A program made the position numbers and the translations under genes. Shown piece by piece: positions 1 to 63,743 of a DNA stretch of 63,743 nt. Below the pieces are notes generated by a model. The model worked only from the letters and a program-made list of their open reading frames with translations. It ran no database searches and was not told the DNA's origin. Position 1 is the stretch's first letter; each line of letters starts with the position of its first letter. The stretch is from Gardnerella vaginalis (GTDB lineage: Bacteria; Actinomycetota; Actinomycetes; Actinomycetales; Bifidobacteriaceae): contig NZ_KQ956867.1 of NCBI RefSeq assembly GCF_001546485.1, positions 21,624 to 85,366 on the forward strand. Reading direction: 5' to 3'.

Positions 1-9
1 GGGGGGGGG
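1..9. repeat. Poly-G tract (G9) at window edge
   Basis: The window opens with nine consecutive G residues followed by T. The tract may extend beyond the edge. It lies in the open frame that continues into the partial gene ending at 550, where it encodes consecutive glycines. Homopolymeric G tracts inside genes are classical slipped-strand sites, so a length change of one or two bases would shift the frame of this gene. It could instead mark a contig end, because assemblies often break there. Confidence 0.6.
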
Positions 10-550
10 TGCTCACAGTTTAGCTTTACAAGCGGTGAAGAAGCGCGATAATCAACTTATTTTTGTTACATGTGCTGATGCTAATAATGTAATTCTTCAA
101 GAATCTAAGCTTACAGTGTCGTTGGCTGGTGGATTAAAGATTCAAGAGCAGCATAGCAATAAAACTGATAATACTGATCATAATAATACGCAAGATAATC
201 ATGATTCGTATTCTTCAAGCAGTGATAATAATAATCAAAATGCAAGCTCTGAAAATAACAGTTCTCATGTGTCAGATAAGTCTCATAATAACGGCTCAGC
301 TATAGATAAAGGAAACGAGACTCAATCTGCTCATAATAATGCAAACAATTCTAATAACAATTCAAATTCAAATATTCATGATGGTTCACATTCGTCTTCT
401 CAAGTAGCAAAACGGAAACATTTTGTTAGCGTATTGTCAGCTACAGGTGTGGGTATGACGTGCATTGTGTTAGTTGCGGCAATAGCGGCTTCTGTAGGAA
501 TGAGTATGCGATTGAACGTCAATGGTGTGCATGCTAAGAAGGAGAAGTGA
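2..550 (+). CDS. 3' end of an unrecognised membrane protein (5' end outside window)
   Basis: The frame is open from the first bases to the TGA at 548-550, so only the C-terminal part (about 180 residues) is present. The internal GTG at 35 has no convincing ribosome binding site and is unlikely to be the start. The visible protein has a short folded-looking N-terminal stretch. A roughly 90-residue Asn/Ser/His/Asp-rich low-complexity spacer follows. The end is a single hydrophobic segment (residues near VLSATGVGMTCIVLVAAIAA) with a basic tail ending KKEK. This is the layout of a protein tethered to the membrane by its C-terminus through a flexible linker. The next gene begins 4 bases after its stop and its Shine-Dalgarno lies inside this gene, so the two are probably co-translated. 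I do not recognise the family. The reading frame passes through the G tract at 1-9. Confidence 0.7.
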   Translation, partial: GGGAHSLALQAVKKRDNQLIFVTCADANNVILQESKLTVSLAGGLKIQEQHSNKTDNTDHNNTQDNHDSYSSSSDNNNQNASSENNSSHVSDKSHNNGSAIDKGNETQSAHNNANNSNNNSNSNIHDGSHSSSQVAKRKHFVSVLSATGVGMTCIVLVAAIAASVGMSMRLNVNGVHAKKEK

Positions 551-554
551 GAAG

Positions 555-3500
555 ATGAAACGCAATACAATTTTTTGCAATATCATGCGTATGATTCACA
601 ATACTGCTTTTGTTTATAAAGCATTTGTGAGTTTGATAACATTTTCTATGATTGTTTGTATCGCTCCAGCAAATATTGCTTATGCTAATGATGCAAATGC
701 TGACAGTGAAACGAATATTAATGTTGATGCCCGTGCCAGGGTTCCGTATCTTGAAGCATCGAATGAATCCAAAGATAGCAAGGATAATTCTATATCGACA
801 GACAGTAATGCAACGCTTGGTTTACCTGGCGCGCATGGATACAGTAGTGCACTGGTTCGCGTGAGTGTATTCAATGCGAATAATGATACAACTGTGTATG
901 TTGATGGTGCTCCTGCATTACAAGTAGCTGCAAAACACGATGCTTCACAAACAGTGTTAGCTCATGTTGCAGATGGTAAGCTTCATGTGTATGCTTCTCA
1001 AACAGTTCAGGCTCGTGTTGAAGTTGTTGCATTCTTACAATCAAAAACTGTTGCAGCAGCTAAGAATCAGAAGCCAGCTTATGTTCCTGGCGCAACTGTT
1101 TCTTTAGCGAAACCAGTAACTCGTATGGATACTAATCAGAAAGTATCCTGCACAAGTATGAGTTCATCTGCACATTGCAAAGTTGGATTACTTGGCTTAG
1201 GTAATATTCCTGGAGAGTATGTGCGAGCAGCATATGTGACTATGAAAGTTGCTATGAAAAATGCTGGAAATGTTAAGGTAGCTGGGCAAGAGATAGCTCT
1301 TCCACAAGGTGATTCTGTAGTTTCTACAATAGTTGTTCCAAGTTCTATAGATGGCTCAATTAGTGTTGAATCAGAAAATGCTGCTTCTGCTGAGTTGTAT
1401 GTACGCGGATGGGTTGCAGGAGCTATGCCAAGTATGGCTCATGCTAACGTAACTGGAAGTTTTGTGCCGTCAATTGCTAAGAATTGGGTTGAATCAACAA
1501 CAGAAAAAGATAAAACTTCTACTGTTGCTTTAGGTAAACAATCAAACGATAGTGCCTTTGAACTTGCCTTAGTTAGTGCTCATGCTTCTGGTAAACGTGC
1601 ATTTGTTGAGTATGGTAAACCTGTTCAAGGCAGATCTACTGGTGCAGTAGTTGACGCGAAAGAAGGAGCACTACCTCAGCTTGATTTCGTGGACACTGAC
1701 GCAACCAATGCGAAAGTATCTGCTCGAGGAAGTAACGTATCTTCTCAAGTTTTGATGCTCGGTAGCATTCTTGGCAGTAGGGTTCAAAACGATAAGGCTG
1801 AAACTGTTACTGTGAAATGGACTTCTCCTAAGGAAAATGCTTCTATTGATTTCTCTAAGGGTAAGAAGTTAACAATTTCTGGTACTGTTGACGCAGCTTC
1901 GTCAGTTGACTATGTGAATGTAACTGTTCATTCTTCTGATAATAAGACAGTTGATTTAGGTAATGCTGCTGTTTCTTACGATGCTCATGGCAAAGCAATA
2001 TGGAGTATGGAGATTACCATACCGGTTGCTGGTAAGAATGCTATACACGTTAAAGCTGTATCTCGTACCAACAATAGTTTCGGTACTGCTCAGCGTGACG
2101 TGAATACTCAACTGCCGGATGCTAAGAAAACTATTATTAGTGACAAAGCTAAAGTTGTGATGCCTGACGAGTTGAGCAATGATATTACTGCTGTTAATCC
2201 TGATTCATTAGTGTTTAACAAGAAGCCTCAATACAAGGCTGGTGATATTTTAGCTTCCACTCCTGGAAAGAATGCTCCGAGGGGCTTCTTACGTAAGGTT
2301 GTTGGTGTAACACAGCAAGGTAATACTTGGGTTGTTGTTACTGAACCTGCAATGCTCACAGATGCTATTTATCAAGCGGATATTAGCGAAGATAGACCAT
2401 TTTCTACTGCAAGGCAACTCACAGTTGATGATAGTAGCGCTCATATCGACAGTAACTATACTGAGCTGGTAAAAAAACCTGGCTCGATGATCTCTGTTAG
2501 CGATTCCACTAAACCAAGTAATCGTGATATTGATGTGGACAAGAATCCACTTGATAAAACCATTTCTGCTTCATGCTATGCTGGTTGGCAACACAAAGAT
2601 GAAAAAACTCAATCAAAGGCTACTTGTAGCCAAAATGATGAGGAAGTGAAGAAAGCCATTATTGAAGCAGACATGGAAGCTAAACAGTCTGCTGGCGCTT
2701 CAGTGTTTGCTAAATATTCAGCTTCTTTTGGTTTGCATTTTGAATTGCATGTTCGTTTCTTGGGAAGAGTAGAAAAATTTGAAACCTACCTGTATTTCAA
2801 ATCAAATACAAACGTTGATGCAAAAGCATGGGGTGCTATAAATAGGTCATTTAATAATGAGCTAGGTAAGTTAAATTCTGATTTTGTGATTACAGTAGGT
2901 TTTATTCCTATTACTGTAAATGTCGAAACAAAGTTAGGAATTAAAGGTAATTTCAATGCTAAAGTTAATGCCAGTACTAATCCACACTGGTCGCAGGATA
3001 TAAAGTTAGGCGTTAGCTACGAGAATAACTCTTGGAATCTGATTAATGAATCAAATAATAAATTAGATAATGCTGCTAAACAAGCCTGTGGCAATAGTAT
3101 CAAAGCAAATGGTTCTTTAGATACTGGAGTTGGCTTGTGGGTTAAACCGACATTGTACATCTTTGATTCTGCAGGCGTTGGTCTGGATGGATCAATTGAT
3201 GCCATTTTGCATGGCGAATTTAAGACTAATGATTCAGGGGATGCGCATGCTGCTCAAGCGTGGATGAAACTATCCCTTAAGCCTGTCGTAGCTGCAAGTG
3301 TGCATTTGCGTATCACTCGTTATGGTCCAAATTTGCTTTCTAAAGAATTAGCTAGTTGGACGCATGAATATGAGTTATTCAACAATAAGGATAATCCGTG
3401 GACGATTGGTAATTGCTCTGCCGATACTGCATCTCAATCACAAAATGAGATTAGCGATGCAGTTCTTGCTCAAGCTGGTCGCGCTTATAAAGACGTGCTA

Positions 3501-4367
3501 GCTAATCTCAACGGCAAGTATAAATTCGGTGATGCAGATAAGTATTACTACTCTCTTTGGGATATTAATAATGATAAAATACCTGATTTAATTGTTACTG
3601 CTACAAAATCTGAAAAATCTATAGAGTCAAGTGATGGATATATTGAAGGTTACAGTCCAACATCAGCTCGAGTATTTTCATATGATGGGAAAAAATTAGT
3701 TACGCCTTCAACAATACTTAGTTATGGTTTTGCAACCATGATGTTTGACAAAAATCACAATGGTATTGTTTTCCTCGAAAATAAAGTACCAGATGGTGGT
3801 TATTCTGAGATCCATAACTGGTTGGAAGATCCTCATTTCCCATGGGGAAAAACAATATATAAACTGCAAAATAATGATTTTGTTAAAAAAACTTATCTTG
3901 TTGAATATCCTATCGACACAAATCTAACCAAGGGTAGTAATGAGTTAGGTAAAGTAACTGCACCAAATTATTTGGAATCTGATGATCTTAGTGAAATTAA
4001 TAAGTTAATTAATATAACTAAGTTAACTTCTAAAGAACGTCAGCATGAAGCAGAAGTGCTGAAATGGCGAGAAAAGGGTTATCAAGTCTTCTCTGGAAGA
4101 ATGTCTGATCGTAGTACATTTATGTTTGACAAACGCCTGCTCATTGTTACTAATTTTCATGGAACTGAATCTGGTTTTTCAGCTCCAGGAACTAGATTGA
4201 CAAAAGGTCTGATCTTCTACAAAGATTATGTTGATAGGTATCTTTCAACTTATGTAAAAACTGGAAATAGATTTACTATAGCAATTAACGATTCCAGATA
4301 CTGTTCTTGGGATGAAGATCTTGCTGAAACTCCAGCAGTTGATGATGAACTGCATATCGTTCCATGA
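555..4367 (+). CDS. Large secreted multidomain surface protein (1270 aa)
   Basis: The ATG at 555 is chosen over an in-frame start at 522 because AAGGAG at 539-544 sits 10 bases before it. The N-terminus has a long basic region, a hydrophobic core and an AYA/ND-type signal peptidase site near residue 44. Residues ~90-160 and ~200-300 look like two copies of one beta-sandwich type: VxVxNA start, DGxIxVxS middle, ending in a VRGWVAG- or VEVVAFL-like strand. Residues ~420-520 resemble a bacterial Ig-like domain. Residues ~650-950 form a large beta-rich region. Near residue ~1020 a WDINNDKIPDLIV motif resembles the DxNxDxxPDL calcium loop of FG-GAP/VCBS-type repeats. There is no C-terminal LPxTG, no cell-wall repeat and no terminal membrane helix, so the protein is either released or held by its partner. 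The tight link to the upstream membrane protein suggests a secreted/anchored pair. I cannot name a family for the whole. Confidence 0.8.
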   Translation: MKRNTIFCNIMRMIHNTAFVYKAFVSLITFSMIVCIAPANIAYANDANADSETNINVDARARVPYLEASNESKDSKDNSISTDSNATLGLPGAHGYSSALVRVSVFNANNDTTVYVDGAPALQVAAKHDASQTVLAHVADGKLHVYASQTVQARVEVVAFLQSKTVAAAKNQKPAYVPGATVSLAKPVTRMDTNQKVSCTSMSSSAHCKVGLLGLGNIPGEYVRAAYVTMKVAMKNAGNVKVAGQEIALPQGDSVVSTIVVPSSIDGSISVESENAASAELYVRGWVAGAMPSMAHANVTGSFVPSIAKNWVESTTEKDKTSTVALGKQSNDSAFELALVSAHASGKRAFVEYGKPVQGRSTGAVVDAKEGALPQLDFVDTDATNAKVSARGSNVSSQVLMLGSILGSRVQNDKAETVTVKWTSPKENASIDFSKGKKLTISGTVDAASSVDYVNVTVHSSDNKTVDLGNAAVSYDAHGKAIWSMEITIPVAGKNAIHVKAVSRTNNSFGTAQRDVNTQLPDAKKTIISDKAKVVMPDELSNDITAVNPDSLVFNKKPQYKAGDILASTPGKNAPRGFLRKVVGVTQQGNTWVVVTEPAMLTDAIYQADISEDRPFSTARQLTVDDSSAHIDSNYTELVKKPGSMISVSDSTKPSNRDIDVDKNPLDKTISASCYAGWQHKDEKTQSKATCSQNDEEVKKAIIEADMEAKQSAGASVFAKYSASFGLHFELHVRFLGRVEKFETYLYFKSNTNVDAKAWGAINRSFNNELGKLNSDFVITVGFIPITVNVETKLGIKGNFNAKVNASTNPHWSQDIKLGVSYENNSWNLINESNNKLDNAAKQACGNSIKANGSLDTGVGLWVKPTLYIFDSAGVGLDGSIDAILHGEFKTNDSGDAHAAQAWMKLSLKPVVAASVHLRITRYGPNLLSKELASWTHEYELFNNKDNPWTIGNCSADTASQSQNEISDAVLAQAGRAYKDVLANLNGKYKFGDADKYYYSLWDINNDKIPDLIVTATKSEKSIESSDGYIEGYSPTSARVFSYDGKKLVTPSTILSYGFATMMFDKNHNGIVFLENKVPDGGYSEIHNWLEDPHFPWGKTIYKLQNNDFVKKTYLVEYPIDTNLTKGSNELGKVTAPNYLESDDLSEINKLINITKLTSKERQHEAEVLKWREKGYQVFSGRMSDRSTFMFDKRLLIVTNFHGTESGFSAPGTRLTKGLIFYKDYVDRYLSTYVKTGNRFTIAINDSRYCSWDEDLAETPAVDDELHIVP

Positions 4368-4383
4368 TATGTAAACATAGCAA

Positions 4384-4417
4384 ATATTTGGTTATTTTAA
4401 TAAAATAACCAAATATG
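4384..4417. terminator. AT-rich hairpin after the secreted-protein gene
   Basis: A near-perfect inverted repeat with arms around TTGGTTATTTT and AAAATAACCAA and a loop of about 3 bases starts 17 bases after the stop at 4367. The stem is AT-rich and lacks a clean U tract, so it probably acts together with the stronger hairpin just downstream. Confidence 0.45.
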
Positions 4418-4430
4418 CTTAAATGAAAAC

Positions 4431-4487
4431 AAAATGCTCCATGAATGTCGAACTGCCTCTGCAGTTTTGCAATCATGGAGCATTTTT
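4431..4487. terminator. Bidirectional terminator with nested stems
   Basis: The arms AAAATGCTCCATGA (4431-4444) and TCATGGAGCATTTT (4473-4486) match over 14 bases. The loop holds a second smaller stem (AACTGC / GCAGTT). T-rich sequence follows the right arm and A-rich sequence precedes the left arm. It can therefore terminate both the plus-strand gene ending at 4367 and the minus-strand gene ending at 4532. Confidence 0.8.
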
Positions 4488-4531
4488 ATTTACGAAGTAT
4501 CGCAAAAATATAAAAATACTAAGAGAGAGTT

Positions 4532-4837
4532 TTATTCACGCACGAGCATAATGTGGTCAACGTTGTCGAGTGGAGAGACGCGGAACAGCACAAAACGATT
4601 GCCGATGACTTGCACAACTTCAGCGCCAAGCTTTTGAGCAAGTTCGTCAGCAGCTTCTTTGGCGCTTAATCCGGAACCATCTTGCACAGCGCACTTCATG
4701 AGCTCGTGATACTGCATGGTTTCGTCTGCTTGTTTCACAGCTGCATCAGTGATATCGTTTTTTCCCACATACAACAGTGGACTTAACGTATTAGCGAGCG
4801 CGCGCAGTTGCTTCGTCTGCTTTTTCGTCAATGCCAT
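4532..4837 (-). CDS. yhbY: YhbY/CRS1-type RNA-binding protein
   Basis: The 101-residue protein has the single CRM (CRS1-YhbY) fold pattern: N-terminal MALTKKQTKQLRALA, the VGKNDIT turn corresponding to the family GxxG-like loop, and C-terminal VQVIGNRFVLFR. In bacteria this family associates with pre-50S ribosomal particles. The start at 4837 is preferred over a TTG 15 bases upstream because AAAGGA lies 6 bases before the ATG. It shares the strand with the riboflavin-uptake genes upstream but is separated by about 210 bases containing a tandem repeat, so it probably has its own promoter. Function beyond RNA binding is inferred from the family. Confidence 0.9.
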   Translation of the reverse strand: MALTKKQTKQLRALANTLSPLLYVGKNDITDAAVKQADETMQYHELMKCAVQDGSGLSAKEAADELAQKLGAEVVQVIGNRFVLFRVSPLDNVDHIMLVRE

Positions 4838-4964
4838 AAGGCGTCCTTTCAAATACCCAGTATAGGTAATCTTAAAAGTAGTACTTCAGGTACATCAGTG
4901 TTATATAAGTGCTTAACGGATTATACAGTATCTTGCGAACTGTTGCATGCGCTAATATAAATTT

Positions 4965-5008
4965 ATTTATCGCGTATTTATCGCACATTTATCCCGTATT
5001 TATTGCGC
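4965..5008. repeat. Four tandem 11-bp direct repeats
   Basis: Four consecutive units follow the pattern ATTTATyGCGy or close to it: ATTTATCGCGT, ATTTATCGCAC, ATTTATCCCGT and ATTTATTGCGC. They sit about 130 bases upstream of the yhbY start and 40 bases beyond the stop of the ECF gene. The 11-bp period is close to one DNA turn, which would put each ATTTAT on the same helix face. No known binding-site family is recognised. Confidence 0.75.
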
Positions 5009-5047
5009 GTGCTGCAAAAGTGTGAAATATTTTCAAAATTTTTATTA

Positions 5048-7381
5048 TCAAGGTAGCATGTTGCACACAATAATCGCGCTTACAACACAAAGAGTAACTA
5101 CTAGTAGCAGCACGTCTTTGATACGTATTTTCCATGAGTACAAGTGAGTTCTTTCAGCTCCAGGCGTGTAGCAGCGTGCATCTAATGCGAGCACAAGAGT
5201 GTCAGCATGGCGAATGACTCCTGCAAAACCTGGCACTATTAAAGCTGTTATAGCGTGTACTCGTTGTTTAAAAGAACCATCTCGAATGCTACTTCCGCGA
5301 GCGATTTGCGCTAGTGCCACAGAGTGCGCTTCTGCACTGAGTGTTGGTAAGAATCGTAGCGCTAGGCTCATAATAAGTGCTATTTCTTGCGTTGGTATTC
5401 CAATATGTCGAAGTGGTGATAGTAATCGTGTGCAAGATTCGCTCAGCGTTGTTTGACTCATTGTTAGTACTAGAATTGCTCCAATGATAATAACAAGCGA
5501 GAATCGTGTTGCAAAAAGTATTGCGTAATTAATTCCATCAGTTGTAATAGGAATAGTTGCAATATTTGCTAGTACTGTGCCGGTTCGCACTGTCAGAATG
5601 TTCAGTAGTCCGGAGAAAACAAATACTGCAATAATCATGTGCAGTGAAGCAATAAGCTTAACAAATGGTATTTTTGCAGCAACAGTTAGTGTAAATGTCG
5701 TAAAAGCAAGAATAGCTAGCTGTATGTAGTTAGTAATGCTAAAAGCACTTAGCATAAGAATAAAGCATGATAGCAGTGTTGCGCGTGGGTCAAAAGATTG
5801 AAGTAGTGAAGTTGTTTTTGCTTTTGTGGAACTTTCTTTCTTTATGCTATTTTCAGTATTTTCAGTATTGTTTGCTTTATTGTTTGCTTTTAATGTTACT
5901 AATCTTGCGCCTAAATCTTCTGCTTCTTGAAGATTATGCGTAATAAGTATAATGGTTACGCCTTGATTGTGTAGCATTTCAAGAATTTCTCGAATACGCA
6001 ACGCAGCTTCAAAATCTAATCCGGCTGTTGGCTCATCCAGTACGAGCACGCGTGGCTTGTAAGCGAGAACGCCAGCTATTGCAACAAGACGCTGCTGACC
6101 TCCAGAAAGCGCAAAAGGTGATTTTTCAGCCAAGTTCTCAAGGTTCAGTAAGCGTAGGGTTTCATCCACGCGTTCTTTGAGAGCATTGCCTTTTAGCCCA
6201 AAATTTTTTGGTCCGTAAGCAACATCATTTCGTACTGTATCAGCAAAAAGCTGTTGTTCGGGGAGCTGCATAACGTAGCCAATTGTTTGATGTAGTTTTT
6301 GTCGTATTATTCTAGATGTTTTAGCTTTAACAGATATGCCATGCACTGTTATGTTTCCTGAATTGGCTTTTAATAATCCGCACATTGTTTTGGCAAGAGT
6401 TGATTTGCCGCAGCCGTTTTCGCCCATTATTGCAATTGTTTCTCCGCTTGTAACAGTGAGTGAATAATTATTAATAACAGCTGGCGAAGTTTTATCATAT
6501 TGAACAGTTAGTCCGGAAATTTCTACAGCGATATCTGACTTATTTTCTTTGCATCTACTATCTGTTAAGTTTTTGTTCTTGCTCATGTTAGTTACATGAT
6601 TATTTGCCAACTCAATATGAGAAAAGTAAGTTTTTAAACCATTCAAGCTTACTTCTTTGAGGATGCCATTTTTTAGTAAAAGTATGCGATTTGCGCGCTT
6701 GCATTCCTCAAAATTGTGTGTAATTTGAACGATAGTAGTGCCATTTTTGTGCAAATTATCGAATAATGCATCTACGTCTTTGCGTGCGAACGAGTCGAGC
6801 ATAGAAGTAGGTTCGTCAAGAACAAGCAGTTTAGAATTCATCGCAATAGCACTTGCTAAGGCTACTCGTTGCTGCTGTCCGCCGCTCATAGTGCTAGGGT
6901 CATCGTAACGCTTATCTTCCATATGAACGGTTTTTAAAGCCTCGTTGATATGCTTATGCATTGTTTCTTGAGGGAATTGCAAATTTTCTAGTCCGAAGGC
7001 AACATCTTCTTCAGTAATTGTAGTAATAACCTGATCTTCAGGACTTTGGAAAAGTGCGCCAATATATTTTCGCGCGTTTTTGTAAGCATCAGCATAAGCA
7101 GTAGTATTTTCAAACACTTTTTCGCCGCACAATTCAACATAGCCGCTATCTGGAGCGACTAGTCCTGCAATAATTTTTGCCAATGTTGATTTACCAGAAC
7201 CGTTTTTGCCAACAATCGCTACGCGTTCACCAGGGTGAATTGTAAGATTTAGTTGCTCAAGCGTCCAAGTTTTTCCATCATCGTAGCTAAAGCAAATATT
7301 TCGCAACACTACTTGTGCATTGTTTTCAATCATGTGCTTTTTAGCTTCGTTCGTACTGCTGCTTGTGCTGATATTATGCAT
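5048..7381 (-). CDS. Fused ECF transporter module: ATPase-ATPase-EcfT (777 aa)
   Basis: This one polypeptide carries the whole energy-coupling part of an ECF vitamin transporter. The first ABC domain spans ~22-245: Walker A GKNGSGKS at 58-65, signature MSGGQQQR at 165-172, Walker B ending LLVLDE at 190. The second spans ~284-500: GENGCGKS at 320-327, LSGGQQR near 425, VLVLDE ending at 450. After a charged linker, residues ~529-777 are a polytopic EcfT domain with coupling motifs ARG (694-696) and ARC (735-737). In most organisms these are two or three genes; EcfA1, EcfA2 and EcfT normally assemble with a substrate-binding S component. The RibU-type gene ends 20 bases upstream on the same strand, so this module presumably drives riboflavin uptake, perhaps shared with other S components. 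The start is uncertain because no strong Shine-Dalgarno is visible; an ATG 16 codons in is an alternative. Confidence 0.92.
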   Translation of the reverse strand: MHNISTSSSTNEAKKHMIENNAQVVLRNICFSYDDGKTWTLEQLNLTIHPGERVAIVGKNGSGKSTLAKIIAGLVAPDSGYVELCGEKVFENTTAYADAYKNARKYIGALFQSPEDQVITTITEEDVAFGLENLQFPQETMHKHINEALKTVHMEDKRYDDPSTMSGGQQQRVALASAIAMNSKLLVLDEPTSMLDSFARKDVDALFDNLHKNGTTIVQITHNFEECKRANRILLLKNGILKEVSLNGLKTYFSHIELANNHVTNMSKNKNLTDSRCKENKSDIAVEISGLTVQYDKTSPAVINNYSLTVTSGETIAIMGENGCGKSTLAKTMCGLLKANSGNITVHGISVKAKTSRIIRQKLHQTIGYVMQLPEQQLFADTVRNDVAYGPKNFGLKGNALKERVDETLRLLNLENLAEKSPFALSGGQQRLVAIAGVLAYKPRVLVLDEPTAGLDFEAALRIREILEMLHNQGVTIILITHNLQEAEDLGARLVTLKANNKANNTENTENSIKKESSTKAKTTSLLQSFDPRATLLSCFILMLSAFSITNYIQLAILAFTTFTLTVAAKIPFVKLIASLHMIIAVFVFSGLLNILTVRTGTVLANIATIPITTDGINYAILFATRFSLVIIIGAILVLTMSQTTLSESCTRLLSPLRHIGIPTQEIALIMSLALRFLPTLSAEAHSVALAQIARGSSIRDGSFKQRVHAITALIVPGFAGVIRHADTLVLALDARCYTPGAERTHLYSWKIRIKDVLLLVVTLCVVSAIIVCNMLP

Positions 7382-7401
7382 AACTATGCTGCTTAGGATG
7401 A

Positions 7402-7971
7402 TTAGTTATTTTTGTGTAGTAGGTTGGAAATTGGTTTGTAAATAAGCATAGTTACTGCTACGTGCAAAGCAAGTTTAATAATATTAAACGGCAGTAATGC
7501 TGGAAGAATAAGAGCCGCAACTTGCGAAACAGTCATATGGGCGTAAAGCGGTGTAATAACAAGGTTTCCTGCTATTGCGAGCGCAATTGCAACAATAGAG
7601 CCTGCCAAAAGTGCAATGATTGCGCCTTTTCTGGTGTGCATTTTCTTGTACACGATTGCTGCTGTAACGCTAGCTCCTAAAGAAACTAGTACTGCCATAA
7701 CTGTGCCGAGTGGATTGGTAAACAAGTGCGGTGCAAAGCCGAGTATGCTTACGATTGCTGCAGCTGCAGGACCATACGCGAATCCTGCAACTAGGCACAC
7801 GATTCCAGAAGGATCATATTTTAAATACGACAAGTCTGGAATAAGTGGAAATTCTATGAAGCTTACTGCCATTGAAAGTGCTACAAATAGCGCATATTTT
7901 GCGATTTTCTCACTAGACCAGCGTGCGTTTGAAGAGTTTATTTGGTGATTATTGGTATGAGAAATGCCCAT
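7402..7971 (-). CDS. ribU: ECF transporter S component, riboflavin (RibU-type)
   Basis: The 189-residue, very hydrophobic protein has about six membrane segments and the family pattern of small ECF S components, with a conserved YLKYDPSGIV stretch near residues 50-60 and FAYGPAAAA after it. Substrate assignment rests mainly on the FMN riboswitch directly upstream, which ends about 13 bases before the start codon. A Shine-Dalgarno CGGAG lies between the aptamer and the ATG. The gene is followed by the fused ECF energizing module. Riboflavin uptake would fit an organism that does not make the vitamin, but biosynthesis genes would have to be sought outside this window. Confidence 0.92.
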   Translation of the reverse strand: MGISHTNNHQINSSNARWSSEKIAKYALFVALSMAVSFIEFPLIPDLSYLKYDPSGIVCLVAGFAYGPAAAAIVSILGFAPHLFTNPLGTVMAVLVSLGASVTAAIVYKKMHTRKGAIIALLAGSIVAIALAIAGNLVITPLYAHMTVSQVAALILPALLPFNIIKLALHVAVTMLIYKPISNLLHKNN

Positions 7972-7984
7972 GATGGGTCTCCGT

Positions 7985-8118
7985 TTCTTTCATCCGGACT
8001 GTAACCGTTGGCTTCGGAATTTAACCGAATCAGCAGCTTGTAAGCCGCTCGCGGGCTTCAAAAACGCATGAAACACGTATTTTGTTACCGCCAGTAAGGA
8101 TTTTCACCTTCCCTGAAA
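7985..8118 (-). ncRNA. FMN riboswitch (RFN element)
   Basis: Read on the minus strand from 8118, the sequence has the conserved RFN blocks in order: AGGGAAGGTGAAAATCC, then TGGCGGT, a GCCCGCGAGC arm, GATTCGGTTAAATTCCGAAGCC, GACGGTTACAGTCCGGATGAAAG-like end. The six-helix junction blocks are all recognisable. The aptamer ends immediately before the ribosome binding site of the RibU gene and there is no room for a separate terminator. Control is therefore probably at translation initiation by occlusion of the CGGAG site when FMN is bound. Confidence 0.96.
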
Positions 8119-8196
8119 CTAACTATTCTTTTGTATCTCATGCTAAGAACATTGTTGCAATCATTGTGTGGCGAGGGTAGGTGCGAGAATACAAGT

Positions 8197-9228
8197 ATGA
8201 GCAATATGGGAACAAAGAAAATTGTGCGCAGTAAAGCTAAGAGTATTGATAAGCTTGCTGTTGTTGTAGTTACGTATAAGCGTCAAGAACTTTTGGAGAA
8301 TTTATTCCATTCTTTTGAATGTTTGAACGAGTGTCCTTGGCGAATTGTTGTTGTGGACAATGAGTGCAGCGATAAGACTCGCGAAATGGTTGCTCGTCTT
8401 GAAGCTTCTTTAACTAATCGTTGGGGAAATGCAGAAAAGGACGCTGAAGGCAATTGTTTTCACGTTGTTTACGCTCCTCAAACTGAAAATCTTGGTGGAG
8501 CCGGTGGTTTTAGTGCTGGTGTAAAGAAGGCTTACGAACTTGGAGCTAAGTGGTTCTGGGTTATGGATGATGATGTTGAAACAGTGCCTGAATCTATTGA
8601 GCGTCTTGCTCCTTGGACGAAGCGTCACGCTGTTATTCAAGGAAGCCGCTTAGATTATGATGGTGGTAATTTCTACTGGCAGTATGATTTTTTGGTTCCT
8701 CTTGGTATACCGAATCCTATTGCTCCAGCCGCTTTCGGAAGAGCTGGTTATCGTGTGATGAATACGATGTGCTTTGAGGGTGGTTTGATTCGTCGCGATA
8801 TTGTTGAAAAAATCGGCTTCCCAGATTCTCGCTACTTTATTTACTGGGATGATACTACCTATGGGTATCTTGCTAGTAAAGTTACGAATCCTATTGTTAT
8901 TCCTGATATTATTCTTCGTCGTACTCGCGATATTCCTAATTGGGATATCGCTGGAGTGCGTCAACTCAACTCAACATCAGATATGAACCGTTACCATATT
9001 ATGCGAAATCGTGGGTTTATGGCTCGCTACTTTATGGTTCATGGTGATTTTCGCCCGTTGATGTTTGCGCTTGGAACTGCTTTAACAGCTGCTAAAGAGC
9101 TTATTCGTTTGGTTGCTGTTGACCGTGAGCATATTGTTTCTGGTATTACCAAATTATTCACCGGTTGGTTGGCTTCTCGTAAGATTTTGCACGACGGAAC
9201 GTGGAAACCTATGCCGCCAATAGCATAG
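8197..9228 (+). CDS. GT2-family glycosyltransferase (galactofuranosyltransferase-like)
   Basis: The 343-residue protein begins a GT-A fold with AVVVVTYKRQELLENL, continues with VVVDNECSDKT, NLGGAGGFSAG and the metal-binding WVMDDDVE. A later WDDTTYG segment is typical of the GlfT1/WcaA-like branch that transfers sugars to the cell envelope in Actinobacteria. A longer frame starts at 8131, but that region is the promoter side of the divergent FMN riboswitch. The ATG at 8197 leaves the conserved start of the fold intact and is preferred. Donor and acceptor cannot be read from sequence. The next gene is polyphosphate glucokinase, about 100 bases away on the same strand. Confidence 0.85.
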   Translation: MSNMGTKKIVRSKAKSIDKLAVVVVTYKRQELLENLFHSFECLNECPWRIVVVDNECSDKTREMVARLEASLTNRWGNAEKDAEGNCFHVVYAPQTENLGGAGGFSAGVKKAYELGAKWFWVMDDDVETVPESIERLAPWTKRHAVIQGSRLDYDGGNFYWQYDFLVPLGIPNPIAPAAFGRAGYRVMNTMCFEGGLIRRDIVEKIGFPDSRYFIYWDDTTYGYLASKVTNPIVIPDIILRRTRDIPNWDIAGVRQLNSTSDMNRYHIMRNRGFMARYFMVHGDFRPLMFALGTALTAAKELIRLVAVDREHIVSGITKLFTGWLASRKILHDGTWKPMPPIA

Positions 9229-9324
9229 AAGCTACCAACATAGTAAGCGTGTCGCACTGAATATACGGTAGAATACTGTTGAATATCCTGTTACAGCACA
9301 CATTCAGAGGGGAGTGTTAGTGAG

Positions 9325-10095
9325 ATGATTGACACTGCACAAGCATTTGGCGTCGATATTGGTGGTTCTGGTATTAAAGCTGCTCCAGTGAATTTGGAAA
9401 AAGGCGAGTTTGCAGAACCTCGTTATAAGATTCTCACTCCTGCAGTTTCTACGCCTCAGGCGGTTGCGGATATTGTTCGTCAGCAGCTTGAACATTTTGA
9501 AGTTCCTGCAGATGTTCCTGTGGGAATTGCATTCCCAGCTCCGATTAAGCCGGGTAAGAAGCTTGATTTTATGGCTAATCTTGATCAGTCTTGGATTGGT
9601 GTTGACGTTACTGAAGTCTTTAGTGAGGCTTGCGGTCGTCCAGTAACAGTTGTTAACGATGCTGACGCTGCTGGTTTAGCTGAACAAAAGTTCGGTGCCG
9701 CTAAAGATAAGGATGGCTTAGTTATTGCTACAACGCTTGGAACCGGTATTGGTACAGCTTTGATTTACAACGGCGTGCTTATTCCAAACACTGAGCTTGG
9801 TCATATTCAGCTTGAAAAAGGTAAGGGCGATGCTGAAAAGTATGCTGCTTCTTCCGTTCGTGAAAAGCTTGATATGGGCTATAAGAAGTGGGCTAAGCGC
9901 TTAACAAAGTACTACGGTTTGATGGAAAAGTACTTTAACCCTGACTTGTTTGTTGTTGGTGGTGGTGTGAGTCGCGTAAGCGAAAAATTCCTTCCACATA
10001 TTGATATTAAGACTCCTATTGTTGTCGCTTCTTTGCATAATGAGGCTGGTATTATTGGTGCAGCTTATTATGCAAGTCAAAAGCAGCAGCATTAA
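9325..10095 (+). CDS. ppgK: Polyphosphate glucokinase
   Basis: The 256-residue ROK-family kinase phosphorylates glucose with polyphosphate (or ATP) in the cytosol and is typical of Actinobacteria. Visible motifs are FGVDIGGSGIKAAPV at the phosphate-binding N-terminus, NDADAAGLAE with the catalytic aspartate, TTLGTGIGTALI, ELGHIQLEKG and VVGGGVSR. It lacks the CxCGxxGC zinc motif of ROK repressors and has no DNA-binding domain, which supports the PpgK branch. The ATG follows GAGGGGAG. A hairpin terminator follows the gene. Confidence 0.93.
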   Translation: MIDTAQAFGVDIGGSGIKAAPVNLEKGEFAEPRYKILTPAVSTPQAVADIVRQQLEHFEVPADVPVGIAFPAPIKPGKKLDFMANLDQSWIGVDVTEVFSEACGRPVTVVNDADAAGLAEQKFGAAKDKDGLVIATTLGTGIGTALIYNGVLIPNTELGHIQLEKGKGDAEKYAASSVREKLDMGYKKWAKRLTKYYGLMEKYFNPDLFVVGGGVSRVSEKFLPHIDIKTPIVVASLHNEAGIIGAAYYASQKQQH

Positions 10096-10121
10096 ATAGT
10101 TATTGATAAGATTACTGGTAG

Positions 10122-10159
10122 AAGCTGGGTGTGTGGTTTATGCACTGCCCAGCTTTTGC
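10122..10159 (+). terminator. Intrinsic terminator after ppgK
   Basis: AAGCTGGG and CCCAGCTT form an 8-base stem around an 18-base spacer, followed by TTTGCT. It lies about 27 bases after the ppgK stop and before the GTG of the aminotransferase gene. Confidence 0.7.
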
Positions 10160-10183
10160 TATGCCAAGTGTTAGGGTAGTTGC

Positions 10184-11374
10184 GTGCGATTTTCTTCCAG
10201 AGTAGATGTAAGCGAACCGAATCCTATTATTGTAGCTCAGCGTAAAGCTGTATCCCAGGGTATAAAACTCACTAAATTAAACGACTCTAATCCTACTGTT
10301 CACGCTCTTGCTCCTGAATGTTTATCTGGACGTTATACTGCCGATGCAAGAGGTCCTCAAGAAGCTAGGGAGCTTATTGCAGACTTTATTAACAAGCGCG
10401 ACAATCGCACGAATACTTCTACTCCTTCAACATTGAATCCAGATCGTCTTTACGTGCTTTCTTCAACGTCTCAAGCTTACGCATGGCTTATGATGCTTCT
10501 TTGCGACGCAGGAGATGCTGTTATGGGACCGACTCCAGGCTACCCGCTTATTGAGTCGATTGCGCGCTTGCAATGCGTGAACGCAATACCGTATCCTTTG
10601 CATTACGACGGTTCTTGGACTATTGACGTGCCTCGCGTTCGAGAGTTATTAGAAGATGCGTCTTTGAGAATTAAAGCGCTCGTTCTTATTAATCCTAATA
10701 ATCCTACAGGCTCCTATGTTAAGCAAGAAGAAAGAAAAGAATTATTGCAATTATGTCATGATAATGACGTTGCGATTATTGCTGACGAAGTGTTCTACGA
10801 CTATTCGTTAGAGCCTTTTGAAACGAACGCTAGGTTTGCTGGAGAAGCTTCAACGCTTGTGTTTGCGTTGGATGGTTTTTCTAAAATGCTTGCTGCTCCT
10901 CACGCAAAAGTTGGTTGGATTGAAGTTTCAGGGCCGGAAGATGACGTTTATGAAGCTCAAAAAAGACTTGACGTTATAGCAGACGATTTTTTGCCAATTG
11001 GAACAACGGTTTCGCAGCACATTCCCGAGTTGCTGGCATACGCTTCTTCGCAGACTCAAAAGGTGCGAAATCGCGTGAATAACAATCTTGCAACTCTTCG
11101 TAAGACCTTAGCTTCTTGGCCGCATTGTTGTGTAACTGCTTTGCGCGCAGAAGGCGGTTGGAATATTTTGTTGCGTGTACCATCTTGCATTGACGATGAT
11201 GTGTTAGCATTGCGTTTAATACAGGATTATCACTTAGTTTCGCAGCCAGGCTACTATTTTGATATGCCGGCAAACGGGTATCTTGCACTTTCGTTACTGC
11301 CGGAACCAACGCAGTTTATTGAAGGTTTGAAAGCACTTTTACAAACTGTCGATACTCTTCTTTGCGAAGAATGA
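10184..11374 (+). CDS. Class I/II PLP-dependent aminotransferase
   Basis: The 396-residue fold-type I enzyme contains the NPNNPTG motif, ADEVFYDYSLE (PLP-binding Asp and Tyr) and GFSKMLAAPHAKVGW, where the lysine would form the Schiff base. The usual GLPGLRxGW after that lysine is altered here. Substrate is not evident; it belongs to the broad AspC/alanine-type group. The GTG start lies 27 bases after a terminator. The stop is only 18 bases from the stop of the convergent gene on the other strand, with no clear terminator between them. Confidence 0.85.
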   Translation: MRFSSRVDVSEPNPIIVAQRKAVSQGIKLTKLNDSNPTVHALAPECLSGRYTADARGPQEARELIADFINKRDNRTNTSTPSTLNPDRLYVLSSTSQAYAWLMMLLCDAGDAVMGPTPGYPLIESIARLQCVNAIPYPLHYDGSWTIDVPRVRELLEDASLRIKALVLINPNNPTGSYVKQEERKELLQLCHDNDVAIIADEVFYDYSLEPFETNARFAGEASTLVFALDGFSKMLAAPHAKVGWIEVSGPEDDVYEAQKRLDVIADDFLPIGTTVSQHIPELLAYASSQTQKVRNRVNNNLATLRKTLASWPHCCVTALRAEGGWNILLRVPSCIDDDVLALRLIQDYHLVSQPGYYFDMPANGYLALSLLPEPTQFIEGLKALLQTVDTLLCEE

Positions 11375-11392
11375 TTTGCAAAGAACGTTTCG

Positions 11393-13627
11393 TTAAAAAA
11401 GCGTAAGCCACGAACGAACTACATACCATAAGTCCGGGTTAAAGCGGAGCGTACTATCTTCGCGACCTGTAACGAACCAGCTGAGTGCTGCAATAATAAT
11501 CGAAGCAAAAAGCAGCGTTACTATCAAAAAATGGATACTGTATGAAAGAGTTTTCTTCTGCCAAGAAGCATTTTTGCGAATTGAAATAGCATATTCTAAA
11601 AGTAATGTAACACCAACTACTGCAATAATGGCAAAAGACCAAGCAAAATCAGCAATATAGCGCCAACCAATGCCAGCTTTCAAACTATCGAATACGATAA
11701 GTACAACCCCAATTATGAATGCTATTATGCTGGCATGCCATGCAAGACGAACGTGGCAACGTTTATACATTATGCAGGCAGCAGCTACTGCAATGAGCGC
11801 TAGTGGTGATAACGTAAACATTCCGCCAATCATAGGTTCAGCATACTGCCATCTGTCAAAAGCAACAGGCTGAATACCAATCCAAGGAAAAGTTGGAATA
11901 AAACGCAAAGGTAGCGCAATATAGCTAAAAATAGATGGCAAAATATTTTGTAAAGGCAAACGCATAGTAGTCATATCGGTAATAGTGATCTGATATTCGT
12001 TGCCAAAGTTGAAGGGTGAGCCAAAACGGAGCAAATTGTATAATCCGAAAGGTATAGCAGTAATCATGCAAGGAAGTACCCAAGCTGCCGCATATTTCAA
12101 AAGGTTATGCCATGAATCAGATTGGCAGGAGTGTTGAAGAATACTGTTTATATTTTCTTTCACGCGCGAATAGATAACAGGAATTGCGAAAAGAACAGCT
12201 ATAACAAATGTAGGACGACAACCTAAGTTCAGCGCAATAAAGAAAGAACCGAGCATAATATTTCGCAATAAATGTGTTTTATTCGTTCCAAAATAACACC
12301 ATAAGCCAAGAGTTGTGAAGAAAAGTGAAGCAGCCATAGGAACTGAATAGAATGAGGTCCTAAACCACAAATACACAGTATTCGAGGTAATAAAGAATAA
12401 TGCTAACGCAATTGATACGGTTCCTAAAGACACGTTTTGTGCAGTATGTTGAATGATGCGAAGAACAAGTAAAGAACCTGCAATAAGAAAACCAATAAGA
12501 AACACAAGCGTGGCAACTGTAGTTGGAAGCATTGTGCCACCGGGTATCCATAATCCAGTAATAAGTTTATACGGTAAAAACAGCAATACTGCTGGTAACA
12601 CGCCAAAGTATGAATACCAGTGTCCCTGATAGTACGCGTAATCCCAGTACATGTGATGCACTGAATGATTAAGGAGATTGTTTCTAGCTGTTGGATCGTA
12701 AGGATTCGCTAATTGTGCTAATTCGTGAGGAACTGGCAGATTAAGATGAACTTTGCCACTGAGCAACGCATCAGCTGTGTGCGCGTATTGGTCAAAATCA
12801 TAGGTGTAATTACCTGCAGTGTCGAAATGCATAGGAGTAGCATTACGCAAATTCCAAATAATTGTTACTATGCCAATAGTAACGAATGGTAGCCATGATA
12901 ATGCAAGATAGCACCGTTGACGTAGGCTGTTAGTGTCAAGCTGAATATGCCATATTTTTGACCATGGATTCCACAGAGATAGTAGCAATGCGAAAATAAC
13001 TAGTAGACTTACACGTCCCCAAGACCAGCTAAACGGTGCGCGGACGTTAGCACGAGCATCTTCAATATCAAGCACAGCGCCTACAGGATGTTGTAGCCAT
13101 ACGCGCACAATACAATGCTGATCAATTGCTTCATGAGGTAGCATCAGCAATGAAGCATCAAGTGCTCTAGGGTTTGTGCTTTGTGGCTTGCTCACATATT
13201 TATTAGCTTCAATACGCGTGTGAATATCATCTGTAATTTGCTGCTTTTTATAAAATTTGCTTTTAATATGCGACGGTTGAAGACGAATATAAGGCGAGCT
13301 TCCATCTGAAATTACTTCCAAATACGCTTCTGAGGGGTCAGTTATAAGTAAACCGCCGGAGTTTAAACGTCGAACACCACTACCAAGAGTATTGTGGACG
13401 GATGCGCTATCCGTGCTGCCAGTAATGCTATTCCAAAAGGGAAGATTACCAATTGAACATTCAAAAAGTATGACGAACGCAGCGATAAGCAATGGTATGC
13501 GCAAAAAATGCCATGCGCAAGGTAAGCCATGAGCGTGAGTTGTATTGCTCACGTAGGTATTAGCATCTTGTGATTGAGCATGCTGTGATTTCTTCGACAA
13601 ATTTTGAGCCGTGGACGATGCAACCAT
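11393..13627 (-). CDS. Polytopic membrane protein, GT-C glycosyltransferase-like (744 aa)
   Basis: The N-terminus has a cytoplasmic tail, one hydrophobic helix (residues ~45-65) and then about 150 residues of probable extracytoplasmic beta-rich sequence. About ten or more membrane helices follow. Between early helices is a long loop with YDFDQYAHTADALLSG and NPYDPTAR, resembling the catalytic-loop region of GT39/GT-C enzymes that use polyprenyl-linked sugars. This is a fold-level resemblance; substrate and activity are unknown. The ATG at 13627 follows a GTG at 13630 and either could be used. The gene lies 48 bases downstream of the ABC-F gene on the same strand, so they may be co-transcribed. 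Confidence 0.75.
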   Translation of the reverse strand: MVASSTAQNLSKKSQHAQSQDANTYVSNTTHAHGLPCAWHFLRIPLLIAAFVILFECSIGNLPFWNSITGSTDSASVHNTLGSGVRRLNSGGLLITDPSEAYLEVISDGSSPYIRLQPSHIKSKFYKKQQITDDIHTRIEANKYVSKPQSTNPRALDASLLMLPHEAIDQHCIVRVWLQHPVGAVLDIEDARANVRAPFSWSWGRVSLLVIFALLLSLWNPWSKIWHIQLDTNSLRQRCYLALSWLPFVTIGIVTIIWNLRNATPMHFDTAGNYTYDFDQYAHTADALLSGKVHLNLPVPHELAQLANPYDPTARNNLLNHSVHHMYWDYAYYQGHWYSYFGVLPAVLLFLPYKLITGLWIPGGTMLPTTVATLVFLIGFLIAGSLLVLRIIQHTAQNVSLGTVSIALALFFITSNTVYLWFRTSFYSVPMAASLFFTTLGLWCYFGTNKTHLLRNIMLGSFFIALNLGCRPTFVIAVLFAIPVIYSRVKENINSILQHSCQSDSWHNLLKYAAAWVLPCMITAIPFGLYNLLRFGSPFNFGNEYQITITDMTTMRLPLQNILPSIFSYIALPLRFIPTFPWIGIQPVAFDRWQYAEPMIGGMFTLSPLALIAVAAACIMYKRCHVRLAWHASIIAFIIGVVLIVFDSLKAGIGWRYIADFAWSFAIIAVVGVTLLLEYAISIRKNASWQKKTLSYSIHFLIVTLLFASIIIAALSWFVTGREDSTLRFNPDLWYVVRSWLTLF

Positions 13628-13675
13628 CACATAACCATTCTATTGCAAAGCTTCGAGTAAACAGTGAACGAATAC

Positions 13676-15277
13676 TTATTCTTCAGCAACCAAGTCAAGA
13701 TACTCATCATTCCACAAGTCTTCATCACCATCAGGCATGAGTAGTACGCGCTCAGGCTGCAATGCTTCAACAGCACCCTCATCGTGAGTAACAAGCACAA
13801 TTGCGCCCTCATATTTTGCAATAGCTTTAAGAATCTCATCGCGAGATGCCGGATCTAAGTTGTTTGTAGGCTCATCGAGAAGCAGTACGTTAGCTTGTGA
13901 TGTAACAAGTGTTGCGAGCGCAAGACGAGTTTTTTCGCCGCCGGAAAGTACTCGTGCAGGCTTCATGGCGTCATCACCTGAAAATAGGAAGCTTCCAAGC
14001 ATAGATCGTGCTTGAGTGTCATTTAAGTTTGGTGCAACATGCTGCAGATTTTCGAGTACCGTAGCGTCTAAGTCTAAAGTGTCGTGTTCCTGTGCAAAGT
14101 AGCCAATTTTGCAGCCGTGCCCATACTGCACTTCGCCAGTATCGGCTGTTTCTTCACCTGCTAAGATGCGTAAAGTTGTGGTTTTTCCGGCACCGTTATA
14201 TCCCAAAATAACAACTCTGGAACCCTTGTCTATTGCAAGATTAATACCTGCAAAAACAATGTTAGAACCGTATGCTTTAGAAATATCTTTAGCCATAATT
14301 GGTGTGCGACCACATGGTGCTGGTTCTGGGAAGCGAATGTCGGCAACTTTTTCTTGTTTTTGAGCTTCGCTTGTTTCGCTCAGCAAACGTTCGGCTCTGC
14401 GCATCATGTTTTGTGCAGCAACAGCTTTTGTGGCTTTTGCGTGCAAGCGAATGCCTTGTTTCATAAGGCGTTCTGCTTTCTTTTCTGCAACTTCTCGTTC
14501 GCGGCGGCGGCGTTCCTCATCTACTACGCGTTGATGTAAGTATGCTTTCCAGCCCATTGAATACATGTCTATTTGTGCGAGTTGAGCATCTAAATGCCAA
14601 ACCTTGTTTACTACTTCGTCAAGCAGTTCCGTTGAGTGGGAGATAACAAGGAATCCGCCTTCAAAGCGTTTCAGATAGTTGCGTAACCAAATAATCGAGT
14701 CTGCGTCCAAATGGTTCGTAGGTTCGTCGAGAATTAATGTGTCCGCGTCTGAAAACAGGATGCGTGCAAGCTCAATGCGTCTGCGTTGTCCGCCGGAAAG
14801 AGTGCCAAGAGCTTGTTGCATCACTTCTTGCGGTAATCCTAAGCTTGTTGCCATTGAGATTGCTTCGGATTGCACTGCGTAGCCGCCTGCTTTTTCAAAA
14901 TCTTGCATAGCTTTGTCATAGCGGTTCATGGCTTTAGTCATCACGTCCGGATCGGGATCGGTCATCTCTTTTTCTGCTTTACGTATACGCGAAACAATAG
15001 AAGCAATGTCGCGAGCGCTCATAATGCGGTCGATGACGCTTTGTTCAGGGTCTGCTGCGTGAGTATCTTGTGGCAAATACCCCAAGCCACCACTTACTCT
15101 CACGGATCCGCCTGCTGGAAGCATATCTCCAGTAATAACGCGAGTAAGTGTCGTTTTGCCTGCGCCGTTTCTACCGACTAAACCGATTTTGTCTCCCTTT
15201 GTAACATGAAAATCGGTAGGGTTTAACAGCGTGCGCGCACCAATTTGAATGGTTAATGCTTGTGCGTCAATAGGCAT
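13676..15277 (-). CDS. ABC-F family ATPase (ribosome-associated type)
   Basis: The 533-residue soluble protein has two ABC domains and no membrane helix. Walker A motifs are GRNGAGKT (~35) and GYNGAGKT (~360), signatures LSGGQRRR and LSGGEKTR, Walker B LILDEPTNHLD and LLLDEPTNNLD. Between them is a highly charged linker (VVDEERRRREREVAEKKAERLMKQG written in part), matching the P-site tRNA interaction motif of ABC-F factors. ABC-F proteins act on the ribosome in translation or antibiotic protection, but this sequence alone does not assign it to EttA, Uup or resistance branches. It is divergent from uvrA. Confidence 0.9.
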   Translation of the reverse strand: MPIDAQALTIQIGARTLLNPTDFHVTKGDKIGLVGRNGAGKTTLTRVITGDMLPAGGSVRVSGGLGYLPQDTHAADPEQSVIDRIMSARDIASIVSRIRKAEKEMTDPDPDVMTKAMNRYDKAMQDFEKAGGYAVQSEAISMATSLGLPQEVMQQALGTLSGGQRRRIELARILFSDADTLILDEPTNHLDADSIIWLRNYLKRFEGGFLVISHSTELLDEVVNKVWHLDAQLAQIDMYSMGWKAYLHQRVVDEERRRREREVAEKKAERLMKQGIRLHAKATKAVAAQNMMRRAERLLSETSEAQKQEKVADIRFPEPAPCGRTPIMAKDISKAYGSNIVFAGINLAIDKGSRVVILGYNGAGKTTTLRILAGEETADTGEVQYGHGCKIGYFAQEHDTLDLDATVLENLQHVAPNLNDTQARSMLGSFLFSGDDAMKPARVLSGGEKTRLALATLVTSQANVLLLDEPTNNLDPASRDEILKAIAKYEGAIVLVTHDEGAVEALQPERVLLMPDGDEDLWNDEYLDLVAEE

Positions 15278-15539
15278 AATGTATGTTCCGTTCCCCCGAA
15301 AAAGTAGGCTTCTTATCTATATGTACTAAGTAAAGTATTAGCCAAACTCACTATTATACCGTGTAGTAGTCACGAACGTTTATATGCGTAATCTTTCTGA
15401 GTTTTGTGTACTCGTATTCGTAAAGAGTATGCTGAAGCAAACTTTACTTTTTGAACGCTTGTTCTATGATTGCTATTTATCGAGTACGTGCATATTGGTT
15501 GGGAATATGCGGATGATTATGAGTGAGTGCGGAGGTTTT

Positions 15540-18494
15540 ATGAGTAGGCAACTTTATACGCAATCTGACACATTGCAAGTATTACTTGATAAAGCGCCTT
15601 TGTGTGATAGTAATGGAACACTGATATCTGATTTATCTCATGTACCTACAGAATGGAAAATAACTATTCAAGGAGCGCGCGAGCATAATCTTAAGAACGT
15701 GAGTTTGTCGATTCCTAGAAACCGTATGGTTGTTTTTACGGGACTTTCTGGTTCAGGCAAATCTTCGCTTGCTTTTGATACGTTGTTTGCAGAAGGTCAA
15801 AGGCGTTATGTTGAGTCGCTTAGTGCGTATGCTCGCCAATTTTTAGGACGCATGGATAAGCCGGATGTAGATTTCATAGAAGGCTTAAGCCCAGCAGTCT
15901 CTATTGACCAAAAAACCACCAATCGTAACCCTCGATCTACTGTTGGAACCATTACTGAAATATACGATTATTTACGATTACTGTTCGCTAGAATTGGAGT
16001 TCCTCACTGCCCTGAATGTGGTGAGTTGGTAAGTGCACAAACTCCTCAACAGATGACTGATACTTTGCTAGCTATGCCCGAGCGTACCCGTTTACAAATT
16101 TTGGCACCTGTTGTGCGAGGACGCAAAGGAGAATTCAAAGATACGCTTGAACTATTGAGAGCAGACGGGTATGCGCGCGCAATTATTGACGGTCAAATGC
16201 ATGAACTTTCTGAAGATATTACGCTTGAAAAACAGAAAAAACACACTATTGAAGTAGTAATCGATCGAATAGTTATAAAAGAAGGTATTCGAGTTCGTTT
16301 AACAGACTCAATAGAAACAGCATTACAACTTTCTCAAGGAGTGATGGTTGCAGATTTTGTTGACGAGCCAGAAAATTCTCCAAACAGGCGCCAATCATTT
16401 TCCGAACACAGGTCTTGCCCTCATAATCACAAGCTAGATCTTGAAGAAATTGAACCTAGAACATTCTCATTTAACGCGCCATACGGAGCGTGCGCAGAAT
16501 GTTCTGGAATAGGCTACAAACTTGAAATTGATCCTGAACTTGTTATTCCCAACCCAGACAAATCGCTCGCACAAGGAGCTATTGAACCTTGGGCAATGAA
16601 CAAAGCTGCAGGAATGTACTATCAGCATGTGCTTTCAGGGCTTGCTCAAGATATGGGATTCAGCATGAATACGCCTTGGAAAAATCTTCCAGAAGACGTA
16701 CAGCATGCAATCATGTACGGACATGATTTTAGCGTAAAAGTCTCCTACAAAAACAGGTGGGGTAGGCAGCGCGAATACTCAACAGGCTTTGAAGGCGTAG
16801 TCAGAACGCTGATGCGCAAACATGACGAAACTGATTCAGAGCAAATGCGCCAATACTACGAATCATACATGCGCGAAGTTCCATGCCAAAAATGTCATGG
16901 AAAACGTTTACGTCCAGAAGTACTAGCAGTTACAGTAGCAGACACATCAATAGCTGAAGTTTGCGATATGCCAGTAGAACGTAGCCTAGCATGGGTTAAC
17001 TCACTACAATTAGAAGGTTCCAAAGCACTTATCGCAGGAGAAGTGCTCAAAGAAATACGTGCGCGACTTGGCTTCTTAAACGACGTAGGATTAAGCTACT
17101 TAACCCTTTCAAGAGCTGCAAAAACCTTATCAGGAGGCGAAGCACAACGAATCCGCTTAGCTACACAAATAGGCTCAGGATTAGTTGGCGTTATGTACGT
17201 GCTAGACGAACCATCTATTGGATTGCACCAGCGAGATAACGAACGTCTTATCGAAACCTTGCATCACCTAAGAAACCTAGGAAATACGCTTATTGTTGTA
17301 GAACATGATGAAGAAACTATTCGTGAAGCAGATTGGCTAGTTGACATTGGTCCTGAAGCAGGAGAACATGGCGGAGAAGTAGTGTACTCTGGACCGTCAG
17401 CAAATATTGTGAAAGCACAACGCTCAATTACAGGCGACTACATTGCCAGAAGGCGAACAATAGAAGTACCAAAAAATCGTCGCTCAATAAACTCAGAGCA
17501 AATGTTACACATTATTGGCGCTCGCGAACATAATCTCAAAAATATAGACGTGAGTATACCGCTAGGAGTATTTACTTGCATTACAGGAGTATCGGGATCT
17601 GGAAAATCAACTCTTATTAACTCAATCCTATACCCAGTTCTCGCAGATAAACTCAACGGCGCTCGCATAGTTCCTGGAAAACACAAGTGTGTGGAAGGCT
17701 TGGAATATTGCGATAAAGTAGTTCACGTTGATCAAAATCCTATTGGTCGAACCCCGCGTTCTAATCCTGCAACGTACACGGGTGTGTGGGATAAAATTCG
17801 TACACTGTTTGCTCAAACTCCTGAAGCAAAAGTTAGAGGCTACGGTCCTGGAAGATTCTCATTCAATGTTAAGGGAGGCAGATGTGAAGCATGCCATGGT
17901 GATGGCACGCTAAAAATTGAGATGAATTTCCTGCCGGACGTGTATGTAGAATGCGAAGTTTGTCACGGAAAACGCTACAATCGTGAAACCTTGGAAGTCA
18001 CCTATAATGGAAAGTCAGTTTCTGACGTTCTTGACATGCCAATTTCAGAAGCTGCAGTATTTTTCAAAGCATACCCGTCTATTGCGCGATATTTGGATAC
18101 TTTGGTTCAAGTTGGATTAGGTTATATTCGTTTAGGTCAAAGCGCTCCTACGCTTTCTGGTGGAGAGTCTCAGCGTGTAAAACTTGCTACAGAATTGCAG
18201 AGAAGATCAACCGGCAAAACAGTGTATATTCTTGACGAGCCGACTACTGGCTTGCATTTTGAGGATGTTAGAAAGTTGCTGAATGTTTTACAATCGTTGG
18301 TAGATAAAGGCAATAGCGTTATTGTTATTGAGCATAATCTCGATGTTGTAAAGTCTGCTGATTGGATTATTGATTTGGGACCTGAAGGTGGAGATTCTGG
18401 CGGAACAGTTGTTGCGGAAGGAAGTCCGGAAACTGTTTCACTATGTGAGGCAAGTTGGACTGGCAAATTCCTTAAGCCAATACTAAATGCTTAA
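15540..18494 (+). CDS. uvrA: UvrABC excinuclease subunit A
   Basis: UvrA is the damage-sensing ATPase of nucleotide excision repair. The ATG at 15540 with GGAGG at 15531-15535 is chosen over upstream in-frame starts; it gives 984 residues, normal for UvrA. Visible are Walker [15 protein letters not shown] with the following [16 protein letters not shown], a first zinc-finger half at CPECGE, the signature [12 protein letters not shown], a second Walker [11 protein letters not shown], the C-terminal zinc module CEACHGDG ... CEVCHGKRY, and a second [12 protein letters not shown] with Walker [11 protein letters not shown]. uvrC follows on the same strand after a 147-base gap, so both incision-pathway genes are adjacent; uvrB is not in the window. 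Confidence 0.97.
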
Positions 18495-18600
18495 AAAAAA
18501 TTAGTATTAAGAAATTTCTGAACATAAAAAATATAGCGTTAAACTCTATGAATATTGCGCAAATATTATTCAATAAAAGGTTTATAACAAGATATTCATC

Positions 18601-18633
18601 AAAGGGTATTTACGAAAGGGTGTTTACGAAAGG
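18601..18633 (+). repeat. Duplicated leader segment before uvrC
   Basis: AAAGGGTATTTACG (18601-18614) is followed directly by AAAGGGTGTTTACG (18615-18628), differing by one base, and then by AAAGGAGG, the ribosome binding site of uvrC. The real Shine-Dalgarno looks like the third, diverged start of the same unit, so two decoy purine-rich sites precede it. Confidence 0.75.
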
Positions 18634-18641
18634 AGGTGAAA

Positions 18642-20897
18642 ATGCAGGATAATAACTCTCGTGAAAATTCATATCAATTAGCTAGTAGACATGAACAAAA
18701 TCGAATACAAACTCCTCAAAAATGGCACAAAACAAAAGTTATGGAAGATAAACAATTGTTGGAAGATTCAGAAGTTGACAGCAAAAAAGTAAATGCTTTT
18801 GGAGCACCATTATTGGGGGATAGTCGCGACTTATTTCGCCCAGCTTCTCAAGATATTCCGGCGCAACCTGGTGTATACAAGTGGCGTGATGGCGAAGGGA
18901 GAGTTATTTACGTTGGAAAAGCAAAAAATTTGCGCAACCGCTTAGCAAATTATTTTCAGCCTCTTTACCAATTGCACCCTCGCACGCAATCAATGGTGCT
19001 CGCCGCTAGAAGTTTAGAATGGACTGTTGTCGCAACGGAGTTTGAAGCACTTACTCTTGAATATACGTGGATCAAAGCATTTGACCCACGTTTTAACGTT
19101 GTTTTTCGAGACGATAAAACGTATCCGTATGTTGCAGCATCGGTAGGTGAAACTTTCCCTAGAGTATGGATTACTCGAAATCGCGGAGCACGAAATACGC
19201 AATATTTTGGACCATATGCGCAAGTGCGACCATTGCGTCACAGCTTAGATTCTTTACTCAAAACATTCCCGGTGAGAACATGTTCAGCAGCTGTTTTTCA
19301 GAAAGCTCATAGAACAGGACGCCCCTGCTTACTTGCATCAATTGGTAAATGTTCAGCCCCGTGCATTGGCAATATTAATCCTACTGAGCATCGTGATTTA
19401 GTTAAACATGTAGTAGGAGTGCTTACTGGCAGTATAGGATCATCGTATATTACTCAAATTATGCGTGATATGAAGCAAGCAAGTGATGATTTAGAGTTTG
19501 AGCGTGCAGCTAAATTGCGTGATGAGATTGCAGTTTTGCGTACTGTTTTGCAGCAGAATGCAGTAGTTTTTGACGAAGATGTAGAAGCTGACGTATTTGG
19601 TTTTTGCACAGATGAGCTTGAAGCGTCAATTCATGTGTTTTTTGTGCGCGCAGGCATGATTCGTGGCGAGCGTAATTGGTCAGTAGAACGCAATGAGCAG
19701 GTTCATGACGGTGAACTCATGGCTGATTTAATCACTCATGTCTATGCAGAATATGAGCAGCAATCCTCTTTATCGTTGCAGCGTGACTCTCTTCATATTA
19801 CGCAAGTTCGAGATGCTGTTGGCAGCACGCAGCAATCCACTGCAACGGATGTTAATTTACGAGCGCAAGCTACTAAAACTCGCCGTGAACGTCAAGAGAT
19901 TACAGGTCGTGAAGATTTACTTGCTCCAATTGCTCCAGTTCCGCGCGAAATTATAGTACCAGTTGCAATTCCTGAAGATCGTCAGCAAGAACTTGAATTG
20001 TGGCTTAGTGCTATACGTGGTTCTCAAGTGAATATTCGAGTGGCTGAGCGAGGTGAAAAGCGTGCTCTTATGGAACGAGCAAACGATAACGCTTCGCAAG
20101 CGTTAACACGCATAAAATCAAGCCGAATTAATAGCATAGCCATGCGAACTGAAGCTATGAATGAAATCGCAAAAGCTCTTGGTATGAAAGAAGCGCCTTT
20201 GCGCATTGAATGTTACGATATTTCAAACACTGTAGATGGCAGTTATCAGGTTGCTTCTATGGTTGTGTTTGAAGATGGGATTGCTTGCCCTAGTGAATAT
20301 CGTCATTTTGTTATTCGTGGTAAGAATGGTGTTGGTAAACTTGATGATTTAAGTGCCGTGTATGAAACTATATCTCGAAGATTTACGCATGTTGATGTGA
20401 AGGTTGGAACCGGGGGTGGGTATCAGCATTTTGCTTATAAGCCTCAACTCATTATTATCGATGGTGGAAAAGAGCAAGCCAAATCTGCTAGGCGAGCGAT
20501 GTTAGATGCTGGTATGAGCAATATTACTGTTTGTGGATTAGCTAAGAAACTTGAAGAAGTGTGGCTTCCTGACGAAGATTATCCAATTATTTTGAAGCGT
20601 AGTTCAGAAGGGTTATATTTGTTGCAGCGAGCAAGAGATGAGTCTCATCGTTTTGCTATTACTTATCATCGTAAGCGTCGCAGAAAAGGTGCATTGTACT
20701 CAACTTTTGACACTATTCCTGGAATTGGTACAGTATATCGCAAACGGTTGCTTGCTGTTTTTGGATCTTTAAAAGCAGTGAGAAAAGCTTCAATAGATGA
20801 ATTGCAAAAAGTTCCTGGTATTGGTGAAAGTAAAGCGCAAACTATTTATCGCTTCTTACACGAGCATGAAGATGCTACAGATAAATCTGAGCTATGA
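18642..20897 (+). CDS. uvrC: UvrABC excinuclease subunit C
   Basis: UvrC makes the dual incisions in nucleotide excision repair. The ATG at 18642 follows a strong AAGGAGG with 5-base spacing; the GTG at 18636 is inside that site. The 751-residue product has about 55 extra N-terminal residues, then the GIY-YIG nuclease (QPGVYKWRDGEGRVIYVGKA), the cysteine cluster region near CLLASIGKCSAPCIG, a UVR segment (DDLEFERAAKLRDEIAVL), the RNase H-like endonuclease (IECYDISNTVDGSYQVASMV) and tandem helix-hairpin-helix motifs (IPGIGTVYRKRLL, VPGIGESKAQTIY). An Arg/Gln/Thr-rich insert near residue 390-420 is variable in the family. The order uvrA-uvrC supports a repair cluster. Confidence 0.96.
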   Translation: MQDNNSRENSYQLASRHEQNRIQTPQKWHKTKVMEDKQLLEDSEVDSKKVNAFGAPLLGDSRDLFRPASQDIPAQPGVYKWRDGEGRVIYVGKAKNLRNRLANYFQPLYQLHPRTQSMVLAARSLEWTVVATEFEALTLEYTWIKAFDPRFNVVFRDDKTYPYVAASVGETFPRVWITRNRGARNTQYFGPYAQVRPLRHSLDSLLKTFPVRTCSAAVFQKAHRTGRPCLLASIGKCSAPCIGNINPTEHRDLVKHVVGVLTGSIGSSYITQIMRDMKQASDDLEFERAAKLRDEIAVLRTVLQQNAVVFDEDVEADVFGFCTDELEASIHVFFVRAGMIRGERNWSVERNEQVHDGELMADLITHVYAEYEQQSSLSLQRDSLHITQVRDAVGSTQQSTATDVNLRAQATKTRRERQEITGREDLLAPIAPVPREIIVPVAIPEDRQQELELWLSAIRGSQVNIRVAERGEKRALMERANDNASQALTRIKSSRINSIAMRTEAMNEIAKALGMKEAPLRIECYDISNTVDGSYQVASMVVFEDGIACPSEYRHFVIRGKNGVGKLDDLSAVYETISRRFTHVDVKVGTGGGYQHFAYKPQLIIIDGGKEQAKSARRAMLDAGMSNITVCGLAKKLEEVWLPDEDYPIILKRSSEGLYLLQRARDESHRFAITYHRKRRRKGALYSTFDTIPGIGTVYRKRLLAVFGSLKAVRKASIDELQKVPGIGESKAQTIYRFLHEHEDATDKSEL

Positions 20898-20998
20898 ATA
20901 ATCTGTTTTAGCAATGTGCAGTTTATCAATTCGTGCGATGAAAATCTTGAAATATGAAAAGAAGTGTTATTGAGAAGGTTGTTTTGAAATTTTGATCG

Positions 20999-21065
20999 AA
21001 CTCCTTCTTACGTTCTTATAATTATGCAATATCGGTAGTGCAAAATTAAGCCGCAAGAAGGAGTT
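20999..21065. repeat. 11-bp inverted repeat between uvrC and the Rv3235-like gene
   Basis: AACTCCTTCTT (20999-21009) is exactly complementary to AAGAAGGAGTT (21055-21065), with an AT-rich spacer of 45 bases and a further RCG match beyond the inner end. It lies about 100 bases past the uvrC stop and about 110 bases beyond the stop of the opposite-strand gene. The long loop and lack of a U tract argue against a simple terminator. Confidence 0.65.
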
Positions 21066-21177
21066 TCTGTATGTAGTTGTAATCTGTTGCCGAACATATG
21101 TACACAAAATACTTATTTTTCTATTTCTAAAATTACGTGTTTTAATTACGTGCTTGTTTTCTTTTGTAATATGCTGG

Positions 21178-21762
21178 CTAACCTAAGTCTGCATATGTGC
21201 AAATCCATTTGTTGTACCGTAGTTCCAAGGCTAATGAAACCCAATATTGTGTTTGTCCTGCAATAATATGCACAACTCCTTCAAAATGAGTCGGACTTAC
21301 TAGCATGCCGTTAAATAACACTGGAACCGCAGGAAACTTTCGTATTGCTGAACGAGATTCTGTATCATGTTGATCGCTAAAGTACTCATCCATTAGTTTC
21401 CACATATTGGACAGTTTATTCATGCATTTCGGAGTGAGCAATTTAGACATTGCTGGAGAAATAGGTCTACCGCGAGAAATATCTGCAGCAATACACGCGA
21501 TTTGGCAAGTTTTCAACGCCAAATTAATAAATGCTTCCTCATCGCGATTATCGAAATAGCACATGCCAACGTGATATTCTAAATAGCCGCGCGAAAAACC
21601 AATACGCAATTTTCCTTCATGAACAGGCAAATAATGTTTGATAGTAGTAATGCGTGGTATGCGTTCGCGCTTGTCGTGACTATTGTGCATCGACTCATCG
21701 GTATGCTCATCGTCGTCATCCTGGTTTTCCATGCTGTACGCATCAACAAAATCAATTTTCAT
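21178..21762 (-). CDS. Rv3235-like actinobacterial protein of unknown function
   Basis: The 194-residue protein starts with an acidic, disordered segment (residues ~10-35). Residues ~80-130 form helices (CQIACIAADISRGRPIS then LTPKCMNKLSNMW). The C-terminal strand pattern ends with VSLALELRYNKWICTYADLG. This order, helices with a G-R-P segment followed by a C-terminal strand pair with W-x-C, is that of the Rv3235/DUF6459 family found near secA in Actinobacteria. Family assignment is from memory of that pattern. No signal peptide or membrane segment is seen. No biochemical role is known to me. It is divergent from the guaB3-type gene across a 402-base AT-rich gap. Confidence 0.75.
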   Translation of the reverse strand: MKIDFVDAYSMENQDDDDEHTDESMHNSHDKRERIPRITTIKHYLPVHEGKLRIGFSRGYLEYHVGMCYFDNRDEEAFINLALKTCQIACIAADISRGRPISPAMSKLLTPKCMNKLSNMWKLMDEYFSDQHDTESRSAIRKFPAVPVLFNGMLVSPTHFEGVVHIIAGQTQYWVSLALELRYNKWICTYADLG

Positions 21763-22164
21763 ATTCTTCTCCTATCCTTTCTCTTGGTAAAAATTGTTAC
21801 TATTGAGCGCCTGCTGAACTTGTATTTTGTACATGCAGCAAGTTTAGATAAAAGCTTACAAGGTAATTTTTGCTGAACTGAGGAATTAACAAAAATGTGG
21901 ATAAATTACAAAATATTTATTCAATGCTTTGAAAATAAACGGGTTTGAGTGTGTTGAATTATACACATTACTGTTTGCAGGGAGTATCAAAATGCTATAA
22001 ACAAGCACTAATCATATCTATTATACAGTTAGTATTTTGTAAAAACCTGAGAAGTTCTGTAAATTTCGCATAAAATCTTGTTTTTCTTGCAATTATGCTA
22101 CAAGAAATAATATGACATCGTTGAGCGCGACACTTCGTCAGTATAAGGCACTAGCCTAAGAAGT
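21763..22164. other. AT-rich divergent intergenic region with two DnaA-box-like 9-mers
   Basis: These 402 bases hold no gene I can support. They contain TGTGGATAA at 21896-21904 (the complement is the perfect DnaA box TTATCCACA) and TTATACACA at 21959-21967 (fits TTATNCACA). A possible guaB3-side promoter is TTGCAA at 22087-22092 with TAATAT at 22108-22113, but the 15-base spacing is short. No long inverted repeat or dnaA/dnaN/rpmH gene is nearby, so this is not proposed as the replication origin. Confidence 0.55.
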
Positions 22165-23295
22165 ATGTCTCAGGAAATTGAAATTGGTTTGGGCAAAAAA
22201 GCCCGAGTTGCATATTCGCTCGACGATATTGCTATCCTTCCTTCGCGCCGTTCGCGTGATCCGCAAGCTGTATCTACTGCATGGCAAGTAGATGCCTACA
22301 CGTTTGATATTCCAATCCTTGCTGCTCCAATGGATTCAGTAACAAGTCCAGATACAGCAATTGCAATCGGTCAAATGGGTGGTCTTGGAGTTCTCGATTT
22401 GGAGGGCTTATGGACTCGCTACGAGAATCCAGAGCCGTTGTTGAAGGAAATATCTGAGCTTCCATCTGATATTGCAACTCGTCGTATTCAGGAAATCTAT
22501 GCTGAACCAATTAAGCCGGAATTAATCGTAAAACGATTGCACACTATTCGTGACGCTGGTGTTACTGTTGCTGGAGCTCTTTCTCCGCAACGAACGCAGG
22601 AATTTTATAACACTGTTCTTGAAGCTGGCGTTGACTTATTTGTTATTCGTGGAACTGCTGTGTCTGCAGAACATGTTTCTCAAGATCATGATCCTCTTGA
22701 TTTAAAGAAATTTATTTATGATCTTGATGTGCCAGTTATTGTTGGCGGTTGCGCTGATTACACTTCTGCTTTGCATTTAATGCGCACCGGTGCTGCAGGT
22801 ATTCTTGTTGGATTCGGCGGTGGTGCTGTGTCTGCAACTATGAATACTTTGGGTGTACAGGCTCCTATGGCTACTGCAATTGCTGATGTTGCTGAAGCTC
22901 GCCGAGATTATATGGATGAGTCCGGTGGTCGTTACGTGCAGATTATTGCGGACGGTGGAATGGGTAATTCTGGCAACTTTATTAAGGCGCTTGCTATGGG
23001 TGCGGATGCTGTTATGCTCAGCACTCCTTTGGCTCGTGCTACTGAAGCTCCAGGTCGTGGCACTCATTGGGGTGCTGAAGCTCGTCATGCAACACTGCCA
23101 CGCGGTATGCGTACTCATGTTGGCACAGTTGCTCCTTTAGAAAACATTCTTTTTGGACCAAGTCACGAAGCTGACGGTACTACAAACTTTGTTGGTGCGC
23201 TGCGCCGTACCATGGCATCTACTGGCTATGTAGATGTAAAAAGTTTCCAACGTTGTAGCGTTGTATTCAATCCGTTCCATCAGGATGTGCGCTAA
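22165..23295 (+). CDS. guaB3: GuaB3-type IMP dehydrogenase paralogue
   Basis: The 376-residue TIM barrel starts with EIGLGKKARVAYSLDDIAI and contains DIPILAAPMDSV, the actinobacterial GuaB3 beginning. It then has GILVGFGGGAVSATMNTLG where true IMP dehydrogenases carry a loop with a catalytic cysteine, followed by ADVAEARRDYMDESGGRYV and IADGGMGNSG. No CBS domains are present, as usual for this branch. In Actinobacteria GuaB3 proteins are normally encoded in addition to a real GuaB, and their activity is not established as far as I know. The loop here contains no cysteine, so IMP dehydrogenase chemistry by the usual route is unlikely. A clear terminator follows the gene. Confidence 0.9.
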   Translation: MSQEIEIGLGKKARVAYSLDDIAILPSRRSRDPQAVSTAWQVDAYTFDIPILAAPMDSVTSPDTAIAIGQMGGLGVLDLEGLWTRYENPEPLLKEISELPSDIATRRIQEIYAEPIKPELIVKRLHTIRDAGVTVAGALSPQRTQEFYNTVLEAGVDLFVIRGTAVSAEHVSQDHDPLDLKKFIYDLDVPVIVGGCADYTSALHLMRTGAAGILVGFGGGAVSATMNTLGVQAPMATAIADVAEARRDYMDESGGRYVQIIADGGMGNSGNFIKALAMGADAVMLSTPLARATEAPGRGTHWGAEARHATLPRGMRTHVGTVAPLENILFGPSHEADGTTNFVGALRRTMASTGYVDVKSFQRCSVVFNPFHQDVR

Positions 23296-23345
23296 TAACG
23301 TGTAAATAAAAATATGTATTTGTAATAATTTGCAATAATACAATT

Positions 23346-23381
23346 TACGGCTTAGTGGTAATTCGCTAAGCCGTTCTTTTT
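23346..23381 (+). terminator. Intrinsic terminator after the guaB3-type gene
   Basis: ACGGCTTAG (23347-23355) pairs with CTAAGCCGT (23366-23374) around a 10-base loop and is followed by TCTTTTTAA. Confidence 0.85.
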
Positions 23382-23604
23382 AAGAAAGAGGTACTATGAA
23401 AATTTTCAGTACTGGTGCATAATATGACGAAACTTTTTTGTGTATACCATTCTGTACGCCATTGTGTATCCCAAGTGCCAAATAGTATACATGCGTGAAT
23501 TAAGTTCCAACTTTTTCATTTCTTATTATTTTGTTTGTAAATAACAATATTAAGTACAATTTTTTGTAATAACTGCAGTGGTGTCGACTTTGCTATCAAG
23601 TACA

Positions 23605-25674
23605 ATGAATACTATGCTCCGAGAATTTGCTGTAGAAGCCATTCACCCAACTCAAGACGGTGATACTATTTATTCCCTCCTCGCCAACCGTGCTATGCGT
23701 GATCCTCAGGGAGTTATTGCGCAATGGCAAGATGAAGATACTCGCCAATGGCATGATGTTACTGCTGCTGAGATGCTCAATAAAGTTCGTGCTACGGCGC
23801 GTGGCTTAATTGCGCTTGGTGTACATCACGGTTCAAAAGTTGTTATTTATGCTGCTACTTGCTATGAGTGGGGTATTGTTGATTTCGCTTGTGCATGCAT
23901 TGGTGCTGTGAGTATTCCTATTTACGAGACTGACTCTGCGCTGCAAGCTGCAGATATTATTGATGAGGTGAAGCCAGTTATTGCTTTTGCTGGTGATGAC
24001 GTTCATGCTCAGTGTTTAGAGCGTGTACGCCAAGATCATAAACGTATCACGTTGAAAACAGTCTTTAACTTTAAAGCTGGCGGCTTAGAAGCTGTGATTG
24101 ATTTTGGTAAAACTATTGATGACGATGAACTTAATCAATGTGTTGCTGCAGTTAAAGCCGACGACTTAGCTACGATTGTGTACACTTCTGGTTCTACTGG
24201 CAAACCGAAGGGTGCTATGCTTTCGAATCGTAACTTTACGCATATTGTGTATGCTGGGTATGACGTGTTAAGTGACATGCTTTGTAAGCCTAACCGTTTA
24301 CTGCTATTCCTTCCTTTAGCACATTGTTTTGCTCGCTATATTCAATATGTTGCGATTGGTGCGCATGGTGTTATTGGTTACGTTCCGAACGCAAAACATT
24401 TATTAGCTGATTTGCGTAGTTTTAAGCCGACTTACTTACTTGGTGTACCGCGAGTTTTTGAGAAAGTGTACAATGCTGCATCTCAAAAGGCTGGTGCCGG
24501 TATTCGCGGTCGTATTTTTGCTAAGGCAGTTAAGCATTTCATCCAATGGTCTCGCGATAACGTCGATGGTAAATCTCACTCACTCGCAGCTCGCATGAAT
24601 CATGCTCTGTATATGAAGACTGTTGGATCTTCTATTCGTTCAGCTTTGGGACCAAATCTTTCTTGGCTGGCTTGCGGTGGTGCTCCAATTAATGCTGATT
24701 TAGCGCATTTCTTCAACGGTCTTGATGGAATTACGTTTATTCAGGGCTATGGTATGACTGAAACTGCAGCTCCATGCGTTGTTAATTTTGAGCATGCAAA
24801 TCAAGTTGGTTCAGTAGGACGTCCGGGTCCTGGAATTACTATTCGTCTTGCAGATGATGATGAAGTTCTTATCAAAGGCCCTAACGTTTTTATGGGTTAC
24901 TATAATAATCCTGAACTTACTGCTGAAGTTCTTGATGAAGATGGCTGGTTGCATTCTGGCGATCTTGGTGAGATTGATGATGAAGGTTTCCTTTCTATCA
25001 CGGGGCGCAAGAAGGATATTATTATTACGGCTGGAGGCAAAAATATAAGCCCAGCTCCTATGGAAAGTATCATTTCACAATGCCCATTAGTTTCTCATGC
25101 AGTAGTTGTTGGTGATGGTAAGCCGTTCGTTTCTGCACTTATCGAATTAGATCCAGATATGGTTCATTCATGGCTGAAAACGAAGGGTATGGATATTAAT
25201 CTTCCTATGAGTGAGATTGCTGCAAATGATGCTATTCGTTCAGTTGTACAGCAATTTATTGATCAAGCTAATAGCACGGTTTCTCGCGCAGAATCGGTTC
25301 GTAAGTTTGTCATCTTGCAGGATGAATTTACGCAGGATGCAGGAACTTTGACACCAAGCATGAAAATTGTTCGTCCGAAAATTCTTGCACAATATGCTGA
25401 TATTATTGAGACACAGTTGTACGCTCCAAAGCCGAATATTCGACCATTGCCAGCAACCGTTAAGATTCTTGATAAAACTACTGAAACAGTGAAACAGGCG
25501 CAAGAAACTGTGAAGCAAGCTCAGGAAGTTATGACTCCGCGTGTTCGTCAGGCTATTGATCAAGCTGCAACTCATCTTAAGCATTTTGGTGAGGAAGCAG
25601 CTACTGATTCTTCTTCGACCTCTCGTGATAGTAAAGATACTAAAGATAACAAAGAAGAATCTGTTAATCTGTAG
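23605..25674 (+). CDS. Long-chain fatty acid-CoA ligase (FadD-type)
   Basis: This AMP-forming acyl-CoA synthetase activates fatty acids in two steps through an acyl-adenylate. Motifs seen are the phosphate loop YTSGSTGKPKGAMLSNRN, the GYGMTETAAPC adenine-site motif, WLHSGDLGEIDDEG and the hinge SITGRKKDIIITAGGKNISP. The last ~70 residues, after the catalytic domain, are a Gln/Lys/Ala-rich helix (VKQAQETVKQAQEVMTP) and a Ser/Asp/Lys-rich tail, an extension not needed for catalysis. The start is ambiguous: GTG 23578, ATG 23605 and ATG 23614 are all in frame and none has a good Shine-Dalgarno. Peptide deformylase follows 48 bases downstream. Confidence 0.9.
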   Translation: MNTMLREFAVEAIHPTQDGDTIYSLLANRAMRDPQGVIAQWQDEDTRQWHDVTAAEMLNKVRATARGLIALGVHHGSKVVIYAATCYEWGIVDFACACIGAVSIPIYETDSALQAADIIDEVKPVIAFAGDDVHAQCLERVRQDHKRITLKTVFNFKAGGLEAVIDFGKTIDDDELNQCVAAVKADDLATIVYTSGSTGKPKGAMLSNRNFTHIVYAGYDVLSDMLCKPNRLLLFLPLAHCFARYIQYVAIGAHGVIGYVPNAKHLLADLRSFKPTYLLGVPRVFEKVYNAASQKAGAGIRGRIFAKAVKHFIQWSRDNVDGKSHSLAARMNHALYMKTVGSSIRSALGPNLSWLACGGAPINADLAHFFNGLDGITFIQGYGMTETAAPCVVNFEHANQVGSVGRPGPGITIRLADDDEVLIKGPNVFMGYYNNPELTAEVLDEDGWLHSGDLGEIDDEGFLSITGRKKDIIITAGGKNISPAPMESIISQCPLVSHAVVVGDGKPFVSALIELDPDMVHSWLKTKGMDINLPMSEIAANDAIRSVVQQFIDQANSTVSRAESVRKFVILQDEFTQDAGTLTPSMKIVRPKILAQYADIIETQLYAPKPNIRPLPATVKILDKTTETVKQAQETVKQAQEVMTPRVRQAIDQAATHLKHFGEEAATDSSSTSRDSKDTKDNKEESVNL

Positions 25675-25721
25675 TAGAAACTAATTTTTACGAAGGTTAC
25701 TTGTACAATGAAGGAGTTTGA

Positions 25722-26210
25722 GTGACTGTTAGAAAAATCCGTGTTGTTCCGGATCCTGTGCTGCGCACGCCTTGCGATGAGATTCGCGAGATTACGCCAG
25801 CTGTGAGGCATTTAGTTGAAGATTTGCTAGAAACAGTGAATGATCCAGGGCGAGCGGGATTATCAGCTAATCAAATTGGTGTAAGTCTTAGAGCTTTCTC
25901 CTATAATATTGATGGTCGTATTGGCTATATTTTGAATCCAGTTCTTGAGGAACTGAGTGGTGAGCAATACGATGATGAAGGTTGTTTATCTGTTCCAGGA
26001 TTATGGTACAAAACTCGTAGGTATAATCATGCTCGTGCGCGTGGTATTGATTTAGATGGCAAGACTGTGGTGCTTGAAGGTGAAGGACTTATGGCACGCA
26101 TGCTGCAGCATGAGTGTGATCATTTAGATGGTCATGTTTATTTAGATAGACTCGAAAAAGATGTTCGTCGCCAAGCTATGAGGGAATTGCGCAACAATAT
26201 ACGATCATAG
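25722..26210 (+). CDS. def: Peptide deformylase
   Basis: This metal hydrolase removes the formyl group from new polypeptides. The three active-site motifs are present: GLSANQIG (motif 1, with S in place of the more common A), EGCLSVP (motif 2, metal cysteine) and HECDHLDG (motif 3, metal histidines and catalytic Glu). At 162 residues it is of normal length. The GTG at 25722 is set by AAGGAG at 25711-25716, 5 bases upstream. A terminator follows, so the gene closes the acyl-CoA ligase-def segment. Confidence 0.96.
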
Positions 26211-26251
26211 TTTTGTATGTAATCGTTTGTGCGCAATAGTAATGATATAAG

Positions 26252-26296
26252 AACCGGTATTTCTGTTATGACATAGAGCAGAAGTATCGGTTTTTT
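26252..26296 (+). terminator. Intrinsic terminator after def
   Basis: AACCGGTATTTCTG pairs with CAGAAGTATCGGTT (one mismatch) around a short loop, followed by a run of T. It separates def from the rpsB operon. Confidence 0.85.
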
Positions 26297-26309
26297 AGTA
26301 TTGAGTATC

Positions 26310-26318
26310 TGTTACAAT
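26310..26318 (+). promoter_or_regulatory. Candidate extended -10 promoter of the rpsB operon
   Basis: TGTTACAAT matches the extended TGnTATAAT form at five of six -10 positions, lying 14 bases after the def terminator and about 200 bases before rpsB. The -35 region is weak. A start here would produce a long rpsB leader. Confidence 0.4.
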
Positions 26319-26426
26319 CGCGTTTGGCGTGTCCGTTTTGAGCATGAGTATTGTCGCGTTATATAAGTGCTCGCTTTTATTGTCTACAAGGATTCGCAAA
26401 TACGCGCCATGTACGCGTCCGTTCGT

Positions 26427-26500
26427 GTCGGTCGGCTTGGGTTAAGACAGTATGTCAAGCCAAGTTGCATGCGAACAGGCATGGCCAGGCAAGAACCGAC
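26427..26500 (+). promoter_or_regulatory. Structured leader upstream of rpsB
   Basis: Nested complementary arms are visible: outer GTCGGT (26427-26432) with ACCGAC (26495-26500) and inner GGCTTG (26434-26439) with CAAGCC (26456-26461). A third small hairpin can form around GCATG. The element ends 17 bases before the rpsB ATG, just before its ribosome binding site. This is where ribosomal-protein autoregulatory leaders lie. No known S2-leader family could be confirmed by eye. Confidence 0.5.
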
Positions 26501-26517
26501 AAGAAAGGTATAAAGAT

Positions 26518-27336
26518 ATGGCACAGATTACCATGAGCGAAATGCTGAAGGCTGGTTTGCACTTCGGTCATCAGACTCGTCGCTGGAATCCAAAGATGAA
26601 GCAGTTCATTCTTACTCAGCGCAATGGTATTCATATCATCAATTTGTTCAAGTCTCTCGACATGATCGACAAGGCTTATGACTTCGTTAAGCAGACTGTT
26701 GCTCACAACGGCACTGTTCTTTTCGTAGGCACTAAGAAGCAGGCTCAGGAAGCTGTACAGAATCAGGCAACTCGCGTAAACATGCCTTACGTTTGCGAGC
26801 GTTGGCTTGGTGGTATGTTAACTAACTTCCAGACTGTTTCTACTCGCGTAAAGCGCTTGAAGGAACTTGAGGAAATGGACTTCAGCGATGTTCGCGGCTC
26901 TGGTTTGACCAAGAAGGAACTTTTGCTTCTCGAGCGTGAGAAAGATAAGCTTTCCAAGCAGCTCGGTGGTATTCGCAACATGAACCGTACCCCATCTGCC
27001 ATGTTCGTTGTTGATATTAACAAGGAAGCTTTGGCTGTTGAGGAAGCTCATAAGCTTGGTATTCCAGTTGTGGCAATCGTTGATACTAACACCGATCCTG
27101 AAGCTGTTGAGTACCCAATCCCAGCTAACGATGACGCTATTCGTGGCGTTGAATTGTTAACCAGCTTGATGGCTGATGCTGTTGCTGAAGGCTTGCTTGA
27201 GCATGCTGGTAAGGGCGCTAAGTCCGAAGGCGCTGAAGCTCAGCCAATGGCAGCTTGGGAAAAGGAACTTCTTACCAAGGAAGGCGAAGCTGAAGCTAAG
27301 CCTGCTGAGGAAGAAAAAACTGAGGCAAACGCCTGA
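26518..27336 (+). CDS. rpsB: 30S ribosomal protein S2
   Basis: The ATG at 26518 is chosen, preceded by GAAAGG; an upstream in-frame ATG at 26452 lies within the structured leader and adds 22 non-conserved residues. The 272-residue protein shows S2 motifs: [49 protein letters not shown], and [15 protein letters not shown]. It has the Glu/Ala-rich C-terminal extension common in Actinobacteria. It heads the conserved rpsB-tsf-pyrH-frr order. Confidence 0.98.
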
Positions 27337-27365
27337 TAAGCTAATTTGCAACCAGATTCTTACAT

Positions 27366-27407
27366 AAAGCTGCAAGATTCAATGAATGAGTTGTATTTTG
27401 CAGCTTT
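27366..27407 (+). terminator. Stem-loop between rpsB and tsf, possible attenuator
   Basis: AAAGCTGCAA (27366-27375) pairs exactly with TTGCAGCTTT (27398-27407) around a 22-base loop. It is followed by AAGAATC rather than a U run, so it is more likely a partial attenuator or RNA-processing site than a full terminator. Confidence 0.55.
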
Positions 27408-27436
27408 AAGAATCATATTGATACGAGGAGAACAAA

Positions 27437-28288
27437 ATGGCAGCAATTACTGCAGCGTTGATTAAGCAGGTGCGTGAAGAAACTGGCGCCGGCATGATGG
27501 ACGTTAAAAAAGCTCTTACTGAAGCTGAAGGCGACGTTGCCCGCGCTAAGGAAATCATCCGCGCAAAGGGTATTCAGGCCGCTGGTAAGCGTGAGGGTCG
27601 TAAGGCTCAGGAAGGCACCATCGCTTCTAAGGTTGTTAAGTCTGCTGAAGGCGAAACTGGTTATGCAGTTGAGTTGAATTCTGAAACTGACTTCGTGGCA
27701 AAGACCCCTAAGTTTGTGGAATTCTCTAACACTGTTCTTGACCATGCTGTTGAAGCTAATGCTTCTACTGCTGAAGAAGTACTTGCAGCTCCAGCTGATG
27801 GCGCAACCGTTAAGGAATCTGTTGAAGAAGCAGCAGCTTTGTTTGGCGAGCACGTCAAGGTTGGTCAGGTAGCTAAGGTAAGCGGTCCACACGTTGAGAT
27901 TTATGCTCACAAGAAGTCCGTAGAATTGCCTCCAAGCATCGTTTCTATGATTGCTACTGACGAAGCTGGCGCAAAGGTTGCTCACGAGGCAGCTTTGCAG
28001 ATTTCCGCTATGGGTGCTCAGTGGCTTCGCCGCGAAGATGTTCCAGAAGAAGTTTTGGAGTCTGAGCGTCGCGTTGCTACTGAGAAGTCTTTGGCTGAAG
28101 GCAAGCCAGAGAAGATTGTTCCGAAGATTGTTGAAGGTCGTATGAACGCCTTCTTCAAGGAAACTGTTCTTCTTGAGCAGGTTTATGTCAAGGATCCTTC
28201 CAAGACTGTTGGTGACTTGTTCAAGGAAGTTGGCGGTACTGCTTTAGCCTTCGCTCGTGTTGAGGTTGGCAAGGGCGCTGCTGAATAA
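27437..28288 (+). CDS. tsf: Translation elongation factor Ts
   Basis: The guanine nucleotide exchange factor of EF-Tu. The 283-residue protein has the signature VREETGAGMMDVKKALTEA, and ELNSETDFVAKT in the core, with the C-terminal EQVYVKDPSKTVGDLF. The ATG follows GAGGAG. It sits downstream of rpsB with a stem-loop in the 100-base gap, and ahead of a strong terminator. Confidence 0.98.
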   Translation: MAAITAALIKQVREETGAGMMDVKKALTEAEGDVARAKEIIRAKGIQAAGKREGRKAQEGTIASKVVKSAEGETGYAVELNSETDFVAKTPKFVEFSNTVLDHAVEANASTAEEVLAAPADGATVKESVEEAAALFGEHVKVGQVAKVSGPHVEIYAHKKSVELPPSIVSMIATDEAGAKVAHEAALQISAMGAQWLRREDVPEEVLESERRVATEKSLAEGKPEKIVPKIVEGRMNAFFKETVLLEQVYVKDPSKTVGDLFKEVGGTALAFARVEVGKGAAE

Positions 28289-28329
28289 GCATTGCTTATG
28301 CTAAGAGCCAGTTTTGGCGCTTAATTATA

Positions 28330-28367
28330 GGGTTGTGTGTACAAGTTGCACACAGCCCATTTTTTAT
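28330..28367 (+). terminator. Intrinsic terminator after tsf
   Basis: GGGTTGTGTG pairs with CACACAGCCC (one G-U pair) around a 9-base loop, followed by ATTTTTTAT. It divides rpsB-tsf from pyrH-frr. Confidence 0.88.
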
Positions 28368-28574
28368 ATTTCATTGCTAGCTTAATGTGCGTAATATTGT
28401 TGGCTAGTATTGAGCAGCAGGGATTATTTTGTAGAACAGATAGAAACTGAACAATATCAAGTAACTTTTATGGTGATGAAACAGTCAATTAAATTATGTG
28501 TTTTGAGTGTCGTGAATAATAGATAGACTGGCAAAGATATGCTTGCATTCGCCATGATGACTGGAGGAATCTGT

Positions 28575-29324
28575 ATGGCTATTGCGCAAACGAAGGGAAG
28601 CAAGTCCCGTAGGGTTTTATTAAAGCTTTCTGGTGAAGCATTTGGTGGCGGTGCTGTCGGTATTGATACTCATGTTATTCGTAGAATTGCTGGGGAAATC
28701 ATGACTGCAGTACTTGATGGCGTTCAAGTTGCTATTGTTGTCGGCGGCGGTAACTTCTTTAGGGGAGCGGAATTGCAGCAGGCTGGTATTGATCGCAGTC
28801 GTGGTGATTACATGGGTATGTTAGGTACTGTTATGAATTGCTTAGCTCTTCAAGATTTTCTTGAGCAGGCAGGTCAAGCGACGCGCGTTCAAACAGCCAT
28901 TACTATGGGTCAAGTTGCCGAGCCGTATATTCCTTTGAAAGCTATTCGTCATCTTGAAAAAGGGCGAGTAGTTATTTTTGGTGCTGGTGCTGGTATGCCA
29001 TACTTCTCTACAGATACTGTATCTATTCAACGTTCTTTGGAAATTCACTGTGATGAAGTTCTTATGGGTAAGAATGGTGTTGATGGAGTTTACAGTGCGG
29101 ATCCTCGTAAAGATTCAAATGCTAGAAAATTTGTCACACTTAGCTACCATAAGGCTCTTGTTGATGGTTTAGCTGTAATGGATGCCTCAGCGCTCTCTAT
29201 GGCTCGCGATAATAATCAAAAAATTCGCGTATTTGGTTTAGAAGGTGAAGGCAACGTAACTCGCGCGCTTGTTGGTGAGTCTATTGGTACGTTAGTGTCA
29301 GATGCGGAACCTACATTTGCGTAA
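28575..29324 (+). CDS. pyrH: UMP kinase
   Basis: This bacterial hexameric UMP kinase makes UDP for pyrimidine synthesis. The start at 28575 follows GGAGGA at 28563-28568; an ATG at 28539 is also in frame but poorly placed. The 249-residue product has [43 protein letters not shown] and the C-terminal [13 protein letters not shown] typical of PyrH. frr follows. Confidence 0.97.
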
Positions 29325-29455
29325 CAACAATCCGAATAGCGCTTGATATGTACGCAATTGTTGAGTACATACGAAATGAAATTTACGCATAAGTTTATGC
29401 AAGTTTATTTTCGAGTATATATGTGAAATATGTATAGAACACAAAAGGAGAATAT

Positions 29456-30010
29456 ATGTCAGCAATCATTGATCAAGCAAAAGAACAGATGAATAAATCT
29501 GTAGAGGCAACCAAAGAAAATTTCATGGGTATTCGCACTGGTCGTGCTAATCCTGCTTTACTGAATGGTATTATGGTTGATTATTATGGTGCGCCAACGC
29601 CAATTAAAGCTGTTGCTTCGATCGGTGTTCCTGAGCCTCGCACCCTTGCTGTTACTCCTTTTGATGCTTCTCAAGCAAATGCTGTTGAGAAAGCTATTCG
29701 TGATTCTGATTTGGGTGTCAGTCCTAATCGTGATGGCAATGTTATTCGCGTGACTATGCCTGAACTTACTGAAGAACGTCGTAAAGAATATGTCAAACTT
29801 GCTAAGAGTAAAGCCGAAGAAGGAAAAGTAGCAGTACGTAATATTCGTCGTAAAGCTAAGGAATCTATTGATAAGTCAGTTAAAGACGGTGATCTTGGTG
29901 AAGATGAGGGTGATCGTTTACTGAAAGAACTTGATAAAGTAACTAAGCAAGTTACTGATTCTTTAGATGTTTTGCTTGAAGGCAAGCAAAAAGAAATTAT
30001 GGAAGTCTGA
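29456..30010 (+). CDS. frr: Ribosome recycling factor
   Basis: The 184-residue protein splits post-termination ribosomes together with EF-G. It contains the typical FMGIRTGRANPALL, YYGAPTPIKAVASI, PFDASQANAVEKAI and ELTEERRKEYVKLAKSKAEEG stretches and the acidic-basic C-terminal helix. AAAGGAG lies 6 bases before the ATG. cdsA begins 51 bases downstream. Confidence 0.98.
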   Translation: MSAIIDQAKEQMNKSVEATKENFMGIRTGRANPALLNGIMVDYYGAPTPIKAVASIGVPEPRTLAVTPFDASQANAVEKAIRDSDLGVSPNRDGNVIRVTMPELTEERRKEYVKLAKSKAEEGKVAVRNIRRKAKESIDKSVKDGDLGEDEGDRLLKELDKVTKQVTDSLDVLLEGKQKEIMEV

Positions 30011-30061
30011 GTCTTGTAATTATTCCTCGATTTTTGTAATTTCAATCTGAATGGGTGTCGT

Positions 30062-31084
30062 ATGAGTCAACAAAAACAGCATGATTTTGCCAATGTAGTC
30101 AGTCAAGCGCGTGTTGATAACGCTGTAAAAGAAGCTATTGCCACCTCTGGTGAAGCAGCACACGGCACCCACGAGACTTTGTCAGATATTAATCGTCGCA
30201 CAGGTCGTAACATGCCTCAAGCAATTGCAACTGCTGTCGTGCTCGTGGCAGCAATTATTGCTTGTTTGCTTATTAGCATTGATGTTTTTGTCGTGTTAAT
30301 GGCTATTTTTATGGTGTTGGCACTATGGGAGTTGCATGTTGATTTTGCAACGCTCGGATTGCGTATCCCATTCGTAACGCTTTCTTTATGCTCACTGCTT
30401 ACTATTTTTGCCACTTACTACGCAAAATGGCATGCAGTCGCTATGGCTAGCGGTATTACAGCGTCGTTAGTGCTTACCCTTATTTGTGCAACGTTGAGCA
30501 ATACTGTTTCGGCGAGAACTATGCAAGCTGTAGAAAAAAAGCTTCAAGGTTCTGCGCATATTGCTTATGAGCATACTTTATTTACCAATACATCTGTTTC
30601 ATTATTTGTAGTGTTGTACATACCGCTACTTGCTTCTTGTATTGTGTTAGCTCTTACGAGTACTCGTTATGCGGTAGCTCATGCCATGCTATTGGTGTTT
30701 TTGCCAGCATTAAGCGATACTGGCGGATTGTTTGCTGGTGCTTGGCTTGGTAAGCATAAGCTTTCACCTCGCATTTCGCCGAAGAAATCTATTGAAGGCT
30801 TAGTCGGTTCTATGCTTTTTGCAATCATAGGCGCATACGCAATTGTTGCTGGCTTCTACGGTTCTGCTTGGTTTACTTGTTGGTGGATGCCTTTAGTAAT
30901 GGGTATTGCCTCAGGAATAGTGGGCACTTTTGGTGATTTGTGTGCTTCGATGCTTAAGCGAGATATTGGTATTAAAGACATGGGTCATTTACTGAAGGGT
31001 CATGGTGGGGTGCTTGATCGTGTAGACTCCATTCTGCTATGTGGTCCTGTGTTGTTAGTGTTGTTACAGCTTGCGCATCTTTAA
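30062..31084 (+). CDS. cdsA: Phosphatidate cytidylyltransferase
   Basis: CdsA makes CDP-diacylglycerol, the precursor of phosphatidylglycerol and cardiolipin. The protein (340 residues) has a ~70-residue hydrophilic N-terminus and then about eight membrane helices. The family signature is intact: SDTGGLFAGAWLGKHKLSP-type segment with KKSIEGLVGS and the C-terminal FGDLCASMLKRD ... HGGVLDRVDS. The following lgt and, further on, pgsA use products of this pathway, so the region groups envelope-lipid functions. Confidence 0.95.
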   Translation: MSQQKQHDFANVVSQARVDNAVKEAIATSGEAAHGTHETLSDINRRTGRNMPQAIATAVVLVAAIIACLLISIDVFVVLMAIFMVLALWELHVDFATLGLRIPFVTLSLCSLLTIFATYYAKWHAVAMASGITASLVLTLICATLSNTVSARTMQAVEKKLQGSAHIAYEHTLFTNTSVSLFVVLYIPLLASCIVLALTSTRYAVAHAMLLVFLPALSDTGGLFAGAWLGKHKLSPRISPKKSIEGLVGSMLFAIIGAYAIVAGFYGSAWFTCWWMPLVMGIASGIVGTFGDLCASMLKRDIGIKDMGHLLKGHGGVLDRVDSILLCGPVLLVLLQLAHL

Positions 31085-31129
31085 GATGTGTTTTGAGTTC
31101 AATCACGAGTTTTTATTAAAGTTGGCATT

Positions 31130-32047
31130 ATGACGATTTGTTATATTCCTTCACCAAGCATTTCACAGTTGACGCTTGGATTCATACATATTAGATTTTA
31201 TGCACTATCTATTCTTGCTGGAATCTTAATAGCAATGTGTATTACTACGCGTCGATGGAAACGTGTAGGTGGCGATTTTAATCAGGTTCTTGACCTTGTT
31301 CTCGTAAGCTTGCCTGCTGGAATAATTGGTGCACGTTTGTATCATGTTATTACCACTCCTGAAAAGTTTTTTGGTTCGCATGGCGATTTCTTTGAAATTT
31401 TCAGAATCTGGAACGGCGGTCTTGGCATTTGGGGAGGAATATTCTTAGGATCGCTGGCAGCATGTGCTTTATGTAGATATCGCAAATATCCTATTGGTTT
31501 ACTCGCTGATGCGGCAGCTCCTGCAATACTTATTGCGCAAGGTGTTGGTAGACTTGGCAATTGGTTTAATCAAGAACTTTATGGCGCACCAACAACATTG
31601 CCTTGGGGTTTGAAGTTGAATTATGCTGCTACTCAAGCTATTGGTCACAGTGAGCGCTGTTATGATGGGTTAACCTGTCCTGCTGGCACACTGTTTCATC
31701 CAACATTCTTGTATGAGATGATTTGGAATTTCATTGGTGCAGCCTTGCTTATTGGCTTTGGTAAAGTTCTTGTTCAAAAGTTACGTGCTGGTTCTTTATT
31801 TGCGCTATATGTTATGTGGTATACCGCAGGCCGAGTTTGGATTGAAGCACTGCGTATTGATTTTTCGCATGTTTTCTTAGGTGTGCGTATTAATGTATGG
31901 GTTTCAATACTTGTTTTCCTTCTAGCGGCTTTGTGCGTTATTTTATTGCAGCGTAGTGCTAGTACGCGCGATGAGCTTGTTGAGCGTCTTATCGATGTAA
32001 CATCAGATGAAAAAGAACGTGAAGCGCAGTGTACTTCTCATAAGTAG
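31130..32047 (+). CDS. lgt: Prolipoprotein diacylglyceryl transferase
   Basis: Lgt transfers diacylglycerol from phosphatidylglycerol to the lipobox cysteine of prelipoproteins. The 305-residue polytopic protein contains IWNGGLGIWGGIF, the core GVGRLGNWFNQELYG with essential Arg, Asn and Glu, and HPTFLYEMIWN near the end. The C-terminus carries a charged tail. The SBP at 47.4-48.2 kb in this window has an LTAC lipobox and would be a substrate. The start lacks a strong Shine-Dalgarno. Confidence 0.95.
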   Translation: MTICYIPSPSISQLTLGFIHIRFYALSILAGILIAMCITTRRWKRVGGDFNQVLDLVLVSLPAGIIGARLYHVITTPEKFFGSHGDFFEIFRIWNGGLGIWGGIFLGSLAACALCRYRKYPIGLLADAAAPAILIAQGVGRLGNWFNQELYGAPTTLPWGLKLNYAATQAIGHSERCYDGLTCPAGTLFHPTFLYEMIWNFIGAALLIGFGKVLVQKLRAGSLFALYVMWYTAGRVWIEALRIDFSHVFLGVRINVWVSILVFLLAALCVILLQRSASTRDELVERLIDVTSDEKEREAQCTSHK

Positions 32048-32118
32048 TTGGTATGTAATAGCAAGTTCATGTGTGAGTCTGCTGTTATATGGTGTAATCG
32101 TCGCTTGCATTTCCTAGA

Positions 32119-32793
32119 ATGGAACGTATGAATATACAAATAGCACCTAGTATTCTTTCCGCAGATTTTTGTAATCTTGAACGCGATCTTGATGCAATTT
32201 CTAATGCGGATCTTGTTCACGTTGATGTGATGGATCATCACTTTGTACCTAACTTAACTTTGGGTGAACCAATTGTTAAGCGAATTTGTGAGGTTACTAA
32301 ACTTCCAGTTGACGTACATTTGATGATTGAGGATCCAGATCGTTGGGCTCCAGAGTACGCTAAACTTGGCGCTGCCTCTGTCAGTTTCCATATGGGAGCT
32401 ACTCATGCTCCTGTGCGTTTAGCACGTCAGCTTCGCGATATGGGTTGTAAAGCTTGCTTCGCTGTGCGCCCTGCGGAGCCGGTAGAACCTATTTTTGATA
32501 TTCTCGACGAGTTTGACATGGTTCTGATTATGACTGTTGAACCAGGTTTTGGTGGTCAGAAGTTCCTGAGTAATCAAATGAATAAGGTTCGTCGCTTGCG
32601 GGATGAGATTACTCGCCGTGGCTTGTCGACGCATATTCAAGTTGATGGTGGTGTGAGTCCTTCCACTGCTGCAACAGTTGCAGAAGCTGGAGCAGATGTG
32701 CTTGTTGCTGGTTCTGCAGTTTATGGTGCTGCAAGTCCAGCAGAGGCTATTGAAGCTATACGTAACACTGCGCAAGCTGCCTGGCGCGCGTAG
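32119..32793 (+). CDS. rpe: Ribulose-phosphate 3-epimerase
   Basis: This TIM-barrel metalloenzyme interconverts ribulose-5-P and xylulose-5-P, supplying the pentose steps used by the fructose-6-phosphate phosphoketolase pathway of this family. Motifs are IAPSILSADFCNLERDL, HVDVMDHHFVPNLTLG, VDVHLMI, VEPGFGGQKF and VDGGVS. At 224 residues it has normal length. Two ATGs (32119 and 32128) are possible starts and neither has a clear ribosome binding site. Confidence 0.96.
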   Translation: MERMNIQIAPSILSADFCNLERDLDAISNADLVHVDVMDHHFVPNLTLGEPIVKRICEVTKLPVDVHLMIEDPDRWAPEYAKLGAASVSFHMGATHAPVRLARQLRDMGCKACFAVRPAEPVEPIFDILDEFDMVLIMTVEPGFGGQKFLSNQMNKVRRLRDEITRRGLSTHIQVDGGVSPSTAATVAEAGADVLVAGSAVYGAASPAEAIEAIRNTAQAAWRA

Positions 32794-32797
32794 CGGA

Positions 32798-32833
32798 AAA
32801 ATTGGGGGCATGAAAAATGTCCCCGATTTCTTA
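32798..32833 (+). terminator. Terminator after rpe
   Basis: ATTGGGGGCAT pairs with ATGTCCCCGAT around a 5-base A-rich loop, followed by TTCTT. It ends the rpe transcript, so the pgsA block probably has its own promoter. Confidence 0.8.
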
Positions 32834-32851
32834 AAAAACGTTGCCAGCAAT

Positions 32852-32878
32852 ACAGCATACGCATTGCGCGTATGCTGT
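32852..32878 (+). repeat. Perfect 11-bp inverted repeat upstream of pgsA
   Basis: ACAGCATACGC (32852-32862) and GCGTATGCTGT (32868-32878) are exactly complementary with a 5-base loop. It lies 40 bases before the pgsA ATG and has no U tract. It could be an operator or an mRNA hairpin controlling the pgsA-MerR block. Confidence 0.6.
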
Positions 32879-32917
32879 CATATTTCTATATGACAATATT
32901 GGACGAAAGAAGATACC

Positions 32918-33532
32918 ATGGCTAAGTTCATAATGAACCAGGAATACAGTCCTGCGGCAATGAATCGCGTGTTGACAGTGCCTAATGCCATTAGTTTCTT
33001 GCGTATATGTTCGATTCCGTATCTTGCTTGGCTTATTACTCAACGGCACATGATGGTAGCTCTTATTGTATTAGCCATTTCAGCTTTTTCTGATTGCGTT
33101 GATGGGTATATTGCTAGGCGTTGGAATCAAGTAAGTAAATTAGGTCAGATTCTTGACCCTATAGCAGATCGCTTACTTATTGTCTGTAGCACATTAGCCT
33201 TAGCAATAGCAAAAGTTATACCATGGTGGGCATTAATACTGGTAGTATTGCGCGATGTTGTTATGGCTGTACTGGTGATTGTACTTGCGCAATATGATTA
33301 TGGTCCATTACCAGTTAATTTTGTTGGTAAAGCTGGTACTGCGTTACTTATGTTAGCTATAGTTTCTTTAATGATTGTGTATGCTGTAGCTAGTGAGTCA
33401 ATGCTCGTGCTTTATGCTGCTGCTCTAGCATGTGGAGTGTGGGGTATTGCTCTCTATTGGTATGCAGGACTTTTATATTATAGGCAAGCTTATGCTTTGC
33501 TCTCAAAGTTATCAGTGCGTCAAGGCATGTAG
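32918..33532 (+). CDS. pgsA: CDP-alcohol phosphatidyltransferase (PgsA-type)
   Basis: The 204-residue membrane enzyme carries the complete CDP-alcohol transferase motif DCVDGYIARRWNQVSKLG followed by QILDPIADRL, that is D-x2-DG-x2-AR-x8-G-x3-D-x3-D. It uses CDP-diacylglycerol to make phosphatidylglycerophosphate or cardiolipin; the sequence does not decide which. Its position, directly before two DUF881 genes flanking Sbp, matches mycobacterial pgsA2 (Rv1822). The ATG lies 6 bases after a GAAAGAAG-rich stretch. Confidence 0.9.
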   Translation: MAKFIMNQEYSPAAMNRVLTVPNAISFLRICSIPYLAWLITQRHMMVALIVLAISAFSDCVDGYIARRWNQVSKLGQILDPIADRLLIVCSTLALAIAKVIPWWALILVVLRDVVMAVLVIVLAQYDYGPLPVNFVGKAGTALLMLAIVSLMIVYAVASESMLVLYAAALACGVWGIALYWYAGLLYYRQAYALLSKLSVRQGM

Positions 33533-33538
33533 GTACGT

Positions 33539-34582
33539 ATGACACAGCATGACGTGTTTGATAGCTCTCGAAGTAGTGCGAACAATATAACATTGAATTC
33601 GCATTATAAGAATATACCTGAGACTTTTTTGCCCTCTGCTGGTGCAATGTTATCTCGACGTCGCGCGCTCTTTTCTCGTTCATTTGCGAATCTTGAAACA
33701 CATCATGTTACGTTGAATGCTCATAGTTTTACGCATCATCACGACCGTAGTCGCTATATTGATGATTATGCGTTACGCCTTATTGATGATTTAACTAATC
33801 GTCCTGTTGATCCAATGTTTATGGATGCTCGCTTGAGTAAGCAACCGATACGACCGTTACAACTTTGGTTGACACGTATTGTTGTGTTTTTATTGTGTAT
33901 TGCTATTGGTACCGTTGGAAGCCAATTTGTTCGTAAATTACATACTGATCCTCGCAAAGCTATACGTTCGTCACTGGCTAATGAGTTAGTTGGCTATTCA
34001 ACTCGTTTTGACAAGCTTGTGAGGGAAGTTACTGATCTTCGTAACAATGTTGATCACGAATCTCAGCGCATTACTACTCCTGAAGAAGACGAAGTCAGTA
34101 AGTCGGATGATATGCTTAATGGTACTCGCGCTGCAGAAGGCGCTGGTATTACAGTAACGATTGCCAATCCTCTTTCTGCTGGAAGTGATGCAGGTACTGG
34201 TTCATTGCCTCGCGAAAGTAATGGTGCTCGCATGCGTCTCGTGACTGATCGAGATATTCAAATGTTTGTGTTGTCATTATGGGAAGCTGGAGCTGAAGCA
34301 ATTGCTGTTAATGGACATCGTATTGGTGCACAAACTTCTATTCGTGTTGCTGGTCAAACAATTCTTGTGGGAGTGAATCAAACACAAAATCCTTATGTTA
34401 TTGAAGCAATTGGTGACACTGCTGATTTGATGCGCGCTTGCAATGCTTTAAAACATGCTCAATGGTATATGTCTTTGTTGAATGCTGGTATTAATCCACA
34501 AATTTCGCCTTCTAGGGTTATACGACTTACTGCGGCGAGTATCGGTGATATTAACTTTGCTAATGAGAGAACTAGGAGATAA
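33539..34582 (+). CDS. DUF881-family membrane protein (first copy)
   Basis: The 347-residue protein has a ~105-residue hydrophilic N-terminus, one membrane helix near 108-128 (IVVFLLCIAIGTVGSQF), a coiled-coil-like stretch after it and a C-terminal DUF881 domain. The domain shows the patterns GAGITVTIANPL, DRDIQMFVLSLWEAGAEAIAVNG and TSIRVAGQTILV. It begins 6 bases after the pgsA stop and ends 2 bases before the Sbp start, so it is translationally coupled. In mycobacteria the equivalent is Rv1823. DUF881 proteins occur beside cell-division genes in some Gram-positives; a direct function is not known. The long N-terminal extension is unusual compared with the second copy. Confidence 0.9.
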   Translation: MTQHDVFDSSRSSANNITLNSHYKNIPETFLPSAGAMLSRRRALFSRSFANLETHHVTLNAHSFTHHHDRSRYIDDYALRLIDDLTNRPVDPMFMDARLSKQPIRPLQLWLTRIVVFLLCIAIGTVGSQFVRKLHTDPRKAIRSSLANELVGYSTRFDKLVREVTDLRNNVDHESQRITTPEEDEVSKSDDMLNGTRAAEGAGITVTIANPLSAGSDAGTGSLPRESNGARMRLVTDRDIQMFVLSLWEAGAEAIAVNGHRIGAQTSIRVAGQTILVGVNQTQNPYVIEAIGDTADLMRACNALKHAQWYMSLLNAGINPQISPSRVIRLTAASIGDINFANERTRR

Positions 34583-34584
34583 GC

Positions 34585-34917
34585 ATGGCTGCAATTCTTG
34601 GCTTAATTTTAGGTGCGTTAATTGGCATTGTGGTTCATCCAGATATTCCTGTTGTGATACAACCGTATTTGCCGATTATGGTGGTTGCAGCGTTAGATGC
34701 GTTGCTTGGTGCTGCACGCGCATATTTTGAGCGAAACTTTTCTGATAAAGTTTTTGTTATTTCTTTCTTCTCGAATGTTATTGCAGCAACATTGCTTGTG
34801 TTGCTTGGTAACCAGCTTGGAGTGGGTGCACAGTTGCAGACTGCAGTTATTGTTGTGCTCGGTATTCGTATTTTCTCGAATGTTTCAGCAATTCGTCGAT
34901 TCATCTTTAGGAGTTAG
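34585..34917 (+). CDS. sbp: Small basic protein Sbp (DUF1290)
   Basis: The 110-residue protein has three membrane helices with the typical opening AAILGLILGALIGIVVHPDIP, the middle PIMVVAALDALLGAARAYFE and the end VLGIRIFSNVSAIRRFIF. Homologues sit between two DUF881 genes in Actinobacteria (Rv1824) and next to ftsA/ftsZ-region genes in Bacillus. Function unknown; the conserved placement suggests a membrane complex with both DUF881 proteins. The start lies 2 bases after the previous stop and the stop 3 bases before the next start. Confidence 0.93.
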   Translation: MAAILGLILGALIGIVVHPDIPVVIQPYLPIMVVAALDALLGAARAYFERNFSDKVFVISFFSNVIAATLLVLLGNQLGVGAQLQTAVIVVLGIRIFSNVSAIRRFIFRS

Positions 34918-34920
34918 CGT

Positions 34921-35757
34921 ATGGTTTCCCCATTTTCTCATACTCCACAAAATGATGATCTTCCTCATAAGTTACGTCGGCAGCATGCACACGATTGTGA
35001 AAGTGACGCTACGCAGACCGGTTCTTTCCCGGTAATTCGCCATAAAGTAAAGCCATCGTTAAGCGGTCACATTACGCGTGCTCGTATGCTTACCGGCTTG
35101 CTTATGATGTTATTGTGTGCGTTGCTTGGTTTTGCTTATATGATTCAGGTTAATCGTAGTACTTCATTGCTGTATGAAACTATGAGTGAAGAAGAGCTGA
35201 CTAGGCTTATTACAGAGACTCATTCTCAAATTCAGAGTTTGGAACGTCGAAAAGGTGAACTAACAGGTCAGCTTAGTTCTTTGCGCGCTGCAGTAGATAA
35301 GCAGGATGAGGCTCGTCGTATTGCACAGCAAAATGCTCAAACGAATGGTCTTATTTCTGGGCGTCTGCCTGCTGTAGGCAAGGGAATTATTATTCATATT
35401 ACTGCTGGCGAAAAAGAAAATATTGATGCTGCTACTATGTTTCAGCTTATTGAAGAATTGCGTAATGCTGGCGTAGAAGTTATGTCTATTAACGATGTGC
35501 GCATTGTTACGTCAAGTTATATTGCGCAATTAAAGCACGGTCTTTTGTGTGATAGTGTGATGATTGATCCTCCTTATATTGTTAAAGCGATTGGTGATCC
35601 ACAGAATTTGCAGAATGCAGTGAATATTGCCGGTGGTGTCGGATCGCGTTTAAAAATTAAATTTGGTGCTTCTGTTATGGTTTCTGTGCCTGATGAAGTA
35701 GAAATTACTACGACACGCGAGCCAAAACAGTATGAATATGCAAAACCAGTCGAGTAA
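34921..35757 (+). CDS. DUF881-family membrane protein (second copy)
   Basis: The 278-residue protein has a ~58-residue N-terminal cytoplasmic part, one helix (MLTGLLMMLLCALLGFAYMI), a predicted coiled coil (LITETHSQIQSLERRKGELT) and the DUF881 domain with GKGIIIHITAGE, LIEELRNAGVEVMSIND and PYIVKAIGDPQNL. It corresponds to Rv1825. The preceding Sbp gene ends 3 bases upstream. The FHA gene starts 18 bases after its stop. Confidence 0.92.
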   Translation: MVSPFSHTPQNDDLPHKLRRQHAHDCESDATQTGSFPVIRHKVKPSLSGHITRARMLTGLLMMLLCALLGFAYMIQVNRSTSLLYETMSEEELTRLITETHSQIQSLERRKGELTGQLSSLRAAVDKQDEARRIAQQNAQTNGLISGRLPAVGKGIIIHITAGEKENIDAATMFQLIEELRNAGVEVMSINDVRIVTSSYIAQLKHGLLCDSVMIDPPYIVKAIGDPQNLQNAVNIAGGVGSRLKIKFGASVMVSVPDEVEITTTREPKQYEYAKPVE

Positions 35758-35775
35758 CAAGGTAGAATAGCAAGT

Positions 35776-36216
35776 ATGACTGAACCGATTCCTAGCGCTG
35801 GCGAAACCACGATTATTGGTATGCCAGCTATTCATATTCCAATGAATGCAACTTCAGATCGTCCTTTGCAGCAGGACGATTTTGAGACTATAGCAAAATT
35901 GCTGCCTGGAACTGCTTTATTAATTTCTACTAGGGGAGCAGTGTCTGGTTCTCGTTATCTTCTTGACGAGGATTTGGTGTCAGTTGGCCGTGATTCGCGC
36001 GCTGATATTTTGCTTGACGATTCCACAGTATCCCGTGCTCATGCAGTGTTTAAGCGTCATGACGGTGTATTTAGCATTGCTGATGCTGGCAGTCTTAATG
36101 GCACGTATGTGAATCGTGAACGTGTTGATGAAGCTGTGTTGCATAATGGTGATGAAATTATGATTGGCAAATTCCGGCTGGTATTTTTCGCTCATGACGC
36201 AGTTACAGTCCGATGA
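35776..36216 (+). CDS. garA: GarA-like FHA-domain protein
   Basis: The 146-residue protein has a flexible N-terminus with GETTIIG, where Thr11-Thr12 match the ETT phospho-acceptor motif of mycobacterial GarA (Rv1827). The FHA domain covers ~45-140: LPGTALLISTRG, SVGRDSRADILLDDSTVSR with the phosphothreonine-binding Arg72, Ser86, Arg87 and His89, then GSLNGTYVNRE and GDEIMIGKFRLVF. In mycobacteria and corynebacteria the homologue is phosphorylated by PknB/PknG-type kinases and switches 2-oxoglutarate and glutamate enzymes. In this window gcvH, which separates DUF881 from garA in mycobacteria, is absent. The residue after the two threonines is Ile rather than Ser. Confidence 0.9.
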   Translation: MTEPIPSAGETTIIGMPAIHIPMNATSDRPLQQDDFETIAKLLPGTALLISTRGAVSGSRYLLDEDLVSVGRDSRADILLDDSTVSRAHAVFKRHDGVFSIADAGSLNGTYVNRERVDEAVLHNGDEIMIGKFRLVFFAHDAVTVR

Positions 36217-36844
36217 TTCAGTCGAGGCGGTTCAGGGGGAGTTGTTTAATCTTTCTCTCTCTGTTCATCGGCTTGACGGATATCGTGGTAGTGTTGCTAT
36301 GAAAGTTGCCGGTATTACTTACCGGCAACTTGATTATTGGGCGCGTAAAAGTATTATAGAGCCGTCAATTCATCCATCTAGTGGATCTGGTTCACGTCGC
36401 TTGTATTCTTTTAAAGATATTGCAATCATGGCTGTAGCTAAAAGATTACTTGACGCTGGCGTGAATCTTATCAATGTTACGACTGCTATTATTTTTCTGA
36501 ATCGCTATTCTGAAGAGCGTTTGCGTCATATGACTATTATTTGTGATGGTCAGTCTGTCCAAGAGTGCGATGAGAATCAAGATAATATGCGTCGTATGCT
36601 TGCCTCTGGCTTAGCGGTGTTTGCTATTGCTGTAGGTCGTATTGTTTCTCGCGTGGAAGAAGATTTAGCTGCCGAAAGTCCTGTTCATGATACTGCGAAT
36701 AATAGCGAGTCTTATGAAAAGCAGAAACATGCGCACAAATCTTCTGTAAAGCCTCATTTATCAGTAGATCAAGTATCATCCCAGGTAAAAGATAGTTTTG
36801 CAAAAAATAGCTCATGGAATCTTATTCAAGAAACATGGGGATAA
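36194..36844 (+). CDS. MerR-family transcriptional regulator (Rv1828/Rv1830-like)
   Basis: The 216-residue protein has GYRGSVAMKVAGITYRQLDYWAR, a winged helix-turn-helix of the short MerR type, then PSSGSGSRRLYSFKDI and a helical region to ~165. The C-terminal ~50 residues are Ser/Lys-rich and non-conserved. By the GITYRQLDYWAR motif it resembles the second MerR gene of the mycobacterial block (Rv1830) more than Rv1828. No cysteine effector site is visible. The ATG at 36194 overlaps the end of the FHA gene by 23 bases; a start at 36164 is also in frame. It probably regulates its own block, but no operator was identified. Confidence 0.87.
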   Translation: MTQLQSDDSVEAVQGELFNLSLSVHRLDGYRGSVAMKVAGITYRQLDYWARKSIIEPSIHPSSGSGSRRLYSFKDIAIMAVAKRLLDAGVNLINVTTAIIFLNRYSEERLRHMTIICDGQSVQECDENQDNMRRMLASGLAVFAIAVGRIVSRVEEDLAAESPVHDTANNSESYEKQKHAHKSSVKPHLSVDQVSSQVKDSFAKNSSWNLIQETWG

Positions 36845-36933
36845 TTAAGCTTCTGTATTGAGTATGTAGTGGGAAGCATGCTGGGATGTAATGTTGCTAA
36901 TAATGACTTTTTCTCATCTATGAGGTTCGGTAT

Positions 36934-37320
36934 ATGTTGCATATAGGTGTTATTGCTGCTGTGGTTATTTGCTGGTTGGCTGCTGTTGCACTATTTGTGT
37001 ACAGTCTGCTAGTAACTATTCGTGTTTTGTGGAAGTTGCAGCAAAGATGTTTTGCAGAAGTAAGCAATAATAATCGTCAATGTTGTAATATTACGCGATT
37101 AATGCCTTGGAGTATTGTTGTTACGCATTGTGCTGGCTTGTCGTGCGGCATGCTTGCGTATATGGTATTGCATATTATTTGCGATTTTGGATTCATTCAG
37201 CGTAATTCTTGGTTATTGTCGAATTCAGTGTTCATGCCATCGTATGTGATTATTATTGTGCTTATTGTTTTGAATCTTTCTGCTATGGTATATTGCGCGT
37301 ATAAAAGCTGTAAATCTTAA
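36934..37320 (+). CDS. Small integral membrane protein of unknown function
   Basis: The 128-residue protein has three hydrophobic segments (residues ~5-30, ~63-85 and ~103-123) separated by short basic and cysteine-containing loops. I do not recognise a family. It follows the MerR gene after 89 bases on the same strand, preceded by GAGGTTCGG 5 bases before the ATG. It converges on the HAD phosphatase gene without a visible terminator between them. Confidence 0.6.
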   Translation: MLHIGVIAAVVICWLAAVALFVYSLLVTIRVLWKLQQRCFAEVSNNNRQCCNITRLMPWSIVVTHCAGLSCGMLAYMVLHIICDFGFIQRNSWLLSNSVFMPSYVIIIVLIVLNLSAMVYCAYKSCKS

Positions 37321-37464
37321 TACGGCATATGCTGGCAGAGCACAATTGTAGGTTATATGCTCCAACATAATTTACTCATTCTGATATGCATATACAGCTA
37401 ATTTGACATAACGTACATTATCGGATAAATATTAGCATACACAAACGGATCAACCTTCAAGCAT

Positions 37465-38205
37465 TTATGCGAAATATTGGTGAACTGCTGTAGATAGTTC
37501 AGTTACATTATCAATAATTCTATAAGCACCGTGTGATGCGAGTTCACCTGGCTCTGCATAACCCCAAGCGCATCCTAAGCAATCTAATCCGCAATCCTTT
37601 GCTCCGTCAGCATCAGTCCAGCGATCGCCAACCATCAGTGCTTTGTCGCCTTGGGTAGGATCATAACCAATCTCATCAAAAACATAACGTATAACTTGAG
37701 CTTTCGTAATACGCGTCATATCTTTGCTTGCGCCATAAATCCCATCAATAAGCTCAGTCAACCCAAAATAATCACAAATAGGTTTTACTTGATATTCGGG
37801 CTTACAAGATGCAGTTGCTAAATAAAAGCCTGCGTTACGCAATGCTATAAGCTGTTCAGGAATACCATCGTATACTCTATTTAATAAGCAGCCTGGAATT
37901 TTGTTTCCTGGAATATTTGGATCGTCAAATGCAGCAATTTCAGAATAATATTTGCGATATATAGCAAGACCTTGCTGCTGTAGATTTTCAGGAACATTAA
38001 TTCGCTGGAAGGATTCTAAAATTGACGGCCCAATAAAACGTTGCATTTCAGCATCGTCAGGAATAGGTTGTTGCAACTCTTGTAAAGCAAGCTTAGCACA
38101 AGTAATAATACCCGCATCAGATTGAGTTAACGTGCCATCAAGATCAAGCAATACAATACGATGTGTACGAGAGCTTGTACTTGAATACGTTGAGGATTCA
38201 CTCAT
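37465..38205 (-). CDS. HAD-superfamily phosphatase (Gph-like)
   Basis: The 246-residue protein has the HAD motifs: LLDLDGTLTQS (nucleophile Asp and acid/base Asp), LATASCKPE (Thr/Ser motif II), and MVGDRWTDADGAK (motif IV acids). The cap between motif I and II is helical, as in phosphoglycolate-phosphatase-type enzymes. Substrate is unknown. The start at 38205 (ATGAGTGA) overlaps the stop of rbpA by 8 bases, so translation is coupled; a start 7 codons upstream would lie further into rbpA. Confidence 0.87.
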   Translation of the reverse strand: MSESSTYSSTSSRTHRIVLLDLDGTLTQSDAGIITCAKLALQELQQPIPDDAEMQRFIGPSILESFQRINVPENLQQQGLAIYRKYYSEIAAFDDPNIPGNKIPGCLLNRVYDGIPEQLIALRNAGFYLATASCKPEYQVKPICDYFGLTELIDGIYGASKDMTRITKAQVIRYVFDEIGYDPTQGDKALMVGDRWTDADGAKDCGLDCLGCAWGYAEPGELASHGAYRIIDNVTELSTAVHQYFA

Positions 38206-38545
38206 AATCAGGAATCCATCCCTCATGATGCATTGTTAAGCGCTTATTGAGTAAAGTTTTTAACTCTTCTTCACTGCGGCGTTCAAGTAGCATATCCCAA
38301 TGGGTGCGTGATGGTTTATTGAAATCATCATCAGGACGATCATTATCGCCTTCACGATGCGCAATCATACCGCATCGGCATTCCCATTCTTCAGGAATCT
38401 CTGCGCCTTGAGCAAAAGGAAGAATCGTACGGTGACCTTTTGGACATACGTACGCTACATCATTACGTGCAGCAAAATCCACATTATCGTCGGATTCCAA
38501 TGATTTTGCGCCAATGCTCATACCGCGCAAACTGCGTTCTGCCAT
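38198..38545 (-). CDS. rbpA: RNA polymerase-binding protein RbpA
   Basis: RbpA is an actinobacterial RNA polymerase partner that stabilises open complexes with the primary sigma factor. The 115-residue protein starts MAERSLRGMSIGAKSLESD, which fits the N-terminal tail. It then has the zinc-type core YVCPKGHRT ... WECRCG (C-x3-H with C-x-C) and the C-terminal sigma-interacting helix segment HWDMLLERRSEEELKTLLNKRL. It sits between helY upstream and the HAD gene downstream on the minus strand. Confidence 0.96.
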   Translation of the reverse strand: MAERSLRGMSIGAKSLESDDNVDFAARNDVAYVCPKGHRTILPFAQGAEIPEEWECRCGMIAHREGDNDRPDDDFNKPSRTHWDMLLERRSEEELKTLLNKRLTMHHEGWIPDYE

Positions 38546-38640
38546 AGTATCTCCTTGTGTAGTACCTTATAAAATTACCGAATTGCACGGACGAGATAAT
38601 TACGCCTATCAATTCTTAGCATAGTAATTTCCATATATTG

Positions 38641-41286
38641 TTATACATCTGAATACGCTACAACGCCACGATTTATAAGTTTCGCAGCTTCGTGAGCAGA
38701 TGAAGCAAGATGGTCGTCAACACCATCAATGTTTTGTAAATATTCTCCTGCATTAGCAAGCTGAGTAAGCAAATCAATAAGGCGTTTTGCTTGGCGCACA
38801 AAATCACCGCCAGTAATGTCGGTATTACGTATAATTTCAGCCAAATCAGCACCATTAGCCCAATCGTACATAATGTCTACAGCACCAAATTCAAGCGGTC
38901 GTAACACAGGCAGATGTGCATTAGCGCATAAAGCGCTGATACGCATAAAGAGTTCTTTCATGTGCAAAACTGTAGTAAATACAGTTCCATCTTCTCCTCC
39001 AGGATACCTTCGAGGCTCTCCGCCAGAAGGGCCTCGAGATTCATAAACCAATGCTGATAAACAAGATAACAACTCAAGCGGAGTAAGATTATTAAAGATC
39101 CCTTCACAAAGAGCTTCAGCAAACACGATGTCTAACTCATTGTACAATCTTCGTAACAGTTGCCCGCGATTGGTAAGAGATATTATGTTGTTGCGTTTAT
39201 CGGCACTTGCCGGTTGCAAATAGTTCAAATACGTAAGCACATCGCAAATATGGTCAAACGTGCGTGCTACAGAACCAGTGCGAGACTCATAGCGTTCACG
39301 CACTTGTTCAAGTTCTTTATGCTCGCGCATCCAGTGGTATCCCCAACGCAAATGCTGCTGAATATCTGAGCAGCCAGCGCACGGATGTGTGCGTTCCTGT
39401 TCACGTAAACGTTCAATGGTTGCGTCTAATGCTTTAAAGGCTGCAGTACGTTCAGCATCAGTATGGAATAAGGTATGTTTAAGTTTACGACGTTGCTCAT
39501 GTTGAGCATCTTTAAGTTTAATTCTAAGCTCCAAAAACTCAGCAAAATTGCCCTGATCACAATGGAATGCTTCTTCATAACCTTTGAGTGCTTCTTCAAG
39601 CTTGCTCATGCGTTCATGTAAACGTTGTGCGGAGGCATTAGCTTCCCATTGTGCAAAAGAACGATCCAGTGTAGTTCTAGCAGTGTCTGCATCGCTGGAA
39701 TGAAGCAAATTCACAGCCATATTAAACGTTGGTACGAAACTAGAATGTAAAGGATACACGCGTTTACTAGAAAGTGCTGCAGCTTGTTGAGGTACAAAAT
39801 CAGCGTGATCTACAAGCACAGCGTGGCCAATATCATCAATTCCGCGCCTTCCAGCACGTCCTGTAAGCTGAGTAAATTCGCCTGGAGTAAGAGGCACGTG
39901 TCCTGTGCCATCAAACTTTACTAGCTTTTCTACAACAACGCTTCTTGCAGGCATATTTAAGCCCAAAGCTAGTGTTTCAGTAGCGAAAACAACTTTAATA
40001 AGTCCACGCTCGAACAGTGTTTCAACAATATGCCTAAATAGTGCAATCATTCCAGCATGATGTGCTGCAAATCCTTGCTCAAGTGCAAAACGGAAACGTT
40101 CAAAAGAAAGTGCATGTAAATCGTCTTTTGAAAGTTGATTGGCGACCATGTTGTCAACAATTTTGCGAATTTCATACATTTCTTCATCAGACGTCAGTAT
40201 TAATCCAGCATTCAAGCATTGCTGGACAGCTTGATCGCATCCTGAACGAGAAAAGATAAAGTAAATTCCAGGAAGCATCCTTAAGTAATCTAATTCGTCA
40301 ATAACAGCCCAGCGTTTAGGAGTATGACGACGAGCAGATGTATCTGTCTCAGCCACTCCCCTTTTAACAACGTGCTTCTTACCTTTTCTATAGCGGTATT
40401 TACTATCGCTGTACGACTCTTTACGACGACGCGCTCTATGCTCCCAATCGTTAAGTTTTCTAGTTAACGTTGGGTTGACGCGTTGAGTAATATTGCCTTT
40501 TGAGTCATGATCATACAAATCTAGTAATTCAGGCTCCGTTTCAGAATCTTCTTGAATAACAACATGTCTTTCAAGAGGCACAGGCCTATGCTCGTTAACA
40601 ACCAAATGAGTTTTTCCACGCACAGATTCAAGCCATGCAGAAAAATCTTCAACATTTGAAACCGTTGCTGACAACCCAATAATTTTTACCGATGTTGGAA
40701 GGTGAATAATAACTTCTTCCCACACTGCGCCGCGGAATTTATCTGCCAAATAATGAATTTCGTCTAAAATAACAAAGCCAAGAGATTGCAACGTAATCGA
40801 ATGCTCATATAGCATATTTCTCAAAACTTCGGTAGTCATCACAACAATGTCGGCTTCAGGATTTACAGAAGTATCCCCCGTTAATAAGCCCACTTTGTCA
40901 GTGCCGTACAGTTCGCAAAAATCATGATATTTTTGATTACTGAGAGCTTTAATTGGTGTAGTATAAAATGCTTTTATATTACGTTGTTGAGCAAGGAAAA
41001 CAGCAAAATCTGCAACAACGGTTTTTCCAGCACCTGTAGGAGCTGCAACTAAAACATTATCACCAGCTTCTAAAGCATCAATCGCTTCATGCTGAAAGTC
41101 GTCAAGATTAAAAGAGAGTGAATGCTCAAAGCGTGCCGCCATTGAGTGTTCACGTTGTATTACGTTGCGAAAAGCAGCAAAACGTTGTGCTGGAGATAGT
41201 GCAACATTATTATGTTCACAATCATTCGTGTTATTCGCACAAGATTTGCTAGTTTGCAACCGCGATGAATGAGACATAAACAACAT
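38641..41286 (-). CDS. helY: DEAD/DEAH-box RNA helicase, HelY/Mtr4-like
   Basis: The 881-residue superfamily 2 helicase has the Walker A motif VAAPTGAGKTVVADF, motif II LDEIHYLADKFRG, motif III LSATVSN, HHAGM and the QLTGRAGRRGID motif VI. The C-terminal third holds a helical DSHCT-like domain (LGEIFNN-type region ALCEGIFNNLTPLELLSCL). Ski2/Mtr4-like helicases of this kind (HelY in actinobacteria) are linked to RNA processing. A CAGCSD cluster near residue 640 could bind metal but is not a defined motif. rbpA follows after 95 bases. GAGAAAG precedes the ATG. Confidence 0.93.
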   Translation of the reverse strand: MLFMSHSSRLQTSKSCANNTNDCEHNNVALSPAQRFAAFRNVIQREHSMAARFEHSLSFNLDDFQHEAIDALEAGDNVLVAAPTGAGKTVVADFAVFLAQQRNIKAFYTTPIKALSNQKYHDFCELYGTDKVGLLTGDTSVNPEADIVVMTTEVLRNMLYEHSITLQSLGFVILDEIHYLADKFRGAVWEEVIIHLPTSVKIIGLSATVSNVEDFSAWLESVRGKTHLVVNEHRPVPLERHVVIQEDSETEPELLDLYDHDSKGNITQRVNPTLTRKLNDWEHRARRRKESYSDSKYRYRKGKKHVVKRGVAETDTSARRHTPKRWAVIDELDYLRMLPGIYFIFSRSGCDQAVQQCLNAGLILTSDEEMYEIRKIVDNMVANQLSKDDLHALSFERFRFALEQGFAAHHAGMIALFRHIVETLFERGLIKVVFATETLALGLNMPARSVVVEKLVKFDGTGHVPLTPGEFTQLTGRAGRRGIDDIGHAVLVDHADFVPQQAAALSSKRVYPLHSSFVPTFNMAVNLLHSSDADTARTTLDRSFAQWEANASAQRLHERMSKLEEALKGYEEAFHCDQGNFAEFLELRIKLKDAQHEQRRKLKHTLFHTDAERTAAFKALDATIERLREQERTHPCAGCSDIQQHLRWGYHWMREHKELEQVRERYESRTGSVARTFDHICDVLTYLNYLQPASADKRNNIISLTNRGQLLRRLYNELDIVFAEALCEGIFNNLTPLELLSCLSALVYESRGPSGGEPRRYPGGEDGTVFTTVLHMKELFMRISALCANAHLPVLRPLEFGAVDIMYDWANGADLAEIIRNTDITGGDFVRQAKRLIDLLTQLANAGEYLQNIDGVDDHLASSAHEAAKLINRGVVAYSDV

Positions 41287-41368
41287 ATCGCTTTCTCATA
41301 AAATTACGGAACGAAGAAAGTTGCAATACTAAGTAGGTATTGCAAAACGCGCATCTTACTATCAACAG

Positions 41369-41707
41369 CTATAGTTGAATATCTTCTTCACGTAACGATT
41401 TTTTATCCCAATGCAGCCATATTGCGCGATGAATTTCGCGAATATGTTGATGACGCTCAACAACCTTTTCTCTAGTACGCTCATAGCGTTCTGCAGATTT
41501 TTGAATAGGCAACGTAAAAAGAGGATCTGTAGGCTCGTCGTCGTTCTCATGAGTCTCGTTTAAGGCTTCAAACTTAGAGGCTGCACTATCTGTAAAACTA
41601 AAGCAAGTCTTGGCTAGTCGCATTGCACTTAAAACAACTACCACTATTCCGGCAGCAATCATGCATAGCATAAACATTGTAATGACTAGCCAAATCCACC
41701 ACGGCAT
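41369..41707 (-). CDS. Small single-helix membrane protein
   Basis: The start at 41707 has GGAGGAG just upstream; 112 residues follow. One hydrophobic helix (MPWWIWLVITMFMLCMIAAGIVVVVL region) is followed by a hydrophilic domain with an acidic linker and a basic, coiled-coil-like C-terminal half. No known family is recognised, although small membrane proteins follow WYL regulators in related genomes. Its ATG lies 1 base after the stop of the WYL gene, so the two are translationally coupled. Confidence 0.75.
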   Translation of the reverse strand: MPWWIWLVITMFMLCMIAAGIVVVVLSAMRLAKTCFSFTDSAASKFEALNETHENDDEPTDPLFTLPIQKSAERYERTREKVVERHQHIREIHRAIWLHWDKKSLREEDIQL

Positions 41708-41708
41708 A

Positions 41709-43634
41709 CTACTCCTCCGTATTTGCGTTATCAGCGTGATTAACACTTAATTCACGCTGCGCACGAGCAATAATCATGCTGCGCAATGTTTCTGGAGCAA
41801 CAGCGGTAATATGTCGTGCATGCGCAATACAAAAAGCTACAAACCAAGAATCTGACGAAACAGTAAGACGAACTTTTACACCGTTGCCGCAAGGTTCTAC
41901 AGTAGCGCCAGAAAGATTCTTTAAGAAATTCAACTCTGTTTCATCAGTCATAAAGCATGTTTCTGTACCATTATCAAAACTCCACTTACGTAGTTCGCTA
42001 ACTGGCACGTCAGGAATCGTCACTGGAGAAACAGGTGACACAACTTCTGCACGCTCAATACGTGCTACACGCAAAACTTGCCAAATACGAGGCAAACCGT
42101 TAGCTTTATTAATCGTCGTGTCTTTAGTAACAAATTCGCGCTTATCTTCTGGCGTCTGCTGCTCAACATCAGTCCACACAGCAACGTAGTACACGCCTTC
42201 ATCAACATAAATCTTTGAAGGCGCTACAATCTTACGACGAATACGTCCGGCTCCATCAGTGTACTCCATATCTAACAGCGATTGAGTATTAATAGCGCTG
42301 CGCACAATAGAGCAATTACGAGGTTCAATCTCGTATCCAGTTAGACTTAGCCATGGTGTTTGCCCTGGCAGCACATGGCGACGAAGACGCTTATATAACG
42401 ATTCTGCCTGTTCGCGCTGTTCAACAGGCAAAAGCAATGAATGAGCCAAATAATTTGCTGATGCTGTGAGCATACTCAAATACTGTTGCGAAATACCAGC
42501 AAGACGTTCTAAGCCCAAAGAATTTGTAGCAGAAACAATATTCTCGTTCTCAAGAAGAGTCCAATCAATATCGAAGAATTGACTTCCAGCCATTTCACCA
42601 TCATCAGAAACGGTGGTTAGTGTATTAATATCTTTGTGAAGAATAGTAACAAAACGATGAAGTTCATCATCATTCTTCGGTTTACCAATAAAACGTTCTG
42701 CAAGCTCATTTAACGGGAATTCTTCACCAAGATGTGCAGATAAGAACAGCATTAATCGCAAACGACGATCTACTTCACTGCCAGTTTGGAACGATGAACC
42801 TTTCTTTGAATGTGCTTTACTAGTGTCACTCTCTTGAGTATCTGAAGTACCTCGTGCTACTTCTACACTATTTTCTGCATCAATTGACTGTTCTTGTTCA
42901 TCGTAGGAAGCAAATTCAACTGCTGCATGCAAGCGACGATGGAATGCATCAACAGCTTCCTGTGGACTTACCACACTTGAACCAGGATGCTCCAATACAA
43001 ACATTGCTAAATCATCAGCATCTGTATAAGCAACGTTTAAATGCTCCCCATCAACATCTACTGTTGCTGCAAAACGACGCGAATCGATAACTTTCACCAA
43101 AGAGTCAGGTAGTGTCTGAGTGCCAAGACCTGGAGCAATAGAATCCAAACCTAACCCTGGAATCGGTGTTTGTGGAACGCGAGGAGCCGTACGAGAAGTG
43201 CGTTGCTGTTCATGCTGATCGGATTCGAGCGAAGAAATAGACATAGAACGAGCAAGATAATTCGCAGCTGCTAATACTGGCAACTCCGCTTGATCGAAGC
43301 GCAGACGCACACGAGGCTCATCACCCAACTGCAAACGATACGACGCAAAATCTTGACCTTCTGACTTTGAAGAATACTCAGGTTGCCTAGATTCAATTGC
43401 GATACCCATAGCAGCGAGCTTTGCACGGTCACGCTGGAATTGTTTTGCGAACGCTGCTTTAGCTGCTTGATCTGCAAGCTCACCATATGAATCTGCATAT
43501 GCTTTTACGCGTTGCGCAATTTGCCGCGAAGTCAGCCATTGCGGGAATGCGGAAGACAATACAGCGAGCACATCAAGCTCGTGTTTGCCCCATTTGTCGG
43601 AAAAACGTCGCCTTCCGTTGCTTCCTTCTACCAT
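41709..43634 (-). CDS. WYL-domain transcriptional regulator, PafB-PafC fusion type
   Basis: The 641-residue protein appears to be two homologous halves. Each begins with a helix-turn-helix (first: FSDKWGKHELDVLAVLSSAFPQWLTSRQIAQRV; second near residue ~270: RRLRLMLFLSAHLGEEFPLNELAERF, written in part) and is followed by a beta-rich WYL region. In mycobacteria PafB and PafC are separate WYL proteins that together activate the RecA-independent DNA damage response; fused versions are known in other Actinobacteria. Residues ~215-260 are a Ser/Glu-rich linker. A strong GAGGA precedes the ATG. Which genes it controls cannot be read here. Confidence 0.87.
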   Translation of the reverse strand: MVEGSNGRRRFSDKWGKHELDVLAVLSSAFPQWLTSRQIAQRVKAYADSYGELADQAAKAAFAKQFQRDRAKLAAMGIAIESRQPEYSSKSEGQDFASYRLQLGDEPRVRLRFDQAELPVLAAANYLARSMSISSLESDQHEQQRTSRTAPRVPQTPIPGLGLDSIAPGLGTQTLPDSLVKVIDSRRFAATVDVDGEHLNVAYTDADDLAMFVLEHPGSSVVSPQEAVDAFHRRLHAAVEFASYDEQEQSIDAENSVEVARGTSDTQESDTSKAHSKKGSSFQTGSEVDRRLRLMLFLSAHLGEEFPLNELAERFIGKPKNDDELHRFVTILHKDINTLTTVSDDGEMAGSQFFDIDWTLLENENIVSATNSLGLERLAGISQQYLSMLTASANYLAHSLLLPVEQREQAESLYKRLRRHVLPGQTPWLSLTGYEIEPRNCSIVRSAINTQSLLDMEYTDGAGRIRRKIVAPSKIYVDEGVYYVAVWTDVEQQTPEDKREFVTKDTTINKANGLPRIWQVLRVARIERAEVVSPVSPVTIPDVPVSELRKWSFDNGTETCFMTDETELNFLKNLSGATVEPCGNGVKVRLTVSSDSWFVAFCIAHARHITAVAPETLRSMIIARAQRELSVNHADNANTEE

Positions 43635-43929
43635 TAGTCCTCACGTATCGTTATTAGTTCTGTTTATATATATATGTGCTGCGCATAAAGTATCGCTGTG
43701 TTGCAGATTTACTTCTTGCGTTATATTGCACACGCTATTCTATTTTAATGGTGTTTTGCGGTACGTGTGGACATTTTTCAAAAAAGTTGTGATATTTCTC
43801 GATTTTTTATTCACGCGCACAGCAACAACGTTGAAAATACGCCATTTTCATGCGACACGCCATATTAACTTTCGTGGGAATTGTATTTCTTACGAGCCTA
43901 GAAAGCCACAGCATGCGCATATTATGGTA

Positions 43930-45357
43930 TTACACCCAAGAATCTGGCTCAATTCCTTGCGGTCCTACAAACTCTCCATTTGGCACATAACTTGGTTCTC
44001 CTGTATCTTCTAACACTGCATCAGCAAACATAGAGACTTGATTGCCGAAAGTCCAGTCACCTCGAATAGTTACTGATTTTGCTGCTGCTAATGCAGGCAC
44101 AGAGTATGGGAAACGCTCATTAAAATCGTTGATATTTTTGTAATATCGCGGATCTAAATCTATGTCAGGAAAGATATAGTTACCATCTTCCATTTCGTAA
44201 GAATCAGTAAGATGGAAGCGATCTGAACGCATAATAAACAAGTCGTTAGTGGTTTTTACTGGCAAGAATCGCATGCGGTCAACTTCTACACAAATTGCAT
44301 CATCAAATAATGAAGCTACAGCGCCCATAGCAGTTTCTAATTGGATTACCGGCGTGCTGTTGCTATCTGTAGGATCAACAGTTTTTCGATTGCAAATAAC
44401 GGGTAGTGGCAAAATGCCGTTGTATTCTTCCAGCTTTTTTTGCAACGCATCGACGCGAACCCAAATATTATTAGTATTAAAATATGGATGCTTTTTAATA
44501 CTTTGTGCGCTTCTACGATCTTCAGGATGAACCTGTGTCATTTCACGAAGTATTAAACGCCCAGATTGTGCATCCCGAACAATATGACCACCCTTACGGT
44601 CAGCTTGGGTACGTTTCGCTACTTCAATCATGATTGGAGCGCCTGTATTTTCAAAATGCTGCGCAAGAGTGCGAGAAGGTCTGGCGCCTAAATTGTCAGA
44701 ATTTGAAATAAATAAATACTTAATTCCGTGCTTTTGCAAAATGTGCAGCAGATCAGATTCCCAAAGTGTTGAGAAAATGTCTCCATGCCCTGGAGGACAC
44801 CATTCAAGAGAAGGATCATTGCTATGTGAAACTGGTTCTCGAGTTTCTTCTACTAATTTAGGTTCTTGATGCTGAATAATTTCTACAGGAATATCGTTTT
44901 GCGTAAATTTGCGGTTGCGTTTAAGCACTTGCAAAGTATCGTGTGAAGTTCGGAAAGAATTCATAAAAATAAGAGGAAGCTCAACTCCTAAACGCTGACG
45001 CGCTGTAAGAACTTGACCAATAATAATATCTATAAAACGCATTTGCCGTGCTTTATGCCTACGGACAGGCAGTAAGGATTTTGCGCAGGACAATCCCATA
45101 GAAGTTCCCAAACCACCATTAAGCTTAATAAACGCTGTTTTAGCGAATGCATTTACAGCTTTATCGTGGTCAATAGTTTCGTAAATTTCATGGAAGGTTG
45201 GCACAGTTTTTATTGGTTCTACTGTATTCTCTCGAATAAATTCACTTGATTGATCGTTTCGCCATACATCGTACAAGTGAGCAAATTGTTCAATAGCAGT
45301 ATCGCTCATATTGTGTTCGCGCATCTTTGCGGCGGACAACTCAAATGCGTCATCCAT
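43930..45357 (-). CDS. ugpA: UTP-glucose-1-phosphate uridylyltransferase, UDPGP (eukaryote-like) family
   Basis: The 475-residue enzyme makes UDP-glucose. It has the N-terminal nucleotide loop KLNGGLGTSMGLSCAKSLLPV, the WCPPGHGDIFSTLWES substrate segment and SNSDNLGARPS. The family is the eukaryote-type UDPGP fold rather than the bacterial GalU, a feature of bifidobacteria, where it supports galactose and glycan sugar use. AGGAGG sits before the ATG. The gene lies downstream of the glutamate transporter operon but is isolated from it by a terminator. Confidence 0.93.
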   Translation of the reverse strand: MDDAFELSAAKMREHNMSDTAIEQFAHLYDVWRNDQSSEFIRENTVEPIKTVPTFHEIYETIDHDKAVNAFAKTAFIKLNGGLGTSMGLSCAKSLLPVRRHKARQMRFIDIIIGQVLTARQRLGVELPLIFMNSFRTSHDTLQVLKRNRKFTQNDIPVEIIQHQEPKLVEETREPVSHSNDPSLEWCPPGHGDIFSTLWESDLLHILQKHGIKYLFISNSDNLGARPSRTLAQHFENTGAPIMIEVAKRTQADRKGGHIVRDAQSGRLILREMTQVHPEDRRSAQSIKKHPYFNTNNIWVRVDALQKKLEEYNGILPLPVICNRKTVDPTDSNSTPVIQLETAMGAVASLFDDAICVEVDRMRFLPVKTTNDLFIMRSDRFHLTDSYEMEDGNYIFPDIDLDPRYYKNINDFNERFPYSVPALAAAKSVTIRGDWTFGNQVSMFADAVLEDTGEPSYVPNGEFVGPQGIEPDSWV

Positions 45358-45527
45358 GTAATAGCCTCCTCGTATGCATGTGACCTTAACAGTTTAGCGA
45401 TTTGTACGGCTGTTCGCAAACGTGCTTCACTGTAAACGTATTACGTGATTATTACTGTTCCATTATTTTGTTCATGAGGTTGAGTTTTATTACGACTACG
45501 TATTCTTCTACTGAGTATTAAAAAATA

Positions 45528-45566
45528 AAAAGCGTAGTCAATAAACAATGTTATTGACTACGCTTA
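45528..45566 (-). terminator. Intrinsic terminator of the glu transporter operon
   Basis: AAGCGTAGTCAATAA (45530-45544) and TTATTGACTACGCTT (45551-45565) form a perfect 15-base stem with a 6-base loop. On the minus strand it is followed by TTTTTATTTTTT. Confidence 0.92.
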
Positions 45567-45581
45567 TGAATTCGCTACGGA

Positions 45582-46724
45582 TTATGCTTTTGGATCATCT
45601 TTAAGATGATGTTTTGATGTATTTTTTGCATTATCCTTGCGATTACTTTTTGTAGTATTTTTACTATTTTCTTCTGTTTCATCACCAGTTTTTAGATGAT
45701 GCTCATCATAACCCTGCAAGTAGCGTGTATGACGCCAATGATGAATAGAAGCGTTTGTGCCACGATGATGAACGTGATACTTACGAGGTGTGCCACCATA
45801 AGGTAGCTCTTTAACTTCGTCAGCCACTGCCATCTGGTTTACGTTAGAAGGATCCATAATTGCGATTGGTGCAACTGGATCCGCTTCTGTTGGCGCTGCA
45901 GTGCGATTCTTCAAATGCGAAGGCAACCATTCTGCGAACCAAGACAAAGCAAGGCAAATTAAGAAGTAAATAACTGCTGCGACGCTTAAGGTTTGCAAAA
46001 TATTAAAGTACATTGATCCAAGTCGGCGAGATTCTTGGAGCAAATCAGTGTACATAATAATTGAACCAAGTGCAGTATCCTTGAGGACAACTACAAGCTG
46101 AGTTACAGCTGCTGGCATCATAGCAATAATAGCCTGTGGCATTTCAATTTGCGTAAGAGACTGATACTCGCTTAAACCTAACGCTAGTGAAGCTTCACGC
46201 TGACCGTTTGGTAAATTACCAACGCCAGACCGCACTAATTCTGCAACCACGGAGCCGTTATACATAATCAATGCCAACACTACAGCCCAATATGAAGCCT
46301 CTTTCATTCCGGAAAGCGCAAAAGCTCGCCACAAGAAAATCATCAGCATTAACACTGGCACAGCTCGGCAAAATTCAACGACTACTGCAGAAGCGCTACG
46401 AATAATAAAATTCGGTAGCAAACGGCATAATCCAAAGAATAAACCGAAAACAATAGAGCCAATTACTGCTAGCAAGGATGCTTTTAGTGTCATCCATAAG
46501 CCTGGTAAATAGAAATCAATCCAAGCTTCGGACTCTAATGCTGGATTCCATAAAACCCAAGAAAGCTGATTTTCTCCTTCAGGAGGATTGCTTAGTCGCA
46601 TGAGTAAAGCAATAACGCAAATAGCAAATACGCAAGCTGCAATAATATTTGCAATTCTAATTTTTTTAAGTGCTCTTGGACCAGGAGCATCAAATAATAA
46701 TGATTGTTCACGTTGTTTAGCCAT
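45582..46724 (-). CDS. gluD: Amino acid ABC transporter permease (GluD-type)
   Basis: The 380-residue permease has five or more membrane helices and the ABC-permease EAA motif (EASLALGLSEYQSLTQIEMPQA) with the family region LVRSGVGNLPNGQREA. Residues ~270-380 are a hydrophilic, His/Lys/Asp/Asn-rich tail not needed for transport, which is unusual for this family. The ATG at 46724 follows GAAGGTGA. The upstream permease stops 5 bases before it. Together with the other three genes it forms a polar amino acid (probably glutamate) importer. Confidence 0.92.
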   Translation of the reverse strand: MAKQREQSLLFDAPGPRALKKIRIANIIAACVFAICVIALLMRLSNPPEGENQLSWVLWNPALESEAWIDFYLPGLWMTLKASLLAVIGSIVFGLFFGLCRLLPNFIIRSASAVVVEFCRAVPVLMLMIFLWRAFALSGMKEASYWAVVLALIMYNGSVVAELVRSGVGNLPNGQREASLALGLSEYQSLTQIEMPQAIIAMMPAAVTQLVVVLKDTALGSIIMYTDLLQESRRLGSMYFNILQTLSVAAVIYFLICLALSWFAEWLPSHLKNRTAAPTEADPVAPIAIMDPSNVNQMAVADEVKELPYGGTPRKYHVHHRGTNASIHHWRHTRYLQGYDEHHLKTGDETEENSKNTTKSNRKDNAKNTSKHHLKDDPKA

Positions 46725-46729
46725 CGCTA

Positions 46730-47407
46730 TCACCTTCTCACTGCAAGCTTGTTAGACAGATACGTTGTCAAAATGCCGATAGGAATAATGAGAATGATGT
46801 ATCCGCAGGCGAAGATTAAGAAGATTGGAACAATTAAATCCGCATGTTTTTCAATCATCTCGCTCATCATAGTGGAAGTCTCTGTAGCAACAGAAGCTGC
46901 TGCAGCAACTGTGGAATTTTTCAGCAACGCAATAAACGTATTGCCTAATGGTGCTACGGAACCGCAGAAAGTTTGTGGCAAAATAACTTGCGTTGCAGAC
47001 TGGAAGAAATTCAAACCGAGAGCACGGCAAGCTTCAGCCTGACCAACAGGTACAGTATTAAGTCCGGATCTTAAAGATTCACACACAAATGCTGCCGTGT
47101 ACAGAGACAAGCCAGTAATTGCAAGCCAGAAGAAATTCACTTCAAAAATTGATGAGAATCCCAGTTTAAGCTGAGCGTACACACCTAAAACCATGAAAAC
47201 CATGATAATTGTAAGAGGCATGTTCTTAAACAATTCAACGTAAGCAGTTGCGACCATGCGCAGAGACGAAACTGGGCAAATGCGCATAGTAACAAGTATT
47301 ACGCCAATAATGGTGGAAAAAAGTACACTCCACAATGTGATTTCAATATTAACCAAGAAGGCTCCTGGAATATTGTAGGAACTAAAAAGTTGCACGAAAT
47401 CTTGCAT
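46730..47407 (-). CDS. gluC: Amino acid ABC transporter permease (GluC-type)
   Basis: The 225-residue inner-membrane permease has the HisMQ-family topology and the EAA loop EACRALGLNFFQSATQVILP. It starts at 47407, set by AAGGGGAG, 1 base after the stop of the binding-protein gene, rather than at the longer frame from 47452. It is probably one half of a heterodimeric channel with GluD. Confidence 0.93.
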   Translation of the reverse strand: MQDFVQLFSSYNIPGAFLVNIEITLWSVLFSTIIGVILVTMRICPVSSLRMVATAYVELFKNMPLTIIMVFMVLGVYAQLKLGFSSIFEVNFFWLAITGLSLYTAAFVCESLRSGLNTVPVGQAEACRALGLNFFQSATQVILPQTFCGSVAPLGNTFIALLKNSTVAAAASVATETSTMMSEMIEKHADLIVPIFLIFACGYIILIIPIGILTTYLSNKLAVRR

Positions 47408-47408
47408 G

Positions 47409-48242
47409 TTAGTTCTCCCCTTCTTGAGGAATTGGCGGATTATACTTAGCATTTGGTTTAAAACCAGTTCCGCGCAAATTGTCGTTTAGCGCTCGCTTCC
47501 ACGAGCCGTTACGCATCATGTCTTTTAAGGCTGCATTAATTCGCTTTGCTAAGCGAGTGTTACCTTTTTTGATTCCAATGCCGTAATATTCTGCGGTAAA
47601 TGGTTTGTTAACAAGCTTTAAGCGACCTCGTGAAGCGGTTGCCAAACCTGCGAGAATAATATCGTCGGTAGTTACAGCATCCACAATGCCCGAGAATAGT
47701 GCAGTTGCGCACTCAGCATAACCTGGTTGCTGCATAAGTTGCACTTTTGAAGAGAACTTCTCTTTAATAACGATTGCAGATGTTGAGCCAGATACTGAAC
47801 ATAAACGCTTTCCGTCTAAATCGTTTGGACCGCTCACCTTATGCTCATCTTTGCGAACTAATAAGTCTTGACCAGCAACGAAATATGGTCCTGCAAAAGA
47901 TACGATATTCTTGCGAGCGTCCGTAATCGAATATGTTGCTACAATCATATCGACGTCACCGTTTTGAAGCATTGTTTCGCGCTGCTTAGATGGTGATTCT
48001 TTCCATACGATTTGATCTTCCGAATACCCGAGCTTTTTGGCAACATATTTAGCAACGTCAACGTCGAAACCTACGTAAGTTCCGGCTTTTTTGAAGCCCA
48101 AGCCCGGCTGATCAAACTTAATGCCAATTCGTATTACTTTTTTACCGTCGCTGCGGTCGCATGCTGTAAGAGGCATGACGCAGCAAACTGTACAAAGTAC
48201 TGCTAATATCGCACGAAAAATGCGATTATGTAATATTTTCAT
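47409..48242 (-). CDS. gluB: Glutamate-type periplasmic-binding-like lipoprotein (GluB-type)
   Basis: The 277-residue solute-binding protein has a signal peptide (residues 1-28) ending with the lipobox LTAC, with Cys28 lipidated. It then shows the family-3 binding fold: VIRIGIKFDQPGLGFK, YVGFDVDVAKYVAKKLG and VDMIVATYSITDAR. The start at 48242 with GGGA upstream is preferred over one 11 codons earlier. Specificity for glutamate is by analogy to actinobacterial gluABCD operons; the pocket residues were not checked. Confidence 0.92.
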   Translation of the reverse strand: MKILHNRIFRAILAVLCTVCCVMPLTACDRSDGKKVIRIGIKFDQPGLGFKKAGTYVGFDVDVAKYVAKKLGYSEDQIVWKESPSKQRETMLQNGDVDMIVATYSITDARKNIVSFAGPYFVAGQDLLVRKDEHKVSGPNDLDGKRLCSVSGSTSAIVIKEKFSSKVQLMQQPGYAECATALFSGIVDAVTTDDIILAGLATASRGRLKLVNKPFTAEYYGIGIKKGNTRLAKRINAALKDMMRNGSWKRALNDNLRGTGFKPNAKYNPPIPQEGEN

Positions 48243-48315
48243 ATCTTTTCCCTTCATAAGAACTGTTTTTCGCATGTTTTGGCGTTTAAGCTAAAACGAA
48301 ATTGAAAAAGCACTA

Positions 48316-49128
48316 TTAGTGCGTGAGAATCTTGGAAAGGAAATCTTTAGCTCGATCGGTTTTTGGATGCTCGAAGAATTCTTCAGGAGTACCCTGCTCA
48401 AGGATTTGACCGTCAGCCATGAACACGATGCGATCTGCAGCTTTACGAGCAAATCCCATTTCGTGTGTAACGCAAATCATGGTCATACCTTCTTTAGCGA
48501 GCTCAACCATAACATCCAATACTTCGTTCACCATCTCTGGATCAAGAGCAGAAGTTGGCTCATCAAAAAGCATGACTTTTGGTTGCATAGCGAGAGCTCG
48601 AGCAATGGCTACACGTTGCTGCTGACCACCTGAAAGCTGTGAAGGCATTTTCTGCGCTTGACTATCAACGCCTACTCTAGTAAGTAGTTCCATAGCTAAG
48701 GATTCAGCGCTCTGCTGATCCATGTGACGAACTTTCATTGGAGCAAGTGTTACATTTTCTAGAATCGTTTTGTTTGCGAAGAGATTAAACGATTGAAATA
48801 CCATGCCAACTTCTGCACGCAAAGCGGCAAGTTCTTTACCTTCTTGCGGAAGTGGCATGCCATCGATACGAATATCGCCAGAATCAATGGTTTCTAGACG
48901 ATTGACAGTACGGCACATGGTTGATTTACCAGAACCAGATGGACCGATAATAACTAAAACTTCCCCTTTATTAACGGTAAGGTTAATATCTTTAAGCACA
49001 TGCAATTTCCCAAAATGTTTTTCAACATGGCTTAATTCAACGAGGGGATTTGCCGCTTGTTGCACTTTAGCAGTGCTAATAGTCATATCCTCGGCGTTTG
49101 GATTTGACTTTGATACTTGCTTATCCAT
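48316..49128 (-). CDS. gluA: Amino acid ABC transporter ATP-binding protein (GluA-type)
   Basis: The 270-residue ATPase has Walker [11 protein letters not shown]-loop MVFQSFNLF, signature [16 protein letters not shown], and Walker [15 protein letters not shown], then the H-loop CVTHEMGFA. It is the first gene of the four-gene operon gluA-gluB-gluC-gluD. No strong Shine-Dalgarno precedes the ATG at 49128; an internal ATG 14 codons later follows GAGGAT closely. A palindrome and a candidate promoter lie upstream. Confidence 0.95.
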
Positions 49129-49180
49129 AACAAGAAGTCTAGCTAAACTGTGTTACGGTTATTTATCACTATCGTTACGT

Positions 49181-49202
49181 TTTGTAACTCTTACGTTACA
49201 AA
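49181..49202. promoter_or_regulatory. Palindrome upstream of gluA, candidate operator
   Basis: TTTGTAAC (49181-49188) and GTTACAAA (49195-49202) are exact 8-base half-sites separated by 6 bases. Two extra GTTACG half-site-like elements lie nearer to gluA (near 49151 and 49173). On the minus strand the right end of the palindrome overlaps a possible -35 (TTACAA) with TAAATA 16 bases later. No known regulator consensus was matched. Confidence 0.6.
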
Positions 49203-49204
49203 TA

Positions 49205-49245
49205 AAGCCGTTAATTGCGATTATTAAACCAACAATCAACGGCTT
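49205..49245 (-). terminator. Terminator after aspS
   Basis: AAGCCGTTAATTG (49205-49217) pairs with CAATCAACGGCTT (49233-49245) with one mismatch. On the minus strand it lies 30 bases after the aspS stop and is followed by TATTTGT, ending hisS-aspS before the glu promoter. Confidence 0.75.
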
Positions 49246-49274
49246 CGTAACAATTAAATTTTACAAGTAACTAT

Positions 49275-51071
49275 TTACTCGTCTTCTTCTGGATCGTAGT
49301 CAACACCAGTTTCTGCGCGCTGTTCGTCTGAAATTGGAGCTGGAGCACCAGTTAGAGGGTCACGACCGCCACCAGCCTTAGGGAAAGCGATGACGTCGCG
49401 GATTGAGCTTGCACCTGCCAAAATTGCAGCAGTACGATCCCAACCCAAAGCAATACCAGCGTGAGGTGGAGCACCGTACTTAAATGCTTCAAGCAAGAAG
49501 CCAAACTTTTCGTCTGCTTCTGCTTTATCGATTCCAAGAACGTTCAAAACACGATCTTGAATATCATCGCGGTGAATACGAACTGAGCCACCGCCCATCT
49601 CGTTACCGTTGCAAACAATATCGTAAGAATCGCTCATGGCGTGCTCTGGATCTTTATCGAACTTATCAATCCAATCAGCAGATGGCATGGTAAACGGATG
49701 GTGCATAGAAGTCCACTTTGAGTGACCAACAGCAACATCGTCATCATCTGGATCATCCGTGCGCTTAAACAGTGGGAAGTCAACAACCCAAGTAAAAGCA
49801 AACTCATCTGGGTGAAGTAATCCTGCGCGGCTAGCAAGTTCAACGCGTACTGCGCCAAGCAAAAGCTGGGAAGATTCGCGAGAGCCAGCTGCAAAGAACA
49901 CTGCGTCGCCATCTTCAGCGCCAACAGCTTCTTTCAAACCTGCGCGTTCTTCTTCACTAAGGTTCTTAGCAACAGGACCTTTCAGCTCGCCATCTTCGCC
50001 GAAGACTACATAAGCTAAGCCCTTAGCGCCACGCTGCTTAGCCCAATCCTGCCAAGCATCAAACTGGCGGCGAGGAGTTGCAGCGCCTCCCTTAAAGAGC
50101 ACTGCGCCAACGTAAGAAGCTTGGAATACGCGGAATGGAGTGTTCTTAAAGAAGTCAGTCAACTCAATAAGAGGGTTACCAAAACGCAAATCAGGCTTAT
50201 CGGAGCCGTACTTATCCATAGCTTCCTGCCATGTAATACGAGGCAAAGGAAGAGTAATCTCATGACCTGCTTCCTTCCAAATAGCCGCAATGACGCGCTC
50301 CGCCATAGCCATAACATCTTCCTGGCTTGCAAAGCTCATTTCCATATCGAGCTGAGTGAACTCAGGCTGACGATCGGCACGGAAGTCCTCATCGCGATAG
50401 CAGCGCGCAAGCTGATAGTAGCGTTCGACGCCAGAAACCATGAGCAACTGCTTTAAAAGTTGAGGAGACTGTGGAAGTGCGTACCAAGAGCCTGGAACCA
50501 AACGTGCTGGAACAACGAAGTCGCGTGCGCCTTCTGGAGTGGACTTAATAAATGTTGGTGTTTCAACTTCAGTAAAGTCCATATCTTCCAAAGCGTGACG
50601 AGCAGCCTTAGCCATATCGGAACGCAATTTCAAATTGCGCTGCATGGATGGGCGACGCAAATCAAGATAACGATACTTCAAACGAACATCTTCACTAGGA
50701 AGCTTGTTTTCGGACTCGTTTTCCAAAGCTGTAGAAACTTGGAATGGTAAGGCATCAGACTTTGCAAGAATGGTAACTGTTTCTGCAACAATCTCAATTT
50801 TACCGGTTGCTAGATGATCATTCTCGTTACCATCTGGGCGCAAACGAACTTCGCCAGTTACTTGTACAACGAATTCGCTACGTAACGGACGAGCAGTTTC
50901 TTCATCATAAATAACAACCTGCACTAAGCCTGTGTTATCACGGACATCAACGAAGGCAACTCCACCGTGATCACGGCGACGGTCAACCCAACCAGCAATG
51001 GTCACTTTCTGCCCGACCAAGTTCTCAGTCACTTCAACGGCATGATGTGTACGATACGCCGTCTGGCTCAT
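49275..51071 (-). CDS. aspS: Aspartyl-tRNA synthetase
   Basis: The 598-residue class II synthetase starts with an OB-fold anticodon-binding domain ([23 protein letters not shown]), then the catalytic core with motif 2 region [24 protein letters not shown], and a GAD-type insertion, ending [12 protein letters not shown] (motif 3). The start at 51071 with GAGGAAG upstream is used; the longer frame from 51215 has no conserved residues. The sequence was not inspected for AsnRS-versus-AspRS discrimination residues. It is downstream of hisS with a 92-base gap. Confidence 0.96.
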
Positions 51072-51163
51072 AAGTCCACTTCCTCTACGTTCTAATATTG
51101 ATATATTCATTTGTTTTATTGACATAATTTTACGCGCAGTATTCAGGCAAATTCGCGAGAATA

Positions 51164-52564
51164 TTATTGAGCGCATGAAACTGTCTGCCGGGCATAAACA
51201 GTATCCGGTTGCCACGACGTGGCATCTGCAGATTCTTGGTCACCCGTAATAATATTCTTTACTTCATCATGAGCGGAGTCAGATTCAGTACTATCCGCTG
51301 GGAACCATACGTAAGGAATGCCCAGTTTGTCAGCATATTTGATTTGTTTACCAAGTTTCGCTGCAGTTGGTGCGACGTCAGCTGCAATACCGCGTTCGCG
51401 AAGCTTTCTAGCAATTTCATTGCATGCGGGACGATCTTCTTCATTCCATACTGCAACCATTACTGCAGCAGGAGAAACGCGAGAAACTGTAGCACCTGCT
51501 GTATGGAGCATGTAGGAAAGTAAACGTGACATGCCGATTGAAAGACCTACACCCGGATACTTTTTCTTGCCTTGTGAAACAAGATTATCGTAACGTCCTC
51601 CAGAACAAATAGAACCAAGCGATGCTGCGTTATCAAGGAAAGTTTCGTAAACTGAACCAGTGTAATAATCAAGTCCACGAGCAATCTTTAAATCAGCAAC
51701 AACGGCACCTGGACGAATACGTGCTGCTTCGTCAACAATCATCGCAAGCGTTTCAACACCTTCTGAGGCTAAAACATACGATTCATTATCTTCGCTTCGA
51801 GAAATATCATGCTTATCACATAATGCGTCGAAACGAGATTTTAATTCTTCGCCTGTTTCCGCAGTAAGTTCTGCTAATTCTAAGCATGCTGCAGCTTGAG
51901 AATCTGTAGCTCCACACTCTTTTATGAGAAGCTTTGACACCTCTTCGGCACCAATTTTGTCAAGCTTATCGATTTCGCGAAGTACGCCCTCTATATCTGT
52001 TAAGCCAATGCCACGGTAAAAACCTTCAGAAAGTTTGCGATTATTAGCGTGTACAGTTGCTTTAGGGAGACCAAATTTGCGTAAGCGTTCAAGAGCTTCA
52101 ACCATAACTAATGGTAATTCAACTTCATAATGAGCTGGCAAATCACCATTACCAACTACATCAATATCTGCTTGCACAAATTCGCGGAAACGACCTTCTT
52201 GAGGTCGCTCCCCTCGCCAAACTTTTTGCATCTGCCAACGTTTGAACGGGAATGCTAAATCACCCGTATGCTCAACAACGTAACGGCTAAGCGGAACTGT
52301 TAAATCAAAATGCAAGCCAATTCGTTCTTCTACAGGAGTGTCAGATTCGTGACCAACTTCTTGCAATCTTGATAATAAATAAATTTCTTTACTGGTTTCA
52401 CCTTTTTTTAGTAAACTTGAACCCTGTTCAACGGCACGTGTTTCAATGCCAATAAAACCGTTGAGTTCAAAGACTTCTCGTAGTGTATCGATTACTTGCT
52501 GTTCAACAGCGCGTTCACTAGGAAGCCATTCAGGGAAACCTGATATTGATGAGCCTTGTACCAT
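51164..52564 (-). CDS. hisS: Histidyl-tRNA synthetase
   Basis: The 466-residue class II enzyme begins [17 protein letters not shown] and contains the HisRS motifs [27 protein letters not shown] and GGRYDNLV, with a C-terminal anticodon domain. The ATG at 52564 is preferred to the GTG two codons upstream. The hisS-aspS order is normal for bacteria of this group. The 95-base gap to the DUF349 gene on the other strand must hold both promoters. Confidence 0.96.
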
Positions 52565-52659
52565 GTCCACTATAATAGGTGGTGTTGCGGAAAATCATGG
52601 CTTACCGTCATACTTATTCGTAACACTGTTATTATGCATTTGCTGTAAGGAGTCGTCCC

Positions 52660-54030
52660 GTGACCGAACAGACTAAACCTGAAGAAACTATCCAATCCAA
52701 TGCCACACCAAAGCCGCATGTGCCATCACCAGCTAGCTTTGCTCATAAGGCTCGTGTTGTTGCGCAAGCTCCAACTATTTCCTATAGTGAAGAGGATATT
52801 AAATCGGCACAAAACTTTGGTCGTGTTGATGAAAATGGTACCGTATATGTTCGTGAAAATGGTGCTGAACGTGAAGTCGGTCAGTATTCTACTGGTACTC
52901 CTGAAGAGGCTTTAACTTTCTATATTCATCGTTACCTTGATTTGAAAATTAAGCTTGATTTGTTTGCTAAGAGACTGGAATCTTCTAACGTCAAAGCAAA
53001 AGAAATTGATGAAACGTTACATGCTTTGCAAACTGAATTAGAAAATCCTGCGGCTGTTGGTGATCTTGCTGCTTTGCGTGCACGACACGCCGAGCTAAAG
53101 GCAAAGGGTGATGAAAAGAAAGAAGCACTTGCGAAAGCGCGTAAAGAAGCTCTTGAGAAAGCTCTCAAGGAGCGAGCAAATATAGTAGAACGTGCTGAAG
53201 CATTAGTCGCCCACATGAGTGAGTCAACAAATTGGCGTGAACTCAATGATAAGTTGCGTGCTCTTTTTGATGAGTGGCAGGAACATCAGCGTACAACTAT
53301 TCATTTAAATAAGGCTGACGCTGACGCTTTGTGGCAGCGCTTCTCTAAAGCGCGTTCTGCATTTTCTCAAGCTCGTAATTCTTGGGTTAAAGAGCGTGAG
53401 CATGTGCGCAATAATGCTAAACAGCTTAAGGAAGCTATTATTGCTGAGGCAGAAGCACTCAAGAGCTCTACAGATTGGCGTGAAACTTCTATGAAGTTTA
53501 ATGCATTGATGGATCGTTGGAAGAAAGCAGGAAATGCGGGTCGTCAGCATGATGATGCTTTGTGGACTAAGTTCCGTGAAGCTGCGGATGCTTTCTATCA
53601 CGCACGTCAAGCTGATCGTGAAAAGATGAACGCTGGAGAGCACGAGAACCTTGCTAAGAAGGAAGCGTTGCTTGCAAAAGCTGAAGCTCTGCTACCTGTC
53701 GAAAATGAGGAAGCTGCTAAGAAAGCTCGTAAAGCATTGTCTGCAATTCAAGAAGAGTGGGATGCTATTGGGTACGTTCCTCGTGAGGATATGCGTCGCA
53801 TCGAAACACGCCTGAATGATGTTGATAAGAAGATTAAGGCTGTTGAGGAAGCTGCTTGGAGGGATGCTGATCCTGAAGCTAACGCTCGTAAGTCTAGTTT
53901 TGCTTCGCAGTTGCAGGCACAGCTTGATGAACTTGATGCCGCAATTGCTAAAGAAAGTGATGCAAAGCGTAAAGCTAAGTTGGAAGCTGAAAAAGCTACT
54001 AAAGAGCAGTGGTTGAATGCTATTAAGTAA
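52660..54030 (+). CDS. DUF349-repeat protein
   Basis: The 456-residue, highly charged helical protein has repeated DUF349 units of the form W-R-E-x-N-D/S-K with a WQRFSKARSAFSQAR-type segment: residues ~190-250, ~270-330 and ~350-400 are clear copies. No signal peptide or membrane segment is seen. DUF349 proteins are widespread in Actinobacteria with no established biochemical function. The GTG start at 52660 is set by AAGGAG at 52647-52652. A strong terminator follows. Confidence 0.9.
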   Translation: MTEQTKPEETIQSNATPKPHVPSPASFAHKARVVAQAPTISYSEEDIKSAQNFGRVDENGTVYVRENGAEREVGQYSTGTPEEALTFYIHRYLDLKIKLDLFAKRLESSNVKAKEIDETLHALQTELENPAAVGDLAALRARHAELKAKGDEKKEALAKARKEALEKALKERANIVERAEALVAHMSESTNWRELNDKLRALFDEWQEHQRTTIHLNKADADALWQRFSKARSAFSQARNSWVKEREHVRNNAKQLKEAIIAEAEALKSSTDWRETSMKFNALMDRWKKAGNAGRQHDDALWTKFREAADAFYHARQADREKMNAGEHENLAKKEALLAKAEALLPVENEEAAKKARKALSAIQEEWDAIGYVPREDMRRIETRLNDVDKKIKAVEEAAWRDADPEANARKSSFASQLQAQLDELDAAIAKESDAKRKAKLEAEKATKEQWLNAIK

Positions 54031-54073
54031 TTTGCTTCATAACAGAATCAACAGGTTCTAAGAAATTGAAAGA

Positions 54074-54119
54074 AAGTATGGGGTTGCTTGAAGAATCAAG
54101 TGGCCCCATACTTATTTTT
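54074..54119 (+). terminator. Intrinsic terminator after the DUF349 gene
   Basis: AAGTATGGGG (54074-54083) pairs with CCCCATACTT (54104-54113) around a 20-base loop, followed by ATTTTTA. The next gene on the other strand ends at 54144, so it may serve both. Confidence 0.88.
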
Positions 54120-54143
54120 ATTATTATTTTCCGAATATTTTCT

Positions 54144-55277
54144 TTATTCAGATTTTTCTATTAACGATTGAGCAAGTTTTACGAAAGTACGAGCTAATTG
54201 GGAATCATCTAGTTTGCCTTTTTCATTGAGTACTGCTGGACGTCCGCACTCGCCGATTTCCCTGAGCATCGGGTCAAATGGAAGTTGAGCTAAAAGAGGT
54301 ACGTTGCTGTGGAGAGCATTACAAAGTTGTTCGCTGACTCTTTTTCCTCCGCCGGAACCGAATATTTCTAAGCGTTCGCCATTATTTTCAAACCAGCTCA
54401 TATTTTCAACAACTCCACGCACACTTACCGGAATTTGTAGAGCCATCAGCCCTGCTCTTACTGCCACGTCTGATGCACTTGGTTGTGGAGTGGTAACAAC
54501 AACAAGTTCAACACTTGGTAAAGATTGTGCCACTGCTAATGCCATGTCTCCTGTGCCTGGAGCTAAATCAAGTAGTAAAACGTCTGGGTTTCCCCACCAT
54601 ACGTCCGAAAGAAATTGTTCCAGTGAACGCTGTAAACGCGGTCCTCTCCACAAAATTGCGCGATCAGTGCCAGCAAACATGCCAATTGAAATAAGCTTTA
54701 CTCCCCAACCAACCACTGGCATCAGCATGCCATTAAGATTTGTAGGCTGTGAGTTGATGCCGAACATGCGCGGTAAAGAAAACCCATATACGTCAGCGTC
54801 AATAGCTGCAGTATCATAACCTAGTGCGGCAAAAGTTGCGGCTAAATTAGCAGTTATCGAAGATTTACCAACGCCACCTTTACCGGAAGCAATAGCGAAA
54901 ATTCGTGTGCGTGTGCCAGCTTTGTTAAACGGGTTTTCTTTACGCTCAGCTTTTAAATCTGCTACTAGCTTTTCTAACTTACTTTTGCTCATAGCAGTAG
55001 CAACAACATGAGGTATCAGTGTTGCTTGAGGATATTGAGCTACAACGTCTTGAACTCGTCCTGTAATAATTTCTGCTAATGGGCAATTTGGTACAGTGAG
55101 CTCAAGGTTAATTTCTACATCATAAGTTGGTTTAATTTTGGTTGATGCTTCAATTTTTTCTTTAACGTGCACGCCAGTTACCATATTGAGTTCTGTAACT
55201 GAACGTCCTAATTCTGGATCAATAACGCTACCCAGCAAATCGTAAACGCGTGTTTCGAGTTCGCTTGTGTTATTCAT
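54144..55277 (-). CDS. Mrp/NBP35-type P-loop ATPase with DUF59 domain
   Basis: The 377-residue protein has an N-terminal DUF59 (MIP18-like) domain (residues ~8-110), then a ParA/Mrp-type ATPase with the deviant Walker A GKGGVGKSSITANLA, AIDADVYGFSLPR and LLLDLAPGTGDMALA. It belongs to the Mrp/ApbC family linked to iron-sulfur cluster carrying. The CxxC motif of many Mrp proteins was not seen near the C-terminus. The ATG at 55277 lies 4 bases after the ligA stop, so it is co-transcribed with ligA. Confidence 0.92.
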   Translation of the reverse strand: MNNTSELETRVYDLLGSVIDPELGRSVTELNMVTGVHVKEKIEASTKIKPTYDVEINLELTVPNCPLAEIITGRVQDVVAQYPQATLIPHVVATAMSKSKLEKLVADLKAERKENPFNKAGTRTRIFAIASGKGGVGKSSITANLAATFAALGYDTAAIDADVYGFSLPRMFGINSQPTNLNGMLMPVVGWGVKLISIGMFAGTDRAILWRGPRLQRSLEQFLSDVWWGNPDVLLLDLAPGTGDMALAVAQSLPSVELVVVTTPQPSASDVAVRAGLMALQIPVSVRGVVENMSWFENNGERLEIFGSGGGKRVSEQLCNALHSNVPLLAQLPFDPMLREIGECGRPAVLNEKGKLDDSQLARTFVKLAQSLIEKSE

Positions 55278-55281
55278 TACG

Positions 55282-58227
<2,946 letters not shown>

Positions 58228-58336
58228 TTAATATTCATTCGCTCTCTATGACGACTGCTACTGCAACGTTTTTATACGCAGTATGCAGATTGTAAGGCTC
58301 ATTATAAGCCTGCTTTGCGCTGTCATTTTGCGCGTG

Positions 58337-61300
58337 CTAAGCATGTAGTGAACGCAAAAATTGCGATTGTACAGCGCCTTCCAAATCCTCGTGCAGTGTC
58401 ATACGAATATGGGCAACACACAATGTTCTTGCAATCACAAACATACCATCGTCAACAGTAAGTTTTGCAGCTTTACTAATAATATGATTTGCTTCAATAT
58501 TAGGCCAAACAGGAATATCATCATTCCTGAAATATTGCTGCACTTCATCCATATTAGCTGGAGCTTTATAACACTGCGAACGCATGCGTGAAAGCAACTC
58601 ATCAAGTTCCATCTGTAGCGGATCGATTCTACCAGGAGCAAGATAACTAGCCATACGGTATGCGCTTGCTGCAAGTGTGAACCTATCTTGCATCCATGCA
58701 GCATACGCTAGCCTGTAGTACGCAAATGCAGCATCATCTTTGTCAAACGATACGCGCAATGCGTTTAAACATGCTGCTATAACTGACGACCAATCTTCTT
58801 GTTGAGATAATGCTGCAGCTAATCGCAAATGAGATAACGCATATGTTGGCGCATAAGCAACCATGCTATTCAAATGATTAAGAGCTGCATCATGCTGATG
58901 TAGCTGAGATAGTAAATCTGCAAGTTCCATGTGTGCGTAGAATAATCCGTCTGGAATAAGCAGTGTATGTTCATCTGGAGTAGCAAATAAGCGGTTGTAA
59001 ACAACGCGCTCAGCATAAGAATTAAAGTACCGTGGCACAGTGTTTTCTACTGCAAACATTGCATCAAATTTAGCAATATTTTTCTCATATTCGTCAATCG
59101 CATGCTTAATATCGCCTTCTATAAGCTGTTCTTGAGCATGTACGTGCATTGCTCGTATATCTTGCGAAGTTTTAAAAGAAAGTTCCGGTATTACTGTTTC
59201 GTCAATAAGTGCTCGTGTTACATTATCAGCTTGTGCACTCAGTTCCGGGTCGCCGATATGCTCAATAATGTTCATAGCTTCTCGAGCTTTTTCAGCAGTT
59301 GTAAGCATTGGCTGTGCTGCAATATGGTGGAAATCAGCAACAGCCTGTTGTAACAAATCTTCTCGCTGAATAGAAAGCCCTTGTGCGTGATCTGTTCCTA
59401 AAACATCTTCTTGATCTTGATCGAATATAGTATCGGAAAATTCAGGTTCTTCTTGAGCTCCATGTGGCGCAAAAGAAGTATCATGCAGGTCGAAGGACGC
59501 GTCAACAGTACCAAGAGCACCACTGTTGAGTATATGCATACTTGCGTGAGATTTTTCGTACAATACTATTGGATTTTGTAAACCATGTGAACGAATGTAT
59601 TGTATAAAACTTTCGCGCTTAAAAGTCACCGTCATAAGCGTTCGTATTTCAGGAGGTTCACTAAAAGCCGCTAAAGGATTCGCATTATTTTCACCATTGT
59701 CATTGTTTTCGTTGTCGTGCAACGCTTGTGAAACATGCGAAATACTCATGGTATTTGTTTGATGAGTATCAGGCAATGCTACATGAGAGTTTGACTCATC
59801 GTTTCCATTATTCAGACTATCAGTTTCTGAAGATTCGTCATTATGCTCACTTGTAATAGCATTCGTTAAATCATGAGTATGCGAATCCACTAACGATTGT
59901 GCAGCTTCTACTACATCCGCGAAAGGCAAATGTTGCAAATCTTGCAATTGCGCGGGGTCTCCATGAACGTCACCGTCTTTTGGATCGCCTTTTGCAGGTG
60001 TTGCATCACTGCTCATAGTATTAAGCGCTCTCAGCGTTTTAGTAAGCAAATTACTAATAGCATTATCTTGAGCAGCAACCATTTCTTCTAATCCAACAGA
60101 ATCAAGCCGGATGGAAACTTCCTGTATTTTTTCGTCTATACCAAAGGCGAGCGTTGCTAACATAATACCGATGCGCAAATTGTAATTTGTTGCCATAATC
60201 GACTTTTCAATACTACTGTATTTGTGCCACGCAAGGTTTTCAGCATCATACTTGTATACAGGCATAAGCGATGCGCCAGTAGCGGTGAATGCAAGTGCAA
60301 CTTTCCCATCACTAAGATTGGATCGAAAATCAGTGTCAAAACGGAATGGCAAATACAAGCTACGTATAAGTTCAGAAAGAGACTGACGATACAACCATTC
60401 CCCTGCTTCATCTTGCTTCAAATATGAAGCAGACTGTTGGCATTTACGTGCCTTGCGCCACAAGTACATGAGTGGACGAATATTGTCATCTTGTAGCGGA
60501 CTACCAAAGTTTTGCATGCCTAAAGATTCACTTGCAATAAAAGCAGGGTCATCAATTATTGCATTATCAATAGCAGCAATGCGCTCACAAGTAACGTTGT
60601 CCTCTAAACTTTTTCCGCCCTGCGAAGCGTTAGTTTGCAAGCATTGGTAAATTGCTTGCAGTCTGTTAAGAGCTCCTTCAATGCGTAAAACTTTGAGTGC
60701 CGCAGCAGGTTCAAGTGAGTCATCCCAAATTAAGTAGTGTGCTGAGGTTCGTTGAGCTTCCTGTAGATGCAGTCTTTCAGCTCCGTGAACAGCTTCTAAA
60801 CCATGAGTTGGTTCTAATGCGCCAACATCATGCATAACACGCTCATAGTAAGATTCCAAGCCTGAAACTCGTAAACCTTCTTTGCGTACGTTTTGAATAT
60901 CGCTTACGCTTCTTCTGATTGCACCAAGAGGAGCTTCAGTGTGTAATCGGTGTAATACGTGGTAGTATCCGAAGCCAGTTAAACTTTGGTGTAAATCTGG
61001 TATGAAAAATGTTGCGAAAAATGCTGTAGCAATAGCATCGGCGTACGAAAGATTACAACGCAAGGAATCTGGTAATAATACTCGCGTACTTTCGAGTGTA
61101 TATTTTTTGTGCTTTCCTTGTCCACAGCATAGCCATGAAGCAACTTGTCGCAAACCATCATTTAGTGAAACTTGCATTACAATATCGCCATACACAATAG
61201 ATGCATTGTTAGTATTTTGATTATTTACTACTTGCAAATGTTGTTTATATTTTGTAATACGTAGATTTTGCAATATGCTGCGATATAGGTGCGCAACGCT

Positions 61301-61714
61301 ATGTGACGATGGTTTCGTATTTGAGCCGTAGAATCGAGTCTTGTTGCGTAAATCGAAAGATCCTTGCTCAATTAGTGACAATTGTGGTAGACGTTCAATA
61401 GCTTCTGCAGGAGTTACTGTGTCTCCTGTATATACTCTGCCATCTTCATCAGCAATCGCGAGTTGGCGGAAGTATTTTCCGTCATCTTTGCATAAACCAA
61501 TGGCGACACCAAATTGTTTTCCTGGAATGCTAAACCAAGCTAATTGTGTGTTTGCAGGTAATCCTGGAAAATCATGGAAAATGTGATGCTGAGTGAAAGC
61601 AGGAATAGCCGTAATTTTCCCTTGTTCCCACAATGAGTTAATAGCATCTATCATGATTGACGTACGATCTTTCTCAGAAGATGTCTGTTCATTAGATTGC
61701 ACGTCGTCAGTCAT
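58337..61714 (-). CDS. Large TPR-containing protein of unknown function (1125 aa)
   Basis: The start at 61714 follows GAACGGGG; a longer frame from 61771 lacks a clear site. No signal peptide or membrane helix is visible. Residues ~30-600 are mixed alpha/beta with no recognised family, ~600-680 are an Asp/Asn/His/Ser-rich low-complexity region, and ~870-1080 contain TPR-like helical repeats (AHMELADLLSQLHQHDAALNHL, SHLRLAAALSQQEDWSSVI, YYRLAYAAWMQDRFTLAASAYR in part). It is monocistronic between ligA and tRNA-Gly. I do not recognise the N-terminal half. Confidence 0.8.
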   Translation of the reverse strand: MTDDVQSNEQTSSEKDRTSIMIDAINSLWEQGKITAIPAFTQHHIFHDFPGLPANTQLAWFSIPGKQFGVAIGLCKDDGKYFRQLAIADEDGRVYTGDTVTPAEAIERLPQLSLIEQGSFDLRNKTRFYGSNTKPSSHSVAHLYRSILQNLRITKYKQHLQVVNNQNTNNASIVYGDIVMQVSLNDGLRQVASWLCCGQGKHKKYTLESTRVLLPDSLRCNLSYADAIATAFFATFFIPDLHQSLTGFGYYHVLHRLHTEAPLGAIRRSVSDIQNVRKEGLRVSGLESYYERVMHDVGALEPTHGLEAVHGAERLHLQEAQRTSAHYLIWDDSLEPAAALKVLRIEGALNRLQAIYQCLQTNASQGGKSLEDNVTCERIAAIDNAIIDDPAFIASESLGMQNFGSPLQDDNIRPLMYLWRKARKCQQSASYLKQDEAGEWLYRQSLSELIRSLYLPFRFDTDFRSNLSDGKVALAFTATGASLMPVYKYDAENLAWHKYSSIEKSIMATNYNLRIGIMLATLAFGIDEKIQEVSIRLDSVGLEEMVAAQDNAISNLLTKTLRALNTMSSDATPAKGDPKDGDVHGDPAQLQDLQHLPFADVVEAAQSLVDSHTHDLTNAITSEHNDESSETDSLNNGNDESNSHVALPDTHQTNTMSISHVSQALHDNENNDNGENNANPLAAFSEPPEIRTLMTVTFKRESFIQYIRSHGLQNPIVLYEKSHASMHILNSGALGTVDASFDLHDTSFAPHGAQEEPEFSDTIFDQDQEDVLGTDHAQGLSIQREDLLQQAVADFHHIAAQPMLTTAEKAREAMNIIEHIGDPELSAQADNVTRALIDETVIPELSFKTSQDIRAMHVHAQEQLIEGDIKHAIDEYEKNIAKFDAMFAVENTVPRYFNSYAERVVYNRLFATPDEHTLLIPDGLFYAHMELADLLSQLHQHDAALNHLNSMVAYAPTYALSHLRLAAALSQQEDWSSVIAACLNALRVSFDKDDAAFAYYRLAYAAWMQDRFTLAASAYRMASYLAPGRIDPLQMELDELLSRMRSQCYKAPANMDEVQQYFRNDDIPVWPNIEANHIISKAAKLTVDDGMFVIARTLCVAHIRMTLHEDLEGAVQSQFLRSLHA

Positions 61715-61967
61715 AATCCCCGTTCTTTCAATTCGGCACCACTTTGCGGTTTGTACAACGTTTTTGTACAACGTTTAATTACTAAGCATTGCCTGTACTC
61801 GTTACATTATAGTTCGTATACAAGTAGTATATAGGAAAAGCATGTTTGATGCATGAATGTTGCTGAATTGTGGAAATCTATGTTTCTAGTTTTTGTTACG
61901 TGTTTCGGGTTATTTCCCAAAACGAACTTAGTTTACCACTTGAAATGAAAGTTTCTAGACTAAAAGC

Positions 61968-62042
61968 GGACATATACGCTGAGACATGTGATAGAAAATA
62001 AAAAAATCTCAGCGAAATATGAGGACATATCCGCTGAGACAT
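61968..62042. repeat. 20-bp direct repeat flanking the tRNA-Gly terminator
   Basis: GGACATATACGCTGAGACAT (61968-61987) and GGACATATCCGCTGAGACAT (62023-62042) differ at one base, 55 bases apart. The second copy includes one arm of the terminator hairpin, and a GCGGACA heptamer beside the first copy is also found at the tRNA 3' acceptor stem. This looks like a local duplication rather than a mobile element, since no integrase is near. Confidence 0.7.
61998..62040 (-). terminator. Terminator of tRNA-Gly
   Basis: On the minus strand, TCTCAGCG (62039-62032) pairs with CGCTGAGA (62014-62007) and is followed by TTTTTTTATTTT. It begins about 7 bases after the encoded CCA. Confidence 0.85.
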
Positions 62043-62046
62043 TACA

Positions 62047-62122
62047 TGGAGCGGACAACGGGACTCGAACCCGCGGTCTCAACCTTGGCAAGGTTGCGCT
62101 TTACCAACTAAGCTATGTCCGC
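62047..62122 (-). tRNA. tRNA-Gly (anticodon GCC)
   Basis: Read on the minus strand from 62122, the 76-base cloverleaf has acceptor stem GCGGACA/TGTCCGC, D arm AGCTTAGTTGGTAAAGC, anticodon stem CAACC/GGTTG with loop TTGCCAA (anticodon GCC), T arm CGGGTTCGAGTCCCG, discriminator U and an encoded CCA. The anticodon reads GGC glycine codons. Confidence 0.96.
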
Positions 62123-62135
62123 AAAACAAATGGTT

Positions 62136-62164
62136 ATTTTAGTCTATATTTGTGAGAATTGCAA
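62136..62164 (-). promoter_or_regulatory. Promoter of tRNA-Gly
   Basis: On the minus strand TTGCAA (62164-62159) and TAAAAT (62141-62136) are separated by 17 bases, a near-consensus sigma-70-type arrangement, and end 13 bases before the tRNA. Confidence 0.75.
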
Positions 62165-62397
62165 ATCCTCCATGTTTCATGTTTGTAAGAATGTTATTTT
62201 TCCTTAATTTCCAACGGTTTAACGGTGTGTTGAAAATAATTGTATTGTTATAAGTAATGCTGTAATGTGCATGGATGTGTGTTGATGATTATTAATTGGT
62301 GTTTTTTGTAATTTTTTAAACAATTCTTGTTTTATTTGTGATTCTTCTTGAACAGAATTATTTTTTATTGCAATTCGCATATAAAAAATAATATTTT

Positions 62398-62427
62398 TTG
62401 CAAAATCTGTAAAAAGTTATGTAAAAT
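62398..62427 (+). promoter_or_regulatory. Candidate promoter of the alcohol dehydrogenase gene
   Basis: TTGCAA (62398-62403) and TAAAAT (62422-62427) with an 18-base spacer, about 62 bases before the ATG. Confidence 0.5.
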
Positions 62428-62438
62428 AGACGTAGCCG

Positions 62439-62469
62439 TTGTCCTTAACCAATGAAGAAACGAGGACAA
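62439..62469 (+). promoter_or_regulatory. Leader hairpin before the alcohol dehydrogenase gene
   Basis: TTGTCCT (62439-62445) and AGGACAA (62463-62469) form a 7-base stem around a 17-base loop in the 5' UTR, 7 bases before the AAGGAGG ribosome site at 62477-62483. It could be an operator or an mRNA structure. Confidence 0.45.
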
Positions 62470-62488
62470 ATAGAACAAGGAGGTCTCT

Positions 62489-63499
62489 ATGAAGGCTATT
62501 GTTGCAACCAAGGATAAGAAAGCTCAGGTTGTTGAGAAGGAATTGCGCCCACTCGAGTTCGGTGAAGCGCTGCTTGATATGGAGTGCTGTGGCGTATGCC
62601 ATACTGATCTTCACGTAAAGAATCAAGATTTTGGCGATAAAACTGGCGTGGTACTTGGTCACGAAGGTATTGGTATTGTTCGTGAGGTTGGACCTGGCGT
62701 AACCACTTTGAAGCCTGGAGATCGCGCATCAGTTGCTTGGTTCTTCAAGGGCTGCGGTCACTGCGAATATTGCACTACAGGTCGTGAGACTTTGTGCCGC
62801 AGTGTGTTAAACGCTGGTTATACTGCTGATGGCGGTATGGCTGAACAGTGCATTGTTGCTGCTGATTATGCTGTAAAAGTTCCAGAAGGTTTGGATCCTG
62901 CTCCTGCAAGCTCCATTACGTGCGCAGGCGTAACGACATACAAGGCAATTAAGGAATCTGGCGTACACCCTGGCGAATGGCTGATTCTTTTTGGTCTTGG
63001 CGGTTTAGGTAATCTTGCTTTGCAATATGCTAAGAAAGTTTTTGGCGTTCATGTTATTGCTGTTGATGTGAATGATGCACAACTTGAGTTTGCTCAGCAG
63101 TATGGCGCTGATTTGTGCGTGAACCCGTTAAAGGAAGATGTTGCTGAGTTTGCTATGAAGAAGGTTGGCGGAGCTCATGGCGCTGTTGTAACTGCTGTAA
63201 GCAAAGCTGCATTTAATACTGCTGTTGATTCAGTGCGTGCAGGCGGTACGGTTGCTGCTGTCGGTTTGCCTCCAGAGGATATGGAACTCAGCATTCCACG
63301 CTTGGTACTTGACGGCATTCGTCTTGTAGGCTCCCTTGTTGGAACGCGTAAGGATTTGGCTGAGGCTTTCCAGTTTGGTGCTGAAGGATTGGTTGTGCCA
63401 CAATGCCGTATGCGCAAGATGGAAGATATTAACGATATCTTTGATGAAATGCTTGCTGGCAAGATTCGTGGCCGCATGGTTATTGATCTTTCGCACTGA
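62489..63499 (+). CDS. adhP: Zinc-dependent alcohol dehydrogenase (AdhP-type)
   Basis: The 336-residue medium-chain dehydrogenase has CGVCHTDLH (catalytic-zinc cysteine), [12 protein letters not shown], the structural-zinc cluster [15 protein letters not shown], and the NAD fold [16 protein letters not shown] followed by [11 protein letters not shown]. It probably reduces acetaldehyde to ethanol, which fits a heterofermentative actinobacterium, but the substrate is inferred. AAGGAGG stands 5 bases before the ATG. A terminator follows about 78 bases after the stop. Confidence 0.95.
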
Positions 63500-63577
63500 C
63501 AAGGATTTTTAGAAAAGATTTCTGATAGGAATTTGTAAAAAGTAAAAAAGTAAAAAAGCGATTATAGAAAGGTAGTT

Positions 63578-63624
63578 AAGCGTGTGAAGGAAAGCCTTTG
63601 AGTTTTTTCTTCACACGCTTTTTG
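63578..63624 (+). terminator. Intrinsic terminator after adhP
   Basis: AAGCGTGTGAAG (63578-63589) pairs exactly with CTTCACACGCTT (63609-63620) and is followed by TTTGC. After it, the last ~120 bases hold nothing I can support. Confidence 0.9.
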
Positions 63625-63743
63625 CTGTTCACGTCTGCTTAAATTAAACTAATCCCCTTATTCAACAATCACCATGCATTTTTTGGGGTGGGAGTGTATA
63701 GATAAAAAGTGGTAAGAAATCATGTCTTAGGCCTTGCAATACA

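Follow-up and report, generated by a model that had tools for sequence, protein, structure and literature searches.

A candidate two-part surface display system in Gardnerella: a predicted wall-sorted tether encoded next to a giant secreted protein

Analysis of a 63,743-nucleotide stretch of the Gardnerella vaginalis genome (referred to as the window; positions 21624-85366 of contig C42 in the 1.6 Mb source genome, G000; G+C content of the window 42%) points to a two-part display system, in which a sortase-anchored and probably phase-variable tether would hold a secreted scaffold protein with an exchangeable tip. We assign this reading a probability of roughly 0.6. The anatomy of the two sequences is firmly supported, and wall attachment, the contact between tether and scaffold, the effect of the switch and the ligand of the tip are inferred. 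Gardnerella is placed within Bifidobacterium by GTDB. The source genome encodes a thiol-activated cytolysin (PF01289, E 6.6e-136), a gene present in 5 of the 7 small genomes of the genus that were tested, and the gene pair described below is present in only 2 of these 5 cytolysin-positive genomes.

Layout of the gene pair and its predicted products

As the sequence-only reading had described, an ORF of 1270 codons occupies positions 555-4364 of the window (stop codon to 4367), and its ATG lies 4 bases past the stop codon (548-550) of the upstream ORF. The start of that upstream ORF had been put at position 35, which is ruled out: its frame is open to base 1 of the window and runs through a poly-G tract and a 100-N scaffold gap to an ATG further upstream, 296 bases before the gap (L005:16228, outside the window) and behind AAGGGGAG. 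The 171-residue gene of the earlier reading is therefore only the 3′ part of a longer gene, referred to here as the tether gene. The features of the pair are given below in window coordinates.

1..9, + strand: nine G's that form the right side of the tether gene's poly-G tract (nine more stand left of the 100-N gap, outside the window)
1..550, + strand: 3′ part of the tether gene (the remainder, with the signal peptide, is at L005:16228-16523, upstream of the window)
140..397, + strand: Asn/Ser-rich spacer of the tether (seen directly)
434..448, + strand: LSATG, predicted class E sortase recognition motif (motif class from the extracts of PMC8603203)
449..547, + strand: remainder of the sorting signal, a hydrophobic helix and a basic tail (from hydropathy and the C-terminal tether rows)
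539..544, + strand: AAGGAG, likely ribosome binding site from which the giant gene would be translated, situated within the 3′ end of the tether gene
555..4367, + strand: giant secreted scaffold protein, 1270 aa (ORF; codons 555-4364, stop to 4367)
555..719, + strand: N-terminal secretion signal region, aa 1-55 (from hydropathy; end set by eye)
717..1739, + strand: head region, aa 55-395, two related beta domains (high score almost solely in proteins with a tether)
1797..2120, + strand: Ig-like domain, aa 415-522 (Pfam in relatives, profile match)
2172..2399, + strand: conserved APxGFLRxV domain, aa 540-615 (alignment)
2652..3419, + strand: strand-rich region, aa 700-955 (modelled as long antiparallel strands, with very low confidence)
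3453..4364, + strand: exchangeable C-terminal (tip) domain (three more copies in the source genome, behind a hydrophobic segment)
3561..3587, + strand: possible calcium loop, DINNDKIPD (seen directly; without Pfam support)

The N-terminus of the tether is hydrophobic and ends in CYAADSS (L005:16228), which reads as a signal peptide both by eye and by hydropathy. Comparable signal-peptide-like N-termini are found in the 10 full-length tether homologues of our alignment (A4, which includes one of the two G170 tethers). Homologues were found in genomes G009, G057, G047, G018 (Bifidobacterium avesanii), G110 (B. subtile), G108, G173 and G170 and, outside the family, in G305 and G280, and they are built in one order: the signal peptide is followed by a domain with the motif W-V/F-D (VWVDVE in most), then by a low-complexity spacer that varies, and finally by the residues TG, a helix and a basic tail. 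The Asn/Ser-rich stretch and the C-terminal hydrophobic helix that had been remarked upon in the upstream ORF are both directly visible in the window.

All 12 C-terminal tether rows show [LIVM][AGSY]xTG followed by a hydrophobic helix and basic residues, the motifs being LSATG (window), LYVTG (G009), IAQTG (twice), LGRTG, LGLTG, VGKTG, LSSTG, LADTG, LAGTG, LGTTG and MGKTG (in the truncated tether of G048, B. minimum). The strict pattern [LIV][SAP]xTG is followed by only 6 of the 12, with Gly at the second place in five and LYVTG in G009. Extracts of a study on B. bifidum propose [L/I/V][S/A/P]XTG as the motif in substrates of its class E housekeeping sortase (PMC8603203), and LAXTG is given as the motif of Streptomyces SrtE1 in the extracted text of PMC5148588. 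The source genome contains four sortase genes, one of them of class E (NF033747, E 1e-75). Because of this class E sortase and the pattern of TG, helix and basic tail, the tether helix is most simply, and most likely, explained as part of a sortase sorting signal, and the tether is predicted to be anchored to the wall rather than simply held in the membrane. The earlier picture of a membrane tether with an exported partner is thus kept as regards the pairing and the non-housekeeping nature of the upstream gene, and revised as regards the membrane; it had also left out the poly-G tract that probably switches the tether.

None of the tethers scanned against Pfam and NCBIfam gave a match over the cut-off, so that the upstream gene is not a housekeeping enzyme, an outcome that would have counted against the proposed pairing; within the window, neither protein of the pair matched these databases over the cut-off. 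A profile search of the tether ectodomain against solved structures returned no match up to E 1, and comparison with the scaffold domains gave no support for a kinship between them. A match on contig C59, considered as the missing piece of the tether, is actually the tail of another wall protein with LTNTG. Structure models of a tether and of the scaffold (mean pLDDT 47 and 37, respectively) were both too uncertain to serve as evidence, and fold searches with these models found no match at E 0.001 or better.

Hydropathy scanning of all 1270 residues of the giant protein revealed a sole hydrophobic segment, at the N-terminus (19-residue windows starting at aa 17-26). Hydropathy in the last 100 residues peaks at 0.37, so that a terminal helix is absent, and the single xxTG in this part (VKTG, aa 1234-1237) is followed by no helix. 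The protein is therefore, as had been claimed, without a sortase signal or terminal helix of its own, the signal sitting in its partner. That it is also without a recognised cell-wall repeat agrees with our Pfam search, since the best match was only Big_7 at E 0.28. The duplicated beta domain that had been noticed in this protein obtained moderate support (hhalign of aa 93-165 versus aa 214-292, E 1e-4, probability 58%), and the Ig-like domain was supported by matches of PF17957 (E of 0.01 or lower) to 9 of 26 relatives and by a profile match to 9kvu (E 1.4e-4), the Ig match of the window protein itself being below the cut-off at E 0.28. For the proposed FG-GAP-like calcium loop, the motif DINNDKIPD is plainly visible, but only one of the 9 domain-family members matched Pfam FG-GAP, and that at E 0.12. 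A reading of the whole tip as a Pfam FG-GAP domain is likewise not supported by this value, and a profile search against solved structures gave only E 0.63.

Linkage of the pair and variation of the tip

Lack of linkage between the two genes in other genomes was the other outcome that would have refuted the proposed pairing, which survives this test. In a search of 189 family genomes with the tether profile, 10 gave a match at E 0.01; after one match was dropped (G103, E 0.0013, covering only the signal-peptide region at profile positions 6-43), 10 tether copies in 9 genomes remained, and 10 of 10 are located directly upstream of the giant gene. Conversely, 10 of the 12 head-bearing scaffold copies examined in the family have a whole tether (that of the source genome with the gap inside it), the other two being that of B. 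minimum (G048), where the tether is truncated, and that of G122, where no tether was detected. These family counts leave aside weak or partial matches in five genomes (G167, G118, G114, G159 and G160) as well as fragments of the head in G122 (contigs C7 and C96). In the B. minimum locus (L036:5599-5967), the tether gene is reduced to its C-terminal part and the scaffold gene is open; the gene beside it is one that we take to be transposase-like.

At the level of the genus, the full scaffold was found in 8 of 112 genomes, and a match to the C-terminal domain alone in 3 more. Some scaffold match occurred in 23 of the 396 genomes drawn from the order, including the source genome itself and one tip-only Gardnerella, and the Ig-like and strand-rich parts of the scaffold extend to other families of the order. 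This order-level set is without the matching genomes G261, G255, G279, G357 and G450 and without second places in G305, G379 and G267. The scaffold set used below comprises 29 ORFs from 28 selected loci; 26 of these ORFs entered the alignment behind the Pfam count above (A3, with 25 of its 36 families among the matches listed). When the tether profile was run against all 2786 ORFs of the 28 loci, it retrieved these tethers again and, in addition, the ones in G305 and G280, with nothing better than E 0.12 elsewhere and no tether at E 0.1 or better beside the 16 tether-less rows. With the first ATG taken as the start codon, stop and start codons overlap as ATGA in 8 of the 13 pairs (one of them, that of G048, with a truncated tether), and in the other 5 they are 2-5 nt apart.

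The C-terminal domain differs between relatives. Pfam recognised a CarboxypepD_reg tip in G057, G048, G110 and G108, an RCC1 tip in G018, G475, G389 and G267, a VWA tip in G173, G170, G419, G331 and G349 (and, below the cut-off, in G546), an LRR tip in G305 and G379, BACON in G318 and FG-GAP_2 in G244, and no domain in the C-termini of G363 and G485. By their tails, G047 is similar to G057, G214 to G349, and one G170 copy to G173. The Gardnerella tip gave no Pfam match over the cut-off and was, among the relatives studied here, found in Gardnerella only; in the source genome it recurs in three other genes, each time behind a hydrophobic segment. Just upstream of the window (around 17.9-20.3 kb of contig C42), a 161-nt inverted repeat (L005:12896-13056 and 15163-15323, 94% complementary) flanks two opposed genes whose products have near-identical hydrophobic N-termini and share the C-terminal domain of the giant protein, and the segment within it could be invertible.

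In the tree (26 of the 29 rows, without G419, G331 and G267), the RCC1-tipped B. avesanii protein is sister to the two Gardnerella proteins with support 100/100. The minimum number of changes is 11 for the tip and 2 for the tether, on a tree with a weak backbone (76/82), long branches for G122 and G280, and many rows that fail the composition check. For RCC1, VWA and LRR tips alike, some rows have a tether and others lack one, and tethers co-occur with five kinds of tip (RCC1, VWA, LRR, CarboxypepD_reg and that of Gardnerella). It is therefore likely that the tether, if it binds the giant protein at all, does so via a constant part.

A candidate for this constant part is the head region, which scored 1.6-2.0 times as high as the Ig region in 13 of 13 rows with a tether gene (truncated in G048), 7 of these being outside the training of the profile. 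The same ratio was between –0.2 and 0.95 in 15 of the 16 tether-less rows, G122 being the exception. The association does not represent independent events, as the tether rows are essentially one clade (2 label changes) on a tree with a weak backbone and long branches, and since the rows share descent and the profile was trained on tether rows, we treat the tracking of head and tether as a lead rather than as proof.

The poly-G tract in the tether gene

The tract in the tether gene of the source genome consists of 9 G's, the 100-N scaffold gap and 9 further G's, so its length is known only as G9 or more. At the homologous codon, the tether gene of G009, the other Gardnerella orthologue, has a G10 tract (ATG GGG GGG GGG), so that the two species share the position of the tract. 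The five other pairs of the genus that were scanned contain no run of 7 or more G or C. GGG accounts for 41 of the 654 Gly codons in 15 ORFs of the window. The tether frame of the source genome stays open at tract lengths divisible by 3 and at other lengths meets a stop after 13 or 3 codons, and in G009 the out-of-frame lengths lead to a stop after 1 or 3 codons. The tether ORF hence carries a homopolymer of at least 8 bases in which a change of length breaks the frame, as looked for in genes subject to slipped-strand mispairing.

Across the whole source genome, G or C runs of at least 9 occur in 12 places (the two sides of a gap counted once), versus about 2 expected from base composition. 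At 7 of these 12 places (on C28, C32, C42 twice, C48, C52 and C53), a 100-N gap is flanked on both sides by such runs, with 3 other bases between run and gap on one side of the C53 gap. These seven gaps indicate that the assembler tends to break at such tracts; the breaks may in turn mark tracts that slip, and the break at the tether tract is only suggestive in this respect. In other Gardnerella strains, a homopolymer tract tied to the gene of a predicted GA-module (surface) protein varies between colonies: in one strain, 9 colonies had length 9 and a single one had length 10, and in another the numbers were 7 and 2 (extracted text of PMC11287997). Taken by its sequence, the tether is probably phase-variable via its poly-G tract.

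Proposed mechanism and relation to known systems

In the display system that we favour, the class E sortase would link the exported tether to the wall. The giant protein, also exported but with no anchor of its own, would be held at the surface by the tether, probably via the N-terminal head, so that the remaining scaffold could present its exchangeable C-terminal domain, probably as a ligand-binding tip. Gain or loss of bases in the poly-G tract during replication would then turn tether production on or off. Since it is the tether gene that contains the tract, and a separate likely ribosome binding site (AAGGAG) stands ten bases 5′ of the ATG of the giant gene, the off state would leave the giant protein unanchored, reduced, or both; coupling may be weak, and the protein may still be made and then shed. 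A tentative extension, which we hold possible but doubtful, is that slippage toggles the scaffold between wall-displayed and freely shed while recombination swaps the tip, giving two independent layers of surface variation at one locus.

The two genes might also encode independent surface proteins that share an operon, one a wall protein and the other shed or non-specifically held, with no binding between them. We regard this as unlikely: it fits with the 16 of 29 scaffold rows that have no tether beside them, but no tether that lacks the giant gene was detected in the 189 family genomes, although each protein could work alone, and the pair persists across differing tips while the head region tracks the tether. 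A helper role, in which a membrane-held upstream protein would assist export or folding of the giant protein instead of anchoring it, is harder still to reconcile with the data. The strict pairing would follow from it, and a signal peptide with a terminal helix suits a membrane protein too, yet the TG before the helix in all 12 rows and the low-complexity spacer are as in wall proteins, which makes such a helper very improbable.

Phase variation of the Streptococcus gallolyticus Pil1 pilus reportedly involves repeats in a leader. The attenuation-like character of the phase variation in this operon (extracts of PMC3894217), together with the stop/start overlap in 8 of 13 pairs, might suggest that the tract-bearing upstream gene is mainly a phase-variable leader, whose coupling or polarity sets downstream expression and for which anchoring is secondary. 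Against this, the upstream gene encodes a full, conserved protein with export and sorting signals even in species free of the tract, and a separate ribosome binding site is likely for the giant gene, so that we consider a leader function improbable as the main role. Wall display of the scaffold by the tether accordingly remains our preferred reading.

Each ingredient of such a display system is of a known kind, and searches of the open-licence PMC papers, including searches on Gardnerella and on class E sortases, yielded no system of the same layout, as judged by titles and the openings of abstracts. If the reading is true, sortase biology gains a modular arrangement: a scaffold made as a separate protein, with a tip that varies from species to species, is put on display by a short anchored one. 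Variable surface behaviour in bacterial vaginosis would likewise gain, in this pair, a candidate that can be tested. The analysis also supplies an anatomy for two proteins without a Pfam or NCBIfam match over the cut-off.

Among scaffold relatives from other families of the order, those of G349, G214 and G331 share the Ig-like and strand-rich core and have VWA tips, but differ in having a hydrophobic segment near their own C-terminus and a different upstream gene (the G331 sequence reaches the contig end). At four loci (L117, L118, L116 and L110), scaffold relatives are preceded by a gene with a hydrophobic segment and with repeats that are presumably PASTA-like, and three of the four relatives have a hydrophobic segment near their own C-terminus, that of L110 being cut by the contig end.

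As far as the extracts of PMC8603203 describe them, the sortase-dependent proteins of class E in B. bifidum resemble the tether in their signal peptide, [L/I/V][S/A/P]XTG motif, helix, basic tail and class E sortase. Most described sortase-dependent proteins in that text are glycoside hydrolases, in which the anchored chain itself carries the enzyme, whereas here a short anchor is combined with a separate secreted partner. The multi-domain scaffold, with a terminal domain that varies among relatives, is reminiscent of fibrillar adhesins with their stalk and adhesive tip (extracts of PMC9210967), but it is without an anchor of its own. Finally, the tether gene is like the homopolymer-tract genes of Gardnerella in the extracted text of PMC11287997 in that the ORF for a protein of surface type contains a homopolymer of at least 9, and unlike them in that the tract lies in the predicted anchor of a two-gene pair. 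Slippage there may thus switch attachment, and Gardnerella could, if the reading is true, switch the attachment of a surface protein rather than its production.
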